A DNA stretch of 64,000 nt from Streptomyces sp. 2114.4 (lineage in GTDB: Bacteria; Actinomycetota; Actinomycetes; Streptomycetales; Streptomycetaceae): assembly GCF_900187385.1 (NCBI RefSeq), contig NZ_FYEY01000001.1, forward strand, positions 5,642,001-5,706,000, in the 5' to 3' direction. The stretch's first letter is position 1, and each line of letters begins with the position of its first letter. A program made the translations under genes and the position numbers. Below are positions 1 to 64,000 of the stretch, in pieces. Under the pieces are notes generated by a model. It saw only the letters and a program-made list of their open reading frames with translations, did not search any database and was not told the origin of the DNA.

Positions 1-480
1 GGTGGTGGCGGCGCTGGTCAGCAGCTCGGTCAACTGGCCGTCCCGGCCGGTGAAGCGGACCAGCGCGGGCAGTGGCAGGGACAGCACCTCGGCGAGCGAC
101 GCGGCCTGCCGGTCGCTGCCGCTCCACGCCCCGCCGGCCTCCAGGCGCTCGTATGCGGCCCGGTCCATGCCGATCCGCAGCGCGAGGTCCGCCGGGGCGA
201 GGCCGAGCGCCAGACGGTACTCGCGCAGGGTGTCCGGTGCGCCGAGCAGATCGCCCGGCGCGCACCACAGGGCGCCGGCCAGCGCGGTCAGTTCGGCCTC
301 CGTGGGGGCGCTCTCGCCCCGTTCCCAGGACGCCACCGTCGCCGGCGGAACCGGTATGCCGAAGGCGGCCCGGATTCCGTAGGCGACATGGGCGGGCGTC
401 ATCCCCAGCGCCTCGCGGAGCCGGCGGGCGGCCTCGGCGTGGAATGGGGGTCTGCGGGGCTCCCCGTCTTGCGTATGCAC
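1..480 (-). CDS. Tandem-HTH XRE-family regulator, C-terminus cut by window edge
   Basis: The minus strand is open from a GTG at 480 (a second in-frame GTG lies at 486) to position 1, giving 160 codons with no stop, so the gene continues beyond the window. Two helix-turn-helix-like repeats can be read: one around residues 20-60 (VASWERGESAPT, typical of XRE recognition and wing residues) and a second around residues 65-100 (DLALRIGMDRAAYERLEAG). It is therefore probably a DNA-binding transcription factor with a doubled Cro/CI-type domain. It is transcribed in the same direction as the two-component genes upstream of it. No target is visible. Confidence 0.72.
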   Translation of the reverse strand, partial: MHTQDGEPRRPPFHAEAARRLREALGMTPAHVAYGIRAAFGIPVPPATVASWERGESAPTEAELTALAGALWCAPGDLLGAPDTLREYRLALGLAPADLALRIGMDRAAYERLEAGGAWSGSDRQAASLAEVLSLPLPALVRFTGRDGQLTELLTSAATT

Positions 481-568
481 CGGCACACGGTAAGTGACGG
501 CCCGGCCGCGCACCTATCGTGCGGATGCCCAAGGACGAGGCTCGTAGGAAACCACCGGTCACGGTCAG

Positions 569-1249
569 TCAGTGGCCCGACCACCGGTAGCGCAGTTCGG
601 GGCGGCCGACCTGGCCGTACTGGGGGGCGCGGGCGGCCCGGCCGCTCTCCACCAGATGTTCGAGGTAACGGCGGGCGGTGATCCGGGAGATGCCCACATC
701 GGCGGCCGCCTCGGTCGCCGTCAGCCCGCTCCCGGCGGCCCGCAGCACATCGGTCACCGCCCGCAGGGTGGCCGCGGTCAGCCCCTTGGGCAGTGCGGCC
801 GGACGCGGTGCGCGCAGCGCCGCGATCGCCCGGTCCACCTCGTCCTGCCCGCTGGCCTCGCCGGTGGTGGCGCGGAACTCCGCGTAGCGGGTGAGCCGGT
901 CGCGCAGGGTGGCGAAGGTGAACGGCTTCAGCACGTACTGCACCACGCCGAGCGAGACGCCCTCGCGCACCATCGCCAGATCCCGGGCGGAGGTGACCGC
1001 GATGATGTCGGCGGTGTGGCCGGCCGCGCGCAGCGTCCGCACCAGCTGCAGCCCGTGGCCGTCCGGCAGGTAGAGGTCGAGCAGCAGCAGATCGACGGGG
1101 TGCGCGTCGAGATGGCGGCGGGCGTCGCCGCCGGAGTGCACGGTGCCGGAGACCGTGAAGCCGGGCACCCGTGCCACGTACAGGGCGTGTGCGTCGGCGG
1201 CGACCGGATCGTCCTCGACGACGAGGACCCGGATGTCGGAGGGGGTCAC
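569..1249 (-). CDS. Response regulator, CitB/DcuR type, for C4-dicarboxylates or citrate
   Basis: A 226-residue response regulator. The receiver domain fills residues 5-125, with the acidic pair at D13/D14, the phosphoacceptor D58 in LLLLDLYLPDG, and the conserved Lys in YVLKPF. The C-terminal 70 residues form a helix-turn-helix (GLTATEAAADVGISRITARRY) as in CitB/DcuR/MalR regulators. It lies 46 bases downstream of its sensor kinase on the same strand, so the two are probably one transcript. Divergent dctA is the obvious target. Family knowledge: such pairs sense citrate, malate or fumarate in the periplasm or outside the cell. The exact ligand is not shown by the sequence. Confidence 0.9.
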   Translation of the reverse strand: MTPSDIRVLVVEDDPVAADAHALYVARVPGFTVSGTVHSGGDARRHLDAHPVDLLLLDLYLPDGHGLQLVRTLRAAGHTADIIAVTSARDLAMVREGVSLGVVQYVLKPFTFATLRDRLTRYAEFRATTGEASGQDEVDRAIAALRAPRPAALPKGLTAATLRAVTDVLRAAGSGLTATEAAADVGISRITARRYLEHLVESGRAARAPQYGQVGRPELRYRWSGH

Positions 1250-1295
1250 CGGGCGTCTCCTCTCGCGCCGGGGCGGGCCGCGCCCCTCGCCCCGT

Positions 1296-2957
1296 TCATG
1301 CCGGCGCGCCCGTCCGCAGCGGCAGCCGTACGGTGAACCGCGCGCCGCCTTCGGATGCCCGGTCCAGGGTGACGGTGCCGCCGTTGCGGCGGACCGCCTG
1401 CTGGACCAGGGCCAGGCCCAGACCGCGGCCCCGGGCGGGCACGGCCGTGCTCTGCTTGGTGCTCCAGCCCCGCCGGAAGATCTCCTCGGCGGCGTCCGCG
1501 GACACCCCGGGGCCGCTGTCGGCCACCCGCAACAGCAGTTCGCCGCCGTCCGCCCGCGCGGTGACGCGCACCCGCGGCGGCCCGGCGGCGGTGTGCTCCG
1601 GGGTGGGGGCGGCGGCGTCCAGGGCGTTGTCGAGGAGGTTGCCCAGCACCGTGACCAGGTCGCGGGCCGGCAGGCCGGGCGGCAGCAGCCCGTCGTCGAT
1701 CCGGCTGTCGGCGGTCAAGGTCAGTTCGACGCCCCGCTCGTTGGCCTGCGCGGCCTTGCCGAGCAGCAGCGCGGCGAGCACCGGTTCGGCGACCGCGCCG
1801 ACGACCTGATCGGTCAGCGCCTGGGCCAGCTCCAGCTCCGCGGTCGCGAACTCCACGGCCTCCTCGGCGCGCCCCAGCTCGATCAGCGAGACCACCGCGT
1901 GCAGCCGGTTGGCGGCCTCGTGGGCCTGTGATCGCAGCGCCTCGGTGAAACCGCGCACCGAGTCCAACTCCCCGGACAGCGCCTGGAGTTCGGTGTGATC
2001 GCGCAGGGTGACCACGCTGCCGCGCCGCTCCCCGCCGGAGACCGGTGCGGAGTTGACCACCAGCACTCGCTCGCGGGTCAGCTGCAGCTCGTCGACGCGG
2101 GGGCCGGGTGCCAGCAGCGCCTCGGTCAGCGGCTCGGGCAGCCCCAGCTCGGTGACGAGACGGCCCACCGCGTCGTCCGACAGCCCCAGCAGCTCCCGCC
2201 CGCCGTCGTTGATCAGGGCGACCCGGCGCTGCCCGTCGAGCATCAGCAGCCCCTCACGCACCGCGTGCAGCGCGGCCTGGTGGTACTCGTGCATCCGGCT
2301 GAGCTCCGCCGCGTTCATCCCGTGGGTGTGCCGGCGCAGCCGGGCATTGATCACATACGTCCCCAGGCCGCCGAGCGCCAGCGCCCCCGCGGCCACGCCC
2401 ACCAGCGCCAGGATCTGGTTGCGCAGCTGCTCACTGATCGTCTCGATGGTGATCCCGGAGCTGACCAGGGCCGTGATCCGGCCGCCGCGCCCGGGATCAC
2501 GGACCGGCGCGACGACCCGTACGGACGGTCCGAGCACCCCCATATGCGTCTCGGGGAAGACCCTGCCGTGCAGCGCCGGGCCGATGTGCCCCAGGTACTT
2601 CTTGCCGATCGCGGACGGCTCGGGGTGCGTCCAGCGGGTCCCGTCCGGGGCCATCACCACCACGAAGTCGACACCGGCGTCGTGCCGCAGCCGCTCGCTG
2701 TACGGCTGGAGCGCGGCCGTCGGGTCCTTGGTGCGCGCGGCGGCCACCACCGCGGGGGAGTCGGCGACGGCGGTGGCGGCGGCCGTCGCCTGCCGCCGTG
2801 CGGTCTCCTCCGCCTGCCGTCCCGCGCTGAGGTACGCGAAGAGCACACAGCCCACGACGACCACCGCCACCAGCACCACCTGCATGGCGAAGAGCTGCCC
2901 GGCGAGGCTGCGCGGGCCGCGCAGGTGCCGGGACGGGCGGGGGCGGGGGAGTCGCAT
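1296..2957 (-). CDS. Sensor histidine kinase, CitA/DcuS family
   Basis: A 553-residue membrane kinase. There is a transmembrane helix at residues 22-45, an extracytoplasmic PDC/Cache-type sensing domain at about 46-180, a second helix at about 182-203, and a PAS domain at about 225-325. The dimerisation helix carries the phospho-accepting His in QAHEAANRLH (H346 by alignment with the CitA pattern). A HATPase domain ends the protein, with N-box NLLDNALDAA, DSGPGV and GRGLGLAL. It precedes the response regulator and is divergent from dctA, as usual for C4-dicarboxylate sensing systems. The ATG at 2957 is the only sensible start before the membrane helix. Confidence 0.92.
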   Translation of the reverse strand: MRLPRPRPSRHLRGPRSLAGQLFAMQVVLVAVVVVGCVLFAYLSAGRQAEETARRQATAAATAVADSPAVVAAARTKDPTAALQPYSERLRHDAGVDFVVVMAPDGTRWTHPEPSAIGKKYLGHIGPALHGRVFPETHMGVLGPSVRVVAPVRDPGRGGRITALVSSGITIETISEQLRNQILALVGVAAGALALGGLGTYVINARLRRHTHGMNAAELSRMHEYHQAALHAVREGLLMLDGQRRVALINDGGRELLGLSDDAVGRLVTELGLPEPLTEALLAPGPRVDELQLTRERVLVVNSAPVSGGERRGSVVTLRDHTELQALSGELDSVRGFTEALRSQAHEAANRLHAVVSLIELGRAEEAVEFATAELELAQALTDQVVGAVAEPVLAALLLGKAAQANERGVELTLTADSRIDDGLLPPGLPARDLVTVLGNLLDNALDAAAPTPEHTAAGPPRVRVTARADGGELLLRVADSGPGVSADAAEEIFRRGWSTKQSTAVPARGRGLGLALVQQAVRRNGGTVTLDRASEGGARFTVRLPLRTGAPA

Positions 2958-3123
2958 ACAGAACAGTCTGCACGGTCACTTTCGGAACAGTCCGTGCGGT
3001 CACTTTTACGTGAACGAAATGTACGTAAGGGTGACGGGCGCCACAGCGGCGTGCATAGTCGCCGGAACTTGTTGTGTGACAGAGCCGCAGATCAGCGCAC
3101 AGCCGTAGACCGAGGAGACAGCC
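2958..3123. promoter_or_regulatory. Divergent kinase/dctA regulatory region with direct repeats
   Basis: The 166-base region between the kinase and dctA holds two near-identical 22-base direct repeats at 2961-2982 and 2985-3006, starting 24 bases apart and both ending GGTCACTTT. A TTACGT/ACGTAA inverted repeat follows at 3006-3011 and 3023-3028. Two in-phase sites about two helical turns apart suit a response-regulator dimer binding in tandem, so they are likely operators for the CitB-type regulator. A ribosome site GAGGAG at 3112-3117 serves dctA. Function is inferred from position only. Confidence 0.55.
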
Positions 3124-4533
3124 GTGGCTGCACAGACCCCGTTGTCCGGGGGCACCACCGAGGAGACCGCGCCGGCGAAGCGGGACCGGACCCACTTCCT
3201 CTACATCGCCGTGATCGGGGCGGTACTGCTCGGCATCATCGTGGGCTTCGCCGCCCCCGGTGTCGCCGTCCAGCTCAAGCCGCTCGGCACCGGGTTCGTG
3301 AACCTGATCAAGATGATGATCGCGCCGGTCATCTTCTGCACCATCGTGCTGGGCGTCGGCTCGGTGCGGAAGGCCGCCAAGGTCGGCGCGGTCGGCGGAC
3401 TGGCCCTCGGCTACTTCATGGTGATGTCCACCGTGGCGCTGGCCATCGGCCTGGTCGTCGGCAACCTGCTGGACCCCGGGTCCGGCCTCCATCTGACCGA
3501 GTCCGTCCGGCACGCGGGCCACGCCCAGGCCGGGGGCGGCGCGGAGTCGCTGTCCGACTTCCTGCTCGGCATGATCCCCACCACCCTGGTCTCCGCCTTC
3601 ACCCAGGAGCAGGTCCTCCAGACGCTGCTGGTGGCGCTGCTGGTCGGCTTCGGTCTGCAGGCGCTGGGCGCGGCGGGTGAGCCGGTGCTGCGCGGGGTGG
3701 GGCACCTCCAGAAGCTGGTCTTCCGGGTGCTGTCCATGATCATGTGGGCGGCGCCGGTGGGTGCCTTCGGTGCCATCGCGGCGGTGGTCGGCGAGACCGG
3801 CGTGGACGCGCTGAAGTCCCTGGCCGTCATCATGATCGGCTTCTACACCACCTGTGTGCTGTTCGTGATCGTGGTGCTCGGCACGCTGCTCCGGCTGATC
3901 GCCAAGGTCAACGTCTTCCAGCTGCTGAAGTACCTCGGCCGGGAGTTCCTGCTGATCCTGTCCACCTCCTCCTCGGAGTCGGCGCTGCCCCGGCTGATCG
4001 CGAAGATGGAGCACCTGGGCGTCAGCAAGCCGGTGGTCGGCATCACCGTCCCCACCGGCTACAGCTTCAACCTCGACGGCACCGCCATCTACCTGACGAT
4101 GTCCTCGCTGTTCGTGGCCGAGGCGATGGGCAAGCCGCTGCCGCTCGGGCAGCAGATCTCGCTGCTGGTGTTCATGGTCATCGCGTCGAAGGGCGCGGCG
4201 GGCGTCACCGGCGCGGGACTTGCGACCCTGGCCGGCGGCCTGCAGTCGCACCGCCCCGAACTGGTCGACGGCGTGGGCCTGATCGTCGGCATCGACCGCT
4301 TCATGAGCGAGGCGCGCGCCCTGACCAACTTCGCCGGCAACGCGGTGGCCACCATCCTGATCGGCACCTGGACCAAGGAGATCGACCACGCCCGGGTGGT
4401 GGAGGTGCTGGCCGGCCGGGCGCCGTTCGACGAGAAGACGATGACCGACGACGACGCCTCCGCGGAGCCGGCCGCCCCCGAGGTCGCCGGGCCGCGGGAC
4501 GGCGAGGCGGCGAAGACGTCCGCCACGGTCTGA
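3124..4533 (+). CDS. dctA: C4-dicarboxylate/cation symporter DctA
   Basis: A 469-residue SDF-family (DAACS) symporter that imports succinate, fumarate or malate with cations across the cytoplasmic membrane. It has about eight hydrophobic membrane segments. The serine-rich hairpin STSSSESALPRL and the following GYSFNLDGTAIYLT signature are the substrate and cation-binding hairpin and helix 7 of this family. GTG at 3124 is preceded by GAGGAG seven bases upstream. Length agrees with DctA proteins (about 430-470 residues); the last 40 residues are a charged cytoplasmic tail. Divergent from the CitA/CitB-type pair, which likely induces it, and followed by a strong hairpin. Confidence 0.93.
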   Translation: MAAQTPLSGGTTEETAPAKRDRTHFLYIAVIGAVLLGIIVGFAAPGVAVQLKPLGTGFVNLIKMMIAPVIFCTIVLGVGSVRKAAKVGAVGGLALGYFMVMSTVALAIGLVVGNLLDPGSGLHLTESVRHAGHAQAGGGAESLSDFLLGMIPTTLVSAFTQEQVLQTLLVALLVGFGLQALGAAGEPVLRGVGHLQKLVFRVLSMIMWAAPVGAFGAIAAVVGETGVDALKSLAVIMIGFYTTCVLFVIVVLGTLLRLIAKVNVFQLLKYLGREFLLILSTSSSESALPRLIAKMEHLGVSKPVVGITVPTGYSFNLDGTAIYLTMSSLFVAEAMGKPLPLGQQISLLVFMVIASKGAAGVTGAGLATLAGGLQSHRPELVDGVGLIVGIDRFMSEARALTNFAGNAVATILIGTWTKEIDHARVVEVLAGRAPFDEKTMTDDDASAEPAAPEVAGPRDGEAAKTSATV

Positions 4534-4553
4534 TCCCGGGCCGCGGGACGAGG

Positions 4554-4589
4554 GGAGGGGCGGGTGCCGCAGGCGGCGCCCGCCCCTCC
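4554..4589 (+). terminator. Hairpin terminator after dctA
   Basis: A 16-bp stem (4554-4569 with 4574-4589, one G-T pair) closes a four-base loop 20 bases after the dctA stop. A second copy of the right arm follows at about 4605-4622. There is no T-run, as often in Streptomyces. It lies between convergent dctA and glgB and could serve both. Confidence 0.75.
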
Positions 4590-4645
4590 GCCGCGGCCTG
4601 CGGAGGCGGCGCCCGCCCCTCCCGTGCCCACGAGCCGTGCGGCGG

Positions 4646-7114
4646 TCAGGCCGGTCGCAGCCAGAGGGTGGCCAGCGGGGGCAGGACGGGGGAGACGGAG
4701 GCGGCGCGGCCGTTCCAGGGGGTCGGTTCGGCCGTGAGGGGGGCGGGGTTGGTGATGCCGCTGCCGCCGTAGCGCGGATCGTCGGTGTTGAGCACTTCCC
4801 GCCAGGCGGGTACGTGGTCGGGGACGCCGAGCCGGTAGGAGTGGCGGACGACGGGCGAGAAGTTGCTGACCGAGATCAGCGGCGAGCCGTCGGCGGCGAA
4901 GCGCAGGAAGGAGAAGACATTGTCCTCGCGCGCGTCGCCGTCGATCCAGGAGAAGCCGGCCGGGTCGGTGTCGCGCTCCCACAGCGCGGGGGTGGCGGCG
5001 TAGCGGCGGTTCAGGTCGCGGACGAGATCGCGTACGCCCCGGTGGTCGGGCTCCGCCTCGTACGACGGATCGAGCAGCCACCAGTCCGGTCCGTGGCTCT
5101 CCGCCCACTCCGCCCCCTGGGCGAACTCCTGCCCCATGAAGAGGAGTTGCTTGCCGGGATGGGCCCACATGAACCCGAGGTAGGCACGGTGGTCGGCCCG
5201 CTGCTGCCACCAGTCACCGGGCATCTTCGACACCAGGGCGCGCTTGCCGTGCACCACCTCGTCGTGGGAGATCGGGAGCACGTAGTTCTCGGAGTAGGCG
5301 TAGATCATCGAGAAGGTCATCTCGCCGTGGTGGTACTTGCGGTGCACCGGCTCCTTGGAGACATAGCCGAGGGAGTCGTGCATCCAGCCCATGTTCCACT
5401 TCAGCCCGAAGCCCAGACCGCCGAAGCCACCGGGGCCGACGTGGTGGGTGGCGCGGGTGACGCCGTCCCAGGCCGTGGACTCCTCGGCGATGGTGACGAC
5501 ACCGGGGCAGCGGCGGTAGACGGTCGCGTTCATCTCCTGGAGGAAGGCGACCGCATCGAGGTTTTCCCGGCCGCCGTGGACGTTCGGGGTCCAGTCGCCG
5601 TCCTCGCGCGAGTAGTCCAGGTAGAGCATCGAGGCGACGGCGTCCACCCGCAGGCCGTCGATATGGAACTCCTCGCACCAGTACACGGCGTTGGCGACAA
5701 GGAAGTTGCGGACCTCGGTGCGGCCGTAGTCGAACTCCAGGGTGCCCCAGTCCGGGTGCGCGGCCCGTGCCGGGTCCTGGGGCTCGTAGAGCGGACGGCC
5801 GTCGAACTCCGCCAGCGCCCAGTCGTCGCGCGGGAAGTGCGCCGGCACCCAGTCCATCAGCACGCCGATGCCGGCCCGGTGCAGTGCGTCGATCAGGAAC
5901 CGGAAGTCGTCCGGGGTGCCCATCCTGGCGGTGGGCGCGTAGAACCCGGTCACCTGATAGCCCCACGAGCCGCCGAAGGGGTGCTCACAGACCGGCATGA
6001 ACTCGACGTGCGTGAAGCCCAGGTCCTTCACATAGGCCGGGAGCTGCACCGCGAGCTGGCGGTAGGTGAGGCCGGGGCGCCAGGAGGCCAGATGCACCTC
6101 ATAGACGGAGAACGGCGCCTCGTGCACGGGCCGTTCGCCGCGCCGGGCCATCCAGTCGGCGTCCGTCCAGCGGTAGTGCGAGGCTTCCACGACCGAGGCG
6201 TTGGCGGGCGGGCATTCGGTCCGCCGGGCCATCGGGTCGGCGCGCACGGTCCGCGAGCCGTCCGGCCGGGTGATCTCGAACTTGTAGAGCTCGCCCTCGC
6301 CGATGCCCGGCAGGAAGAGCTCCCAGACGCCCGAGGAGCCCAGCGAGCGCATCGGGTGGCCGGTGCCGTCCCAGTAGTTGAAGTCGCCGACGACCCGCAC
6401 GCCCCGGGCATTGGGCGCCCAGACGGTGAAGCGGGTACCGGTCACCCCCTGGTGCTCCGTGATCCGCGCGCCGAGCGCCTGCCACAGCTGCTCGTGCCGG
6501 CCCTCGGCCAGCAGATGCAGGTCCAGCTCGCCGAGCGCGGGCAGGAAGCGGTAGGGGTCCTGCACCGTCAGGGTGGTGTCGCCGTAGTCGACCAGCAGCT
6601 CGTAGTCCGGGATCGTGCGCAGCGGCAGCACCCCGGCGAACAGCCCGTCGCCCTCGGCGGGCAGGTCGGCGCGCAGTCCCTTCCCCAGGACCGTGACGCC
6701 CCGGGCGCAGGGTTTGAGGACCCGGATGAGCAGTCCGCCGCGGACGAGGTGGGCGCCGAGCAGCCCGTGCGGATCGTGATGGGCACCGTCCAGGAGCCGG
6801 CCGCGGTCCTCGTCGGACAGCGGCACGGCGGGCCGGACCCCATGGCTGCCGGCTGCCGACGGCGCCGCAGGGGACGGGCCCGCGGGCGCGGCCGCCCGGC
6901 CGGGCGGTGCCGTCTCCCGGGGAGCTGACGGCCGGGTGGGCGGGGCACCGGCCGCGGGCCCGGCGAAGGTACCCCGCGCGGCCACCGAAGGGGCGACGGC
7001 CGGCGGCCGGGGCGTCGCCGCGCGGCCGGACCGCCCCGCCGCGCTGTCGTCGGCCGCGCCCGGAGCGGGCGTGGTGTCGGGGGTGGTGGGACGGGACGGC
7101 GGGCGGGCGGTCAC
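4646..7114 (-). CDS. glgB: 1,4-alpha-glucan branching enzyme GlgB
   Basis: An 822-residue GH13 branching enzyme: it cuts alpha-1,4 chains and rejoins them as alpha-1,6 branches, acting on the glucan made by GlgE. Residues 1-100 are a Pro/Ala-rich extension. Then come an N1 domain, a CBM48 domain ([21 protein letters not shown]), the catalytic barrel with nucleophile in [12 protein letters not shown] and acid/base in IAEEST, and a C-terminal beta domain. GTG at 7114 has GAGGAGG seven bases upstream. It is the last gene of the glgE cluster, 120 bases after maltokinase. The Pro/Ala extension makes it longer than E. coli GlgB (about 730); a later internal start cannot be excluded. Confidence 0.93.
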
Positions 7115-7234
7115 GGGAGGCCTCCTCGGTGCGGGGCGGAGTGGTGCGTCGGTCGGGTCTGGGGGGCGTACGGCATTCGGCGTATGGGCGTACGGGCGTA
7201 CGCGCGGCGGATCGGCGGTTCGTCTGTCGGCCCC

Positions 7235-8740
7235 TCACCCCCGGCCGTGGTCGGACCCGGCGGCCCCGCCCGGCCGGCTGTCCGCCTCCAGGGCCGGCTC
7301 CCCGCCGGAGGCCAGCCGCCGGATGGCGGCCATCGGGACGGACAGCCAGTCGGGCCGGTGCCGGGCCTCGTACAGCACCTCGTAAACGGCCTTGTCGGTC
7401 TCGTAAGCGCGCATCAGTTCGGGCGCCGAGCGCGGATCGAGCCCACCGGCCTCCGCATAGCCCCGGCAGTAGGCGTCACGGGTGCGCCGGGCCCACTCCA
7501 GCGCCCAGGGGTCCCCGCCGGCCGGGCCGCTGCGCGCGGCATAGTCGAAGGACCGCAGCATGCCCGCGATGTCCCGCACCGCCGGCTGGAGGCGGCGCCG
7601 CTCGGCCAGCGGGCGGGCCGGTTCGCCCTCGAAGTCGATCAGCGACCAGCGGCCCTCGTCGGCGGAGCGCAGCGTCTGGCCCAGGTGCAGATCGCCGTGG
7701 ATGCGCTGGGCGGCCCAGCTGCGGCCGTCGTGGCCGCTCGTGGCGAGCGCGTCGAAGGCGGTGCGCAGCCGGGCGCGGTAGGGCTGCAGTACGGGCACGG
7801 CGCGGGCGGTGGCGTCCAGCCGCTGGTGCATCTGGGCGGCGATCACCTCCAGCTGCGGGCGGCGCAGTTCGGTGGTCGGCAGCGTCTGGGCGAGCGCGGT
7901 GTGCACCTCGGCGGTGGCATGGCCGAGCGCCCGCGCCGAGCCGGTGAAGTCGGCGCGGACGGCGAGTGCGTTCAGCGCCAGCTGCCAGCCGTCCGCCGAG
8001 CCCGGCAGGAACGGCTGCAGCACGCCCAGCGTCGTTGCCTCGCCGCCCTCCTCGGCGGCCGCCGCCTCGTACCAGGCGGCGGGCGCGGGCACCCGCGCGC
8101 ACTTGGCGTCCGCCAGCGCCCGCGGCAGCTCCAGGTCCGGGTTGACCCCCGGTTCGATCCGCCGGAAGACCTTCAGGATGAAGGAATCCCCGTAGACGAT
8201 CGAGGAGTTGGACTGTTCGACGGCGATCGGCCGGCCCGACAGCCCGGAGGGGATCTCGGCGTCGGGCTCCCGGCTGAAGCACAGCGCCCCGAGCCGGCCC
8301 GGCACCCGCAGCCGCTCCAGCAGCAGCCCGCACAGCCGGTTGTCGAGCAGCGCGTCGTAGACGGTGCGACCGTGCAGCGGGCCGCCGCCGGGACGGCCGA
8401 TCACCGCGGGCGCCAGCTGCGGCGGCAGGGCCGGATGCACCCCCAGCAGAAGTTGGTAGCAGTCGCCGCCGAGGGGCGTACGGCTCGGTGGCGCGCTCTG
8501 CTGGGCGCGGACGAGCAGGAGCAGCAGGCCGGGTGTGCCGACGTCGGTGCACGGCAGCAGTTCGGTCGCCGAGAGCAGCGTGAAGCCGGTGAGCAGCCGC
8601 CCCTTACCGGCGAACCAGCGCTGGCGCGGTACCCATTCGGCGAGCAGCGGAGCCAGCGAGGAGAGCAGATCGGGGGCGGCGGCGAGCGGGCGGTGATCAG
8701 GGGTGTTGCGGGTGGCACGGGTCGAGGCGGTGTCCGACAT
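7235..8740 (-). CDS. pep2: Maltokinase (Mak/Pep2)
   Basis: A 501-residue kinase that phosphorylates maltose to maltose 1-phosphate with ATP, feeding GlgE. It belongs to the aminoglycoside-phosphotransferase-like fold: the N-terminal cap (PRQRWFAGKGR) is diagnostic of maltokinase, the catalytic loop is IHGDLHLGQ and the metal-binding motif is LIDFEGEPARP. I chose ATG 8740, where the maltokinase cap homology begins and a GGAAAGGA element lies upstream. The same frame stays open upstream into treS but has no coding character there. It lies between treS and glgB, as in other actinomycete GlgE clusters. Confidence 0.92.
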   Translation of the reverse strand: MSDTASTRATRNTPDHRPLAAAPDLLSSLAPLLAEWVPRQRWFAGKGRLLTGFTLLSATELLPCTDVGTPGLLLLLVRAQQSAPPSRTPLGGDCYQLLLGVHPALPPQLAPAVIGRPGGGPLHGRTVYDALLDNRLCGLLLERLRVPGRLGALCFSREPDAEIPSGLSGRPIAVEQSNSSIVYGDSFILKVFRRIEPGVNPDLELPRALADAKCARVPAPAAWYEAAAAEEGGEATTLGVLQPFLPGSADGWQLALNALAVRADFTGSARALGHATAEVHTALAQTLPTTELRRPQLEVIAAQMHQRLDATARAVPVLQPYRARLRTAFDALATSGHDGRSWAAQRIHGDLHLGQTLRSADEGRWSLIDFEGEPARPLAERRRLQPAVRDIAGMLRSFDYAARSGPAGGDPWALEWARRTRDAYCRGYAEAGGLDPRSAPELMRAYETDKAVYEVLYEARHRPDWLSVPMAAIRRLASGGEPALEADSRPGGAAGSDHGRG

Positions 8741-9022
8741 GGCGTCGCGTCCTTTCCCCGGGCACACGACATATAGGGCAAAGTGTCCCGGAATACGGCC
8801 TTGACTGTGCGGTGGCGCGGTGGGGGTACCCCCAGACGGCGGCTGCCGGTGAGGCACCCGGACGGGGTCCGGAGGCGGGCACCGGGCGAGCTCGTCCCTG
8901 CGGCAGCGGCGATTCCGGCGTGCCTTGCTCCGCTGCGCGGCGGATTCCCTCCCGGGCCGGGGGGACCGACGATGGCTCACCCGGCCCGTGCGGTAGTAGG
9001 GAGGGTGCCCGGGCGAAAGGTC
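8741..9022 (-). promoter_or_regulatory. Probable promoter region for pep2-glgB
   Basis: About 280 bases without a gene separate the treS terminator from pep2. Because the treS transcript probably ends at the hairpin just upstream, pep2-glgB need their own promoter here or depend on read-through. No convincing -35/-10 pair stands out; the stretch nearest pep2 is the least GC-rich. Confidence 0.35.
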
Positions 9023-9062
9023 AAAAAACGCCCGTACGCGCCAGGTGGCCGCGTACGGGCGT
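9023..9062 (-). terminator. Rho-independent terminator after treS
   Basis: A perfect 13-bp stem (9028-9040 with 9050-9062, core CGCCCGTACGCG) is followed on the minus strand by six T residues (9023-9028 read in reverse). It lies 35 bases beyond the treS stop. It is one of the clearest intrinsic terminators in the window and sits inside the glgE-treS-pep2-glgB cluster. Confidence 0.85.
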
Positions 9063-9096
9063 CTTTCCGGCCCGTGCCCGGTCAGGGCGCCGGACG

Positions 9097-10815
9097 TTAT
9101 CCGGAGTTTCTGCGCAGCCGGAACCAGTAGAACCCGTGGCCCGCGAGGGTCAGCAGGTACGGCAGCTCCCCGATGGCGGGGAAGCGGACGCCGCCGATGA
9201 GTTCCACCGGATGGCGGCCGCTGAACGACCGCAGGTCCAGCTCGGTGGGCTGGGCGAAGCGCGAGAAGTTGTGCACGCACAGCACCAGGTCGTCGTCCGC
9301 GCCCGCGGCGCCCGGCGACTCCCGCAGGAAGGCCAGCACCGCCGGATTGGTGGAGGACAGCTCGGTGTAGCTGCCGAGCCCGAACGCGGGGTTCTGCTTC
9401 CGGATCTCGATCATCCGGCGGGTCCAGTGCAGCAGCGAGGACGGCGAACTCATCGCGGCCTCGACATTGGTGACCTGGTATCCGTAGACCGGATCCATGA
9501 TCGTCGGCAGCGAGAGCCGGCCCGGGTCGCAGGAGGAGAACCCGGCGTTGCGGTCCGGCGTCCACTGCATCGGCGTCCGCACCGCGTCGCGGTCGCCGAG
9601 CCAGATGTTGTCGCCCATGCCGATCTCGTCGCCGTAATAGAGGATCGGCGAACCCGGCAGGGACAGCAGCAGGGCGGTGAAGAGCTCGATCTGATTGCGG
9701 TCGTTGTCGAGCAGCGGGGCCAGCCGCCGGCGGATTCCGATATTGGCCCGCATACGCGGGTCCTTGGCGTACTCCGCGTACATGTAGTCGCGCTCTTCGT
9801 CCGTGACCATTTCGAGGGTCAGCTCGTCGTGGTTGCGCAGGAAGATGCCCCACTGGCAGCCGGACGGAATCGCCGGGGTCTTGGCGAGGATTTCCGAGAC
9901 CGGATAGCGCGATTCGCGGCGCACCGCCATGAAGATGCGCGGCATGACCGGGAAGTGGAAGGCCATATGGCATTCGTCGCCGCCGACGCCGTAATCGCCG
10001 AAGTAGTCGACGACGTCCTCCGGCCATTGATTGGCCTCGGCCAGCAGCACGGTGTCCGGGTAATGGGCGTCGATCTCCGCGCGGACCCGCTTGAGGAAGG
10101 CGTGCGAGGCCGGCAGGTTCTCGCAGTTGGTGCCCTCCTCGGCGTAGAGGTAGGGCACCGCGTCCAGCCGGAAGCCGTCGATCCCCAGGTCGAGCCAGAA
10201 GCGCAGGGCGGAGATCATCTCCTCCTGGACCGCCGGGTTCTCGTAGTTGAGATCCGGCTGGTGGGAGAAGAAGCGGTGCCAGAAGTACTGCTTGCGGACC
10301 GGGTCGAAGGTCCAGTTGGAGGCCTCGGTGTCGACGAAGATGATGCGGGCGTCCGAGTACTGCTTGTCGTCGTCGGCCCACATGTAATAGTCGCCGTACG
10401 GGCCCTCGGGGTCGGTGCGCGACTCCTGGAACCACGGGTGCTGGTCGCTGGTGTGGTTCATCACCATGTCGATGATCACCCGCATGCCGCGGTGGTGCGC
10501 GGCGTCCACGAATTCCACGAAGTCGGCCAGATCGCCGAATTCGGGAAGTACCGCGGTGTAATCGGCGACATCGTAACCGCCGTCCCGCAGGGGGGATTTG
10601 AAGAACGGTGGCAGCCAGAGGCAGTCCACCCCCAGCCACTGCAGATAGTCGAGCTTCGCCGTGATGCCCTTGAGGTCGCCGATGCCATCGCCATTGCTGT
10701 CCTGGAAGGAACGCACCAGGACTTCGTAGAAGACGGCCCGTTTGAACCAGTCGGGATCGCGGTCCTTCGCCGGGGTGTCCTCGAACGTGTCGGGGACAGG
10801 CTCATTGACGATCAA
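9097..10815 (-). CDS. treS: Trehalose synthase TreS
   Basis: A 572-residue GH13 enzyme interconverting trehalose and maltose and, in complex with maltokinase, feeding maltose 1-phosphate synthesis. The barrel motifs are clear: [14 protein letters not shown], nucleophile D218 in [11 protein letters not shown], acid/base E260 in [16 protein letters not shown], and [11 protein letters not shown]. The start is a TTG at 10815 giving [13 protein letters not shown], the usual TreS N-terminus, with GGAGGG eight bases upstream. The TTG overlaps the glgE stop as TTGA, so translation is probably coupled. The open frame continues far upstream but only as a shadow of glgE. Confidence 0.93.
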
Positions 10816-12815
10816 TTGGGTGACCCTCCGATCGGTGAGGACGGTCGCAGCGACAGCACATGGGCGGGCGCGAGAGAGCGGCCCGGCTCCAGGCGCACAT
10901 AGTTGTCCCTGCCCCAGTGGTAGGTATCGCCGGTGAGCTCGTCGCGCACCGGAAAGGACTCGTGCCGGCCGAGGCCGAGTTCCGGCATGTCCAACGACAC
11001 CGTCGCCTCGTGGGTGTGGTGCGGGTCGAGGTTGACCACCGTGAGCACCGTGTCGGCCCGGTCGCCGTGCCCCTCGTGCTTGGAGAAGGCGAGGACGGCG
11101 TCGTTGTCGACGTGGTGGAAGTGCAGGTTGCGCAGCTGCTGCAGGGCAGGGTGCCGGCGGCGGATGCGGTTGAGCGCGGTGATCAGGGGGGCGATGGTGT
11201 GCCCCGCTCTGGCCGCCGCATCCCATTCGCGCGGCCTCAGTTGGTACTTCTCCGAGTCGAGGTACTCCTCGCTGCCGCGGCGTAGCGGCGTCGACTCGCA
11301 CAGCTCGTATCCGGCGTAGACGCCCCAGGTGGGGGAGAGGGTGGCGGCCAGGACGGCGCGTACTTCGAAGGCGGTACGGCCGCCCTCCTGGAGGTAGGCG
11401 TGCAGGATGTCCGGGGTGTTCACGAAGAAGTTGGGCCGCAGGTAGCTCGCGCTCTCGCCGGACAGCTCGGTCAGGTACTCGGTCAGCTCCTGCTTGGTGT
11501 TGCGCCAGGTGAAGTACGTGTACGACTGGTGGAAGCCGATCCGGGCGAGGGTGTGCAGCATGGCGGGGCGGGTGAAGGCCTCGGCGAGGAAGAGCACGTC
11601 CGGGTCGGTGCGGTTGATCTCGCCGATCACCTTCTCCCAGAAGGCCACCGGCTTGGTGTGGGGGTTGTCCACCCGGAAGATCCGTACGCCCTTGGCCATC
11701 CAGAAGCGCAGCAGGCGTTCGGTCTCGCGGACCAGCCCGCGGAAGTCGGCGTCGAAGGCGATCGGGTAGATGTCCTGGTACTTCTTCGGCGGGTTCTCGG
11801 CGTAGGCGACCGAGCCGTCGGCGCGGCGGTGGAACCACTGGGGGTGCAGGGTGACCCAGGGGTGGTCGGGCGAGCACTGCAGCGCGAAGTCCAGCGCCAC
11901 CTCCATCCGCAGCTCACGGGCGGTGCGGACGAAGTGGTCGAAGTCCTCGAAGGTGCCCAGGTCCGGGTGGAGGGCGTCATGGCCGCCGGCCGGCGAGCCG
12001 ATGGCCCAGGGAGAGCCGACATCGTCCGGGCCGGCCGACAGCGCATTGTTGGGGCCCTTGCGGAAGGAGGTGCCGATGGGGTGGACCGGCGGCAGATAGA
12101 CGACATCGAAGCCCATGGCGGCGACGGCCGGCAGCCGGTCGGCGGCGGTGCGCAGGGTCCCGCTGACGGCGGTGCCGTCCGGGGCCACGGTGGCGCCCTC
12201 GGAGCGCGGGAAGAGCTCGTACCACGAGCCGTACAGGGCCCGCCGGCGCTCCACGACCAGGGGCATCGGCCGCGAGACGGTCAGCAGTTCGCGCAGCGGG
12301 TGGCGGTCCAGCGCCGCGGTGACCTGGGGGGAGAGCGCCGCGGCGAGCCGGGTCGCGGCGGGCAGCTCGGGGTTGCGCAGGGTGTCCACGGCGCTGAGCA
12401 CCGACTCCCGGCCGTCGCTCTTGGGGACCTCCGAGGCGGCCCGCTCGTGGAGGTCGGCGCCCTCGGTGAGCACCAGCTCGGTGTCGATGCCCGCCGGGAT
12501 CTTCACGGCGGCGTGCCGCCGCCAGGTGGTGACCGGATCGGACCAGGCCTCGACGGTGAACGACCAGCGGCCCTCGACGTCGGGGGTGACCTCGGCGCTC
12601 CACCGGTCGCTGCCGGGTGCCTGCTCCCGCATCGGGGTCCAGGGGCCGCAGCGGCCGGCCGGATTGCGCAGCACCACGTTCGCCGCGACGGCGTCATGCC
12701 CTTCGCGGAAGACGGTGGCCGATACCTCGAAGGTCTCGCCCACCACCGCCTTCGCCGGGCGGCGGCCGCAATCGATCTGCGGGCGGATGTCCAGAACAGG
12801 AATGCGACCGATCAT
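10812..12815 (-). CDS. glgE: Maltosyltransferase GlgE
   Basis: A 667-residue GH13_3 enzyme that adds maltosyl units from maltose 1-phosphate to alpha-1,4-glucan. It is the first gene of the cluster. The nucleophile is D383 in [11 protein letters not shown] and the acid/base E412 in FLAEAFTRP. The N-terminal beta domain (residues 1-105) and length match Streptomyces GlgE (about 660-675). ATG at 12815 has an AGGTGA element four bases upstream. From memory, glycogen phosphorylase glgP often sits next to glgE in Streptomyces; it is not seen in the next 660 bases here. Confidence 0.94.
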
Positions 12816-13391
12816 GGGCTCACCTGAGTTTGTGGCGCTTTGCTAGGTTTTGTCCTTTGTATCCGCTCCGCGGCGGGGGTGCCGGGTGCGCGCATGGGCG
12901 CTCCTGTCCGCTTTCACTCGGCTGGCGGATGACGCGGCGGGGCGGGTCGGCGCTCCTCCGGCCTCCGGTCGGTGGTTCCCCCGGTGGACGCTGTGCAGGT
13001 GGGCGATGCGGGTGAGCACGGTGTGCCCGGTGCGCCCTCCCGTGGGCGGCGGCCGGGCGGCCGCCGGGCGGCCCGGCGGAGGGCGCCCCACGGGGAGGTG
13101 GCCACGGGCCCGCCGTGCGGCGGCGGACACCCTGCCGCCCCCTCGCGGGAGGCTGTGGCACGGCGCTGACACGGTCGGCGTTCGCCTCCTCAACTCGGTC
13201 TGATCACAGCGGAGTTGCGGTGTGCGGATGTCCGGTGCCGCGCCGGTTTCCCTCGGCGCCCACACCGCAGCCTCCCCCCAGGAGGTAGTCCGTACAAGAG
13301 CGCATGAGGGGGTGAAATCGGCCATATCGCGGGACGCGGCGGTAGGGGCTGTCCCGTAGGGAGAAACCCGGACGCTCCCGCGACGCGCGAA
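12816..13391. other. Gene-free region upstream of glgE
   Basis: About 575 bases with no supportable gene. Open frames on both strands here are Arg/Pro/Gly-rich and look random. The segment next to glgE (12816-12850) is less GC-rich and probably contains the glgE promoter and leader. The rest is GC-rich with short inverted repeats, for example around 13045-13100. Nothing else is recognised. Confidence 0.5.
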
Positions 13392-13426
13392 AGCGGTGCC
13401 CGGAGACGTTCTCTCCGGACACCGCT
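13392..13426 (-). terminator. Hairpin terminator after first M4 protease
   Basis: A 14-bp stem (13392-13405 with 13413-13426, one G-T pair, loop of seven) lies about 50 bases past the protease stop at 13479. On the minus strand a short T-run (CTTTC) follows. Confidence 0.7.
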
Positions 13427-13478
13427 CGCTGCGGGGTGCTCTCACCCCGAAAGGATCAGTGCGTGTGCACGCGGGGTG

Positions 13479-15110
13479 TTACTTGACGGCGACGCCGTCC
13501 CACGCGGCCTCGACACCCTTGACCTCGGGGCTGCCGGCCTTGTACAGGTCGGTGGCCGCCTTGACGGTCGCCTCACGGGCGGCCTTGTAGTCGGTATTCG
13601 AGGTCATGTACTCGGTCAGGGCCTTGAACCAGATCTTCTCGGCCTTGTCCCGGCCGATGCCCTCGACCTTCTTGTCGTCCTTCGTGGGGCTGTCGTACTT
13701 GACGCCACCGATCTCCTTCGGGCCGCTGCCCTCGGACAGCAGGTAGAAGAAGTGGTTGGCCACGCCCGAGGAGTAGTGCGGGTCGAGACCACCGGTGCTG
13801 GAGTCCCAGAAGTCCTTCGACTGACCGTCCTTGGACGGCTTGTCCATGTAGCGCAGCGGCTTGCCGTCACCGTTGATGTTGATCTTCTCGCCGATGAGGT
13901 AGTCGCCCGGGTCCTTGTCGTTCTTGGCGTAGAACTCGACCGACGTGCCGAAGATGTCCGAGGTGCCCTCGTTCAGGCCGCCGGACTCACCGCTGTAGGT
14001 GAGGTTGGCGGTGGCGGCGGTGACACCGTGCGACATCTCGTGCGCCGCGACGTCGAGGGCGGTCAGCGGGGCCTTGTCGCCCTCGCCGTCGCCGTACGAC
14101 ATGCAGAAGCAGTTGTCGTCCCAGAAGGCGTTGACGTAGTTCTTGCCGTAGTGGACGCGCGAGGTGGCACCCTTGCCGTCGCCCTTGATGCCGTTGCGGC
14201 CCTGGACCTTCTTGTAGTAGTCCCAGGTCTCGGCGGCACCGTAGTGGGCGTCGACGGCCGCGGTCTGCGGGTCGTCCGGCTTGCCGGTGCCCCACTTGTC
14301 GTCCTCGTCCGTGAAGGCCTTGCCCTCGCCGGACTCGCTGTTGCCGAGGTTGAGGGTCTTGTGACCACCGCGGTCGGCGTCGGTCAGCGTGAAGCCGCTG
14401 CCCTCCTTGGAGGTGCCCAGGTCGACGGAGCCGCTGAACTCGCTCTCGCCCTTGCCGGTGCGGATGTCGTCGTACTGGAAGATCTTCTTGCCGCTGTTGG
14501 CGTCGGTGATGATGTGCATCCGGCTGGGGGTGCCGTCCTTCTTGACGCCCTTGACGACGGTGTCGTAGGCGAGGACGGGGTTGCCGGAGGCGGCCCAGAC
14601 GACCTTCTTGGGCGTCTGCGCGTCGGCCTTCTTGCCGCTGAGCGACTTCACCGCGGTGCCCTGCGCCGACTGCGCGGCGGCGGTCGGGGCTATCTTCGCC
14701 GTGGTGGAGGCCACCTTGACCGTCTTCTTGGTCGACTTGGTGGTGCTCTTGATCGCGCCGCCCTTGGCGGTGTGCACGACCATGTCGCCGCCGAGGACCG
14801 GAAGGCCGGCGTAGGTGCGGTCGTAGCGGGTGTGCGTGGTGCCGTCGGCGTCCTTGATGACGTCCTTGACGACCAGCTTCTCCTGCGAGCCCAGGCCGAG
14901 TTCCTTGGCGGTCTGCGCCTTGGTGGCGCTCGCGTCACGCAGCAGTTCCGCGCGGTGCGAGGCGCTCAGCTTGAGCGGCGAACCGTCCGCGGTGGGGGCC
15001 TGGACGGGGGAGGCACCGGCGGTGCCCGCGGTGATGCCGGCGGCCACGAGGGCCGCCGCCGCGAGGGAGATACCGGCGATGCGGGTCTTACGGGACATGT
15101 GGGGGGTCAC
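13479..15110 (-). CDS. Secreted M4-family (thermolysin-type) neutral metalloprotease
   Basis: A 543-residue secreted zinc endopeptidase. GTG 15110 is chosen because AGGAG lies six bases upstream; the in-frame ATG at 15098 is too far from it. A Sec signal (residues 8-35, ending around TAGTAGASP) is followed by an FTP/PepSY-type propeptide (about 45-200). The M4 catalytic domain has the zinc motif HEMSH and third ligand in GLNEGTSDIFG. The C-terminal helical domain ends ...WDGVAVK. The propeptide is presumably cleaved autocatalytically, as in thermolysin. The neighbouring gene is a longer paralogue with almost the same catalytic core, so the pair looks like a duplication. Confidence 0.93.
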   Translation of the reverse strand: MTPHMSRKTRIAGISLAAAALVAAGITAGTAGASPVQAPTADGSPLKLSASHRAELLRDASATKAQTAKELGLGSQEKLVVKDVIKDADGTTHTRYDRTYAGLPVLGGDMVVHTAKGGAIKSTTKSTKKTVKVASTTAKIAPTAAAQSAQGTAVKSLSGKKADAQTPKKVVWAASGNPVLAYDTVVKGVKKDGTPSRMHIITDANSGKKIFQYDDIRTGKGESEFSGSVDLGTSKEGSGFTLTDADRGGHKTLNLGNSESGEGKAFTDEDDKWGTGKPDDPQTAAVDAHYGAAETWDYYKKVQGRNGIKGDGKGATSRVHYGKNYVNAFWDDNCFCMSYGDGEGDKAPLTALDVAAHEMSHGVTAATANLTYSGESGGLNEGTSDIFGTSVEFYAKNDKDPGDYLIGEKININGDGKPLRYMDKPSKDGQSKDFWDSSTGGLDPHYSSGVANHFFYLLSEGSGPKEIGGVKYDSPTKDDKKVEGIGRDKAEKIWFKALTEYMTSNTDYKAAREATVKAATDLYKAGSPEVKGVEAAWDGVAVK

Positions 15111-15271
15111 GCGTGCTCCTTCAACTTTGCCAAGAGGTGGGGGTGCAAAGCGATGCGGGTGTGACGTGCGTTCGGGAAGACTGCCATTCGAACGCGTGCA
15201 TGTCAGGAGGGTGTTCGGGTTTTGGCTGAAAAAAGTCCGTGGAGAGGTGAGCGCTGTTCGTATAACGGAGC

Positions 15272-15307
15272 TGGGCGTCACCCCCGAAGATCCGGAGGTG
15301 ACGCCCA
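15272..15307 (-). terminator. Hairpin terminator after second M4 protease
   Basis: An 11-bp stem TGGGCGTCACC (15272-15282) with GGTGACGCCCA (15297-15307), about 90 bases beyond the stop of the upstream protease gene. It separates the two paralogues, so the shorter protease probably has its own promoter in 15111-15270. Confidence 0.65.
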
Positions 15308-15398
15308 ACAGGCTTGCTCAGCAGGTCAGTTGTGAGCTGCGGTGATCCGCCGACCCGCTTGTGTCACACCAAGGTGACGGCCGGGTGCCGAGGTGCGG

Positions 15399-17678
15399 TC
15401 AGAACGTCAGCTTCCAGCCGTTGATGTAGCCGGTGTCCTGGGAGTAGACGTCCTGAACCCGCAACTTCCAGGTGCCGGAGGCCTTCTCCGAGGAGGCGTT
15501 GACCGTGTAGGTCGTCTTCACGTCGGCCGCCGAGTCGAAGGCGCTGGAGTTCTTCAGCCGGTAGGCCGTGCCGTCCGGGGCGATCAGGTCCACGACCAGG
15601 TCACCGCGGTAGCTGTGCACGATGTCCACCCCGACCTTGAGGGTGCTCGGCGCGTTGCCGGTGCGGCCGACATTGATCGGCGAGGTGACCGCCGCGCCCG
15701 CGTCCGGGATCGCCACGTCGTCGGCGTTCTCGAAGACATTGCCGCCGCCGGTCGCGTTGACCGTCCAGGTGAAGGCGGCGGTACCTGTCTTCTTCGCGGC
15801 GTCGGTGACCGTGACCGTCACATTGCTGGTGCCGGCCGTGGTCGGCGTACCGGAGATCAGACCGGTGGTCGCGTTGAGCGACAGCCCGGCGGGCAGGCCG
15901 GTCGCCGCGTACGACAGCGCGCCCGCGGTGCCGCTGCTCGCCTTGATCTGCAGGCTCGCCGCCTGGCCCACGGTGCTGGTCTGGTTGCCCGGGTTGGTGA
16001 CGGTGACCCCGCCGCCGTCCGGCACGCGGGCGCCGACGTTGACCGCCGCCCAGGTGTTGGCGACCGTGTTGTACGACGCGCTGCCCTGGCCGAACAGGTC
16101 CGCCGCGGCCTGCAGGGTGGCGGTACGGGCGCCCGCGTAGTTGGTGTTGGCGCTCATGTACTGGCTGAGTGCCTTGAACCAGACCTTCTCGGCGTTGGCC
16201 CGGCCGATGCCCGGGACCGGCAGGCCGTCGGAGGTCGGGCTGTCGTAGTGGACGCCCCCGATGTCCTTCGGGCCGCTGCCCTCGGACAGCAGGTAGAAGA
16301 AGTGGTTGGCGACACCGGACGAGTAGTGCACGTCCTTGTTGCCGACGCCACTGGACCAGTAGTCGGCCGAGGCGCCGTCCTTGGACGGCTTGTCCATGTA
16401 ACGCAGCGGGGTGCCGTCGCCGTTGATGTCGATCTTCTCGCCGATGAGGTAGTCACCGGGGTCGGAGGCGTTGTTGGCGTAGAACTCCACCGCGGTGCCG
16501 AAGATGTCCGAGGTCGCCTCGTTGAGGCCGCCGGACTCGCCGCTGTAGGTGAGGTTGGCGGTGGCCGCGGTGACACCGTGCGACATCTCGTGGCCGGCCA
16601 CGTCGATGGCGGTCAGCGGGGAGTTGTTGCCGCTGCCGTCGCCGTACGTCATGCAGAAGCAGCCGTCGTCCCAGAAGGCGTTGACGTAGCTGTTGCCGTA
16701 GTGCACACGCGAGTAGGCGCCCACGCCGTCACCGCGGATGCCGCTGCGGCCGTGCACGTTCTTGTAGTAGTCCCAGGTCTCCTGCGCGCCGTAGGCCGCG
16801 TCGACACCGGCCGTCTGGGCGTTCTGCGGCGTGCCGTCGCCCCAGGTGTCGTCCGCGTCGGTGAACAGCGTGCCGGTCCCGGAGGATCCGTGCCTGAGGT
16901 CGTACGTCTTGTGGCCTCCGCGCGTGGCGTCGGTCATCGAGAAGTTCGGCGCCGAGCCGGAGGTCCCGAGGGTGACCTTGCCGCTGTACTCGCTGTTGCC
17001 GATGCCCTTCTCGATCCCCTGGTACTCGAAGATCTTGGCGCCGGTCGTGGCATCCGTGATGACGTGCAACTGGCTGGGGGTGCCGTCGTCCTGCAGCCCG
17101 CCGACCACCGTCTCGTACGCCAGCAGCGGCTTGCCGTCGGCGACCCAGACCACCTTGCGCGGTGCCTTCGCGGCCTCGGTCTTCTTCGACCCGAGTGCCC
17201 GCGCGGAGGTGACGGCCTTCGCCTCGGCCGCGGCCGGCTTCACCTTCGCGGTGGTGCTCGCGACCTTGATCTGGGAGCGCACGGCCTTGGTGACGCCCTT
17301 GAGCGTGCCGCCCTTGTTCTCGTGCACCACGAGGTCGCCGCCGAGGACGGGCAGCCCGTCGTAGGTGCGCTCGTAGCGGGTGTGGACGGTGCCGTCGACG
17401 TCCTTCGAGACGTCCTTGACGACCAGCTTCTCCTGCGCGCCGAGCTTGAGCTGCCGCGCGGTCTCGGCGGTGGTGGCACTGGCTGCCCGTATCAGCTCCG
17501 CACGCTGGGACGGGGACAGCTTGGCCGGCAGTGCGCCGGGATCGGGGGTGGCATGCGTGGTGCCGGGCCGCGGGGCGGCCGCCGTGCCGGTACCGGCCTG
17601 GACGCCGACTGCCAGCATTGCCGTGACGGCGACGAGTGCGCCGGTCGCAACGGCGCGTCCATGGGGGGTGCGTCTCAC
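15399..17678 (-). CDS. Secreted M4 metalloprotease with Ig-like and P domains
   Basis: A 759-residue secreted zinc protease. GTG 17678 has AGGAG five bases upstream; the frame is open for 55 more codons but without coding character. Order: signal peptide (about 1-35), FTP/PepSY propeptide, M4 core with zinc site HEMSH and GLNEATSDIFG, a putative-Ig (He_PIG) repeat (about 550-640, LPAGLSLNATTGLISGTP), and a C-terminal P/proprotein-convertase domain (about 645-759, HSYRGDLVVDLIAPDGT and WKLRVQDVYSQDTGYINGW). P domains usually stabilise subtilases; here it is attached to an M4 core. It may assist folding or substrate binding outside the cell. Confidence 0.92.
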   Translation of the reverse strand: MRRTPHGRAVATGALVAVTAMLAVGVQAGTGTAAAPRPGTTHATPDPGALPAKLSPSQRAELIRAASATTAETARQLKLGAQEKLVVKDVSKDVDGTVHTRYERTYDGLPVLGGDLVVHENKGGTLKGVTKAVRSQIKVASTTAKVKPAAAEAKAVTSARALGSKKTEAAKAPRKVVWVADGKPLLAYETVVGGLQDDGTPSQLHVITDATTGAKIFEYQGIEKGIGNSEYSGKVTLGTSGSAPNFSMTDATRGGHKTYDLRHGSSGTGTLFTDADDTWGDGTPQNAQTAGVDAAYGAQETWDYYKNVHGRSGIRGDGVGAYSRVHYGNSYVNAFWDDGCFCMTYGDGSGNNSPLTAIDVAGHEMSHGVTAATANLTYSGESGGLNEATSDIFGTAVEFYANNASDPGDYLIGEKIDINGDGTPLRYMDKPSKDGASADYWSSGVGNKDVHYSSGVANHFFYLLSEGSGPKDIGGVHYDSPTSDGLPVPGIGRANAEKVWFKALSQYMSANTNYAGARTATLQAAADLFGQGSASYNTVANTWAAVNVGARVPDGGGVTVTNPGNQTSTVGQAASLQIKASSGTAGALSYAATGLPAGLSLNATTGLISGTPTTAGTSNVTVTVTDAAKKTGTAAFTWTVNATGGGNVFENADDVAIPDAGAAVTSPINVGRTGNAPSTLKVGVDIVHSYRGDLVVDLIAPDGTAYRLKNSSAFDSAADVKTTYTVNASSEKASGTWKLRVQDVYSQDTGYINGWKLTF

Positions 17679-18171
17679 ACTGACTCCTTCTGCGGTGGCC
17701 GCCTGAGTGGCGAGGCGGCCGAGGGGGACCGGGCGGCGAAACGGCCGTCCGGGCAGAGCGAGGCAGAACTCTTGGAGCGTGTGGGGGGAGACGTACGGGT
17801 GGTGCTGGGCGTACGGGTGGTACGGGCAGTACGGGTGGAGCACGTGGAACCTGCGGCCACCGCGGGATGTGGTGCTGTGGGGATCCGTGCGGCGGTTGCG
17901 GGGAAGAGTCCCACCACCGGTGGCTTGTTGTCAGGCACCGTTCAACGAATTGGCCGGAAACCGTCCGTTGCGCGAAATCGGTGTTCGGAACCCGGACGGC
18001 CCGTGATCGGCCGCGCGATCCGTTCCCGCCCGTTCAAACCTCGGAAAGCTGTGGGAAGCGCAGCTCATAGCCGTCCGGATCCCGTCCTGGGAAGATCCCG
18101 CCGGCGGGGGGCCTTGACGGTCTCCGGGGGCGCCCTTGCGGGCTCCCGAGGGGCGGAGCGAGCGGCCGGGG
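17679..18171. other. Protease upstream region with 18-base tandem repeat
   Basis: About 490 bases without a supportable gene. Near the protease it must hold the promoter. At 17793-17846 the element GTACGGGTGG recurs three times exactly 18 bases apart (17793, 17811, 17829). Open frames through it encode PY- or YGW-rich shadow peptides with no start signals. The 17930-18060 part is lower in GC. The part next to 18172 holds an imperfect inverted repeat. Confidence 0.5.
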
Positions 18172-20118
18172 TCAGCCGGACGCGTCCCGGCCGTGCCAGG
18201 AGTGCCACAGAGCGGCATAGGCGCCGTTCGCCGCCACCAGCTCGTCGTGCGTACCGAGTTCGGTCAGCCGGCCGGCCTCCATGACGGCCACCCGGTCCGC
18301 GTCATGGGCGGTGTGCAGGCGGTGCGCGATCGCGATGACCGTACGCCCCTTCAGGACGGCGGCCAGGGCGCGTTCGGTGTGCCGCGCCGTACGGGGGTCG
18401 AGCAGTGCGGTCGCCTCGTCCAGGATCAGGGTGTGCGGATCCGCCAGCACCACCCGGGCCAGCGCCAGTTGTTGGGACCGGGCGCCGTCGAGGCGGTGGC
18501 CGCCGGAGCCCAGTTCGGTGTCCAGCCCGGCCGGCAGCTCCTCGGCCCAGTCGGCCCCCACGGCGGCCAGCGCGGCGCGCAGAGCGGTGTCGTCGGCACC
18601 GGGCGCGGCGATCCGCAGGTTGTCCCGGACGGTGCCGAGGAAGACATGGTGCTCCTGGGTCACGAGGACGACCTGACGGCGCAGCACCTCCGGTTCCAGT
18701 GCGGCGACCGGCACCCCTCCGACCGTCACCGAGCCGCTGCGCGGCGCGTCGATACCGGCCAGCAGTCGCCCCAGCGTGGACTTGCCGGCCCCCGAAGGGC
18801 CCACCACGGCGAGGCGTTCGCCGGGGCGGACGGTCAGGTCCACACCGTGCAGGACGTCGCGGGGCGCGGCGGTACGCGGGCCGTCGTCGTCCCCGCCGGC
18901 GTAGGCGTAGTGGACGGCGGTGACATCGATGCGGTCGTCGACGGGTGCGACGGGTGCGGCGGGTGCGGCGGGGGAAGGCCGGGGGGAAGGTTTCCCGGAG
19001 GGGTGGGGCAGGAGGGCGGCGGTGACGGGCGCGGTGCTCCGCGAGGCCCCGCCCAGGCCCTCGACGCGGGCGAATGCGGCGCCGCTGCTCTGCAGTTGTT
19101 CGACCCGGAACAGGATCGTCTCCAGCGGCTCGGACAGCTGGCGCAGATACAGCGCAGCGGAGACGACCACGCCCAGGCTGATGCCACCGCGCCCCTGTAG
19201 CACCCCGCCGGCCAGCAGGACGCCGGCCACCGGGAGGACGTACGAGGCATCCACGGCGGGCAGCAGCACGCTGCGCAGGAACAGCGTACGGGTACGGGTG
19301 CGCCGGCAGCGCTCGATGGCCCGCTCGCCCGCTGTGGTCCGGCGCTCCTCCAGCCCCAGGGCCTCGACGGTCCGGGCGCCCGCCGCGGTGGCCGCCAGCA
19401 GTTCGGCGAGCGCCGAGGTCGCCGCCCCCTCGGCCAGGTAGGCGGTGCGCGCCCGGCGCAGGTACCAGCGGACCGCGACCAGTCCGCACAGCATCCCCAG
19501 CCCGCACCCGCCGAGCAGAGGATCGAGCGCCATCACCGCACCGAGCAGGAACAGCGCCTGCACCGTGGCGATCAACACCTCCGGCGCGGCGTCCCGCACC
19601 GCCTCGGCGACCGCGGCCGCATCCGAGGTGCCACGGGTCGTCAGGTCGCCGGTGCCCGCCCGCTCCACCGTCGCGGCGGGCAGCGCCAGCGCCCGGCCGA
19701 CGTACTCCTCCCGGACGCGCGCCACGGTCCGTTCACCGAAGCGGTACCCGACGAACCGGGCGTACCGCGCCAGCAGCAGCTGTGCCATGGCGCACACCAG
19801 GATGACCAGTGCCAGCCGGTCGACCGTGCGCACCCCGCCGCCCTCGCGCACCGTGTCCACGATCCGGCCGAGCAGCCAGGGGCCGGCCAGGCCGGCGCCC
19901 GCGGCCAGGCCGTTGAGGGCGAGTATCAGGGCGAAGGCCCGGCCGTCCCGCCGGATCAGCCGGAGCGCCGCCTGCCGGGTCGTGGCCGGATCGGCCACCG
20001 GCAGCGCGGCACGGTCCGGGGGCGCCGCATGGTGCGGGAGTGCCGCACGGTCTTGCCGTGCCGCGAGGTCCGGGAGCGCGTCCTCGGCTCGTCCGGGCGC
20101 GGTGGGCGACTTCGTCAT
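18172..20118 (-). CDS. ABC exporter subunit with intact Walker A, degenerate signature
   Basis: A 648-residue fused membrane plus ATPase subunit of a type IV (MsbA-like) exporter. Six membrane helices lie in residues 62-345. The ATPase domain has a consensus Walker A (GPSGAGKS, 440-447), Walker B LILDEATALLD with D567 and catalytic E568, but its ABC signature reads LDGAR (543-547) instead of LSGGQ. It overlaps the upstream partner gene by four bases (ATGA) and must form a heterodimer with it. Its Walker sites pair with the partner's intact LSGGQ, giving one working ATP site. Substrate unknown. Confidence 0.9.
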   Translation of the reverse strand: MTKSPTAPGRAEDALPDLAARQDRAALPHHAAPPDRAALPVADPATTRQAALRLIRRDGRAFALILALNGLAAGAGLAGPWLLGRIVDTVREGGGVRTVDRLALVILVCAMAQLLLARYARFVGYRFGERTVARVREEYVGRALALPAATVERAGTGDLTTRGTSDAAAVAEAVRDAAPEVLIATVQALFLLGAVMALDPLLGGCGLGMLCGLVAVRWYLRRARTAYLAEGAATSALAELLAATAAGARTVEALGLEERRTTAGERAIERCRRTRTRTLFLRSVLLPAVDASYVLPVAGVLLAGGVLQGRGGISLGVVVSAALYLRQLSEPLETILFRVEQLQSSGAAFARVEGLGGASRSTAPVTAALLPHPSGKPSPRPSPAAPAAPVAPVDDRIDVTAVHYAYAGGDDDGPRTAAPRDVLHGVDLTVRPGERLAVVGPSGAGKSTLGRLLAGIDAPRSGSVTVGGVPVAALEPEVLRRQVVLVTQEHHVFLGTVRDNLRIAAPGADDTALRAALAAVGADWAEELPAGLDTELGSGGHRLDGARSQQLALARVVLADPHTLILDEATALLDPRTARHTERALAAVLKGRTVIAIAHRLHTAHDADRVAVMEAGRLTELGTHDELVAANGAYAALWHSWHGRDASG

Positions 20119-21959
20119 CGCGCGCCTTCCTCGGTCACGGGTACCTCGGCGGTGCCCGCAGGCCCTGCGCCGTCGGCTTCCTCGTCCTCGCCGCGAGAGA
20201 CCAGGCGGCGGTATCCGGACTGCCCGTCGAGGAGTTCACGGTGACTGCCGACGGCCGCGACTGTTCCGTCCACGAGGAAGTACACCCGGTCGGCCCGGTC
20301 GAGCAGCAGGGGCGAGGTGCTGGTGACCACCGTCGTACGGCCCGCACGGGCGGCGTGCAGCCGGGTCGCGATACCCGCCTCGGTGTGCGCGTCGACCGCC
20401 GAGGTCGGCTCGACGGCGAGCAGTACCTCGGGGTCGGCCAGCAGCGCCCGCACCAGGCGCAGCCGCTGCCGCTGCCCGCCGGAGAGATTGCGGCCCTGCG
20501 CCTCGACCGGTGCGTCGAGCCCGTCGGGCAGACCGCGGACGATGTCCTCGGCCAGGGCCGTACGGACGGCGCGGTCGATCGCCTCCCCGGTCCGGTCCCG
20601 GCGGCCGCAGACCACCTCGCGCAGCGTCCCGGCGAACAGATCCGCCTCGTTGTCCGCCACCAGGATCCGGTCGCGTAGCTGCCGTGCCGCGATCTCGTCG
20701 AGACGTACCGCGCCCCAGGTGGCGGCCGAATCCGCGAACCCGCCCAGGCGGTCGACCACCGCCGCCGACTCGGCAGGCCGGGCGGCTGCCAGCGCGGTCA
20801 GCTGCCCGGGCACCACCTCGACGCCCGACACCGGATCACGCAGCACGGACGCCATGCCGGGAGCGTCCTGTCCGGGAGCGTCGTCCCGTCCGGGAACGCG
20901 CTGCCCGGGAACGTCCCGTGCCGCGCCCGCCTCCCCCACCCGCCGTGCGCCGTCCGGTTCCAGCGCCAGGAACCGTACGACCCGCCGGGCGGCGACCAGC
21001 CCCCGGGTGAGGTCGTAGCCACCCTCGATGAAGAACGACACCGGTAACACCAGCGCCGCCGCATAGCCGTAGACCGCGACCAGCTCCCCTGCGGTGAGGG
21101 TGCCTTGGGCGGCCATCCGCGCCGCCGGCCAGGTCACCGCGGCCAGAGACAGGGTGGGCAGCCCGAGCCCGAGCGCCTGGACCCAGCTGGTCACCGCACC
21201 CACCCGGTAGCCCTCGTCGCGCAGCGCCCGCGAGGCGTGCCGGTAGTGGCCGGCGAACACCGCTTTTCCCCCGAGGCCGTTGAGCACCCGCAGGCCACCG
21301 ACCAGATCCGTCAGCCGCGCCGCCAGCCCGCTCTGCCGCTCGCGGTAGCGCGTCTGCGCTCCCTGTAACCGCCCCAGCAGCGGCCCGACCAGCACCGCGA
21401 GCAAGGGCACACCCAGCAGCACCACCACGGCCAGCAGCGGTGAGATGCTCAGCAGCAGGACGGCGACGACCGCATACGCCAGCACTCCGCCGACGCCGGG
21501 CCCGGTCATCGTCAGCGTCTGGCTGATCACCGCGACATCACCGATCCCGATGGTGACGACCTCCCCGGCGGTCACCTTGTGGGGCAGCGCCGCCCCCAGC
21601 CGCACCGTCTGCGCCATGACGGCGCGCACCGTACGGAACGTGGCGTCCATACGGATGCGGGTCATCGTGCGATGCCGCATCACCGCCAGCCAGGCGTTCA
21701 CCGCCCCGACCCCGAGCAGCACCGCAACCCAGCCCAGCAGCACCGGCATCCGGCCCGTGGCCAGCCCGTCGTCGATGGCCCGTGACAGCACATACGGCGG
21801 CAGCATCAGCCCCACCATCCACAGACTCCCGTACGAGGCACCTGCTGCCACCCGGCCCCGTTGGCTGACCACCAGCCACCACAGATACCGCCCGGCACTG
21901 CGCGGGCCGGGAGCTCCCCGGCCGCTCCGCGGATCCGTCACGCCGTCGGCCGCCGTCAT
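20115..21959 (-). CDS. ABC exporter subunit with lost Walker A, intact LSGGQ
   Basis: A 614-residue partner of the downstream exporter gene. Membrane helices fill residues 25-325. Where Walker A should be (about 384-403) the sequence reads TALAAARPAESAAVVDRL: the glycines and the essential Lys are gone. Walker B is LLAVEPTSAVD, with the Mg-binding Asp replaced by V516 and E517 kept. The signature LSGGQRQRL (492-500) is perfect. The subunit cannot bind ATP in its own site but completes the partner's site. A Gly/Pro/Asp-rich linker (345-370) replaces the usual tight junction. The frame is intact throughout, so this is not decay. Confidence 0.9.
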   Translation of the reverse strand: MTAADGVTDPRSGRGAPGPRSAGRYLWWLVVSQRGRVAAGASYGSLWMVGLMLPPYVLSRAIDDGLATGRMPVLLGWVAVLLGVGAVNAWLAVMRHRTMTRIRMDATFRTVRAVMAQTVRLGAALPHKVTAGEVVTIGIGDVAVISQTLTMTGPGVGGVLAYAVVAVLLLSISPLLAVVVLLGVPLLAVLVGPLLGRLQGAQTRYRERQSGLAARLTDLVGGLRVLNGLGGKAVFAGHYRHASRALRDEGYRVGAVTSWVQALGLGLPTLSLAAVTWPAARMAAQGTLTAGELVAVYGYAAALVLPVSFFIEGGYDLTRGLVAARRVVRFLALEPDGARRVGEAGAARDVPGQRVPGRDDAPGQDAPGMASVLRDPVSGVEVVPGQLTALAAARPAESAAVVDRLGGFADSAATWGAVRLDEIAARQLRDRILVADNEADLFAGTLREVVCGRRDRTGEAIDRAVRTALAEDIVRGLPDGLDAPVEAQGRNLSGGQRQRLRLVRALLADPEVLLAVEPTSAVDAHTEAGIATRLHAARAGRTTVVTSTSPLLLDRADRVYFLVDGTVAAVGSHRELLDGQSGYRRLVSRGEDEEADGAGPAGTAEVPVTEEGAR

Positions 21960-22112
21960 ACCGTCCGCCCCCTCTGCCGCCCCGTCCTCCTGTGCCGTGC
22001 GTCCCCCGGGCGCGTTGTCCCCTGGTGGCTGTCCCCTGGTGGCTGTCCCTTGCCTTGCCTTGCCTTGCCCTGCCTTCGCCGCGCTTTCTGTGGTGTCGCG
22101 GGTGGCGGTGGG
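21960..22112. repeat. Short simple repeats between exporter and DUF4328 gene
   Basis: This 150-base spacer contains two copies of CCCCTGGTGGCTGTCCC near 22018-22049 and then a run of TGCCT/TTGCC pentamers to about 22075. It looks like slippage-prone spacer DNA; the promoter of the exporter genes must also lie here. Confidence 0.45.
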
Positions 22113-22817
22113 TCAGTCCGCCGCGGTGCCGTCGGTCTCGAACCGCGGGGAGCTGCCGGTGCGTTGCTGCTGCGCCGCGGTGAGGGCGCGGACGACGAAG
22201 ATGCCGGCCACCGCGGCGCCGATGACGGCCGCGTCCGCGGCCAGGAGCAGCGGTACGTCCTGGTAGGCGCGGGCGATGACGTCGTCCGTGGAACCCGTGT
22301 ACATCAGGCCCGTACCGCTCAGCATCCCGGCGACCCACAGGCCCCACCACCAGTTCACGGCGCGCGGCAGTGGTTCTCCCGGCGCGCTCGCGCGGTGGAT
22401 GTCGACAATGATGCCGCGCGGCACCCACAGGTTCGCCACGGGCACGATCCAGCCCGCGTAGACCCACGGCCCGGCGTAGCGCGGCGGCTGTCCGGAGAGG
22501 GCGCGGGCGTTGTCCCGGACGCGCCACAACCAGGCCAGAAAGGCGATCGCGCAGAGCACCGTGGTCCCGCCCGCCAGGGCGCTGATGATGTGGAAGCCGT
22601 TCTCCAGGGCGGTCAGCGTGCGATGCCGGCCGCCGCCCTGGTCCGGGAGCCCGGAAGCAGGCATCCCGGACAGGGCGAGCCGGAGCTGCCAGACGGCAAC
22701 GGCCGCCCAGGCGGTCCCGGCGAGGACAAAGGCGGCGACGGCGCCGCGGGCAGCTCCGCGGACCGGGTGCAGGGAGTGCAGCAGGGGATGATCGTTCACT
22801 CGATCATTCTTTCCCAC
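22113..22817 (-). CDS. DUF4328 membrane protein
   Basis: A 234-residue integral membrane protein with about six hydrophobic segments. The stretch WRVRDNARAL...WIVPVANLWVPRGIIVDI is the signature of the DUF4328 family, common and uncharacterised in Streptomyces. GTG 22817 is the first start; GTG 22799 is an alternative. A 7-bp inverted repeat (22788-22807) overlaps the start codons. It lies upstream of the exporter pair in the same direction, 153 bases away, so co-transcription is possible. No function can be assigned. Confidence 0.75.
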   Translation of the reverse strand: MGKNDRVNDHPLLHSLHPVRGAARGAVAAFVLAGTAWAAVAVWQLRLALSGMPASGLPDQGGGRHRTLTALENGFHIISALAGGTTVLCAIAFLAWLWRVRDNARALSGQPPRYAGPWVYAGWIVPVANLWVPRGIIVDIHRASAPGEPLPRAVNWWWGLWVAGMLSGTGLMYTGSTDDVIARAYQDVPLLLAADAAVIGAAVAGIFVVRALTAAQQQRTGSSPRFETDGTAAD

Positions 22818-23494
22818 GGGGGGCGCGTACGCCAGACGGGATCACCGCAGCCGGGCCACGTGGTGTCTCGGCTCGCTGTCGGTGGGCCACGGCCGTGCTC
22901 GCCGCCCTCGGCGCCGGGCCGGCGCCCCCCTCGTCCGGCGCCCTGTGTACACCGCTGCCGTCCCGGGCCGGGCATCCTTCCGGGCCTGATCACGTGTCGA
23001 GGACCCTACGGACCTGTAGGGAGCGCGACTTCATGAGCACTGGCTCCTGCGGAAACACCGGATTCCGCGCCTGGTGAGCAGCGCGTGTGCTCGGTGATCA
23101 CGAGCAGCATGGCCCGCCAGGCTCTGAGCGGTAGTCACTTCGGGTAGCGGACTCCGCTTCTTGGGCAGCAAGCAGGTGTTTTTCACTTTCTCCTCTGCAA
23201 GCTGGAGGGGAGGGGGTGAGCTTCAATGGTCTCGACGATCGCCGGGTCGCTTACGTTTCCTGTCCCGCCGGAAAAGCGAAGAGCGGAGGATAGGTGACAG
23301 GCCATCTGTATCAGTGGCACTCAACCGGCAAGCAGACCAATACTCGCCAACTCCATTCCTTGGGCAGTTCGCTGAGTCGGGCGCACCCGGAATGGGCGCC
23401 CGGCCACCTTCGGCAGCAGGAGGCCCCATTGCGCATGCCACGCCGGGCTGGGTACAGTCACCATCGTGCTCAACTTGAGCGATTGAGGGAGGTT
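22818..23494. other. Region upstream of the small-peptide gene, GC falling
   Basis: About 675 bases without a secure gene. A CCCTAC/GTAGGG inverted repeat (23004-23021) precedes a 14-codon reading frame MSTGSCGNTGFRAW (23033-23077). Another 23-codon frame (23226-23297) has a purine-rich ribosome site and ends in GTGA, overlapping a GTG at 23294 whose frame runs into the peptide gene at 23495. These may be decayed or regulatory frames. From about 23160 on, base composition is visibly less GC-rich than the flanks. Confidence 0.45.
23429..23458 (+). promoter_or_regulatory. Candidate promoter of the small-peptide gene
   Basis: TTGCGC (23429-23434) and TACAGT (23453-23458) are separated by 18 bases, close to the vegetative Streptomyces pattern. 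Transcription would begin near 23465, giving a leader of about 30-40 bases before the peptide start. Confidence 0.5.
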
Positions 23495-23623
23495 ATGCCC
23501 GAGATGAATAGTTCCGAGGAGCAGGAGACGGACCTCGCCTACATCGATGAGGCCGACCTGGCAGCAGTGCACGGCGGTGGTGTCGGTAACCACCAGACCC
23601 ACGGGCACGCTACTACGGACTGA
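23495..23623 (+). CDS. Putative RiPP-like precursor peptide (42 residues)
   Basis: A 42-residue peptide. An acidic first part (MNSSEEQETDLAYIDEADLAAVH) resembles leaders of ribosomally made, modified peptides. It is followed by GGG at residues 27-29, a likely processing site, then the 13-residue tail VGNHQTHGHATTD, with three His, three Thr and no Cys. A GGGAGG element (23487-23492) is only two bases from ATG 23495 and eleven from ATG 23504, so the peptide may start at residue 4. It is followed by a perfect hairpin and then the oxygenase-like gene. Codon use is less GC-biased than in the flanks. No family is recognised; the precursor role is inferred from size, architecture and neighbour. Confidence 0.6.
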   Translation: MPEMNSSEEQETDLAYIDEADLAAVHGGGVGNHQTHGHATTD

Positions 23624-23628
23624 AGGCT

Positions 23629-23658
23629 GTGGCGCGCGGGTAATCCCTCGCGCGCCAC
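23629..23658 (+). terminator. Hairpin between peptide and oxygenase-like genes
   Basis: A perfect 10-bp stem GTGGCGCGCG (23629-23638) with CGCGCGCCAC (23649-23658) five bases after the peptide stop. It could act as a terminator or attenuator allowing more peptide message than enzyme message, as in several RiPP operons, or it may stabilise the peptide mRNA 3' end. Confidence 0.65.
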
Positions 23659-23760
23659 TCCCTTCTGTTCGATCCCCGTCCTTTGGTGTCGCGCTGCTTG
23701 AGGCTTGTATTCGGACGTTTCCAAGAGTTTGAGAATACGCCTACACAAGAAGACGAGTTT

Positions 23761-24666
23761 ATGACAGCTTCACGCCCCGAAGGCAAGGCAAGCGAGTTTC
23801 ACCTCGACGATGCGCGGTGGGGCGAGACGCCCGGCATGGAGACGCCGATCGACAGCTTTGGGCGAAATGACCTGAAGCGGTACGGCTTCGAGTGGGAACG
23901 TGACGCTGTTCGTGTCCGCGTGCAAAGCGATTTGATGCCGCTGGGCGAGCGTCTGTGTGTATCGAATGGAGTGCGGCCGGCCGATGACCCGCGTTACCGG
24001 TCTCATGCTTCTGTGCCGATGTGGCCCTGGCGCACACTCGACGCTGCCGAATTGGAGACGCTGTGTGCGCCGCCCGGACAATGGGATATGCGTCGAATGG
24101 TTGGCGTCTGCCGTTTCCCCCCTTCGGTGCATCGCGAACTCGTGCGCGTGGCACTCGCTTACGCGAATGCCTTCAACGCACACGATGAACAGGGTGTTGA
24201 CGTAGCCAATCGGGATGCAGCCGACCTTCTCGGAGAATATCTTCTGACGCGGGAAGGTTTCGGCCTCATTGGTTTGGCGGCTCGCGACCCAGGGCTTGTG
24301 ACAGTTACTCCGAGAATAGAAACGGGTCTCCTCACGGGACTGCACGTTGACGGCTGGGACACTTTCAGGCCGGTTGGGCTGGCTACCAACCGTGTAGGGG
24401 TGAATCTAGGGAAAGGGTCGCGGTCGCTTCTCTACGTGCCGTTCGCCGCCGATGCGTTGGGGCTGGCAGACCACAAAACGTGGGATCGGCGTATTCCCGG
24501 CTTCTTCACCGCACACCCGCAGTGCCCTGTCCTGCGGGTCCGTATTGACCCGGGAGAGGCGTACATCGCCCCCACTGAACTGGCTCTCCATGATGGAAAT
24601 ACTGAGGGAAACCAGGCGATCGACGTCTGCCTGCACGCGCGAGGACAGTTCGGAATCCCTGAGTAA
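23761..24666 (+). CDS. Fe(II)/2-oxoglutarate oxygenase-like enzyme next to the peptide
   Basis: A 301-residue soluble protein of no family I recognise firmly. The C-terminal half has the pattern of a double-stranded beta-helix iron oxygenase: H195-x-D197 in TGLHVDGWD, a strand NRVGVNLGKGSRSLLYVPF, distal H277 in TELALHDG, and R294 in CLHARGQF as possible 2-oxoglutarate anchor. The N-terminal half (1-170) is a mixed domain with PMWPWRTLDAAELETL. ATG 23761 has only a weak purine stretch upstream; TTG 23683 or GTG 23686 would add about 25 residues. A hand count of 24181-24240 gives 32 G+C in 60, far below the flanks, suggesting transfer. Its likely substrate is the preceding peptide. Confidence 0.6.
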   Translation: MTASRPEGKASEFHLDDARWGETPGMETPIDSFGRNDLKRYGFEWERDAVRVRVQSDLMPLGERLCVSNGVRPADDPRYRSHASVPMWPWRTLDAAELETLCAPPGQWDMRRMVGVCRFPPSVHRELVRVALAYANAFNAHDEQGVDVANRDAADLLGEYLLTREGFGLIGLAARDPGLVTVTPRIETGLLTGLHVDGWDTFRPVGLATNRVGVNLGKGSRSLLYVPFAADALGLADHKTWDRRIPGFFTAHPQCPVLRVRIDPGEAYIAPTELALHDGNTEGNQAIDVCLHARGQFGIPE

Positions 24667-24867
24667 TTTCCAGCTTTGGGTTGAGACATGGTGAAGGGCG
24701 AGGATGGAGCGAAGAGCGGATGCTCCTCCGTTGGAAAGATCATAAACGGCAGATAGATGGAGACTGCTGACCGTAGCGACTGTTCATGATCCCGGGGTAA
24801 TGCCCAAACAGTGCTCATGATCGCGCGGAAGTGCTCACGCAACCGCGGAACCTACAGGACCGACGGG
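24667..24867. other. Lower-GC spacer ending the island
   Basis: About 200 bases with no gene. It includes a weak GGAGC/GCTCC inverted repeat (about 24707-24733) that may end the island transcript, and the related words TGTTCATGATC and TGCTCATGATC at about 24779 and 24810. GC content returns to normal at about 24850, next to the convergent exporter gene. Confidence 0.4.
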
Positions 24868-26841
24868 CTACCCCACGCTCTCCCGCCACGCCCGGTGCAG
24901 CTCGGCGAACCGGCCCCGGCCGGCGATGAGTTCCTTCGGTGGGCCGTCCTCGACGATCCGGCCGTCGGCCATGACCAGGACCCGGTCGGCGATCTCGACG
25001 GTCGAGAGGCGGTGGGCGATCACCAGGGCCGTACGGCCTTGCAACACGGTGGCCATGGCGCGCTGCACCGCGCGTTCACCGGGGATGTCCAGCGAGCTGG
25101 TGGCCTCGTCGAGGATGAGGACGGCGGGGTCGGCGAGCAGGGCGCGGGCGAAGCCGACCAGTTGGCGCTGGCCGGCGGATATCCGGCCGCCGCGCTTGCG
25201 GACGTCGGTGTCGTAGCCGTCCGGCAGCGCGGTGATGAAGTCATGGGCGCCGATGGCCTTCGCGGCGAGTTCGATCTCCGCGCGGGTGGCGTCCGGGCGG
25301 CCGAGGGCGATGTTGTCGGCGACCGTGCCGGAGAACAGGAAGGCCTCCTGGGTGACCATGACGACACCGCGGCGCAGGGTGGTGGTCGACAGCGCGCGCA
25401 GATCGACGCCGTCGAGCAGCACCTCGCCCTCGGTGGGGTCGTAGAAGCGGGCCAGCAGCTTGGCGAGGGTGGACTTGCCGGCGCCGGTGGCACCCACCAC
25501 GGCGACGGTCGTGCCCGCCGTCAGCGTCAGATCGAAGCGGGGCAGCACCTCGCCGCCCGAGCGGTAGGCGAACCGGACGCCGTGGAAGGCGACCTCGCGG
25601 CCCGGCCGGCCCGCCGCCACGGCCGGCAGCGCGGCAGGTGCCGCGGGCTCCGGCACGCCGGGGCGCAGGGCCAGCAGACCGGCGATCTTCTGGAGGGAAG
25701 CGGCCGCGGATTCATAGGAGTTGAGGAACATCCCGAGCCGGTCGATGGGGTCGTACAGCCGCCGGAGGTAGAGCACACCGGCTGCCAGCACACCGAGCGC
25801 CAGCCCTCCCGTGGCCACACGGTAGGCGCCCCACAGGACGAGTGCGGCGACCGTGGTGTTGGCCACCAGCCGGGAGGAGACGACGTAGCGCGCCATCTCC
25901 AGGGAGGTGGCGCCGTTGATCCGGGCGTGCTGGTGGTTCAGCCGGGCGAAGGCGGCGTCGTTCGGCCGCTCGCGGCGGAACGCCTGCACCGGGCGGATGC
26001 CGCTCAGGGTCTCGGTGAACTTCACGATGACACTCGCCATCGCCGTGGACTTCGCGCTGTAGACCCGGTGCGAGCGGTGCCGGAAGGAGCGTACGAGGAG
26101 GGCGAGCGGACCGGCGGAGACGAGGGCGGCCGCGCCGAATCCCCAGTCCAGCCAGATCAGGGTGGCGGTGATGTAGATCGTCGAGAGCGCGACTGTGATC
26201 AGCTCCTGCAGCCCCTCCTCGAGGAGTTCACGCAGCGACTCCACGTCCGTCGTGGCGCGGGAGATCAGCCGGCCGGACGTATAGCGCTCGTGGAAGTCCA
26301 GGCTCAGCGCCTGCGCATGCCGGAAGATGCGGCCGCGGAGGTCGAGCAGCACATCCTGGCTGACCCGGGCGGAGAGCTGGATGAAGCCGAACTGCAGCCC
26401 GCCGGACGCCACCGCGCACAGCACCGCCGCCACCGCCACGGCGATCAGCGGCCCGTGATCGCCCGCCCGCAGCGCCGGCACCGCGCTGTCGAGCGCGTAG
26501 GCGACCAGCAGCGGGCCGGCCTGCACGGCGGCCTGCTGGAGCAGCAGCGAGGCGGCCACCCACCGGACCCGGCGCCGGTGCGGGGCCAGCAGGGAAGCCA
26601 GGAGGGTGCGCGAGGCCCCCTTGGGGGTGGGGAGCAGATCGTCTGCGAAGGCATCGGTGGCGGGGGAGCCCGGGGCCTCCGGGGAGCCCGGGGCCTGCGG
26701 GGTGCCCTCGGGCTCCGGCGAGCTCTCGGGCTCCGAGGTGGCCTCGGCCTCCGGGGAGCGCGGTGTGGCGGGCGGCTGTTGTTGCGGGGCGCGGTGCCCC
26801 TCGGGGCCGTCGGGCGGGAGGCCGGTTGCGGTGGTGGTCAT
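24868..26841 (-). CDS. ABC exporter subunit (heterodimer partner 2)
   Basis: A 657-residue fused membrane plus ATPase protein. Residues 1-80 are a Pro/Glu/Ser-rich cytoplasmic extension. Six membrane helices follow, then an ATPase domain with Walker [10 protein letters not shown], signature ISAGQRQL (Ala for the first Gly) and a consensus Walker [12 protein letters not shown] with catalytic Glu. It overlaps the upstream gene by four bases. The order is like that of mycobacterial and other actinobacterial heterodimeric exporters. Substrate is unknown; the end of the gene faces the peptide island, but direction and normal GC suggest an older, separate unit. Confidence 0.9.
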
Positions 26842-28760
26842 CGGGCGCTCTCTCCCTCGCCGGACATCAAGGTGGCGTACTCGGCGTTGTCCCGGAGCAG
26901 TTGGTGGTGGGTGCCGACGGCGGCGATCCGGCCGCCGGACAGCAGTGCCACCCGGTCGGCGAGCAGAACCGTGGACGGCCGGTGGGCGACGACCAGGGCG
27001 GTGGTGGCCGCCAGGGCCCGGCGCAGCGCCGCCTCCACCAGTGCCTCGGTGTGCACATCGAGGGCGGAGAGCGGATCGTCGAGGATCAGGAAGCGCGGCC
27101 GGCCGACCACCGCACGGGCCAGGGCGAGCCGTTGCCGCTGCCCGCCGGACAGGCTCAGCCCCTGCTCACCGACCTGGGTCGCACTGCCCTCGGGCAGGGC
27201 GTCGACGAATCCCTCGGCCTGTGCCACCGCCAGCGCCCGCCGCAGATCGCCGTCCTGCGCATCCTCTGTGCCCATCAGAACGTTCTCCGCGGCGGTCGCC
27301 GAGAAGAGTGTGGGCTCCTCGAAGGCCACGGCGACCAGCGCACGGGCCTCGTCCCGGCCGATCGTCGCCAGATCGCGCCCGTCGAGGGTGATCCGGCCCG
27401 CGGTCGGGTCGTACAGCCGCGGCACCAGCGCAGTGAGGGTGGTCTTCCCGCTGCCCGTCGCCCCGACCAGCGCCATCGTCTCGCCGGGCCGGATGTGCAG
27501 GGTGACGTCCTGGAGGAGGGGCGGGGCGTCCGGCGGCGCATCGGGGTAGCGGAACTCGACGCCGGAGAAGACCAGTCCGCCGGTGCCGGGCAAGGCGGGA
27601 AGGGGGGAAGCCGGGGCGCCCAGGGGGCCTGCGGTGGTGGCCGGTGTGTCCGTGGGCAGAGCGTCCCCACCCCGTACCTCCCCACCCCGTACGCCCCCGC
27701 CCCGTACGCCCCCGGTCCCTCCGCCCGTCGCCGGTTCCTCCACCGCGGGCTCGTCCATGACCTCGAAGTACCGGTCGGTGGCCGTTGCCGCCTCGTTGGC
27801 CATCGCCAGCAGGAAACCGGTCGACTCCACGGGCCAGCGCAGCGCCAGCGCGGTCGACAGGAAGGCGACGAGGGTGCCCGCGGACAGCTCGCCGTCGGCC
27901 ACCTGGAGCGAGCCGAGTACCAGGGCGCCGCCGATCGCGATCTCCGGAAGTGTGGTGATGCAGACCAGGATCCAGGCCAGCAGCCGGGCCTTGCGGAGTT
28001 CGGAGCTACGCAGCGCATGCGTCAGCTTCCGGAAGGACCGGGCCTGGCTGCGGTGGCGTCCGAAGCCCTTGATGATGCGGATGCCGAGCACCGACTCCTC
28101 GACCACCGTCGTCAGATCGCCGACCTGGTCCTGGGCCTGGCGGGCCGCCCGCCCGTACTTCGCCTCGAAGACCGAGCACAGCGCCATCAGCGGCGGCACC
28201 GGTGCCAGCAGCACCAGGCCCAGAGACCAGCGCTGGGCCATGAGGATCACCGCGCCCACCAGGATGGTCACCCCGTTGACGAGCAGGAACGTCAGCGGGA
28301 AGGTGAAGAACATCCGCAACAGCTGAAGGTCGGTGGTTCCCCGCGACAGCAACTGGCCCGAGGGCCAGCGGTCGTGGAAGGCGACCGGCAGCCGCTGCAC
28401 ATGGCGGTACAGCGCCTCGCGCATCGCCGCCTCGACCCCGGCCAGCGGGCGCGCCACCAGCCAGCGCCGCAGTCCGAACAACAGCGCCTCCGCCAGCCCG
28501 AGCAGCAGCAGGAAGGCGCCACCGAGCCATATCCCGCCCGGATCGCGCCCGGCCACCGGCCCGTCCACCAGCCACTTGAGCACCAGCGGGATGATCAGGC
28601 TGATGCACGAGGCGAGTATCGCCACGCACGCGGCGGTGCCCAGGCGCGCCCGCACCGGGCGGATGAACGGCCACAGGCGCAACAGCGAGCGCACTGCGGA
28701 GCGCTGGGGTAAGTCGGTCCGGTCGGGCGGGGGCGAGGTCTGCGCGGTATCGGCCATCAC
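26838..28760 (-). CDS. ABC exporter subunit (heterodimer partner 1)
   Basis: A 640-residue fused membrane plus ATPase protein, first gene of the pair. Membrane helices lie in residues 35-320. Walker A GATGSGKTT and signature LSGGQRQRL are intact, but Walker B reads LILDDPLSALD: the catalytic Glu is replaced by Asp. This marks the non-consensus site of a heterodimeric exporter, so the working ATP site should contain the partner's Glu. A Gly/Arg/Val-rich linker (about 328-355) is encoded by three near copies of a CCCCGTACG-containing unit (27665-27715). ATG 28760 is followed by a typical N-terminal amphipathic stretch. Confidence 0.9.
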   Translation of the reverse strand: MMADTAQTSPPPDRTDLPQRSAVRSLLRLWPFIRPVRARLGTAACVAILASCISLIIPLVLKWLVDGPVAGRDPGGIWLGGAFLLLLGLAEALLFGLRRWLVARPLAGVEAAMREALYRHVQRLPVAFHDRWPSGQLLSRGTTDLQLLRMFFTFPLTFLLVNGVTILVGAVILMAQRWSLGLVLLAPVPPLMALCSVFEAKYGRAARQAQDQVGDLTTVVEESVLGIRIIKGFGRHRSQARSFRKLTHALRSSELRKARLLAWILVCITTLPEIAIGGALVLGSLQVADGELSAGTLVAFLSTALALRWPVESTGFLLAMANEAATATDRYFEVMDEPAVEEPATGGGTGGVRGGGVRGGEVRGGDALPTDTPATTAGPLGAPASPLPALPGTGGLVFSGVEFRYPDAPPDAPPLLQDVTLHIRPGETMALVGATGSGKTTLTALVPRLYDPTAGRITLDGRDLATIGRDEARALVAVAFEEPTLFSATAAENVLMGTEDAQDGDLRRALAVAQAEGFVDALPEGSATQVGEQGLSLSGGQRQRLALARAVVGRPRFLILDDPLSALDVHTEALVEAALRRALAATTALVVAHRPSTVLLADRVALLSGGRIAAVGTHHQLLRDNAEYATLMSGEGESAR

Positions 28761-28879
28761 TCGCGAGCGTAAGGCGCGGCACTGACAACGCTCATGCCAT
28801 TTTCCGCCCGGCGGCCCCGCCCGCTGTGCCGCGCCGCGCTACCGCCGCCCCACCACTGTCCGCTACCGTCCCACCCCCC

Positions 28880-31135
<2,256 letters not shown>

Positions 31136-31192
31136 GTGCCGGCCTCCTGCGGCTCATGGCTCGGTCGGGCGGCGGGCCCCGGCACGGGGTAC

Positions 31193-31212
31193 CTCCCGGT
31201 GTCCACCGGGAG
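31193..31212 (-). promoter_or_regulatory. Inverted repeat in glgX upstream region
   Basis: CTCCCGGT (31193-31200) and ACCGGGAG (31205-31212) form a perfect 8-bp inverted repeat with a four-base loop, 58 bases before the glgX start. It could be an operator or a leader hairpin. Confidence 0.35.
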
Positions 31213-31366
31213 AGTCCGGCCGTGCAGGTGTCCCCCGCCCTCCCCGTTGTTCTTCCCGCAACCGGGCGTTGCCTCACGCTTCCCCCGGCGGGGGCTCATC
31301 GGTCTGCCCCGCACTGCCCGTGACATCCCGTTACGCGGCATACCTCCCAACCTGATGGTCATCCGT

Positions 31367-31379
31367 CACAATTCGGTAC
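31367..31379 (+). promoter_or_regulatory. -10-like box directly before an ATG (leaderless start)
   Basis: CACAAT (31367-31372) lies seven bases before ATG 31380, and no ribosome site is present. This spacing places the transcription start at or next to the A of the ATG, as in leaderless actinomycete mRNAs. Confidence 0.45.
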
Positions 31380-32684
31380 ATGACCGCCCATCAGCAGAAC
31401 CGAGCAGGGGACCGAGCGCAGAGCCGGGAGGACGGCCGGGCACGGGGCAGGGTGCCGGACCGGGCGGGCGGGCGAGCGGCGGTGCGGGCGGCCCGCCGGG
31501 TCCGCGTCGTCCTCGTCGCCGCGGCCGGGCTCGCCGGGGCGGTGGCGCTGGCCGGCTGCGGGGACGCCGAGGGCTTCGTCGGCAGCAAACCGCGCTCTCC
31601 GGGGGTGGCGATCAGGATCGTCCCGCACGACGGGGCGCACGGTGTACGGGCCGACGGGCGGTTCGAGGTACGGGTGCCCGAGGGGCGGCTGGAGCGGGTC
31701 GAGGTCAGCCGGGCCGGTGGCGCCGGCCGGCAGCCCGTCGCCGGGCGGATCGCCCCGGACGGTATGACCTGGCGCCCGGCGGCCCGGCGCCTCCAGCCCG
31801 GCGCGAAGTACACCGTCGACGCGGTGGCGCTGGACGGTGCGGGCCGGCGCTCGGCCCGCCACACCACCTTCACCACCGCCGCGCCCGTCCGCCGCTTCAC
31901 CGCCCACTTCTCTCCCCAGGGCGACGCCACGGTCGGCACCGGCCTGATCTTCTCGCTGGTCTTCAACCGGCCGGTCGCCGACCGCGCGGCCGTCGAACGC
32001 GCTGTCAGGGTCAGCGCCCGCCCCGCCGTCGAGATCGCCGCCCACTGGTTCGGCCACCGCCGGCTGGACTTCCGGCCCCGGGAGCGCTGGCGGCCGGGCA
32101 CCGGGATCACCGTGGATCTGCGGCTGCGCGGCGTGAAGGCCGGACCGGGCGCCTACGGGACGCAGCACCGGACCCTCCACTACCGGGTGGGCCGGGACCA
32201 GGTCAGCACCATCGATGCCGCCCGGCACACCATGACGGTCCGCCAGGGCGGCCGGGTGGTGGCGGTCCTGCCGGTCACCGCGGGCGACGACGCGAACCCC
32301 ACCTACAACGGGAAGATGGTGATCCTGGAGCGGCATTCCGTGACGCGGATGGACGGCGACACCGTCGGCTTCGGCGCCGAGTACGACATCCCGGACGTGC
32401 CGCACGCCATGCGGCTCACCAGGTCGGGGACCTTCCTGCACGGCAACTACTGGGCCCCGCCCGAGGTCTTCGGCGGCCTCAACACCAGCCACGGCTGCGT
32501 CGGGCTGAAGGACATCAAGGGCGGCGGCCCCCACACCCCGGCCGGCTGGTTCTTCGGCCACTCGATCGTCGGTGACACCGTCGTGGTGGAGCACTCCCCG
32601 GAGCGGATGGTCGCGCCGGACAACGGCCTCGGCGGCTGGAACATGCCCTGGGAGCTGTGGCGGGCCGGGTCCGCGCGGCGCTGA
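31380..32684 (+). CDS. Lipoprotein L,D-transpeptidase with Ig-like domain (copy 1)
   Basis: A 434-residue cell-wall enzyme that makes 3-3 peptidoglycan cross-links. An Arg-rich N-terminus leads to a signal helix (about 41-60) ending in lipobox LAGC, so the protein is anchored outside. Two Ig-like domains (about 70-285) precede the YkuD catalytic domain, whose signature SHGCVGL (about residue 370) carries the catalytic Cys. The architecture is that of mycobacterial LdtMt2. ATG 31380 is probably leaderless. The next gene is a close paralogue in the same direction. Such enzymes tolerate most beta-lactams but are inhibited by carbapenems. Confidence 0.92.
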   Translation: MTAHQQNRAGDRAQSREDGRARGRVPDRAGGRAAVRAARRVRVVLVAAAGLAGAVALAGCGDAEGFVGSKPRSPGVAIRIVPHDGAHGVRADGRFEVRVPEGRLERVEVSRAGGAGRQPVAGRIAPDGMTWRPAARRLQPGAKYTVDAVALDGAGRRSARHTTFTTAAPVRRFTAHFSPQGDATVGTGLIFSLVFNRPVADRAAVERAVRVSARPAVEIAAHWFGHRRLDFRPRERWRPGTGITVDLRLRGVKAGPGAYGTQHRTLHYRVGRDQVSTIDAARHTMTVRQGGRVVAVLPVTAGDDANPTYNGKMVILERHSVTRMDGDTVGFGAEYDIPDVPHAMRLTRSGTFLHGNYWAPPEVFGGLNTSHGCVGLKDIKGGGPHTPAGWFFGHSIVGDTVVVEHSPERMVAPDNGLGGWNMPWELWRAGSARR

Positions 32685-32748
32685 CCGGCGGCCGCCTCGG
32701 TGGCCGTCCGCCCCCTGCCTCCGCACCACCCCCGCAGTTGGGACTAAA

Positions 32749-32796
32749 CGGTGACGTTCACGGGGAGTTCACTGTCACCGCGGTGTGGTTATCTAA
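32749..32796 (+). promoter_or_regulatory. Inverted repeat and -10 candidate upstream of second transpeptidase
   Basis: CGGTGAC (32749-32755) and GTCACCG (32774-32780) form an inverted repeat. A TATCTA sequence (32790-32795) may be a -10 box, with GTTCAC (32767-32772) as a weak -35 at 17 bases. The overlap of dyad and promoter suggests a repressor or activator site. Confidence 0.4.
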
Positions 32797-32865
32797 CGGC
32801 AAGCGCGCGGCTGTCCGCGTCCGCGCGCGGGGGACCGCGGGCCGTGCGAGGGGGAAGGGGCAGTC

Positions 32866-34104
32866 GTGAACGTCCAGCCGAATTCGGGGGTGCCGGCTCG
32901 CCGGCGTCGGTGGCCGGTCACGGGCGGGGGCGCGCCGGCCCTGCTCGTCGGCGCGATGCTGCTGCTGGTGACCGCTTGCGGCGGTGACGTCGATGACGAC
33001 ACATCGGCGGGCAAGGCGGGCGGGGAGAAGGCCGCCTCGCAGGCGGCCGTGACGATAGCGCCCAAGGACGGTGCGCACGACGTCGCCACCAGCGGCGCGC
33101 TGAAGGTGACCGCCCACAAGGGCCGGCTCAAGTCCGTCAAGGTCAAGGACGGCAAGGGCAACGAGGTCGACGGGAAGACAGCGGGCGGCGGCGCCTTGTG
33201 GCAGCCGAGCGGCCACCTCGGCGCCTCGACGGAGTACACCGTGGACGCCATAGCGGTGGACGGCAAGGGCCGGGAGACCGCCGAGCACTCCCGCTTCACC
33301 ACCCTCGTCCCGAAGAACACCTTCATCGGCCAGTACACCCCCGAGAACGGCCAGCGGGTCGGCGTCGGGATGCCGGTCTCGATCCACTTCACCCGAGGTA
33401 TCACCGACCCCAGGGCCGTCGAGGACGCCATCAAGGTCAGCGCGCAGCCGTCGGTCCCCATCGAGGGCCACTGGTTCGGCAACGACCGGCTCGACTTCCG
33501 CCCCGAGAAGTACTGGGCGGCCGGCACCAAGGTCACCCTCAAGCTCGACCTCAACGGCGTCGAGGGCCGGCCCGGGGTCTACGGCACCCAGGCCAAGGAG
33601 GTCTCCTTCACCGTCGGCCGCAGCCAGGTCAGCACGGTCGACGCCGCGTCGAAGAAGATGACCGTGGTCCGCGACGGCAAGAAGATCAAGACCATCCCGA
33701 TCACCTCGGGTGCGCCGGGCACCGAGACGTACAACGGCAAGATGGTGATCAGCGAGAAGCACCTGGTGACGCGGATGAACGGCGACACCGTCGGCTTCGG
33801 CGGGGAGTACGACATCAAGGACGTCCCGCATGCGATGCGGCTGAGCACGTCCGGCACGTTCATCCACGGCAACTACTGGTCGGGCAGCGCGACCTTCGGC
33901 ACCCGCAACGCCAGTCACGGCTGTGTGGGCCTCTTCGACCAGCGCGGTGGCGGCGACAGCTCCACCCCGGCGGCGTGGTTCTTCCGCAACTCCGTCGTCG
34001 GCGATGTGGTCATCGTCAAGAACTCGCACGACGAAACGATCCAGCCGGACAACGGCTTCAGCGACTGGAACCTTTCCTGGGAGAAGTGGAAGGCCCGCCA
34101 GTAG
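32866..34104 (+). CDS. Lipoprotein L,D-transpeptidase with Ig-like domain (copy 2)
   Basis: A 412-residue paralogue of the preceding gene with the same design: signal helix and lipobox LVTAC (about residues 25-43), Ig-like domains (about 60-260) and YkuD domain with SHGCVGL holding the catalytic Cys. GTG 32866 has a GGGGAAGGGG ribosome site. Conserved blocks such as GDTVGFG.EYDI.DVPHAMRL are almost identical in both. Copy 2 is Lys-rich and copy 1 Arg-rich. It has its own upstream region of 180 bases, so the two may be expressed under different conditions. A very strong hairpin follows. Confidence 0.93.
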   Translation: MNVQPNSGVPARRRRWPVTGGGAPALLVGAMLLLVTACGGDVDDDTSAGKAGGEKAASQAAVTIAPKDGAHDVATSGALKVTAHKGRLKSVKVKDGKGNEVDGKTAGGGALWQPSGHLGASTEYTVDAIAVDGKGRETAEHSRFTTLVPKNTFIGQYTPENGQRVGVGMPVSIHFTRGITDPRAVEDAIKVSAQPSVPIEGHWFGNDRLDFRPEKYWAAGTKVTLKLDLNGVEGRPGVYGTQAKEVSFTVGRSQVSTVDAASKKMTVVRDGKKIKTIPITSGAPGTETYNGKMVISEKHLVTRMNGDTVGFGGEYDIKDVPHAMRLSTSGTFIHGNYWSGSATFGTRNASHGCVGLFDQRGGGDSSTPAAWFFRNSVVGDVVIVKNSHDETIQPDNGFSDWNLSWEKWKARQ

Positions 34105-34181
34105 AGCCGCCAGTAGAGCTGCCAGGAGGGCCGCCCATAGGGGCATCGGTGGCCTCGGCGGCAGGGCGGCCGGAAGGCGAG

Positions 34182-34218
34182 CGGGCCCGGTGCACTGTGA
34201 CGCAGTGCACCGGGCCCG
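34182..34218 (+). terminator. Strong hairpin after second L,D-transpeptidase
   Basis: A perfect 16-bp stem (34182-34197 with 34203-34218, core CCCGGTGCACTG) with a five-base loop, 78 bases after the stop. The stem is long enough to end transcription without a U-run. Confidence 0.85.
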
Positions 34219-34247
34219 ATGTCGTTAACGCGTACTAACCTTCCCGC

Positions 34248-35015
34248 ATGACTGTGAATCTCGAGGTCGCCGACGGCGTCGGCACCATCCGCCTGGACCG
34301 TCCGCCGATGAACGCACTGGACATCGCCACCCAGGACCGGCTGCGCGAGCTGGCCGAGGAGGTCACCCGCCGCGACGATGTGCGCGCCGTCGTCGTCTGG
34401 GGCGGCGAGAAGGTGTTCGCGGCCGGCGCGGACATCAAGGAGATGCAGGCCATGGACCACGCGGCCATGGTGGTGCGCTCCAAGGCCCTGCAGGACTCGT
34501 TCACCGCCGTGGCCCGGATCCCCAAGCCGGTGGTCGCCGCGATCACCGGCTATGCGCTGGGCGGGGGCTGCGAGTTGGCGCTCTGCGCCGACTTCCGGAT
34601 CGCGGGCGACAACGCCAAGCTCGGCCAGCCGGAGATCCTGCTGGGTCTCATCCCCGGCGCCGGCGGCACCCAGCGGCTGGCGCGGCTGGTGGGCCCGTCC
34701 AAGGCCAAGGACCTGATCTTCACCGGCCGTCATGTGAAGGCCGACGAGGCCCTTGCGCTCGGCCTGGTCGACCGGGTGGTGCCGGCCGCGGAGGTCTACG
34801 AGCAGGCGCACGCCTGGGCGGCACGGCTGGCGGCCGGTCCCGCGCTGGCGCTGCGGGCCGCCAAAGAGTCCGTCGACGGCGGTCTGGAGACCGACATCGA
34901 CACCGGCCTGACGATCGAACGCAACTGGTTTGCGGGGCTGTTCGCGACCGAGGACCGCGAGACCGGTATGCGCAGCTTCATCGAGGAAGGGCCGGGCAAG
35001 GCCAAGTTCCGCTGA
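34248..35015 (+). CDS. Enoyl-CoA hydratase/isomerase (crotonase) family
   Basis: A 255-residue crotonase-fold enzyme, usual family length. The oxyanion-hole motifs are FAAGADIKEM (about residues 58-67) and YALGGGCELAL (about 103-113), and the catalytic region GQPEILLGLIPGAGGTQRL carries the usual Glu. It probably hydrates 2-enoyl-CoA to 3-hydroxyacyl-CoA in fatty-acid oxidation. It is monocistronic between a strong terminator and an unrelated gene. There is no ribosome site before ATG 34248; TACTAA (34233-34238) nine bases upstream may be the -10 box of a nearly leaderless transcript. Confidence 0.9.
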   Translation: MTVNLEVADGVGTIRLDRPPMNALDIATQDRLRELAEEVTRRDDVRAVVVWGGEKVFAAGADIKEMQAMDHAAMVVRSKALQDSFTAVARIPKPVVAAITGYALGGGCELALCADFRIAGDNAKLGQPEILLGLIPGAGGTQRLARLVGPSKAKDLIFTGRHVKADEALALGLVDRVVPAAEVYEQAHAWAARLAAGPALALRAAKESVDGGLETDIDTGLTIERNWFAGLFATEDRETGMRSFIEEGPGKAKFR

Positions 35016-35083
35016 AACGGCTGTTGTTGGCGATGCTTCTGAGGTTTGGGCCGGGTGCAATGCCTCGTGTGGGCGAACCAAGG

Positions 35084-35112
35084 AAGGCTTAATTGCGCCT
35101 TAAGGCAACCTT
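35084..35112. promoter_or_regulatory. Nested palindromes of unknown role
   Basis: Three overlapping dyads occur: AAGGC(N8)GCCTT (35084-35101), GCCTTAAGGC (35097-35106) and AAGG-CAA-CCTT (35102-35112). They are AT-richer than the surroundings and lie between the crotonase gene and the ATPase gene. They could form a regulator-binding site; they only partly resemble actinomycete iron boxes. Confidence 0.3.
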
Positions 35113-35279
35113 GTTGAGGCGTCCGGCCGCTTCCGTGGAGGCCCGGCGTCCAGGCAGGTCAGCCTGGGTGCGCCGGGCCCTCGGCCGCCGTTGGCAGACG
35201 TCTCGCCGGAGGGCTGGAACCGACGATTCCGGACAATCGATTCCGTCGGTTCCGCTCCCCTGGACGCGGCGCAACGGCC

Positions 35280-35819
35280 ATGATGGGACGCATGGCGGGC
35301 CTCGAAGGAATGGAGCAGCCGCGGCCGCGGAGCGATCCGGCCGCCGCCCGAGGGGGCATCCCCGGTCCGGACGCAGACACCGCACCGGCCCCTCGCGCAC
35401 CGGCCCTCGCGGCCTCCGGCCCGGTCGGCGACCCGGCTCTCGGCGAGGTGCGGCTGCCCTCGCGCCCCCAGTCCGCCGGCATCGCGCGCCGGCTGACCGC
35501 CGCCGTACTCATCGGACAGTGGGCCCTGACGCCCCAGCTCGCCGAGCACGCCGTGCTGCTGGTGTCCGAGCTCGTCGGCAACGCCGTGCGGCACACCGGC
35601 GCCCGCACCTTCGGGCTGCGGATGCTCCGCCGCCGCGGCTGGATCCGGATCGAGGTGCGCGACCCGTCCCGCGGCCTGCCCTGCCTGATGCCGGTCCAGG
35701 AGATGGACCTCAGCGGCCGCGGCCTCTTCCTCGTCGACAAGCTCTCCGACCGCTGGGGCGTGGATCTGCTGCCCCGCGGCAAGACCACCTGGTTCGAGAT
35801 GCGGATCGCCGACCGCTGA
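35280..35819 (+). CDS. RsbW-like ATP-binding protein (HATPase, anti-sigma type)
   Basis: A protein of up to 179 residues: about 50 residues of Pro/Ala-rich tail then a single GHKL ATPase domain with N-box VSELVGNAVRH, G1 box EVRDPSRGLP and G2 box SGRGLFLVDKLSDRWG. No His-kinase dimerisation domain is present, so it belongs to the many Streptomyces RsbW/SpoIIAB-like Ser/Thr kinases that control sigma or anti-anti-sigma factors. Start is uncertain: ATG 35280, 35283, 35292 and 35310 are all in frame and none has a good ribosome site. No partner gene is adjacent. Confidence 0.82.
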   Translation: MMGRMAGLEGMEQPRPRSDPAAARGGIPGPDADTAPAPRAPALAASGPVGDPALGEVRLPSRPQSAGIARRLTAAVLIGQWALTPQLAEHAVLLVSELVGNAVRHTGARTFGLRMLRRRGWIRIEVRDPSRGLPCLMPVQEMDLSGRGLFLVDKLSDRWGVDLLPRGKTTWFEMRIADR

Positions 35820-35838
35820 GGGCCGGTTTGCCCGGCCC
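35820..35838 (+). terminator. Short hairpin right after the ATPase gene
   Basis: GGGCCGG (35820-35826) pairs with CCGGCCC (35832-35838) around a five-base loop immediately after the stop codon. A weak but well-placed terminator candidate. Confidence 0.5.
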
Positions 35839-35930
35839 TCGGCCCCCGGCCCCGGGGGCGGCGCGGCGCAATTCCGGCCCTGCCCGGCCTGGCCCGCCTC
35901 GCCCCGGCCCGGCTTGCCCCCGGGCGCCTG

Positions 35931-36000
35931 TGCCCCGTCGGTTCTCGTTGCCCCGACGGTCCCCGTTGCCCCGTCGGTTCCCGTGTCCCGACGGCCCCGA
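35931..36000. repeat. 18-base tandem repeat, three full copies plus a partial
   Basis: Units of 18 bases (TGCCCCG-T/A-CGGT...CGT) start at 35931, 35949 and 35967 and decay in a fourth copy. The repeat lies between the ATPase gene and the secreted-protein gene, just before the putative promoter. Confidence 0.7.
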
Positions 36001-36042
36001 TGTCCGCTCCGGTCGGTGCTCAGCTCGCGCGATGACGATCCG

Positions 36043-36048
36043 TAGGAT
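36043..36048 (+). promoter_or_regulatory. -10 box candidate for the secreted-protein/DsbA/CcdA unit
   Basis: TAGGAT at 36043-36048 would start transcription near 36055, about 36 bases before the next gene's ATG. No clear -35 box is visible. Confidence 0.35.
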
Positions 36049-36090
36049 GGGATATTCATGTTCGCGCACCGGGCCCGGAGAGGAGGGGAC

Positions 36091-36630
36091 ATGCACCACG
36101 TGCGCCGGTCGGCCACGCTGACGCTGCTGCTCCTCCTCGCCGTCACCTTCGGGCCGCTGCTGTGCCGCATCGGCGGCGACCAGGCCTGGCTGGCGGGCCG
36201 GGCGGCAGCGGCCACGGCGGCATGGCGGGCCGACGCCGCGACGCCGGCGCACCCGGCGGCGGCGCGCACCGCGGCGAGCCCGGCGGACGGTGACGCATCG
36301 GCGCACGGGGACGGACCCGTGGACGGGTACGCATCGCCGGATGGCGACGCACCGACACGGCCGTCCGCCGCCGGCGGCCCGCGGCTCGATCCCGGTGCCC
36401 CCCTCGCCGTGGCCCACGCGCCCAAGAAGTGCTCGAACCGGCATGCCCCGGGGCCCACGGAGTCCGCCCCGCTGCCCACACCGCACCGCGGTGAGCCCCT
36501 GGCCCCCGCCACCACCGGCGCGGGGCCGCTCGCCGCTGATCTGCCCGCGCAGTACGCGCTCGCCCGGCCACCGACCGACAGCGCGCCCGCCCGTGACCGC
36601 ACCCCGCTCCTGCCCGTACTGCGGATATAG
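36091..36630 (+). CDS. Secreted low-complexity protein of unknown function
   Basis: A 179-residue protein. ATG 36091 is chosen because AGGAGGGG lies two to nine bases upstream. A signal or membrane helix (residues 6-25, ATLTLLLLLAVTFGPLLC) is followed by an Ala/Pro/Asp/Gly-rich region without predicted fold and one Cys in PKKCSNRH. No family is recognised. It lies 58 bases before the DsbA-like gene and may be co-expressed with it. Having two Cys residues, it could be a substrate of that thiol system, but this is only inference. Base composition and codon bias are like the flanks. Confidence 0.6.
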   Translation: MHHVRRSATLTLLLLLAVTFGPLLCRIGGDQAWLAGRAAAATAAWRADAATPAHPAAARTAASPADGDASAHGDGPVDGYASPDGDAPTRPSAAGGPRLDPGAPLAVAHAPKKCSNRHAPGPTESAPLPTPHRGEPLAPATTGAGPLAADLPAQYALARPPTDSAPARDRTPLLPVLRI

Positions 36631-36688
36631 GCCGCTGCCCCGACGCACACGGCCTGACCTTCCCCTTCCGTACGTCTGGAGCTTCCGC

Positions 36689-37546
36689 ATGCCCGCTTCC
36701 GCCTCTCCCACCCGCAAACTGGCCGCCATCGGCGCGGTCATCGCCCTTGTCGTGGCCGTCATCGCCATCGGGGTCGCCATCGGCAAGTCCGCCGAGGACG
36801 ACCGCGGCACCGGCCGCGGCAATACCTCCGAGGCCGCCGCCTCCGGTGCGCCCGAGGAAGACCCCGCACAGCAGAAGATGTTCGACGACCTCGCCAAGCG
36901 GACCAGCCGGCGCGAGGACGGGGATCCGCTGGCCGTCGGCCGGAAGGACGCCCCGGTGGTCCTGGTCGAATACGCCGACTACCAGTGCTCGTTCTGCGGC
37001 CGCTTCACCCGTGAGACCCAGCCCGGACTGATCAAGAAGTTCGTCGACGCGGGCACCCTGCGCATCGAATTCCGCAACTTCACCGTCTTCGGCGCCGACT
37101 CCGAGCGGGCCGCCCGTGCCTCCTGGGCCGCCGGGCAGCAGGGCAAGTTCTGGCAGCTCCACGACGAGCTGTACGCCAAGACCCGTAAGGGCAAGGCGCT
37201 CGCCGAGGACAAGCTCGTCGAGCTGGCCCGCAGCAGCGGTGTGGACGACATCGACAAGTTCCGTTCGGACATGAAGAGCGAGGATGCCGAGCGGGCGCTG
37301 AAGAAGGATCAGACCGAGGGGTACCAGCTCGGGGTGCAGTCCACGCCGTCCTTCCTCGTCAACGGCCGGCCGGTCGCCGGGGCCCAGCCCGCCGAGGTCT
37401 TCGCCCAGGCCATCAAGGATGCCGCGGCGCGGGCGGACAAGAAGGGAACGGCGGACAAGAACGGGGCCAAGGACAAGAGCGAGCCGTCGGGCAAGGACGG
37501 GTCTGCGGCCAAGGACGGGCCGGCGGCCAAGGGGGCCGGGGAATGA
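36689..37546 (+). CDS. Membrane-anchored DsbA-like thioredoxin
   Basis: A 285-residue extracytoplasmic thiol oxidoreductase. One membrane helix (residues 10-33) anchors it. The thioredoxin-fold domain of the DsbA/BdbD type has active site QCSFC (about residue 98), helical insertion, and cis-Pro loop QSTPSFLVNGR. The C-terminal 45 residues are a Lys/Ala/Gly-rich tail. ATG 36689 has GGAG nine bases upstream. Its stop overlaps the start of the CcdA-like gene by four bases, so they are translationally coupled: the membrane partner presumably passes electrons to or from this protein. Confidence 0.9.
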   Translation: MPASASPTRKLAAIGAVIALVVAVIAIGVAIGKSAEDDRGTGRGNTSEAAASGAPEEDPAQQKMFDDLAKRTSRREDGDPLAVGRKDAPVVLVEYADYQCSFCGRFTRETQPGLIKKFVDAGTLRIEFRNFTVFGADSERAARASWAAGQQGKFWQLHDELYAKTRKGKALAEDKLVELARSSGVDDIDKFRSDMKSEDAERALKKDQTEGYQLGVQSTPSFLVNGRPVAGAQPAEVFAQAIKDAAARADKKGTADKNGAKDKSEPSGKDGSAAKDGPAAKGAGE

Positions 37547-38424
37547 ACGACATCGGCTACCTCGCGGCGTTCCTGGGCGGTGCGCTGGCGCTGCTCAGCC
37601 CGTGCAGCGCGCTGCTGCTGCCCGCGTTCTTCGCGTACTCGCTCTCGACGCCCGGCCGGCTGGTGGCCCGTACCGGAGTGTTCTACCTGGGGCTGGCCAC
37701 CACGCTGGTGCCGCTCGGCGCGGCCAGTACGGCTGCCAGCCGGCTGTTCAACGGCCACCGCGATCTGCTGATCGCCGTCGGGGGCTGGGTCGTCATCGCG
37801 ATGGGGCTGGCCCAGATCCTCGGCCTGGGCTTCGCCTCCCGGCGTGCCCAGGCGGCCGCGGCGAGGATCACCCCGCGGTCCGCCGTCTCCACCTTCCTGC
37901 TCGGCTGTGTCTACGGGCTCGCCGGCTTCTGCGCGGGCCCGATCCTCGGCGCGGTGCTGACGGTGACGGCGGTCAGCGGCTCACCGGTGTACGGCGCCTC
38001 GATGCTCGCCGTCTACGCACTGGGCATGGCGCTGCCGCTGTTCGTGCTGGCGCTGTTGTGGGACCGCTGCAAACTCGGTACCCGGGGCTGGCTGCGGGGC
38101 CGTGCCTTCACCCTCGGAAAGCTGCGGCTGCACACCACCTCGGTGCTGTCCGGGGTGTTCTTCATCGGTATCGGCGTGCTGTTCCTGCGTTTCAACGGAA
38201 CCAGTGCGCTGCCCGGAATCCTCGACGCGGACGACGAATTCCGGGCCGAGGAATGGGCGGCGCGGATCGGGAACGCCGTACCGGATTACGCGCTGATCGC
38301 GGTGGCCGCGCTGATCGTCGCCGTGGTGCTCGGCCGTATCGCGCTGCGGCCGGAGAAGAAGCCGCGGGGCGAAGCCGAGCAGCCGGCGGACGGGGCGGAA
38401 CGGCCGCGGGAAGGGGCCGGGTAG
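37543..38424 (+). CDS. CcdA/DsbD-like membrane thiol-electron transporter
   Basis: A 293-residue membrane protein with six or seven helices. The first helix contains LLSPCSALLLPAF and the fourth GLAGFCAGPILGAVL; these two Cys in membrane helices are the redox pair of CcdA/DsbD proteins, which move reducing power from cytoplasmic thioredoxin to outer thiol proteins. The start overlaps the DsbA-like gene (ATGA). The C-terminus is a short charged tail. The pair forms a two-component exported disulfide system; which way it runs cannot be told from sequence. Confidence 0.88.
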   Translation: MNDIGYLAAFLGGALALLSPCSALLLPAFFAYSLSTPGRLVARTGVFYLGLATTLVPLGAASTAASRLFNGHRDLLIAVGGWVVIAMGLAQILGLGFASRRAQAAAARITPRSAVSTFLLGCVYGLAGFCAGPILGAVLTVTAVSGSPVYGASMLAVYALGMALPLFVLALLWDRCKLGTRGWLRGRAFTLGKLRLHTTSVLSGVFFIGIGVLFLRFNGTSALPGILDADDEFRAEEWAARIGNAVPDYALIAVAALIVAVVLGRIALRPEKKPRGEAEQPADGAERPREGAG

Positions 38425-38499
38425 CGGCGGAGTGCCGGTGGCGGGGCCGGGCCGTTGTGGAACGGCACCTGGCCCCGGCCCCCGGGGCTCACCCGTCCC

Positions 38500-39825
38500 T
38501 CACAGCCACACGTTGTCGTTGACCGACCCCAGGCCGGTGCCGGACAGCCGCCGGTGCAGGGCCAGCGCCTGGTCCTCGGTCAACGAGGCCACATGGTCGG
38601 CACAGGCACGCAGCCGGTCGCCGTGCAGCGCCAGCTCCTCGGCGCGGTCCGGCGGCAGCAGCTCGGGTGCGTCATGGGTCCAGCGCAGCAGCTCGCTCAC
38701 CACCCGCCGCTTGCCGTGCTGCTGGGTGGCCAGTGCGGGCCGGTCGATGACGTAGCACCACACCAGCTCCTTGAGCAGATCGCAGGCGGCCCGCCGCTCC
38801 GGCGGGATCACCAGCCGCGCGCCGTAGCGGATCGCCGCCTCGCCGCCCACCTCCAGCTCGATCCCACGGGTGAAGTACGAGATCAGATCGGAGGTGCGGC
38901 GATTGACCGCGACCGCGTCCTCATGGCTGCCGCTGTACGGGGCGGGTACCGCCAGCCGCTTGCCGATGTCCGCCATCATCACCAGCGCCGCGTCACGGTC
39001 GAAGGGCTCGCCCTCGCGCGCCCGCTTGGCCTGTACGTAGTCCAGGAAACGGCGGGTCTCCCGCTCGGTGTCGGCGCCTGCCGCCCCGTCCGGCGGGAAC
39101 AGCGCGGCCAGCGGGATCAGACCCGTACGGTAGAAGTCCTCCACGTCGTGGCAGGCGTAGGTGACATCGTCCGCCCAGTCCATGACCTGCTCCTCGACCG
39201 GTACGGCGGTGTCCGTACGGCCGGCCCGCACCCAGGAGAACGCCTCCCGGTCGGCGACGTACACCCCCCACTTCACATGCCGCGCCGGGTCCTGGTCGAC
39301 AGGCGCCCGCTCCCACGGGTATTTGGTGGCGGCGTCCAGACAGGCGCGGGTCAGGTGCAGTCCGCGATGGCCCGGGTATTTGTGGGCGGCGAGAAAGGTC
39401 AGCACCCGCAGGGTCTGCGCATTGCCCTCGAAGCTGTCCAGCACACCGTCCGCGAAGTGCAGGTCGTCCATCGTGGCGCGCAGCGCCAGCTCACCGGCGT
39501 GCCCGAAGGGCGGGTGGCCTATGTCGTGAGCCATGCACGCCGCCTCGACGAGCGCCGGGTTGGGCCCGCCGTACCGGCGCTCCAGCCGCTCCGCCATCCT
39601 CCGGCCGAGCTGCGCCACCTTCATGGAGTGGGTCAGCCGGGTGTGGTACGCGCCCAGCTCGGCGCTCGCCACCACCTGGCTCTTGCCGGCCAGCGCCCGC
39701 CACTGGGTCGAATACAGGATCCGGTCGACGTCGTGCTCGAAGCCGGACCGCTGCCCGTCGTCGGGCACCCGTCGTCGGAGGGAGTGCTGCTCGAGGTCCT
39801 CATCGCTGTATGTGGCAGGTCGCAT
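38500..39825 (-). CDS. dgt: Deoxyguanosinetriphosphate triphosphohydrolase-like protein
   Basis: A 441-residue HD-domain enzyme that splits dNTPs to deoxynucleoside and triphosphate. The metal site is formed by TRLTHSMKV and MAHDIGHPPFGHAGE, with the later YACHDVEDF region supplying a further Asp. Length fits the type 2 dGTPase family. There is no ribosome site; TACCAT (39832-39837) ends six bases before ATG 39825, so the message is probably leaderless. It is convergent with the CcdA-like gene. Confidence 0.92.
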   Translation of the reverse strand: MRPATYSDEDLEQHSLRRRVPDDGQRSGFEHDVDRILYSTQWRALAGKSQVVASAELGAYHTRLTHSMKVAQLGRRMAERLERRYGGPNPALVEAACMAHDIGHPPFGHAGELALRATMDDLHFADGVLDSFEGNAQTLRVLTFLAAHKYPGHRGLHLTRACLDAATKYPWERAPVDQDPARHVKWGVYVADREAFSWVRAGRTDTAVPVEEQVMDWADDVTYACHDVEDFYRTGLIPLAALFPPDGAAGADTERETRRFLDYVQAKRAREGEPFDRDAALVMMADIGKRLAVPAPYSGSHEDAVAVNRRTSDLISYFTRGIELEVGGEAAIRYGARLVIPPERRAACDLLKELVWCYVIDRPALATQQHGKRRVVSELLRWTHDAPELLPPDRAEELALHGDRLRACADHVASLTEDQALALHRRLSGTGLGSVNDNVWL

Positions 39826-39861
39826 GCGCGGATGGTAGTCCGCTCCCGCCGGGCGGGGGCT

Positions 39862-39913
39862 CGCCGGTGGGCGGGGCCCGCCGGTGGGCGGGGCCCGCCG
39901 GTGGGCCGGGGCC
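39862..39913. repeat. 17-base tandem repeat, three copies
   Basis: The unit CGCCGGTGGGCGGGGCC starts at 39862, 39879 and 39896; the last copy has one extra C. It lies between dgt and the next small gene on the minus strand. Confidence 0.7.
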
Positions 39914-40005
39914 CTGCGTCACCGACCCGGCCCACCGGCACACCGCGGGAGACACCCCCCAAGGGCCGAAGCCGGCAGCCGGCAGCCACCGGACGGCGGA
40001 CAGCT

Positions 40006-40356
40006 CTAGGCGCTCAGCCGCCGCCGGTGTGGATGCGGACGGGGACGCGGGCGGGCGTGCGCCGGGTGGGCGTCCGCCCGGCGCCGGCGGTCGTTGCAGA
40101 GCAGGCACTTTCCGTAGCCCGGCGGAAGGGGGTCTTCCACGTCGCCGTACAACGGGTCGACCGCGCCGTGGGGATGTAGGGCACAGCCGGTCGGGCCGGT
40201 CTCCGCGCCCAGCGAGCCGGCAGCGGTCAGTGCTTGCCGGAGGACGTCGACGAGCTGGTCCGCATCGCGCCGGGTCGGCGCGGACTGCAGGGACGAGGCA
40301 AGGTCGGAGGCGGTGGTCAGCGCGGACCGGAGTTCGCGCAGGTTTGCGTAACCCAT
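40006..40356 (-). CDS. Small protein of unknown function with CXXC
   Basis: A 116-residue soluble protein not assigned to a family. Residues 1-60 are helical (NLRELRSALTTASDLASSLQSAPTRRDADQLVDVLRQAL). Residues 60-95 carry C65LHPH and a KCLLCN motif that could bind a metal. The C-terminus is Arg/His/Pro-rich. ATG 40356 is preferred: TACGCT (40364-40369) lies seven bases upstream, as for leaderless genes, and the coding pattern begins there. An ATG at 40431 would add 25 residues. It is upstream of dgt in the same direction. Confidence 0.6.
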   Translation of the reverse strand: MGYANLRELRSALTTASDLASSLQSAPTRRDADQLVDVLRQALTAAGSLGAETGPTGCALHPHGAVDPLYGDVEDPLPPGYGKCLLCNDRRRRADAHPAHARPRPRPHPHRRRLSA

Positions 40357-40690
40357 GCCTCGGAGCGTAGGCGGACCCACTGACAGTTGATCTTCCGATC
40401 GCACTTCGCGGCTTCCCATGGCCGGATGCATGCCCGCTCACACCCATGATGTAGCACCGGGACGGTGACGGTCGCCTTGCCGGTCCGTGACGGGGTGGGG
40501 TCGACGGGGGCACGGCGGAGCCGACGGGGCGGGGCAGGGCGGAGCCGGCGGGCCGGGGCGGGGCGGAGCCGAGGGGGCGGGCCGGGGCCGGGCGACGCGG
40601 GATGCCGTCCCCCCCACCCCCGAACCCACCCCCCGCCCCCTCCCCCGAAGGGGGAGAGGGGGAGGGGGCGGGGGAGAGCCGAGCGGCCCC
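40357..40690. other. GC-extreme spacer with nadE terminator
   Basis: About 330 bases without a gene. 40500-40600 contains three copies of GGCGGAGCCG in G-rich context. 40630-40672 holds C-rich and G-rich arms that form a hairpin after nadE (inner stem TCCCCC 40641-40646 with GGGGGA 40650-40655). The upstream signals of the small gene at 40356 lie at the left end. Confidence 0.5.
40630..40672 (-). terminator. Hairpin after nadE
   Basis: C-rich arm 40630-40646 and G-rich arm 40650-40672 pair around a GAA loop, 20 bases beyond the nadE stop at 40691. Strand-asymmetric G-runs may also form other structures. Confidence 0.55.
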
Positions 40691-41521
40691 TCAGGGCGCG
40701 ATCGGCAGCGCCCGCTTGTGCTCGGTGAGGCGGTAGCGGCGGACGATGGCGTAGGCGGCCGCGGCGTCGACCGGGTGGCCCTCCAGGTAGTCGTCGATCT
40801 GGTCGTAGCTCACACCGAGCGCGTCCTCGTCCGGCTTGCCCGGGTCAAGGGTCTCCAGGTCGGCCGTCGGCACCTTGTGCACCAGCTCGCCGGGGGCGCC
40901 CAGCGCCGCCGCCACCGCGCGCACCCGGCGCTTGGTCAGCCCGGTGAGCGGCACCACATCGGCCGCGCCGTCACCGAACTTCGTGAAGAAGCCGGAGACC
41001 GCCTCGGCCGCGTGGTCGGTGCCCACGACCAGGCCGTCATGGGCGCCCGCGACGGCGTACTGCGCGATCATGCGCTGGCGCGCCTTGATGTTGCCCTGGA
41101 CGAAATCCTGGTGGTGGGCGTCACGGAAGACCAGCCCGCCGTCCATCGCGGCCCGCAGCGCCGCATCGCTCGCCGGGCGGATGTCGACGGTCAGCTCCCG
41201 GTCCGCGCGGATGAACTCCAGCGCCCGCTGGGCGTCCTTCTCGTCCGCCTGGACGCCGTACGGCAGCCGCATCGCGTAGAACGTCGCCTCGTGCCCGGCG
41301 GCGCGGGCCCGCTCCACGGCGAGCTGGCAGAGCCGGCCCGTGGTCGTGGAGTCGACGCCGCCGCTGATCCCCAGGACCAGCGAGCGCAGGCCCGTGGAGG
41401 TCAGCCGCTCCGTGAGGAAGGCCACCCGGCGTTCGATCTCCTGCTCGGCGTCGAAGGACGCGGTCACCTGGAGATCCCGGGCGATCTCCTGCTGCAGGGC
41501 CTTGGACGCCGGGTCGGTCAC
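40691..41521 (-). CDS. nadE: Ammonia-dependent NAD+ synthetase
   Basis: A 276-residue NadE, the last step of NAD+ synthesis (deamido-NAD+ plus ammonia and ATP). The pyrophosphatase loop is [46 protein letters not shown] and [14 protein letters not shown] are typical of the short bacterial form. GTG 41521 has GAGGAGC seven bases upstream, which decides the start against a longer upstream frame that is Arg/Thr-rich. No glutaminase domain is present, so it uses free ammonia. Confidence 0.94.
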
Positions 41522-41710
41522 GGCTGCTCCTCGTGTTCTCGTGCGGCACCGGCTTGCGCCCGTGCCGCGTCTGCGTCGTGTTCTCGTGCCGGGTCGCGTG
41601 GTGCGGTGACACGTTGTTCCCGTGCCGCCTACGCAGCGTTCCCGTGCGGTCTGCTGCTCTGCGTACGCGCGGTTTTCCGGCGGCGCGGAAAGGCGCGCCG
41701 ACAGCAAACC

Positions 41711-42265
41711 TTATGCCGGGTGCGCCCACTTCTTCAGGGCGGCCTTGGTCGAGAAGTCCGCGACGTCCTTGTCCAGCGGCTGGTCGGTGTACTGGTGGAA
41801 GCGCCACTTCGCCTTGATCCGCGGATGTCCGGCGGAGACGTAATCGGCGATCCACAGGCCGTCGGCCGCGTAGGACGTGGTGTCGTGGTTCAGCCAGAAA
41901 TCGCGGTTGCAGTAGAGCAGCACGCGGTGGGTGGGACGCAGCTTCTTCACTGCGTGCAGGAACTGGTCCTTCTGCGCATTGCTCGCGTAGGTCCCCTCGC
42001 CGGTGCGCTCCCAGTCACAGGCGAGGAGGTCGCCCTGGACCGATGCGCATTTCTCGACGAAGTATTTCGCCTGGGCGGCGATATTGCCCGGCCACAGAAA
42101 GTGGTAGAAACCCACCACGCAGCCCGCTTTACGGGCCTTTGACGCCTGTGCGGACTGGTGCGGATTGATGTAGGAGCGGCCTTCGGTCGCCTTCACGAAA
42201 ACGAAGTCCAGCCCCTCGGCGGAGTACGAGGTGTTGTAGGCGCTGACATCGACACCATGCAGCAT
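41711..42265 (-). CDS. GH25 muramidase without signal peptide
   Basis: A 184-residue glycoside hydrolase family 25 domain that cuts the peptidoglycan MurNAc-GlcNAc bond. Motifs are GVDVSAYN near the N-terminus, FVKATEG, GFYHFL, the catalytic DWERTGEG and WRFHQYTD. ATG 42265 is backed by AGGAGG seven bases upstream, and no hydrophobic leader is encoded, so it lacks Sec or Tat export. This is the design of phage endolysins, which need a holin or cell lysis; none is adjacent. It could be a domesticated endolysin or be released by a non-classical route. It is immediately upstream of nadE. Confidence 0.88.
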   Translation of the reverse strand: MLHGVDVSAYNTSYSAEGLDFVFVKATEGRSYINPHQSAQASKARKAGCVVGFYHFLWPGNIAAQAKYFVEKCASVQGDLLACDWERTGEGTYASNAQKDQFLHAVKKLRPTHRVLLYCNRDFWLNHDTTSYAADGLWIADYVSAGHPRIKAKWRFHQYTDQPLDKDVADFSTKAALKKWAHPA

Positions 42266-42646
42266 GAACGGCCTCCTGCCGATCGGACCTGCGGATTCGA
42301 AGCGTCAACTGCGTGAATCCTCGACTGCGTTGCCGTGGTGCCGGGTGTTTCTCGTGTTTCCGCACTCCCGTGATCAGATGCTTCCGCGAGCCGGCGTCCC
42401 TGCGTGCGAAGCAGTCTCGTTCCAGCAGTTCAGCATGTTTGCCACCGGGGACGCCAGATTGTGGTCGGGAAGTTCCTTGTACCGCGGTCAAGTTGAGGCC
42501 TTGTACCGCGGCCGGGTTCGGCGTCCTCGTATGGCGGCCGGGACGAGTCCTTGGGCCGCGGTCACGTGGAATCCGTGCGCCACGGTCACCTTGCGGCGGC
42601 TACGGTTTCGCCGTCCCCGGGACCGTCGCCGTAGCGGGACGACGCC
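42266..42646. other. Spacer with CCTTGTACCGCGG direct repeats
   Basis: About 380 bases without a gene. CCTTGTACCGCGG occurs exactly at 42476-42488 and 42500-42512, with a variant at 42550-42562. This could be repeat decay of spacer DNA or a binding-site array. The GH25 promoter should lie in 42280-42400, where GC is lower. Confidence 0.45.
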
Positions 42647-43867
42647 TCAGCGCCGCAGGGCCCGCCGCACCACCCGCCGCGCGACGGCGCGGGCCCGCGC
42701 GAGGGTGCGCCGCCAGGCGCGGGCGGCACGCGTCGACCGGAGCTCCTGGAAAAGGAGCTCATAGCGCTCGGCGATCGGCTCCGGGTCGTAGCGGTGCGAA
42801 CTCTCCAGCGCGGCCCCGGCCATGTCGCGGCGGCGCTGCGGGTCCTCGATGAGCCGGAGGAGCGCACCGGCCATCGCCCGGCCGTCGCCGCGCGGCACCA
42901 GCAGCCCGTCCGTACCGTCGTGAATGATCTCGGCCGGGCCCAGCGGGCAGTCGGTGCTGACGACGGGCACGCCGCACCGCATCGCCTCGACGAGGGTCAT
43001 GCCGAAGGACTCGGCGTCCGAGGCCGAGGCGACGATCGACGCCTTGGCGAACTCCGCCTCTATCGGGGAACGCGGCCCGGTCAGCTCCGCCTGCCCGTTC
43101 AGCCCGAGCCCGTCGATCAGCCCCTGGAGCTGTGCGCGCTCGGCGCCGCCGCCGTGTATCCGCAGCCGCCAGTCGGGGTGCTTGGCGGCGACCGCGGAGA
43201 ACGCCTCGATCAGCAGGTCGAAGCGCTTGCCGCGGACCAGCCGGCCGGCCGCCGCGATCACCTTCGAGGTGCCCTCGGACGGCGGCCCGTCCGGTGCGGG
43301 CACGATGTTCGGCACCGCCAGGACCCGTACGCCCGGCAGCGGCATCCGCGAGCGGTAGACCGCGGCATCCGCCTCGGTGGTGGTGACCAGGGCGTCCAGC
43401 GTCCGGTAGTGGCGGGCGAGTTCGGCCCGGAGCCGCTTGCTGTGCGCGTCGTGTCTCAGATGCTCCTGGGCGATCCGCAGGGCCCGGCGGGGGCCGAACC
43501 GCGCCAGGTAGACGTTGATGCCGGGCCGGGTGCCGATCAGCACGTCGGCCTCGGTGGTGCGCAGGAACTCCGCGGCCCGGACATCGGTCAGCCGGCTGTA
43601 CTGGTGGTGCCGCTTCTCGGCGAGCGGGAAGTCCCGCGCGGGCTCACCGAACAGCGGATCGGCCATGTCCTCGCTGCCGACGCGGGTGTCCACCAGCGGC
43701 ACCAGCCGCACCCGGGGGTCCACCGTGAAGCGCGGGACCTCGCGGTGCCGCAGCATCGAGACGATCTCGACGTCGTGCCGGTCGGCGAGCGCGGCGGCGA
43801 GGTTGAAGGTGGTGCGGATGGTGCCGCCGATGGCGTACGCGTTGTGCAGCAGGAGGGTGATCTTCAT
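42647..43867 (-). CDS. Glycosyltransferase family 4
   Basis: A 406-residue GT-B retaining transferase. The N-terminal half contains NAYAIGGTIRTTFNLAAAL. The C-terminal nucleotide-sugar domain has AAGRLVRGKRFDLLIEAF and the EX7E region SDAESFGMTLVEAMRCGVPVVSTD. It likely adds a sugar to a cell-surface glycan or teichoic-type polymer; donor and acceptor are unknown. The C-terminal 40 residues are a basic helix that could bind the membrane. It stands alone, divergent from the OmpR-type regulator. Confidence 0.9.
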   Translation of the reverse strand: MKITLLLHNAYAIGGTIRTTFNLAAALADRHDVEIVSMLRHREVPRFTVDPRVRLVPLVDTRVGSEDMADPLFGEPARDFPLAEKRHHQYSRLTDVRAAEFLRTTEADVLIGTRPGINVYLARFGPRRALRIAQEHLRHDAHSKRLRAELARHYRTLDALVTTTEADAAVYRSRMPLPGVRVLAVPNIVPAPDGPPSEGTSKVIAAAGRLVRGKRFDLLIEAFSAVAAKHPDWRLRIHGGGAERAQLQGLIDGLGLNGQAELTGPRSPIEAEFAKASIVASASDAESFGMTLVEAMRCGVPVVSTDCPLGPAEIIHDGTDGLLVPRGDGRAMAGALLRLIEDPQRRRDMAGAALESSHRYDPEPIAERYELLFQELRSTRAARAWRRTLARARAVARRVVRRALRR

Positions 43868-44102
43868 GCGGTGAGGTGCTCTTCCCGGAGATGTGCCGAG
43901 TCGTCCGACCGGCCGGTACGCTCACGGCCGCGTCATCGCGACCGGCCCGTCCGGCACCGGGACACCGTGGCGGTAAGGGGTAAGCCGATGGCGTGGCGAG
44001 GGTGAGAGCCCGGTAAGAACCACGGGTGAGATCCGGGTAAGAAAGCCCCGGCGGGACCGGCCGCCCGGCATCGCACCTCCGAGCCCTTGGCAGACTTGCC
44101 GC

Positions 44103-44870
44103 GTGACCCATTCCGTACTGCTCGCCGAGGACGACCGGCCCATCCGCACCGCGCTGGAGCGTGCCCTGACCCTGGAGGGATACCGGGTCACCGCCGTCGC
44201 CGACGGGATCCAGGCCCTCGCCGCCGCGCACCGCGAGCGGCCCGATGTGATCCTGCTGGACGTGATGATGCCGGGGATCGACGGGCTGCAGGTGTGCCAG
44301 GTGCTGCGGGCCGAGCAGGACCGCACCCCGATCCTGATGCTCACCGCCCGGGTCGAGACCGCGGACCGGATCGCCGGTCTGGACGCCGGTGCGGACGACT
44401 ACGTGGTCAAGCCGTTCGAGGTGGAGGAGGTCTTCGCCCGGCTGCGGGCGCTGCTGCGGCGGACGACAACGGGAGCGGCCGCGGACGAGAGCGGCGCGGG
44501 CGCCGGTTCCGCTGCGGCGGGCGAGACCGAGGGGGCCGAGGAGGCGTACGACGCGCGGGTGGCGGACAGCGGTGTCGTCGAGGCCGCTGACCTGCGGATC
44601 GACGGGCCCTCGCGCCGCGCCTGGCGAGGCGAGCGCGAGCTGGAGCTGACCCGGACCGAGTTCGAGCTGCTGGAGCTGCTGGCCCGCAACGCCGGAATCG
44701 TCCTGGACCATTCGACGATCTACGACCGGATCTGGGGCTACGACTTCGGCCCCGGCTCGAAGAACCTCGCGGTGTACGTGGGCTATCTGCGGCGCAAGGT
44801 CGATGTCCCGGGCAGCCGCCCGCTGATCCACACGGTGCGTGGCGTCGGTTACGTGCTGCGGGAGGACTGA
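44103..44870 (+). CDS. OmpR-family response regulator
   Basis: A 255-residue regulator. Receiver domain (residues 1-120): acidic pocket EDD, phosphoacceptor D53 region LLDVMMPGIDG, Lys in VVKPF. An Ala/Gly/Glu linker (about 123-155) leads to the winged helix (160-255) with RTEFELLELLARN and the wing VRGVGYVLRED. GTG 44103 has no ribosome site; CAGACT (44091-44096) six bases upstream suggests a leaderless start. The kinase begins one base after its stop. The pair resembles MprAB/CseBC-type envelope-stress systems. Confidence 0.92.
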   Translation: MTHSVLLAEDDRPIRTALERALTLEGYRVTAVADGIQALAAAHRERPDVILLDVMMPGIDGLQVCQVLRAEQDRTPILMLTARVETADRIAGLDAGADDYVVKPFEVEEVFARLRALLRRTTTGAAADESGAGAGSAAAGETEGAEEAYDARVADSGVVEAADLRIDGPSRRAWRGERELELTRTEFELLELLARNAGIVLDHSTIYDRIWGYDFGPGSKNLAVYVGYLRRKVDVPGSRPLIHTVRGVGYVLRED

Positions 44871-44871
44871 G

Positions 44872-46434
44872 ATGTCCCCGGCCCGCGACCGGCCCGGCGC
44901 CGGGCCGCGCACCCCGGCCGGCCCCCGGCTGTGGGCTCGGCTGCGCGCCCGGCTGCGGGCTCGGGCACGTTCCTGGCGCAGGGGCGGATCGGCCGCCTGG
45001 CTGCGCACCCGTAGACCCGCCAGTCTGCGCACCGCCGTCGCGGTGGCGTTCGCCATGGGGGCGGCCGCGGTGACCGTCCTGGTCGGGTTCCTCAGCTACG
45101 ACGCGGCGGCCCGGCTGGTGCGGGTCGACGAGAGGTCGGTGTTCTCGCAGGTCGTACGGGATCTGCGGACCCAGGTCCAGGAAAAGCCGTTCGAGCCCAC
45201 CGACTACACGACCGTCGACCCCGACCACGACGGGCCGCGCGACGACCTCACCCGGCCCACCCGTACCGATGTGCAGATCCTGGGCGCCGACGGCCGGATC
45301 GTGGAGGCGGGGCGCCCGCCCCTGCCGGCCGGTACCGGGGAACGCCGGGTCGCCGGTGACGCGCGCGCCGGCCACCTCGCCGAGCGGGAAGCGGAGATCG
45401 GCGACGAGGAGTACCACGTCGCGACCGTGGCACTCGGCGGCGGCCGCGGTGCCGTACAGGTCGCGCAGAAGTTCAGCGAGACCGAGGATCTGCTCTCCGC
45501 CCTGCAGCAGCGCACCGCCCTGCTGGCCGCCGCGGTCATCGCGCTGTCCGGCGCGGGCGGCTGGTGGCTGGCGCGCCGCATCACCGGCCGGCTGGTGCGG
45601 CTGACCTCGGTCGCCGAGAAGGTGGCGGAGCACGGACGACTGGACGTCCCGGTCCCGGTGGCGGGACGGGACGAGGTCGCCCGGCTGGGGCGGGCCTTCG
45701 ACGACATGCTCGGCCGGCTGGCCAGCGCCGTCCAGGACCAGCAGCGCCTCGTCCAGGACGCCGGCCACGAGCTGCGCACCCCGCTGACCTCGCTCCGTAC
45801 GAATATCTCGCTGCTGAAGCGCTTCGACGAGCTGCCGCCGGACGCCCGCGACGAGCTGTTGGCCGACCTGGCGGGCGAGGCCCGGGAACTCAGCGATCTG
45901 GTCAATGAGCTGGTGGACCTGGCGGCCGGGCAGCGGGACGACGACCCGCTCTCGGAGGTGAGCCTGGCCGAGGTCGCCGAGAAGGCGGCCGCCTCGGCCC
46001 GCCGCCGCACCGGCCGGGAGATCACCGTACGGACCGTGCGCCCGGCAGTGGTCGAGGGCCGCTCCGCCGCGTTGCACCGCGCGCTCACCAACCTCCTGGA
46101 GAACGCCGCCAAATTCGACGCCGGCGGGACGGAGCCGATCGAGGTCGTCGTCACCGGGGCCCGCATCGAGGTCCTGGACCGCGGCCCCGGCATCGCCGAC
46201 GCCGACCTCACCCGGGTCTTCGACCGCTTCTACCGGGCCGCGGCGGCCCGCGGTCTGCCGGGTTCCGGACTCGGCCTCGCCATCGTCCGCGAGATCGCCA
46301 CCGCCCACGGCGGCCATGCGTTCGCCGCGCGGCGGGCCGGGGGTGGCGCGATCCTGGGCTTCACGGTCGGGAGGGGAAAGAACGACGGCAAGGGAGCCGG
46401 AGCACCGATGGGGGCCGGGGTGCCGGGGGCGTAG
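44872..46434 (+). CDS. Sensor histidine kinase, MprB-like
   Basis: A 520-residue kinase: Arg/Pro-rich cytoplasmic start, helix at about 50-75, extracytoplasmic domain to about 210, second helix, HAMP domain, dimerisation domain with phospho-His in QDAGHELRTPLTSLR, and HATPase with N-box NLLENAAKFD and DRGPGIADADL. ATG 44872 has GGAGG seven bases upstream, lying inside the regulator gene's end. It phosphorylates the adjacent OmpR-type regulator. The signal is unknown; the large outer domain has no recognised ligand fold. Confidence 0.92.
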   Translation: MSPARDRPGAGPRTPAGPRLWARLRARLRARARSWRRGGSAAWLRTRRPASLRTAVAVAFAMGAAAVTVLVGFLSYDAAARLVRVDERSVFSQVVRDLRTQVQEKPFEPTDYTTVDPDHDGPRDDLTRPTRTDVQILGADGRIVEAGRPPLPAGTGERRVAGDARAGHLAEREAEIGDEEYHVATVALGGGRGAVQVAQKFSETEDLLSALQQRTALLAAAVIALSGAGGWWLARRITGRLVRLTSVAEKVAEHGRLDVPVPVAGRDEVARLGRAFDDMLGRLASAVQDQQRLVQDAGHELRTPLTSLRTNISLLKRFDELPPDARDELLADLAGEARELSDLVNELVDLAAGQRDDDPLSEVSLAEVAEKAAASARRRTGREITVRTVRPAVVEGRSAALHRALTNLLENAAKFDAGGTEPIEVVVTGARIEVLDRGPGIADADLTRVFDRFYRAAAARGLPGSGLGLAIVREIATAHGGHAFAARRAGGGAILGFTVGRGKNDGKGAGAPMGAGVPGA

Positions 46435-46594
46435 CGTCCGTTGCCGCCGGGGCGCCGGGGGTGTGGCGTCCGTTGCGCCGGGGCTTCGCGCTTCTCCGAG
46501 CAGGGGCTTTCCCGGCCTCTGCAGGCGGCCCGCGCTTCCCCTGCTTCCGGCCTGTGCCGTTTGTGCCTTGCCGGGCATGCGCCTCTGCGGGCCG

Positions 46595-47554
46595 TCAGCG
46601 TGCCGCCTCCCCTTGAGCCACCTCCACCGTCTCGTGCAGATCCGTTGCGGCGTCCAGGGCGGCGGCCGCGGAGAAGGCGACGCAGGCGAGCAGGGCCGCC
46701 GCGATCAGCCGACGGCCCCGGAGGACGGCGCGTGTCGGAGGGTGGCCCGGGGGCCGCTCGGGGGCCAGTAGGGCGGCGACGCGGCGGGGGACCGGGCCGG
46801 TGGTCGCGGCGAGGACGGTGCCGGGGCGGTGTGCGGCCGCGGCGGCGGGGCGGGCGGCCAGCGCGGCGCGGCCGATGGCGCGGGCGGTGACGCGGCGGTC
46901 GCCCACCCGGGAGGCGGCGGTTTCGTCGGCCCAGCGTTCCAGGGCGTAGGCCAGCGGGGCGCGCAGGTACCGGAGCAGGGGGTGGCAGACCGCGGCCAGC
47001 GCGGCCGTGAGCAGGAAGAGATGGTGCCGGCCCGCGAGATGGGCGCGCTCATGGGCGAACAGCGCCTCCCGCTCGTCCGGGGGCAGCGCCCGCAGCATCC
47101 CGGCCGTGACCACCACCCGGCCCGGCCGTCCCGGCAGGGCGTAGGCGTCGGGCGCGGCGTGCGGCAGGACGCACAGATCGCCGGAGGTGGGGTGGGCGTC
47201 GGTGGCGAGGCGGGCGGTGCGGAGTTCGGTGTGGTGGCGGCGCATGCGATGGACGACGGCGAGGGCGGTGGCGCCGAGCAGACCGGCGGCGGCACCGGCG
47301 GCGGGGACCGACGCGGCCGGATCGCTGCCCAGCAGTGGCAGGGAGAGATGGTCCAGAGCGGCGACCGGCGACAGTCGCAGCGCCCCGGCGGTCAGCAGCA
47401 GGCCGAGCGCCGCGGTCGTACAGCCGGCCAGTGCGACCGCACAGCCGGTCAGCAGCCAGGCCGCGGCGCGCGGCGGCAGCGACTCCGCCAGCCGGCGGGC
47501 GGCCGGCACCGCGAGCAGCGGCATCAACAGGGGGATCCACACGGCGACGATCAT
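46595..47554 (-). CDS. M56-family (BlaR1-like) membrane metalloprotease
   Basis: A 319-residue integral membrane protease with helices at 1-25, 30-58 and 80-105 and more near the C-terminus. The zinc motif is HERAHL (about residue 168) with a downstream Glu in ERWADETAA. It lacks the extracellular penicillin-binding domain of BlaR1, so its trigger is different. Its start overlaps the BlaI-like gene by four bases. Family model: on signal it cleaves the BlaI-type repressor directly or indirectly, relieving repression. Confidence 0.88.
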   Translation of the reverse strand: MIVAVWIPLLMPLLAVPAARRLAESLPPRAAAWLLTGCAVALAGCTTAALGLLLTAGALRLSPVAALDHLSLPLLGSDPAASVPAAGAAAGLLGATALAVVHRMRRHHTELRTARLATDAHPTSGDLCVLPHAAPDAYALPGRPGRVVVTAGMLRALPPDEREALFAHERAHLAGRHHLFLLTAALAAVCHPLLRYLRAPLAYALERWADETAASRVGDRRVTARAIGRAALAARPAAAAAHRPGTVLAATTGPVPRRVAALLAPERPPGHPPTRAVLRGRRLIAAALLACVAFSAAAALDAATDLHETVEVAQGEAAR

Positions 47555-48030
47555 GGCGCGGCACCGGGGTCGGGGGCGGTGCCGGGGCCGGGGTCGGCGC
47601 CGAGGCTGGTGCCGGGGCCAGGACCGGGCCGCGAGCCGGTTCCCGGTCCCTCGGGGGCGCCTTCCGCGTCCTCCAGAAGGGACCGCAGCAACTGCTCGTC
47701 CTCACTGGTCAGCTGGGAGACGAAGCGGGCGAGCGCGGTGCCGCGGTCGTCCTGCTTGTCGAGTTCGCTGCGCATCCGCCGGGCGGTCAGCCCCGCGGAG
47801 TCCTGTATGGGGGAGTACACGAAACCGCGGCCGGCCCGGGCGCGGGAGACCGCACCCTTGTCGTGCAGCCGGGTGAGGATCGTGGTGACGGTGGTCCGCG
47901 CGAGCCGGCCGCCCAGCGCGCTCTGCACCTCGGCGGGGCTCAGCGGCCCGCCGGCCGCCCAGAGGGCCGCGAGCACGCTCGCCTCCAGCTCCCCGGCCGG
48001 GCGCCGCTGCACGGGTGATGTCTCCGACAT
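47551..48030 (-). CDS. BlaI/MecI-family transcriptional repressor
   Basis: A 159-residue repressor: winged-helix domain (residues 10-85; GELEASVLAALWAAGGPLSPAEVQ, TTVTTILTRLHDKGAV) and a dimerisation helix region (85-125), then a 35-residue Gly/Pro tail. ATG 48030 has AAGGG nine bases upstream. The frame is open far upstream but only as a shadow of divergent genes. It is the first gene of the pair with the M56 protease, and a double dyad just upstream is its probable own operator. Confidence 0.92.
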   Translation of the reverse strand: MSETSPVQRRPAGELEASVLAALWAAGGPLSPAEVQSALGGRLARTTVTTILTRLHDKGAVSRARAGRGFVYSPIQDSAGLTARRMRSELDKQDDRGTALARFVSQLTSEDEQLLRSLLEDAEGAPEGPGTGSRPGPGPGTSLGADPGPGTAPDPGAAP

Positions 48031-48053
48031 GGAACGCCCTTCACCTGTTCGTC

Positions 48054-48090
48054 GTCTACAGTGCCGTAGACCGTCTACGGGACTGTAGTC
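48054..48090. promoter_or_regulatory. Twin BlaI-type operator
   Basis: Two 18-base dyads, GTCTAC(N6)GTAGAC at 48054-48071 and GTCTAC(N6)GTAGTC at 48073-48090, stand 19 bases apart. Their outer parts also form CTACAGT/ACTGTAG (48056-48062 with 48082-48088). BlaI/MecI repressors bind TACA/TGTA-type dyads in pairs, and this lies between the blaI-like gene and divergent dedA-like gene, so both may be controlled. Confidence 0.75.
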
Positions 48091-48144
48091 GGTCGGGCCG
48101 GCCGGAAGCCGGGCCCGCAACCCATTATGGGAGGGGCCGCTGAC

Positions 48145-48843
48145 ATGTCCGCAGCCGCCGCATTTTCGCAGGTGACAGCGGTCGATCAGGCCGTCAACGT
48201 GCTCGATGCCGGCTCCCTGCTGGCCGCATTCGGTGCGCTGGGGGTTGCCGTCGTGCTGTTCGCCGAGACCGGGCTGCTGATCGGCTTCTTTCTGCCCGGC
48301 GATTCCCTGCTGTTCACCGCCGGACTGCTGTGCGCCCCGGGCGCCGGCGGAGCCGTCCACCTCGTGCTGCCCCAGGTCCTCACGGCTGCCGCCGTCGGTA
48401 CGCTCGCCGGCTCCCAGACCGGTTACTGGATCGGCCGGCGCGGCGGCCGCGCCCTGCTGGCCCGCAGCCGCGCCCGTCGACTGCACGAGGGCGCCGCCCG
48501 CGCCGAGGAGTTCCTGGCCCGCTACGGCCACGGCAAGGCCATCGTCCTCGCCCGCTTCGTCCCCGTCGTCCGCACCGTGCTGAACCCGCTGGCCGGCGCC
48601 CTGGGCGTGCCCGCCCGCACCTTCGCCCTCTGGCAGATCGCCGGCGGCCTGCTCTGGACGCTCGGTCTCACCCTCGCCGGATACGCCCTGGGCACATCGG
48701 TACCGAACGTCGACCGCTATCTGCTGCCGATGGTCGCCCTGGTGGTGCTGGTATCGCTGGCCCCGCTCGCCGTCGAACTGCTCCGCTCCCGCAGACGCCC
48801 GCAAACGGCCCCCGGCCGCCCGACACCGCCCCCCGACGCCTGA
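48145..48843 (+). CDS. DedA-family (VTT-domain) membrane protein
   Basis: A 232-residue membrane protein with the DedA/SNARE-associated core: ETGLLIGFFLPGDSLLFTAG, the Gly/Arg motif QTGYWIGRRGG, and ARFVPVVRTVLNPLAG. Recent family knowledge ties DedA proteins to flipping of undecaprenyl phosphate and other lipid carriers. ATG 48145 is preferred over ATG 48127 because GGGAGGGG lies between them. It may be regulated from the twin operator upstream. Nearby PAP2-type genes act on the same lipid cycle. Confidence 0.9.
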   Translation: MSAAAAFSQVTAVDQAVNVLDAGSLLAAFGALGVAVVLFAETGLLIGFFLPGDSLLFTAGLLCAPGAGGAVHLVLPQVLTAAAVGTLAGSQTGYWIGRRGGRALLARSRARRLHEGAARAEEFLARYGHGKAIVLARFVPVVRTVLNPLAGALGVPARTFALWQIAGGLLWTLGLTLAGYALGTSVPNVDRYLLPMVALVVLVSLAPLAVELLRSRRRPQTAPGRPTPPPDA

Positions 48844-48980
48844 AGCACGTCCCACGACCTGAAGCACGTTCCACGACGCCTGAACCACGCCCCCCGACGC
48901 CTCGGCGACGCCGCTCCATCCGCCCACCCCTCCACCCCCGTCCACCCGTCCGGCGCCCTTCGCACCGAGCCGCGGAGGCG

Positions 48981-49070
48981 GAGCCGGGGAGCGCCGAGCC
49001 GGGGAGCGCCGAGCCGGGGAGCGCGGAGCAGGGAAGCACCGCGCCACAGAGCGCCGCGCCACAGAGCACC
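48981..49070. repeat. Six tandem 15-base repeats
   Basis: Units start at 48981, 48996, 49011, 49026, 49041 and 49056. The first three are nearly identical (GAGCCGGGGAGCGCC) and the rest diverged. Being a multiple of three, it keeps frame and would encode AEPGS-like pentapeptides. It precedes the ribosome site of the PAP2 remnant. Confidence 0.85.
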
Positions 49071-49091
49071 GAGCCGCCAAGGAGAACCCCC

Positions 49092-49373
49092 GTGACCCAC
49101 CTCGCCTTCGGGGGAGCCTCGACCGATGGCGGCCCGTACACCCGGGTCGCCTACCTCGCTCAGCACGCCCCGCACACCCTGAACACCCTCCTCTCCTATG
49201 GGACCGACCACGGCCCCGCGCTCTTCGCCGCCCTGATGCTGATCGGTTGGCGGCGCGCCAGGAGCGGCGCCTCCGGTGCCATGGCGCCGGCCACTCCTCT
49301 CGCCCGTCGCGCGGCCCCCGCCGTCGACCGGATCCGCGCCACCCGGCTGCGCCCCCTGGTGGCCGCGCGGTGA
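49092..49373 (+). pseudogene. N-terminal remnant of a PAP2-type phosphatase
   Basis: A 93-residue frame with a good ribosome site (AAGGAG) before GTG 49092. Its beginning (THLAFGGASTDGGPYTRVAYLAQHAPHTLNTLL) and the helix ALFAALMLIGWRRAR resemble the N-terminus of Streptomyces undecaprenyl-diphosphatase/PAP2 proteins. It stops before any of the catalytic motifs (KxxxxxxRP, PSGH, SRxxxGxHxxxD). It ends in GTGA, overlapping the next, intact PAP2 gene. It may be a truncated relic, or a small membrane protein now coupled to that gene. The homology is from memory and needs a search. Confidence 0.5.
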
Positions 49374-50221
49374 CGGCGTCGGGACGGGAACCGGGAGGGG
49401 AGCGGGAGCCGGGACGGGGGCGGGAACCCGAACCGGAACGGGCACCGGAACCAGGGCCGGGGCCACAGCGGCCGGACGCGGAGCCGGAGCCGGAGCCGGC
49501 CCCGAGCTCCGAACCGCACCCCGCCCCCTGGCGCCGTCCCGCCCCCGCCCCACTCCTGACCTTCGCCGCGGTCTGCGCCGCGCTCTTCGTCGCCGTGGCC
49601 CTCACCGTGTCCCTGCGCCACGGAGCGCCACTCGCCCCCGAACGGGCCGCCCTCCACTGGTCCACGGCTCACCACGGCGAGCCGCAGCGCTCCCTGGCCC
49701 GCGCGCTGACCGCCACCGGCAGTGGGCCGGTTCCCTATCTGCTGGCGGTGCTCGCCGGCCTGCTGGCCGGCCGCGGTGCGGTGGGCCGACTGCGCGCGGT
49801 GATCTGCGCCGTCACCGTCCTCGCCGTCGGCCAGGCGATCCGTTACGGCCTGATGGGACTGCTCGCCCGCCCCCGCCCGTCGGCCGAGGACTGGGCCGCG
49901 CACGCCTCCGGCTACGCGTTCCCCTCCGGCCACGCCACCACCTCGGCGCTGGCAGCCGGAATCCTGGCCTGGGGCATCGCCCGGCGCGCCCGCCCCGCCG
50001 TGGCCCGCACCTGGTGCGCGGTACTGGCCCTCTGGGCCGCCGGAGTCGGCCTCACCCGCGTCTATCTGGGCGTCCACTGGCCGGGCGATGTCCTGGCCGG
50101 CTGGCTGCTGGCGGCCACCCTGCTCGCCCTCGCACTGCTCCTCGAGCCCTTCGCCCGCCCCGCCGGACCGGCCCGGCCTCGATCGGCAAAGGCGCCCCAT
50201 AGCGCACATTCCCATGAATAG
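49370..50221 (+). CDS. PAP2-family phosphatase
   Basis: A 283-residue integral membrane phosphatase of lipid-phosphate substrates such as undecaprenyl diphosphate. GTG 49370 overlaps the previous stop. An Arg/Glu/Pro-rich cytoplasmic start (1-55, many EPEPE-type repeats) is followed by about six helices. The three catalytic motifs can be read: MGLLARPRPSAEDW (motif 1), YAFPSGHATTSAL (motif 2) and TRVYLGVHWPGDVLAGW (motif 3). Together with the DedA-like protein it may serve cell-wall lipid-carrier recycling. Confidence 0.9.
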   Translation: MTASGREPGGEREPGRGREPEPERAPEPGPGPQRPDAEPEPEPAPSSEPHPAPWRRPAPAPLLTFAAVCAALFVAVALTVSLRHGAPLAPERAALHWSTAHHGEPQRSLARALTATGSGPVPYLLAVLAGLLAGRGAVGRLRAVICAVTVLAVGQAIRYGLMGLLARPRPSAEDWAAHASGYAFPSGHATTSALAAGILAWGIARRARPAVARTWCAVLALWAAGVGLTRVYLGVHWPGDVLAGWLLAATLLALALLLEPFARPAGPARPRSAKAPHSAHSHE

Positions 50222-50365
50222 CTGACGATCGGACCAGGTCTTCCCCAAGGTGGCATGGACGCGTCCCACGCCGAGCAGCACTGTCCTGGGCGCCGGTACG
50301 GCCGAACCGATTCGGCCACGGCGCACGCGCACAGTACGAACCACCGCAGCACCAGGGGGCTCACG

Positions 50366-50674
50366 ATGCACCAGCCACTCGACGCTTCGCCGCCGCGCCG
50401 GTCAGCCGACCGGACCGCCGCGGCCGGCGCCCCGCCCAGCCGCTGCCCGGCCGCCGCCGCCAAGGACCCCACCCCGTGCGAGGGCTCCCGTGACGCCGCC
50501 ACCATCGTCGACCGCCAGGGCAGAGAGGTCGCCGGCTGCGTCCACCACTGCGCCCGCCTGCTGGCCGGCCTCGAAGGCGCCCGAGTCCACCCCTTCGTCC
50601 CCACCGGCCAGGCCCTGGACATCTACTCCCGAGCCCGTGAACTCCCGCCCTTCGCCTGGGAGATCGGCCGGTAG
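50366..50674 (+). CDS. Small protein of unknown function
   Basis: A 102-residue protein. ATG 50366 has AGGGGG seven bases upstream; an upstream ATG at 50255 would lengthen it by 37 residues without a ribosome site. Ala/Pro-rich up to residue 40, then a compact part (DAATIVDRQGREVAGCVHHCARLLAGLEGARVHPF...). Three Cys (PCEGS, GCVHHC) could bind metal. No family recognised. It ends 48 bases before the first 74-bp repeat of the toxin-antitoxin segment. Confidence 0.55.
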   Translation: MHQPLDASPPRRSADRTAAAGAPPSRCPAAAAKDPTPCEGSRDAATIVDRQGREVAGCVHHCARLLAGLEGARVHPFVPTGQALDIYSRARELPPFAWEIGR

Positions 50675-50722
50675 CCGGATAGTCGACCCGGCGGACGACC
50701 GGCCCGCCGACAAGGAAAGGGG

Positions 50723-50796
50723 AAGGCCCTGACCACGCCGAAAGAAACGAACGCGCTGGTCAGGGCCTCCAGGGTCGGCAATCAGCACTCGATGAT
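50723..50796. repeat. 74-bp direct repeat, left copy (sdaA 3' end and terminator)
   Basis: Identical base for base to 51827-51900. Read on the minus strand it contains the last sdaA codons (...IIEC stop) and the terminator stem GGCCCTGACCA (50725-50735) with TGGTCAGGGCC (50757-50767). This copy is detached from sdaA; only the tail of the coding sequence is present. Confidence 0.9.
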
Positions 50797-50930
50797 CGGC
50801 CTGGTCGTTCCTGCGCTGTACGGGGTGTCGGATAGCGATGGCGGGCCTTGCCGGGGGCCGCCTCAGTAATCGATGCGAGCCCCGGAATCGCGCGGTTGAC
50901 GCTGCCGGCCTGGCCCAAGCTCACGCCACG
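50797..50930. other. Spacer inside the left end of the toxin-antitoxin segment
   Basis: About 130 bases with no gene, between the left repeat and the toxin stop. Nothing recognisable was seen: no integrase site and no terminal inverted repeat. Confidence 0.4.
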
Positions 50931-51323
50931 TCAGATCTTGCGGACGCGGATGCCGTGGCCGCACAGGATGAGGAGATCTTCGGGGTCCGAGGTCAGGGCG
51001 GTCACCGGGGCGGGTGAGGCGAGTGCGGTCGCGGCCACGATGGCGTCGAGGGCGTACTTGTGGCCGTGCAGGCCGGCAGCGGCGAGGAGCTTGCTGGCGT
51101 GGCGGGCGATGGCTTCAGTGGGCGGGACGACGTTCACGCGGGAAATGGCGTAGTCGAAGCGAGCCTGGTGGACCTTGGGGTCGCGGGCCTCGACCAGCGT
51201 GACGGAGCTGGTGACCACACGGATGTCCTCGGCCTCGGCGGCAGCCAGCCACTCGGTGAGTTCAGGGGAGCGTCGTACGAGTTTGGAGAGCCCCTCGCAG
51301 TCCAGGATGAGTGTCCCGCTCAC
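50931..51323 (-). CDS. PIN-domain toxin (VapC-like)
   Basis: A 130-residue PIN-domain ribonuclease. The acidic metal-binding quartet is D8 (LILDCEG), E45 (TLVEARD), D93 (YALDAIVA) and D113 (LTSDPEDL). VapC toxins cut tRNA or rRNA and stop translation. Its ATG overlaps the antitoxin stop by four bases, giving the antitoxin-then-toxin order usual for the family. The module lies between two copies of the sdaA end. Confidence 0.88.
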   Translation of the reverse strand: MSGTLILDCEGLSKLVRRSPELTEWLAAAEAEDIRVVTSSVTLVEARDPKVHQARFDYAISRVNVVPPTEAIARHASKLLAAAGLHGHKYALDAIVAATALASPAPVTALTSDPEDLLILCGHGIRVRKI

Positions 51324-51592
51324 GCGGCGTCCGCCGAGCCGGCCGTGTCACCACGCAGGATGGCCCGCTTGGTCTCGACCGCTACCTGGTCAACCGGGCC
51401 GTGTTCGGCTTCGGCGTCTTGGATGAGTTCGCGCAGCCGGTCCCGTTCCAGCTGGCGCTGGATGAGCGCTTCGACGTAGGCGGACATGCCTCGTTTGCCG
51501 GTACGTGCCTTGAGAGCGGCGATGGTGCCTTCGTGGAGGGAGACGGAGACCGGACGGACGGGGCCTTCGCCGGGAGCGGAGGAGGTGACCAT
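51320..51592 (-). CDS. Ribbon-helix-helix antitoxin (VapB-like)
   Basis: A 90-residue antitoxin. Residues 13-50 (PVSVSLHEGTIAALKARTGKRGMSAYVEALIQRQL) form the strand-helix-helix DNA-binding dimer. The rest (51-90) is an acidic helix and flexible tail that would wrap the toxin. ATG 51592 has a weak AGGG two bases away. An inverted repeat just upstream is the probable operator for autorepression. Confidence 0.85.
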   Translation of the reverse strand: MVTSSAPGEGPVRPVSVSLHEGTIAALKARTGKRGMSAYVEALIQRQLERDRLRELIQDAEAEHGPVDQVAVETKRAILRGDTAGSADAA

Positions 51593-51602
51593 GGCCCTAC
51601 GT

Positions 51603-51619
51603 TAACAAAACTCTTGTTA
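51603..51619 (-). promoter_or_regulatory. Antitoxin operator dyad
   Basis: TAACAA (51603-51608) and TTGTTA (51614-51619) form a perfect 6-bp inverted repeat with a five-base centre, eleven bases before the antitoxin ATG. It is strikingly AT-rich for this genome and overlaps the expected -10 region. Confidence 0.6.
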
Positions 51620-51826
51620 TTGGGTGCCGCTGTTCGTGGTCGGTCCTCCGTGCAGACAGCGCCTTCCCAGTCGTCATGGCGGAGCTGCTCGAAGAGGTTC
51701 CAGGGAAGGGGTCGTCGTGGAGCAGGTGCGATAAAACCCCAGGTCAGAAACGATTCCCGAAGGACCTCAGGGACTTTCACGTCCGTCCAAGGGAGGACCC
51801 AGGGACTTTCCGCCGCGTGAGCAGGA
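51620..51826. other. Spacer at the right end of the toxin-antitoxin segment
   Basis: Lower GC than the flanks. CAGGGACTTTC occurs twice (about 51769 and 51800). A minus-strand frame here reads like protein (VLRESFLTWGFIAPAPRRPLPWNLFEQLRHDDWEG, split by no stop for 60 codons) but has no start signal and may be a gene fragment carried with the segment. Confidence 0.4.
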
Positions 51827-51900
51827 AAGGCCCTGACCACGCCGAAAGAAACGAACGCGCTGGTCAGGGCCTCCAGGGTCGGCAATCAGCACTCGATGAT
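51827..51900. repeat. 74-bp direct repeat, right copy (native sdaA end)
   Basis: Identical to 50723-50796. It comprises the last 15 bases of sdaA including its stop, 26 bases of spacer and the terminator stem 51829-51839 with 51861-51871. Distance between the copies is 1104 bases. Confidence 0.9.
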
Positions 51901-53271
51901 GTTGACGGCGAGGCCGCCGCGTGCGGTCTCCTTGTACTTGACGCTCATGTCGGCGCCGGTGTCCTTCATGGTCTTGATGACCTTGTCGAGGGAGACGTGG
52001 TGGCGGCCGTCGCCGCGCAGGGCCATGCGGGCGGCGGTGACGGCCTTGACGGCGGCCATGCCGTTGCGCTCGATGCACGGGATCTGGACGAGGCCGCCGA
52101 CGGGGTCGCAGGTCAGGCCCAGGTTGTGCTCCATGCCGATCTCGGCGGCGTTCTCGACCTGCTCGGGCGAGCCGCCCAGGACCTCGGCGAGGCCGCCGGC
52201 GGCCATCGAGCAGGCGGAGCCGACCTCGCCCTGGCAGCCGACCTCGGCGCCGGAGATGGAGGCGTTCTCCTTGAAGAGCATGCCGATCGCGCTGGCGGCG
52301 AGGAGGAAGCGGACCACACCGTCCTCGTCGGCGCCGGGCACGAAGTTGAGGTAGTAGTGCAGGACCGCGGGGATGATGCCGGCCGCGCCGTTGGTGGGGG
52401 CGGTCACCACCCGGCCGCCGGCCGCGTTCTCCTCGTTGACGGCCATTGCGTACAGGGTGGTCCACTCCATCGCGCGGGCGGCCGCGTCGCCCTCGGAACG
52501 CAGGGCGCGGGCGGCATTGGCGGCCCGCCTGCGCACCTTGAGCCCACCGGGCAGGATCCCCTCACGGGACATGCCACGAGTGACGCACGCCTGCATGACC
52601 TGCCAGATCTCCAGCAGCCCGGCCCGGATCTCCTCCTCGGTGCGCCAGGCCTTCTCGTTCTCCAGCATCAGGGCGGAGATGGACAGGCCGGTGTCCTGGG
52701 ACAGCCGCAGCAGTTCGTCACCGGTACGGAAGGGGTACTTCAGCACGGTGTCGTCGGGCACGATCGGGTTTTCGCCGGCGACCGCGTCCTCGTCGACGAC
52801 GAAACCGCCGCCGACCGAGTAGTAGGTCTTCTCCAGCAGGGGTGCGCCTGCGGCGTCGTACGCGCAGAGCGTCATGCCGTTGGCGTGGTAGGGCAGGGCC
52901 CGGCGCCGGTGCAGGATCAGCTCGGCCGACTCGTCGAAGTCGATCTCGTGCGCGGCGCCTATCTCCGCGCCCATCAGCCGCAGCCGCTTGGTCTGCCGGA
53001 TGCGCTCGACCTCGGCGTCGGCGGACTCGACGTCGACGGTGCGGGGGGAGTGGCCTTCCAGGCCGAGGAGGACGGCCTTGGGGGTGCCGTGGCCGTGGCC
53101 GGTGGCGCCCAGCGAGCCGAACAGCTCGGCGCGCACGGTGGTCGTCTGGGCGAGCAGACCGTCCTTCTTGAGGCGTCCCACGAACATCCGGGCGGCGCGC
53201 ATCGGGCCGACGGTGTGGGAACTGGAGGGGCCGATGCCGATGGAGAAGAGGTCGAAGACGGAGATGGCCAC
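51886..53271 (-). CDS. sdaA: L-serine ammonia-lyase
   Basis: A 461-residue single-chain L-serine dehydratase giving pyruvate and ammonia. N-terminal beta domain ([22 protein letters not shown]) is fused to the alpha domain. The Cys residues for the oxygen-sensitive [4Fe-4S] cluster are in [16 protein letters not shown] and [17 protein letters not shown] 53271 begins [10 protein letters not shown], the family N-terminus. The gene follows glyA on the same strand but after two terminators, so it probably has its own promoter. The last codons form part of the duplicated 74-bp element. Confidence 0.94.
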
Positions 53272-53781
53272 GGGGGCGGACTCCCTTGTCTGCTCGTGGT
53301 GGACGGTGGAGCGATGGAGCGGTGCAGCGATGGAGTAATGGGGCAGAGGGGACGTTTCTGCGCCGCTCGTCGAGGGTAACGCGGACCCGGCCGGGTGCCG
53401 TCGGACGGAAGTCGTCGGGCCCGCGACGCCATGGATAACGGGCGGTAACGGGTGGCTATGGGGTAACGGGCTTCGTCGGTCGGTGTGGAGGGCAGGCCAG
53501 AGGCAGGTGACGGCACCGGGCCGTGCACCGGCCGGTCCGACCTGTCGGGGAGGCGGGTGCCCGGTCGCGTCCGGTGGTGGCGGGGCGCGACCGGTCGTGC
53601 GCAGTCCTGCCCGGCCTTGATCCGCATGCGGAGGCCCGGCCGGAATCCGCCTCCCGTGAGAGGGCGGCTGCCCGCCACCGCAGCGGTCATGCATGCCACG
53701 CCCGCCCGCCGGCACCGCGCTCGCGTGAAACGCAGGCCTCCCACTCGCATGACGCACGAGAGAGACGAGCAGACAGACCAC
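53272..53781. other. sdaA upstream region without a gene
   Basis: About 510 bases. The part next to sdaA (53280-53480) contains near-repeats of GGTAACGGG and is the likely promoter region. Frames on the plus strand across it are shadow-like (Arg/Pro/His-rich). No conserved RNA element was recognised. Confidence 0.45.
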
Positions 53782-53849
53782 GAGCCCGGGACCCATGACC
53801 CCGGGCTCACCGTCGTGGACCCGCGCCCGCCGGTCACCGGCGGGCGCGG
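53782..53849 (-). terminator. Two consecutive hairpins after glyA
   Basis: Hairpin one: 13-bp stem 53821-53833 with 53837-53849, loop TCA. Hairpin two: GAGCCCGGG (53782-53790) with CCCGGGCTC (53800-53808). They lie 20-90 bases beyond the glyA stop and separate the gcv-glyA unit from sdaA. Confidence 0.8.
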
Positions 53850-53868
53850 GCTCCGCGCAGGAGTCGCG

Positions 53869-55128
53869 TCACAGGGACGGGTACAGCGGGAACTTCTCCG
53901 CGAGCACGGTGACGCGGGCCTTGAGGGCTTCGGCGTCGTAGGCGGGCTTGAGGGCTTCGGCGATGATGTCGGCGACCTCGCGGAAGTCCTCGGCCTGGAA
54001 GCCGCGGGTGGCCAGCGCGGGGGTGCCGATGCGCAGGCCGGAGGTGACCATCGGGGGCCGCGGGTCGTTGGGGATCGCGTTGCGGTTGACGGTGATGCCG
54101 ACCTCGTGGAGGCGGTCCTCGGCCTGCCGGCCGTCGAGCTCGCTGTCGCGCAGGTCGACGAGGACGAGGTGGACGTCGGTGCCGCCGGACAGGACGGAGA
54201 CGCCGTGCTGCTTGACGTCGTCCTGGACCAGGCGCTCGGCGAGGATCCGGGCGCCGTCGAGGGTGCGCTGCTGGCGCTCCTTGAAGTCGTCGGAGGCGGC
54301 GACCTTGAAGGAGACGGCCTTGGCGGCGATGACGTGCTCCAGGGGCCCGCCCTGCTGGCCGGGGAAGACCGCGGAGTTGATCTTCTTGGCCAGCTCCTGG
54401 GTGGAGAGGATCACGCCGCCGCGGGGGCCACCGAGGGTCTTGTGGGTGGTGGTGGTCACGACGTGGGCGTGCGGCACCGGGTTGGGGTGCAGACCGGCGG
54501 CGACCAGGCCGGCGAAGTGCGCCATGTCGACCATGAGGTAGGCGCCGATCTCGTCGGCGATGCGCCGGAACGCGGCGAAGTCGAGCTGGCGCGGGTAGGC
54601 GGACCAGCCGGCGACGATCAGCTTGGGGCGGTGCTCCTTGGCCAGGCGCTCGACCTCTTCCATGTCGACGAGGTTGGTCTTCTCGTCGACGTGGTAGGGC
54701 ACCACGTTGTAGAGCTTGCCGCTGAAGTTGATCTTCATGCCGTGGGTCAGGTGCCCGCCGTGGGCGAGGTTGAGGCCCAGGATGGTGTCGCCCGGCTTGA
54801 TGAGGGCGAACATGGCGGCGGCGTTGGCCTGGGCGCCGGAGTGCGGCTGGACGTTCGCGGCCTCGGCGCCGAAGAGGGCCTTGATGCGGTCGATGGCGAT
54901 CTGCTCGACGACATCGACGTGCTCGCAGCCGCCGTAGTAGCGGCGCCCGGGGTAGCCCTCGGCGTACTTGTTGGTGAGGACCGAGCCCTGGGCCTCCATG
55001 ACGGCGACGGGGGCGAAGTTCTCCGACGCGATCATTTCGAGGGTGGACTGCTGGCGGTGGAGTTCGGCGTCGACGGCGGCGGCGACATCGGGGTCGAGCT
55101 CGTGGAGGGAGCTGTTCAGAAGCGACAT
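53869..55128 (-). CDS. glyA: Serine hydroxymethyltransferase
   Basis: A 419-residue PLP enzyme interconverting glycine plus methylene-tetrahydrofolate and serine. The PLP lysine is in [11 protein letters not shown]; the N-terminal MIASENF and [15 protein letters not shown] blocks are typical. ATG 55128 has AGGAA nine bases upstream and gives the usual length; an upstream frame is not coding. It follows gcvH by 92 bases, so it is likely under the glycine riboswitch and converts the methylene group released by glycine cleavage into serine. Confidence 0.95.
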
Positions 55129-55220
55129 GAGTCTTCCTGGGGGAGTCAGGGGCGCGAGGGGCCCCCGGACGGAGCCCGGGGGAGCTTCCGCGGGGGCGGT
55201 GGCGGAGGGGAGCCGGCGGC

Positions 55221-55598
55221 TCAGCTCTGGATGAAGGCGGCGTACTCGTCGGCCGAGAGCAGTTCGCCCGGCTCGCCGCTGATCTTCACCTTGAACAGCC
55301 AACCGCCCTCGAACGGGGCGGTGTTCACCAGCGAGGGGTCGTTGACGACGTCCTCGTTGATCTCGGTGATCTCACCGTCGACGGGCGAGTAGAGATCGCT
55401 GACCGACTTGGTCGACTCCAGCTCGCCGCAGGTCTCGCCCGCCGCGACCGTGGCACCGACCTCGGGAAGCTGCACGTAGACGACGTCGCCGAGCGCGTTG
55501 GCCGCGTGCTCGGTGATGCCGACCGTCGAGACGCCTTCCTCGGCGCCCGACAGCCACTCGTGCTCCTTGCTGTAGCGCAGCTGCTGGGGGTTGCTCAT
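55221..55598 (-). CDS. gcvH: Glycine cleavage system H protein
   Basis: A 125-residue lipoyl carrier protein. The lipoylated Lys is in [16 protein letters not shown]. It shuttles the aminomethyl group from the P protein to the T protein; gcvP is not in the window. ATG 55598 has GGAG nine bases upstream. Second gene of the gcvT-gcvH-glyA unit. Confidence 0.95.
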
Positions 55599-55722
55599 GG
55601 CTCGATTCTCCTGTACGCGAGGGTGTGGTCGTGAAGGGGGTCGCCCTGGTGACGCCGAGGGGGAGGGTCTTGCACAGTGAAACGCACGGGTGCGCACCGC
55701 TGCCGGGTCCGCCGCGGATGAG

Positions 55723-56853
55723 CTACTGCTTCTGCCGCTTGTAGAACGGCAGAGCGGTGACCTCGTACGGCTCATGGCTTCCACGGATGTCCACGCACAC
55801 ACCCTCGGTGCCCGGTGTGGCGTAGGCGGCGTCGACGTAGGCGATGGCGACCGGCTTGCCGAGGGTGGGGGAGGGGGCCCCGGAGGTGACCTCACCGATG
55901 ACCGTGCCGTCGGCCGTGACGACCGGGTAGCCGGCGCGCGGGACCCGGCGGCCCGTGGCGATCAGGCCGACCAGCTTGCGCGGCGGGTTCGTCTCGGCGC
56001 GCTCGGCGGCCTCCGCCAGCGCGCTGCGGCCGACGAAGTCGCCGTTGTTGGTCGTCTTCTCGAACTTCACGACCCGGCCCAGACCCGCGTCGAACGGGGT
56101 GGTCGCGGTCGTCAGCTCGTGCCCGTACAGCGGCATGCCCGCCTCCAGGCGCAGGGTGTCCCGGCAGGACAGGCCGCAGGGCACCAGACCGGCGCCCTGG
56201 CCGGCCTCGGTCAGCGACTCCCAGAGGGCGACCGCGTCGGCCGGGCGGACGAACAGCTCGAAGCCGTCCTCGCCGGTGTAGCCGGTACGGGCGATCAGCG
56301 CCTCGACGCCGGCGACGGTGCCGGGCAGGCCCGCGTAGTACTTCAGGCCGTCCAGGTCGGCGTCGGTGACCTTCTTGAGGATGCCGGGCGACTCCGGGCC
56401 CTGCACCGCGAGCAGCGCGTAGGCGTCCCGGTCGTCGCGGATCGCGGCGTCGAAGCCGCCCGCCCGCGCGGTCAGCGCGTCCAGTACCACCTGGGCGTTG
56501 GAGGCGTTGGCGACGACCATGTACTCCTGGTCGGCCAGGCGGTAGACGATCAGGTCGTCGAGGATGCCGCCCCCGGCCTCGCAGATCATGGTGTAGCGGG
56601 CGCGGCCGGTCTTGACGCCCCCGATGTTGCCGACCAGCGCATAGTCGAGGAGGTCGGCGGCCTGCGGGCCGGTGACGGTGATCTCGCCCATGTGGGAGAG
56701 GTCGAACAGGCCGGCGCGGGTACGGACGGCGACGTGTTCGTCACGCTCGCTGCTGTAGCGCAGCGGCATGTCCCAGCCGGCGAAGTCGGTCATGGTGGCG
56801 CCGAGCGCGCGATGGGTGGCGTCCAGCGCAGTACGGCGGGGGGCATCAGTCAT
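55723..56853 (-). CDS. gcvT: Glycine cleavage system T protein (aminomethyltransferase)
   Basis: A 376-residue folate-dependent enzyme that releases ammonia from the H-protein-bound aminomethyl group and makes methylene-tetrahydrofolate. Typical blocks: [54 protein letters not shown] 56853 has GGGAG nine bases upstream. The open frame upstream passes through the riboswitch and is not coding. First gene of the unit, directly below the tandem glycine aptamer. Confidence 0.95.
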
Positions 56854-56884
56854 GGTTCTGGGCTCCCAGGCAGGGGTGACAAGA

Positions 56885-57096
56885 CGTTCTCCCCATCTGT
56901 CATCGGAACCTGAGAGGTTCACCGGGATCCCGCGAACGGACCCGGTTTGCACCTTGGGTGGAGCCGCCCCGTGGTCCGGGCTGCGGCTCGCTTTTCAGAT
57001 CTGCCTCGCCTGCGCGGTATAGGGGCCTGAGAGATTCAAGGGAGGACTTGCTCCTTCGGCGCCCCGGCATGGCGGCCGGGGACTCTCCCGCGCGGG
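56885..57096 (-). ncRNA. Tandem glycine riboswitch upstream of gcvT
   Basis: Read on the minus strand, aptamer 1 begins with CGGGAGAGTCC (about 57092), contains GCCGAAGGAGCAA and closes with ATCTCTCAGGC (about 57025). A linker with CAGATCTGAAAAGCG follows. Aptamer 2 contains GGTGAACCTCTCAGGTTCC and GATGACAGATGGGGAGAAC and ends about 56885. These conserved words are diagnostic of the gcvT motif with two cooperative aptamers. Ending 32 bases before gcvT, it should activate expression when glycine is high, probably by freeing the ribosome site. Confidence 0.9.
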
Positions 57097-57319
57097 TTCA
57101 AACGGCCGGTATGGAATTGGCGGTGCACGCATGAGACGAGATGTGCACGTGGCGGCCACATCATTGCACGGGATCGCCGGATAGAGGAGCCCCCACCGCT
57201 GCCCCGTCCATGACGTGGGCAGATCGGACAATAGCCTTGATGGGCATTACCTTTTCTTGACACTCTGCGGGTAGGGGACGGACTCGAACCGGAGCAGAAC
57301 CGGACGGGGAGGACATCGC

Positions 57320-58084
57320 GTGCACAGTGAAGCGGCATCCGGAGCCACTTCAGGCCTCGTGCCTCCGGCCGCCGCGCCCGGAGCCGCCGTGCCCGCGGTG
57401 CCGCCCGCCGCCGTGCCCGCGGTGCCGCCCGCCGCCGGGCCCCGGGCCGGCCGGCCGTCGCGGCCCGTCGTCCGGCCGGGACGTGGCGCCGAAGTCGTGG
57501 ACCTGAGAGGCCGCGGACGGGTGAGAGGCGCCGCCGAGCTGCGCTTCCCGGCCGGTGACCTGGTGGTGGTCTCCGGTCTGCCGGGCAGCGGCAAGAGCAC
57601 CCTGATGCACCGGGTCGTACCGCCGCTGGATGCCCACGGCGCCGTGGTGCACCGCATCGATTCGCAGGACGTCCGCGAGCGCTGGGAACACGGCAGGCTG
57701 CGCCGGCTGCCGTACGCCCTCTACCGGCCGCTGGTCCGGGCCGCCCACTACCTGACGCTGGGCCGTGCGCTGCGCTCGGGGGAGAGTGTGGTGGTGCACG
57801 ACTGCGGCACCCTGGCGTGGGTGCGTGGCTGGCTCGCGCGCTCGGCGGTGCGCGGCGGCCGCGGGCTGCATCTGGTGCTGCTCGATGTGCCGCCCGAGGT
57901 GGCACTGTCCGGCCAGGAGTCGCGGGGGCGCGGGGTGTCGGGGTACGCCTTCGCGCGGCATCGCGGGGCGGTGGGCCGGCTGGTCGGCGCGGCGGAGTCG
58001 GCCCGGCTGCCGAAGGGCTGCGACTCGGCCGTCCTGCTCGACCGCCGGGCGGCGAGCGCCCTGGAGACGGTCAGCTTCGGCTGA
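57320..58084 (+). CDS. P-loop ATPase/kinase-like protein
   Basis: A 254-residue protein. Residues 1-55 are Pro/Ala/Val-rich, partly from a duplicated 24-base unit. Residue 75 on is a P-loop kinase fold: strand DLVVVSGLPGSGKSTLMHRV (Walker A GLPGSGKS), DSQDVRERW, a lid with VVVHDCGTLAWVRGWL, and LLDVPPEVALSGQESRGRG. It resembles the AAA_33 small-molecule or RNA kinase family. Substrate unknown. GTG 57320 has GGGGAGG seven bases upstream. It is the first gene of a plus-strand run with the SseB-like genes. Confidence 0.8.
   Translation: MHSEAASGATSGLVPPAAAPGAAVPAVPPAAVPAVPPAAGPRAGRPSRPVVRPGRGAEVVDLRGRGRVRGAAELRFPAGDLVVVSGLPGSGKSTLMHRVVPPLDAHGAVVHRIDSQDVRERWEHGRLRRLPYALYRPLVRAAHYLTLGRALRSGESVVVHDCGTLAWVRGWLARSAVRGGRGLHLVLLDVPPEVALSGQESRGRGVSGYAFARHRGAVGRLVGAAESARLPKGCDSAVLLDRRAASALETVSFG
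57389..57436. repeat. Two 24-base tandem copies inside the P-loop gene
   Basis: The unit GTGCCCGCGGTGCCGCCCGC plus CGCC occurs at 57389-57412 and 57413-57436 without mismatch and encodes VPAVPPAA twice. Frame is kept; likely length-variable between strains. Confidence 0.8.
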
Positions 58085-58189
58085 CGGCCGCGAGCGGGTG
58101 CACGGCCACCGTGCCCCGAGGGTCCCTCCGCACGCCTTCTCGTCTAGGGTCTTTGGCCAGATGGCGCGGTTTGGAACGGGTGGATACAC

Positions 58190-58987
58190 ATGACATTGCC
58201 GGAGCAGGGGATACCGCAGCTGGCGTGGCCGGCGAACGAGCTCGAAGAGGTGCTGGCCGCGTCGGTCGGGCACCCGGGCGCCGGGGGCCGGATCGTCGAG
58301 GTGCTGGGCCGCAGCAGGGTCTGGGTGCCGCTGCCCAACGGTGGCGGACCGGAGAGCGCGGGTCCCGGTACCCGCGGCCTCGATCTGCCCACCGTCGAGC
58401 TCGACGGCGCGGCCTATGTCCCCGTCTACAGCTCCGAGCAGGAGTTCTTGCGGGTGGTCGGCTCGCATATGTCCTTCACCGTCGCCCCGGCCCGGGAGTT
58501 CGCCCGCGGGCTGCCCCCGAATATGGGCATCGCGGTCAACCCGGACGGTGCGGTCGGCGTCCCGCTGCCGCCTCCCGCGGTGGCCGCATTGTGCCGGGAG
58601 GGGCGTCAGGAGCCGGACGGTCTGCCCAGCGGCGGCCGGGTGCGGCTCTTCGAGCCGGACTGGCAGGACGAACCGGTGGACTTCCTGGCCGCCGCCGGAC
58701 TGGAGTTCTCCGGCGCCGGAATTGTCCTGACTGCCCGGCGTGCCCTGGCGAGTGTCGAGGGCGACACGCCCGCGCTGTTCGTCGGTGTACAGATCGCTGC
58801 CGACCCCGCGGCACTGCACGACGGCACCGCCCGCGAAGCGGTACTGTCAGCCCTCGGACGTGCGCTCGGTGCCGTACCGGTGCCTTGGTCCGTACAGCTC
58901 GTCATGCTCGACCTCGCCCATGGTGACCCGGTCGCCGACTGGATGCTGGAGCGTGTGCGGCCCTTCTACTCTCGGGACCACTCGTAA
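58190..58987 (+). CDS. SseB-family protein (copy 1)
   Basis: A 265-residue soluble protein with two SseB-type halves: PVYSSEQEFLRVVG...REFARGLPPNMGIAVNPDG in the N-terminal half and a C-terminal SseB_C domain (TPALFVGVQIAADPAALHDG ... VPVPWSVQLVMLDLAHGDPVADWMLERVRPFYSRD). The name comes from enhanced serine sensitivity in E. coli; the molecular role is unknown. Its place next to glycine/serine genes is suggestive only. TAGGGT at 58145 may be its -10 box. Confidence 0.85.
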   Translation: MTLPEQGIPQLAWPANELEEVLAASVGHPGAGGRIVEVLGRSRVWVPLPNGGGPESAGPGTRGLDLPTVELDGAAYVPVYSSEQEFLRVVGSHMSFTVAPAREFARGLPPNMGIAVNPDGAVGVPLPPPAVAALCREGRQEPDGLPSGGRVRLFEPDWQDEPVDFLAAAGLEFSGAGIVLTARRALASVEGDTPALFVGVQIAADPAALHDGTAREAVLSALGRALGAVPVPWSVQLVMLDLAHGDPVADWMLERVRPFYSRDHS

Positions 58988-59049
58988 GCTGGACGGATGA
59001 CGGGCGGGCGCACCCATGACGTGCCCTGCGGACAGAAGGGACGGACCAC

Positions 59050-59850
59050 GTGAGCGCGGGTGCGCATCAGGGGCCGGCGGCGGCCGGAGCGCTGGAGCAG
59101 CTGCTCCAGCAGGTCTCGCCCGGCCGTTACGACGCCTATGAGGCACTGCTGCACGCGCTCGCCGCGGGCCAGGTCTGGATGCTGCTGTGGCACGGCCGGG
59201 CCGGTTCGCCCGATGCGCAGTACGGAAACATGGAGGTCGAAGGCCTCGGCTATGCGCCGTGTGTGACCTCGGCGCCCGAACTCGCCGCCTCCGGCTGGAA
59301 CCGCGACCACGAGGTCGTCACCGGCCCGGAGATCGCCGCCTCGCTCTTCCCCGACCGCTGGGGCCTGTGGCTGAATCCGCACGCCCCCGGCGGGGGTATC
59401 GGCATCCCGTGGCTGGATCTGCGCCGTATCGCCGGTGGTCTGGACCGGCTGCCGGCCGGCCCGCTGCGGATCTCGGAACCGGTCATCGACATCCCGCAGT
59501 TCTACGCGCTGCTCGCCCAGAACGCGCACCGGACGCCCGCCGTGCGGTCGCTGCGCCGGGCCTGGGTGCAGCCGGCGCTCGGCGCCCCCTATCTGGCGAT
59601 CGGTCTGGATCTGTACGACACCGGTCAACAAGCGGTGGATTCGGTGCGGTTGATGATCCAGCAGTCGATCGGCGCGGTGCCGGACGGCCTGCCCGTCTCC
59701 ACCGTCGCGATGAACGACGAGTTCGACCCGGTCGGTATGTGGATGCGGGCCTCCACGCGCCCCTTCTTCGACCGTGACGGCTACGCCCAGCCGCCCGGTC
59801 AGCCGGCCCCCGCGCCGTCGTACGGCTACGGCTACCCGCGCCCTTACTGA
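59050..59850 (+). CDS. SseB-family protein (copy 2)
   Basis: A 266-residue relative of the preceding gene, with the same C-terminal pattern (APYLAIGLDLYDTGQQAVDSVRLMIQQ ... VSTVAMNDEFDPVGMWMRASTRPFFDRDG) and a diverged N-terminal half (LLHALAAGQVWMLLWHGRAG). It ends in a Pro/Tyr/Gly-rich tail. GTG 59050 has AAGGGACGG upstream. The two are 62 bases apart and probably co-transcribed; they may form a hetero-oligomer. Confidence 0.85.
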   Translation: MSAGAHQGPAAAGALEQLLQQVSPGRYDAYEALLHALAAGQVWMLLWHGRAGSPDAQYGNMEVEGLGYAPCVTSAPELAASGWNRDHEVVTGPEIAASLFPDRWGLWLNPHAPGGGIGIPWLDLRRIAGGLDRLPAGPLRISEPVIDIPQFYALLAQNAHRTPAVRSLRRAWVQPALGAPYLAIGLDLYDTGQQAVDSVRLMIQQSIGAVPDGLPVSTVAMNDEFDPVGMWMRASTRPFFDRDGYAQPPGQPAPAPSYGYGYPRPY

Positions 59851-60258
59851 CAGTCTGTCTCCGGTGTCCCGGGCGTACCGTCCGGGCGCCGGTCCTGTGG
59901 CGAATTCTCCCTGTATGTCCCGCGGTTGAGGGCCGCTCCCGCGGGTGATCGTCCCGCTCAGCCCGAACTGTTGTCCGTATAACGGAAAGCGGTGAAGGAC
60001 ATCACAGTTGCGCATCCTTTCCCTGTCAGGACTGGTGACTGATCGAGAAAGGGATGAAGACTCCGGAAACAACGGACCTCGGTCCTTTGTACGAGCGTCA
60101 TCCCACGGCGTCGCGTAAGCCTGAGAACTTCCATAGTGCGAACTTCCGCGATGCCCGCAGGACTTGCTGCACCGAACTTGCACCAGTGATGAGAACCAGG
60201 CCGCAACCCGCGGCGGGCAGGGGCCGGCCACCGTCGGCCGAGAGGGGTCAAAGGCACT
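59851..60258. other. Promoter region of the oligopeptide transporter
   Basis: About 410 bases without a gene, less GC-rich at 59965-60180. CCGTATAACGG (59973-59983) is a small palindrome containing a -10-like TATAAC; a similar CGTATAACGGA occurs at 15259-15269. GGATGAAGACTCCGG follows. No ribosome-proximal regulatory RNA was recognised. Confidence 0.45.
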
Positions 60259-61257
60259 GTGACCGCACCGATCGAGACCACCGGGGCGGCTGCTGAGGCG
60301 CAGCCGGAAGCGGTGCTGAAGGGCGTCGAGGCAAAGCGGATCGAGGGGCGTTCGCTCGGCCAGATCGCATGGCTGCGCTTTCGGCGGGACAAGGTCGCGG
60401 TGGCCGGTGCCATCGTTGTCATCCTGCTCATCGCCGTCGCCGCGCTCTCCCGTCCGATCCAGGCCCTGCTGGGGCTGGACCCGAACAATCCCAACCAGTC
60501 GCTGATCGACCCCAACACCACGCTCCCCAAGGGCGAACTCGGCGGCATGAGCGGCGACCACCCCCTGGGCGTGGACCCGAAGTTCGGCCGTGATCTGCTC
60601 GCCCGGATCCTGGAGGGCTCCTGGGTGTCGCTGATCGTGGCGTTCGGCGCGACGCTGCTGTCGGTCGCCATCGGCACCGTGCTCGGTGTGGTCGCCGGCT
60701 TCTACCGCGGGCGGGTGGACGCCTTCATCAGCCGGATGATGGACGTCTTCCTGGCCTTCCCGCTGCTGCTGTTCGCCATCGCGATCTCCGCCTCGCTGCA
60801 GGGCGGTGCCTTCGGCATGGAGGGCCTGCCGCTGCACATCTCCGTGCTGATCTTCGTCATCGGCTTCTTCAACTGGCCGTACATGGGGCGGATCGTGCGC
60901 GCGCAGACCCTGTCGCTGCGCGAGCGGGAGTTCGTGGACGCCGCCCGCGGCATGGGTGCGCGCGGGCCGTTCATTCTCTTCCGGGAGCTGCTGCCCAACC
61001 TGGTGGGGCCGATCATCGTCTACTCGACGCTGCTGATCCCCTCCAACATCCTCTTCGAAGCGGCCCTGAGCTTCCTGGGCGTCGGCATCCAGCCGCCCCA
61101 GGCGTCCTGGGGCGGCATGCTCAACCAGGCGGTCAAGTACTACGAGGTCGACCCCCAGTACATGATCGTCCCCGGCCTCGCGATCTTCGTCACCGTGCTG
61201 GCGTTCAACCTGCTCGGTGACGGACTGAGGGACGCGCTGGACCCGCGCAGCCGCTGA
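60259..61257 (+). CDS. Oligopeptide ABC transporter permease (DppC/OppC type)
   Basis: A 332-residue inner-membrane permease. A 40-residue cytoplasmic start is followed by six helices; the OppC_N segment (RRDKVAVAGAIVVILLIAVAAL) and the EAA loop EFVDAARGMGARGPFILFRELLPN, which docks the ATPase, are typical. GTG 60259 has an AAAGG element upstream. The C-type permease comes before the binding protein, an order also found in the S. coelicolor SCO5476-5480 cluster as I recall. Confidence 0.92.
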   Translation: MTAPIETTGAAAEAQPEAVLKGVEAKRIEGRSLGQIAWLRFRRDKVAVAGAIVVILLIAVAALSRPIQALLGLDPNNPNQSLIDPNTTLPKGELGGMSGDHPLGVDPKFGRDLLARILEGSWVSLIVAFGATLLSVAIGTVLGVVAGFYRGRVDAFISRMMDVFLAFPLLLFAIAISASLQGGAFGMEGLPLHISVLIFVIGFFNWPYMGRIVRAQTLSLREREFVDAARGMGARGPFILFRELLPNLVGPIIVYSTLLIPSNILFEAALSFLGVGIQPPQASWGGMLNQAVKYYEVDPQYMIVPGLAIFVTVLAFNLLGDGLRDALDPRSR

Positions 61258-61367
61258 CGGCCGCACCGGGCACCCGCTCCGACGCCCCCAACTGCACCAC
61301 TGCGTTTCCGCGTTACTGCGTTTTGAGGTTTGACCTTTCTCGACGAACGAAGGGGACACCGACCATC

Positions 61368-63119
61368 ATGCGAAGGTCAGTTCCGGTCGCGGCTGTCGCG
61401 GCCATCACCAGTGCGGGCCTTTTGCTGGCCGGCTGCAGCGGGGGCAAGGGCTCCTCGGAAGGCTCGGGCGAGGCGAACGCCGCCACCAAGGGCATCGTCA
61501 ACGCCTCGGACGCGAAGGGCGGCACGGTCACCTACGCGATCAGCGACGCCCCCGAGTCGTTCGACCCGGGCAACACCTACTACGCCTTCATCTACAACTT
61601 CAGCCGGCTCTACGCGCGCCCGCTGACCACCTTCAAGCCGGGCCCCGGCGCCAAGGGCAACGAGCTGACCCCGGACCTCGCCGAGTCGATGGGCAAGCCC
61701 AGTGACGGCGGCAAGACCTGGACGTACAAGCTCCGCAAGGGCGTCAAGTACGACGACGGCTCCACGGTCACCTCGCAGGACGTCAAGTACGCCGTCGAGC
61801 GCAGCAACTTCGCGCGTGACACCCTCTCGCTGGGCCCGAACTACTTCCAGCAGTTCCTCAAGGACAACGACGGCGGCTACAAGGGTCCCTACAAGGACAA
61901 GAGCAAGGCCGGTCTGAAGTCCATCGAGACCCCGGACGACCAGACGATCGTCTTCCACCTCAAGCGGCCGTTCGCCGAGTTCGACTACCTGGTGAGCGCC
62001 CCGCAGACCGCCCCGGTCCCGCAGGCCAAGGACAAGGGCGCGGACTACACCAAGTCCGTGCTGTCCACCGGCTCGTACAAGTTCGAGAGCTACCAGGAGG
62101 GCAAGAAGCTCACCCTGGTCCGCAACCCGCAGTGGTCCGCGAAGACGGACCCGCTGCGCAAGCAGCTGCCGGACAAGATCGTCCTGAACCTGAAGGTCGC
62201 CCAGTCGACCATCGACAAGGACCTCCAGTCCGGAAACACCCTGGTGGACCTGGCCGGCCGCGGTGTCGACGGGCAGACACAGGCCCAGCTCCTGACGGAC
62301 CCCAAGGAGAAGGGCAACACCGACAACACCCTGGGGCAGCGCCTCGTCTACACGGCGCTGAACACCAAGGTGAAGCCGTTCGACAACATCGAGTGCCGCA
62401 AGGCCGTCGAGTACGCCATCGACAAGAAGGCCGTACAGACCTCCCTCGGCGGCCCGATCCGCGGTGAGCTGGCCTCCACGGTCCTGCCGACCGACATCGA
62501 CGGCTACCAGAAGTACGACCTGTACCCGCAGAAGTACGACGGCGACAAGCTGGACCTGGCCGAGGCCAAGAAGCACTGGGCGAAGTGCGGCGCCGGCAAG
62601 ACCACGACCACGATCCTGGCCCGCAACGACCGCCAGGACGAGGTCGACGCGGCCACCTCGGTCATCGACTCGCTGAAGAAGATCGGCGTCACCGCCAAGA
62701 TCCAGTCGTACCCGACCAGCAAGTACTTCTCGGACTACGCCGGTGTGCCGAAGTTCAACAAGAAGAACAACGTCGGCCTGATCATGATGCAGTGGGGCTC
62801 GGACTTCCCGACCGGCTACGGCTACCTGCAGCAGATCCTGAACGGCAAGGCGATCAGCCAGTCCGGTAACACCAACCTCTCGGAGCTGGACGACCCGGAG
62901 ATCAACAAGCTGCTCGACTCCGCCATCGCCAACACCGACAAGGCGGCCCGCGAGAAGGCGTACGCCGAGATCGACAAGAAGACGATGGAGCAGGCGGCGA
63001 TCGTTCCGCTCACCTACTTCAAGGTCCTGATGTACCGCTCGCCCAAGGCCACCAACCTGGTGTCCACCTCGGCCTTCAGCGGTCAGTACGACTACCTCAA
63101 CGTCGGCGTCAAGAAGTAG
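61368..63119 (+). CDS. Oligopeptide-binding lipoprotein (SBP_bac_5)
   Basis: A 583-residue extracellular solute-binding protein of peptide transporters. Signal peptide with lipobox LLAGC (about residues 17-21) anchors it. The family-5 fold is clear: GGTVTYAISDAPESFDPGNTYY, TYKLRKGVKYDDGSTVTSQDVKYAVERS, and the C-terminal YAEIDKKTMEQAAIVPLTY. ATG 61368 is the start that gives a compact signal; AAGGGG lies rather far upstream (14 bases). Highly Lys-rich with strong codon bias, suggesting high expression. Confidence 0.93.
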   Translation: MRRSVPVAAVAAITSAGLLLAGCSGGKGSSEGSGEANAATKGIVNASDAKGGTVTYAISDAPESFDPGNTYYAFIYNFSRLYARPLTTFKPGPGAKGNELTPDLAESMGKPSDGGKTWTYKLRKGVKYDDGSTVTSQDVKYAVERSNFARDTLSLGPNYFQQFLKDNDGGYKGPYKDKSKAGLKSIETPDDQTIVFHLKRPFAEFDYLVSAPQTAPVPQAKDKGADYTKSVLSTGSYKFESYQEGKKLTLVRNPQWSAKTDPLRKQLPDKIVLNLKVAQSTIDKDLQSGNTLVDLAGRGVDGQTQAQLLTDPKEKGNTDNTLGQRLVYTALNTKVKPFDNIECRKAVEYAIDKKAVQTSLGGPIRGELASTVLPTDIDGYQKYDLYPQKYDGDKLDLAEAKKHWAKCGAGKTTTTILARNDRQDEVDAATSVIDSLKKIGVTAKIQSYPTSKYFSDYAGVPKFNKKNNVGLIMMQWGSDFPTGYGYLQQILNGKAISQSGNTNLSELDDPEINKLLDSAIANTDKAAREKAYAEIDKKTMEQAAIVPLTYFKVLMYRSPKATNLVSTSAFSGQYDYLNVGVKK

Positions 63120-63151
63120 CAGCCCTGGAAGGCAGGTGAAGGCATTGGTGT

Positions 63152-63180
63152 CCGCGGGCCGGTGGTGAACCGGCCCGCGG
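63152..63180 (+). promoter_or_regulatory. Intercistronic hairpin between binding protein and permease
   Basis: A perfect 12-bp stem CCGCGGGCCGGT (63152-63163) with ACCGGCCCGCGG (63169-63180), five-base loop. Hairpins after binding-protein genes usually stabilise that message and reduce read-through, so more binding protein than permease is made. Confidence 0.65.
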
Positions 63181-63198
63181 CGCCGACGCCGCATCCCC

Positions 63199-64000
63199 GT
63201 GTTCTCGTACATCATCCGCAGGTTGATCAGCGCAGTGGTCCTGCTGCTGATCGTCAGCGCGGTCACTTTCGGCATCTTCTTCCTGCTGCCGAAACTGGCC
63301 GGGCAGAGCACCGACCAGCTTGCCCAGCAGTACATCGGAAAGGCCCCCACGCCCGCGGACATCGCCGCGGTCAAGAAGAATCTCGGCCTGGACAAGCCCG
63401 TGTACGAGCAGTACTGGGACTTCCTCAAGGGCATTTTCGTCGGCGTCGACTACAAATTCGGTCCGGAAGCGGCCAAGTGCCATGTGCCGTGCTTCGGTTA
63501 CTCCTTCAAAACCCATATCGAGGTCTGGCCGGAGATCCAGAACCGGCTTCCGGTGACGCTCTCGCTGGCCGCCGGCGCGGCCGTGCTGTGGGTCGTCTCC
63601 GGCGTCGCCACCGGTGTGCTCTCCGCGCTGCGCCCCGGCTCGGTCTTCGACCGGATGGCCATGGGCGTCGCGCTGGCCGGCGTCTCCCTCCCGATGTTCT
63701 TCACGGGAGCCCTGGCCCTGGCCCTGTTCACCTACCAGTGGCCGATCTTCGAGCGCAGCGACTACATCTATCTCACGGACGATCCGTTCGGATGGGCCCG
63801 GACCCTGGTTCTGCCCTGGGTCACCCTGGCCTTCCTCTACTCCGCGCTCTACGCCCGGCTCACCCGGGCGGGCATGCTGGAGACGCTGAGCGAGGACTAC
63901 ATCCGTACGGCCCGCGCCAAGGGCCTGCGCGAGCGCAAGGTGGTCGTCCGGCACGGCCTGCGGGCCGCGCTCACCCCGATCATCACGGTCTTCGGCATGG
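63199..64000 (+). CDS. Oligopeptide ABC transporter permease (DppB/OppB type), 3' end missing
   Basis: The plus strand is open from GTG 63199 to the window end (267 codons). The first helix (FSYIIRRLISAVVLLLIVSAVTFGIFFLLP) is typical of DppB, and the EAA loop EDYIRTARAKGLRERKVVVRHGLR lies at about 232-255. An insertion with CHVPC (around residue 95) may form an external disulfide. The missing C-terminus would hold the last helix. ATPase genes are expected downstream of the window. Confidence 0.92.
   Translation, partial: MFSYIIRRLISAVVLLLIVSAVTFGIFFLLPKLAGQSTDQLAQQYIGKAPTPADIAAVKKNLGLDKPVYEQYWDFLKGIFVGVDYKFGPEAAKCHVPCFGYSFKTHIEVWPEIQNRLPVTLSLAAGAAVLWVVSGVATGVLSALRPGSVFDRMAMGVALAGVSLPMFFTGALALALFTYQWPIFERSDYIYLTDDPFGWARTLVLPWVTLAFLYSALYARLTRAGMLETLSEDYIRTARAKGLRERKVVVRHGLRAALTPIITVFGM

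Follow-up and report, generated by a model that had tools for sequence, protein, structure and literature searches.

A putative minimal RiPP-like gene pair on a transposase-less Tn7-like cassette in Streptomyces

A 64,000-nucleotide stretch of the Streptomyces sp. 2114.4 genome (contig NZ_FYEY01000001.1; hereafter the window) contains two adjacent genes, one for a 42-residue peptide and one for a 301-residue enzyme, enclosed within a short mobile cassette. The features of the locus are as follows.

23010–23014, no strand assigned: left target duplication GGACC, identical to 24857–24861
23015–24856, no strand assigned: mobile cassette, 1842 bp, with borders from alignment with the NBC_01454 copy and ends from a matrix built on other elements
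23015–23041, plus strand: left terminal repeat TGTAGGGAGCGCGACTTCATGAGCACT, 31.4 bits in the end matrix
23294–23395 (approximate), plus strand: serine resolvase remnant, N-terminal part, from protein and DNA matches to recombinase genes
23487–23492, plus strand: ribosome-binding site GGGAGG of the peptide gene, read from the sequence
23495–23623, plus strand: peptide gene, 42 aa, with an acidic leader-like part, GGG and a His-rich tail, kept in the TSRI0281 and NBC_01454 copies
23629–23658, plus strand: hairpin of 12 pairs between the peptide and enzyme genes, z -6.1
23761–24666, plus strand: gene for a MicC-type Fe(II)/alpha-ketoglutarate oxygenase, 301 aa, assigned by homology and motif
24830–24856, minus strand: right terminal repeat TGTAGGTTCCGCGGTTGCGTGAGCACT, 39.9 bits in the end matrix
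24857–24861, no strand assigned: right target duplication GGACC, identical to 23010–23014

The initial annotation of this DNA placed a two-gene RiPP-like island at 22990–24850, nearly the extent of the element at 23015–24856, and both of its frames are present as claimed, the peptide with its GGG and Cys-free 13-residue tail and the enzyme with its 301 residues. It also described the genes as lower in G+C than the flanks, in agreement with 32 of 60 bases at 24181–24240; in 500-base windows the G+C content is 0.60–0.62 from 23000 to 24999, compared with 0.744 at 22500–22999 and 0.722 at 25000–25499. Its reading of an oxygenase in a RiPP setting is supported in part; it missed both the transposase-less Tn7-like cassette and the absence of a radical SAM partner.

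Two further Streptomyces records contain the same unit at different sites, with 93–95% identity at the DNA level, and the pair is therefore more than a chance juxtaposition. One copy is in Streptomyces sp. TSRI0281 (L002; enzyme 94% identical in protein sequence), found in the genome_contigs scan, which detects close relatives only, and the other is in Streptomyces sp. NBC_01454 (L089; enzyme 94.7% identical), from the plasmid collection. The window's own genome is the sole match at this identity among 392 genomes, and these three close copies are the entire sample for comparing peptide and enzyme. The peptide gene lies 5' of the enzyme gene in all three, and the two thus move together in every copy.

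The ends of the cassette are imperfect 27-bp inverted repeats. The plasmid copy in NBC_01454 is flanked by a different 5-bp duplication (TGCAC/TGCAC), and the TSRI0281 copy has kept its left end and lost the right. With a scoring matrix derived from other elements only (14 ends, including two identical ones), the two cassette borders are the best sites in the window at 39.9 and 31.4 bits; the next scores 8.8, and the best score in 20 Markov-shuffled windows is 14.5 bits. An extra end-like site of 26.0 bits lies just outside the NBC_01454 cassette at L089 9107 and may be left over from an adjacent element. Mobility of the cassette is well supported by these sequence features. No empty site was found in the loci of 29 relatives, where the right flank alone was matched. 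Inside the cassette, the resolvase remnant shares 15 of 26 residues with a Streptomyces recombinase that contains a Resolvase domain (E 4e-6, in a three-sequence search); in the window, though not in the other copies, it occupies the same reading frame as the peptide. There is no frame for tnsA, tnsB, tnsC or tniQ, nor room for them within 1842 bp, and the cassette encodes no protease or exporter. Two ABC exporter gene pairs flank the insertion at 18172–21959 and 24868–28760 of the window; a spacing of 12 bases separates the cassette end from the end of the closest ABC gene, and these flanking genes, outside the cassette, have no peptidase domain.

Target duplications of 5 bp are typical of Tn7, and ends of the same type are found beside Tn7-like transposition genes. 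In the tnsA-tnsB-tnsC-tniQ set of pFRL5 an end lies about 210 bp ahead of tnsA, with no far end found within 30 kb. When 199 genomes were searched for TnsB, 22 matches reached an E-value of 1e-100 or lower; six of these 22 loci have such an end, that at L134 being weaker, and 16 are without. At L117–L121, whose TnsB proteins are at least 66% identical, a similar end is located about 0.9 kb ahead of tnsB, and 62 of the first 80 bases of the cassette right end agree with the L118 end. The inner repeats are of the TGAGCA type in L108, L117 and L118, TGCGCA in L120, and others in L119 and L121. The Streptomyces Tn7-like elements (pFRL5, L117–L121) thus resemble the cassette in having TGTAGG or TCTAGG termini followed by a repeated inner motif, but they carry tns genes and the cassette has none. 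An earlier assignment as an IS21-like insertion cassette was dropped once ends of this kind had been found next to TnsA-TnsB-TnsC-TniQ genes. Published work has defined Tn7-like ends by clustered end repeats together with target duplications (PMC10293859), and mobilisation in trans is possible for non-autonomous elements (PMC10761935). From its ends and duplications, we suggest that the cassette is moved in trans by TnsABC-TniQ machinery. The window's own genome has a TnsABC-TniQ set (G000:C1, about 4106063–4112359), ahead of which is a gene that, reading by eye, we take to be dnaB. This set was rejected as the helper: it has an end-like TGTAGG before tnsA but different inner repeats, and no helper with matching ends was found in this genome.

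Cassette-type ends are not restricted to the three copies. A stringent end pattern matched one of 61 genomes, the window's own, and on other Streptomyces plasmids same-type ends bound elements of 235, 235, 244, 244 and 2776 bp, located as follows.

L098 4001–4235, L093 3001–3235, L104 4862–5105 and L106 1615–1858: miniature elements of 235–244 bp on Streptomyces plasmids
5001–7776 of NZ_CP113104.1 (Streptomyces sp. NA13): the L111 element, 2776 bp, whose cargo is a protein kinase gene

Three of the four miniature elements have perfect 5-bp duplications, and that in L093 agrees at four of five bases. The L111 element is flanked on each side by TCAGCG, a 6-bp repeat displaced by one base relative to the 5-bp test, and is a second transposase-less cassette. 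Overall, five of seven elements checked, including those in the window and NBC_01454, have perfect 5-bp duplications, and several further plasmid loci have one end only. The miniature elements share both end types with the cassette and are likewise transposase-free, but the four are too short for peptide and oxygenase cargo, and the L111 element has the kinase instead. In the open-licence literature searched, no paper joins Tn7-like elements, MITEs and Streptomyces.

The enzyme is well supported as a member of the alpha-ketoglutarate/iron oxygenase family by its sequence relationships. A 19-sequence profile matches PDB 9VKM, deposited as the alpha-ketoglutarate-dependent non-heme iron oxygenase MicC, with an E-value of 1.8e-36, bearing out the Fe/2OG oxygenase-like identity first proposed, and the window protein as a single query matches it at 2.3e-10. 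The homology with MicC extends over the conserved part, including the HxD, NLGxxxR and HDG motifs; the open-licence literature searched holds no paper on MicC. Residues A83, G193, H195, D197, N215, L216, G217, R221, H277, D278 and G279 are invariant in all 19 aligned sequences, and the HxD...H facial triad of H195, D197 and H277, through which the oxygenase would bind iron, is thus kept throughout; use of alpha-ketoglutarate is predicted as a family property. The motif H195-x-D197, H277 and R294 that the initial annotation singled out is located as claimed, but R294 does not hold as a family residue: by our reading of the alignment it is present in only four of 19 rows, those of L090 and of the three cassette copies, and the invariant R221 appears the better candidate for cosubstrate binding. 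Assignment of the beta-helix fold rests on homology, because an AlphaFold model made from two sequences only (pLDDT 27.7) is unusable for judging it. No curated model in Pfam, NCBIfam, PHROGs or PADLOC fits the window enzyme, its 19 relatives gave single chance-level matches only against curated family models, and viral contigs contain no relative.

The tail of the peptide is VGNHQTHGHATTD, which contains no Cys and no Trp, Phe or Tyr. Relative to the window, the TSRI0281 peptide differs by A15V, N32H and T41A, and the NBC_01454 peptide by A20T, H26Y, N32H and T41A. The residues H33, Q34, T35, H36, G37, H38, A39, T40 and D42 of the tail are invariant across the three copies, and Asn, one of the sites suggested for modification, cannot be required, since N32 is His in both of the other copies. 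A division into leader and core may be indicated by the GGG and the conserved N-terminus, with A15V, A20T and H26Y variable among the three copies. In the window the peptide is contained within a 109-aa GTG-started frame which is broken 5' of the ATG in both other copies, whereas the 42-aa frame has no indel in any pair; the ATG at 23495 is therefore the likely start. One G is missing ahead of the GGGAGG ribosome-binding site in NBC_01454. The peptide matches no family in Pfam, NCBIfam, PHROGs or PADLOC, and a tblastn search of 392 genomes recovered its own copy at 5.5e-24, all other matches listed having E-values of at least 0.019.

The hairpin is positioned directly 3' of the peptide stop codon in all three copies, with z values of -6.1 for the window hairpin and of -3.4 and -4.6 for the other two. 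It may hold peptide output above enzyme output; it is not among the results of a simple terminator scan, and a promoter scan detected no promoter. Its location between the two genes also suits a different, rather unlikely explanation, that the 42-aa frame encodes either a leader or regulatory peptide for the enzyme gene, with the hairpin as an attenuator, or a separate small protein, and that the oxygenase acts on some other cellular peptide or protein. Consistent with this, the peptide is unlike the precursors beside the enzyme's relatives (one precursor compared), and the selection signal on it is weak, with dN/dS values of 0.83, 0.54 and 0.26 for the three pairs coming from only 4, 6 and 6 changes. 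Yet those relatives are found in clusters with small precursors, and a GGG followed by a short tail resembles a leader-core split.

The resolvase remnant within the cassette and the lost right end in TSRI0281 could also be taken as signs that the cassette genes are a decaying, functionless passenger, and copies are few (one genome_contigs locus, one close plasmid record, and the window's own genome alone among 392). We regard this as highly improbable: both frames are open in all three copies, the invariant family residues are retained, and dN/dS for the enzyme is 0.23, 0.33 and 0.34 for the three copy pairs.

We then examined the neighbourhoods of the enzyme's relatives. A genus search of 392 genomes gave matches in 28, including the window's own, and the neighbourhood set of 29 loci comprises 27 of 29 remote genes (those of G191 and G291 left out) and two plasmid loci. 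Of the 29, 25 have a cyclophane-type radical SAM gene no more than about 3.1 kb away, the L055 match being a fragment only, and no radical SAM gene was matched nearby in L039, L054, L056 and L058. From an order search of 391 genomes (29 with a match, including the window's own), 11 further loci were chosen; a radical SAM gene is adjacent in eight of these and absent in L173, L177 and L178, although these counts are not independent because several loci are near-copies (e.g. L032 and L169). Curated models identify AmcB and the precursor AmcA in L037, AmcB in L048, and GrrM/OscB in a Nostoc plasmid. In L057 the enzyme does not reach the cut-off for AmcB, and GrrM/OscB is annotated in the records of L090 and L091. 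The relatives are thus usually located in RiPP-type clusters, some with a recognised precursor, in support of the RiPP-type setting first proposed. In L034, L052 and L168 an oxygenase relative and a radical SAM gene are accompanied by what reads by eye as an asparagine synthetase-like protein; small frames in L034 and L052 terminate in GSCxxGYxxWGD, and in L168 there are two oxygenase relatives, arranged back to back.

No radical SAM maturase was matched in the DNA around the pairs in the window, TSRI0281 or NBC_01454. The three cassette proteins group together with support of 100/100 on a long branch of a midpoint-rooted tree built from 29 sequences; the members of the surrounding clades mostly lie beside radical SAM genes, and the simplest reading would be that the cassette lineage has lost its radical SAM partner. 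The amc (AmcA/AmcB) and grr/osc (GrrM/OscB) clusters likewise contain an oxygenase of this protein family adjoining small peptides, but they differ from the cassette in having a radical SAM maturase, in the amc clusters also a pentapeptide-repeat protein, and precursors with W/F/Y motifs that the cassette tail lacks. The cassette is not a member of the cyclophane RiPP clusters, because tests for a radical SAM partner and for an aromatic core motif were both negative, and by analogy it may resemble the oxygenase step of such clusters. OscB-type enzymes form Trp–Asn/Asp and Phe–Asn links (PMC11002830); the open-licence literature searched yielded no paper on the AmcA/AmcB peptides.

Since the relatives are usually paired with radical SAM enzymes, the peptide could instead be cross-linked first by a radical SAM enzyme encoded elsewhere and then oxidised by the enzyme of the cassette. 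One candidate in the same genome is an FxsB-family cyclophane-forming maturase (G000:C1:5509670; L116 1297–2607) about 156 kb upstream, which scores 441.9 bits against a cut-off of 370, and there is also one SPASM protein, 2.4 Mb away, that reaches no named family above its cut-off. Triceptides containing His do exist (PMC11002830). Nonetheless the cassette moves without any radical SAM gene, its tail has no Trp, Phe or Tyr, and in the window's own genome, the one searched, no GrrM-type protein scored above cut-off in named-family and SPASM searches, the latter of which omitted the FxsB gene. We consider such prior cross-linking improbable.

The explanation that we favour, at somewhat better than even chances, is that a non-autonomous Tn7-like cassette carries a minimal RiPP-like pair in which, with no radical SAM partner involved, the His-rich peptide is oxidised by a MicC-type oxygenase. 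The peptide would be the substrate of the enzyme, which most likely recognises the leader part. Oxidation of the tail we infer because peptide and enzyme are paired and because of the setting of the enzyme's relatives; the most plausible sites would be the residues invariant in the three copies, and the kind of oxidation is presumed in turn. The GG(G) would then be the site at which a host protease or exporter cleaves the leader, and, more speculatively, the His residues may allow the product to bind metals.

The cassette can be imagined, though we hold this broader proposal only tentatively and at rather less than even chances, as one of a class of transposon-packaged minimal RiPPs, in which a MicC-type oxygenase, detached from the radical SAM pathways in which its relatives work, is the sole tailoring enzyme of a His-rich peptide, the product possibly binds metal, and the pair is spread between chromosomes and plasmids by transposase-less Tn7-like cassettes. 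If the favoured explanation is correct, two genes in 1.84 kb would constitute a very small self-contained module for peptide oxidation, and a natural case of biosynthetic genes mobilised in trans by Tn7-like machinery. The cassette would also offer a simple enzyme-peptide pair in which to ask about the role of MicC-type oxygenases apart from radical SAM chemistry, a question not answered by the unnamed members of the family in amc and grr clusters. The cassette ends may likewise provide a handle for finding other Streptomyces cargo that is moved in a similar way.
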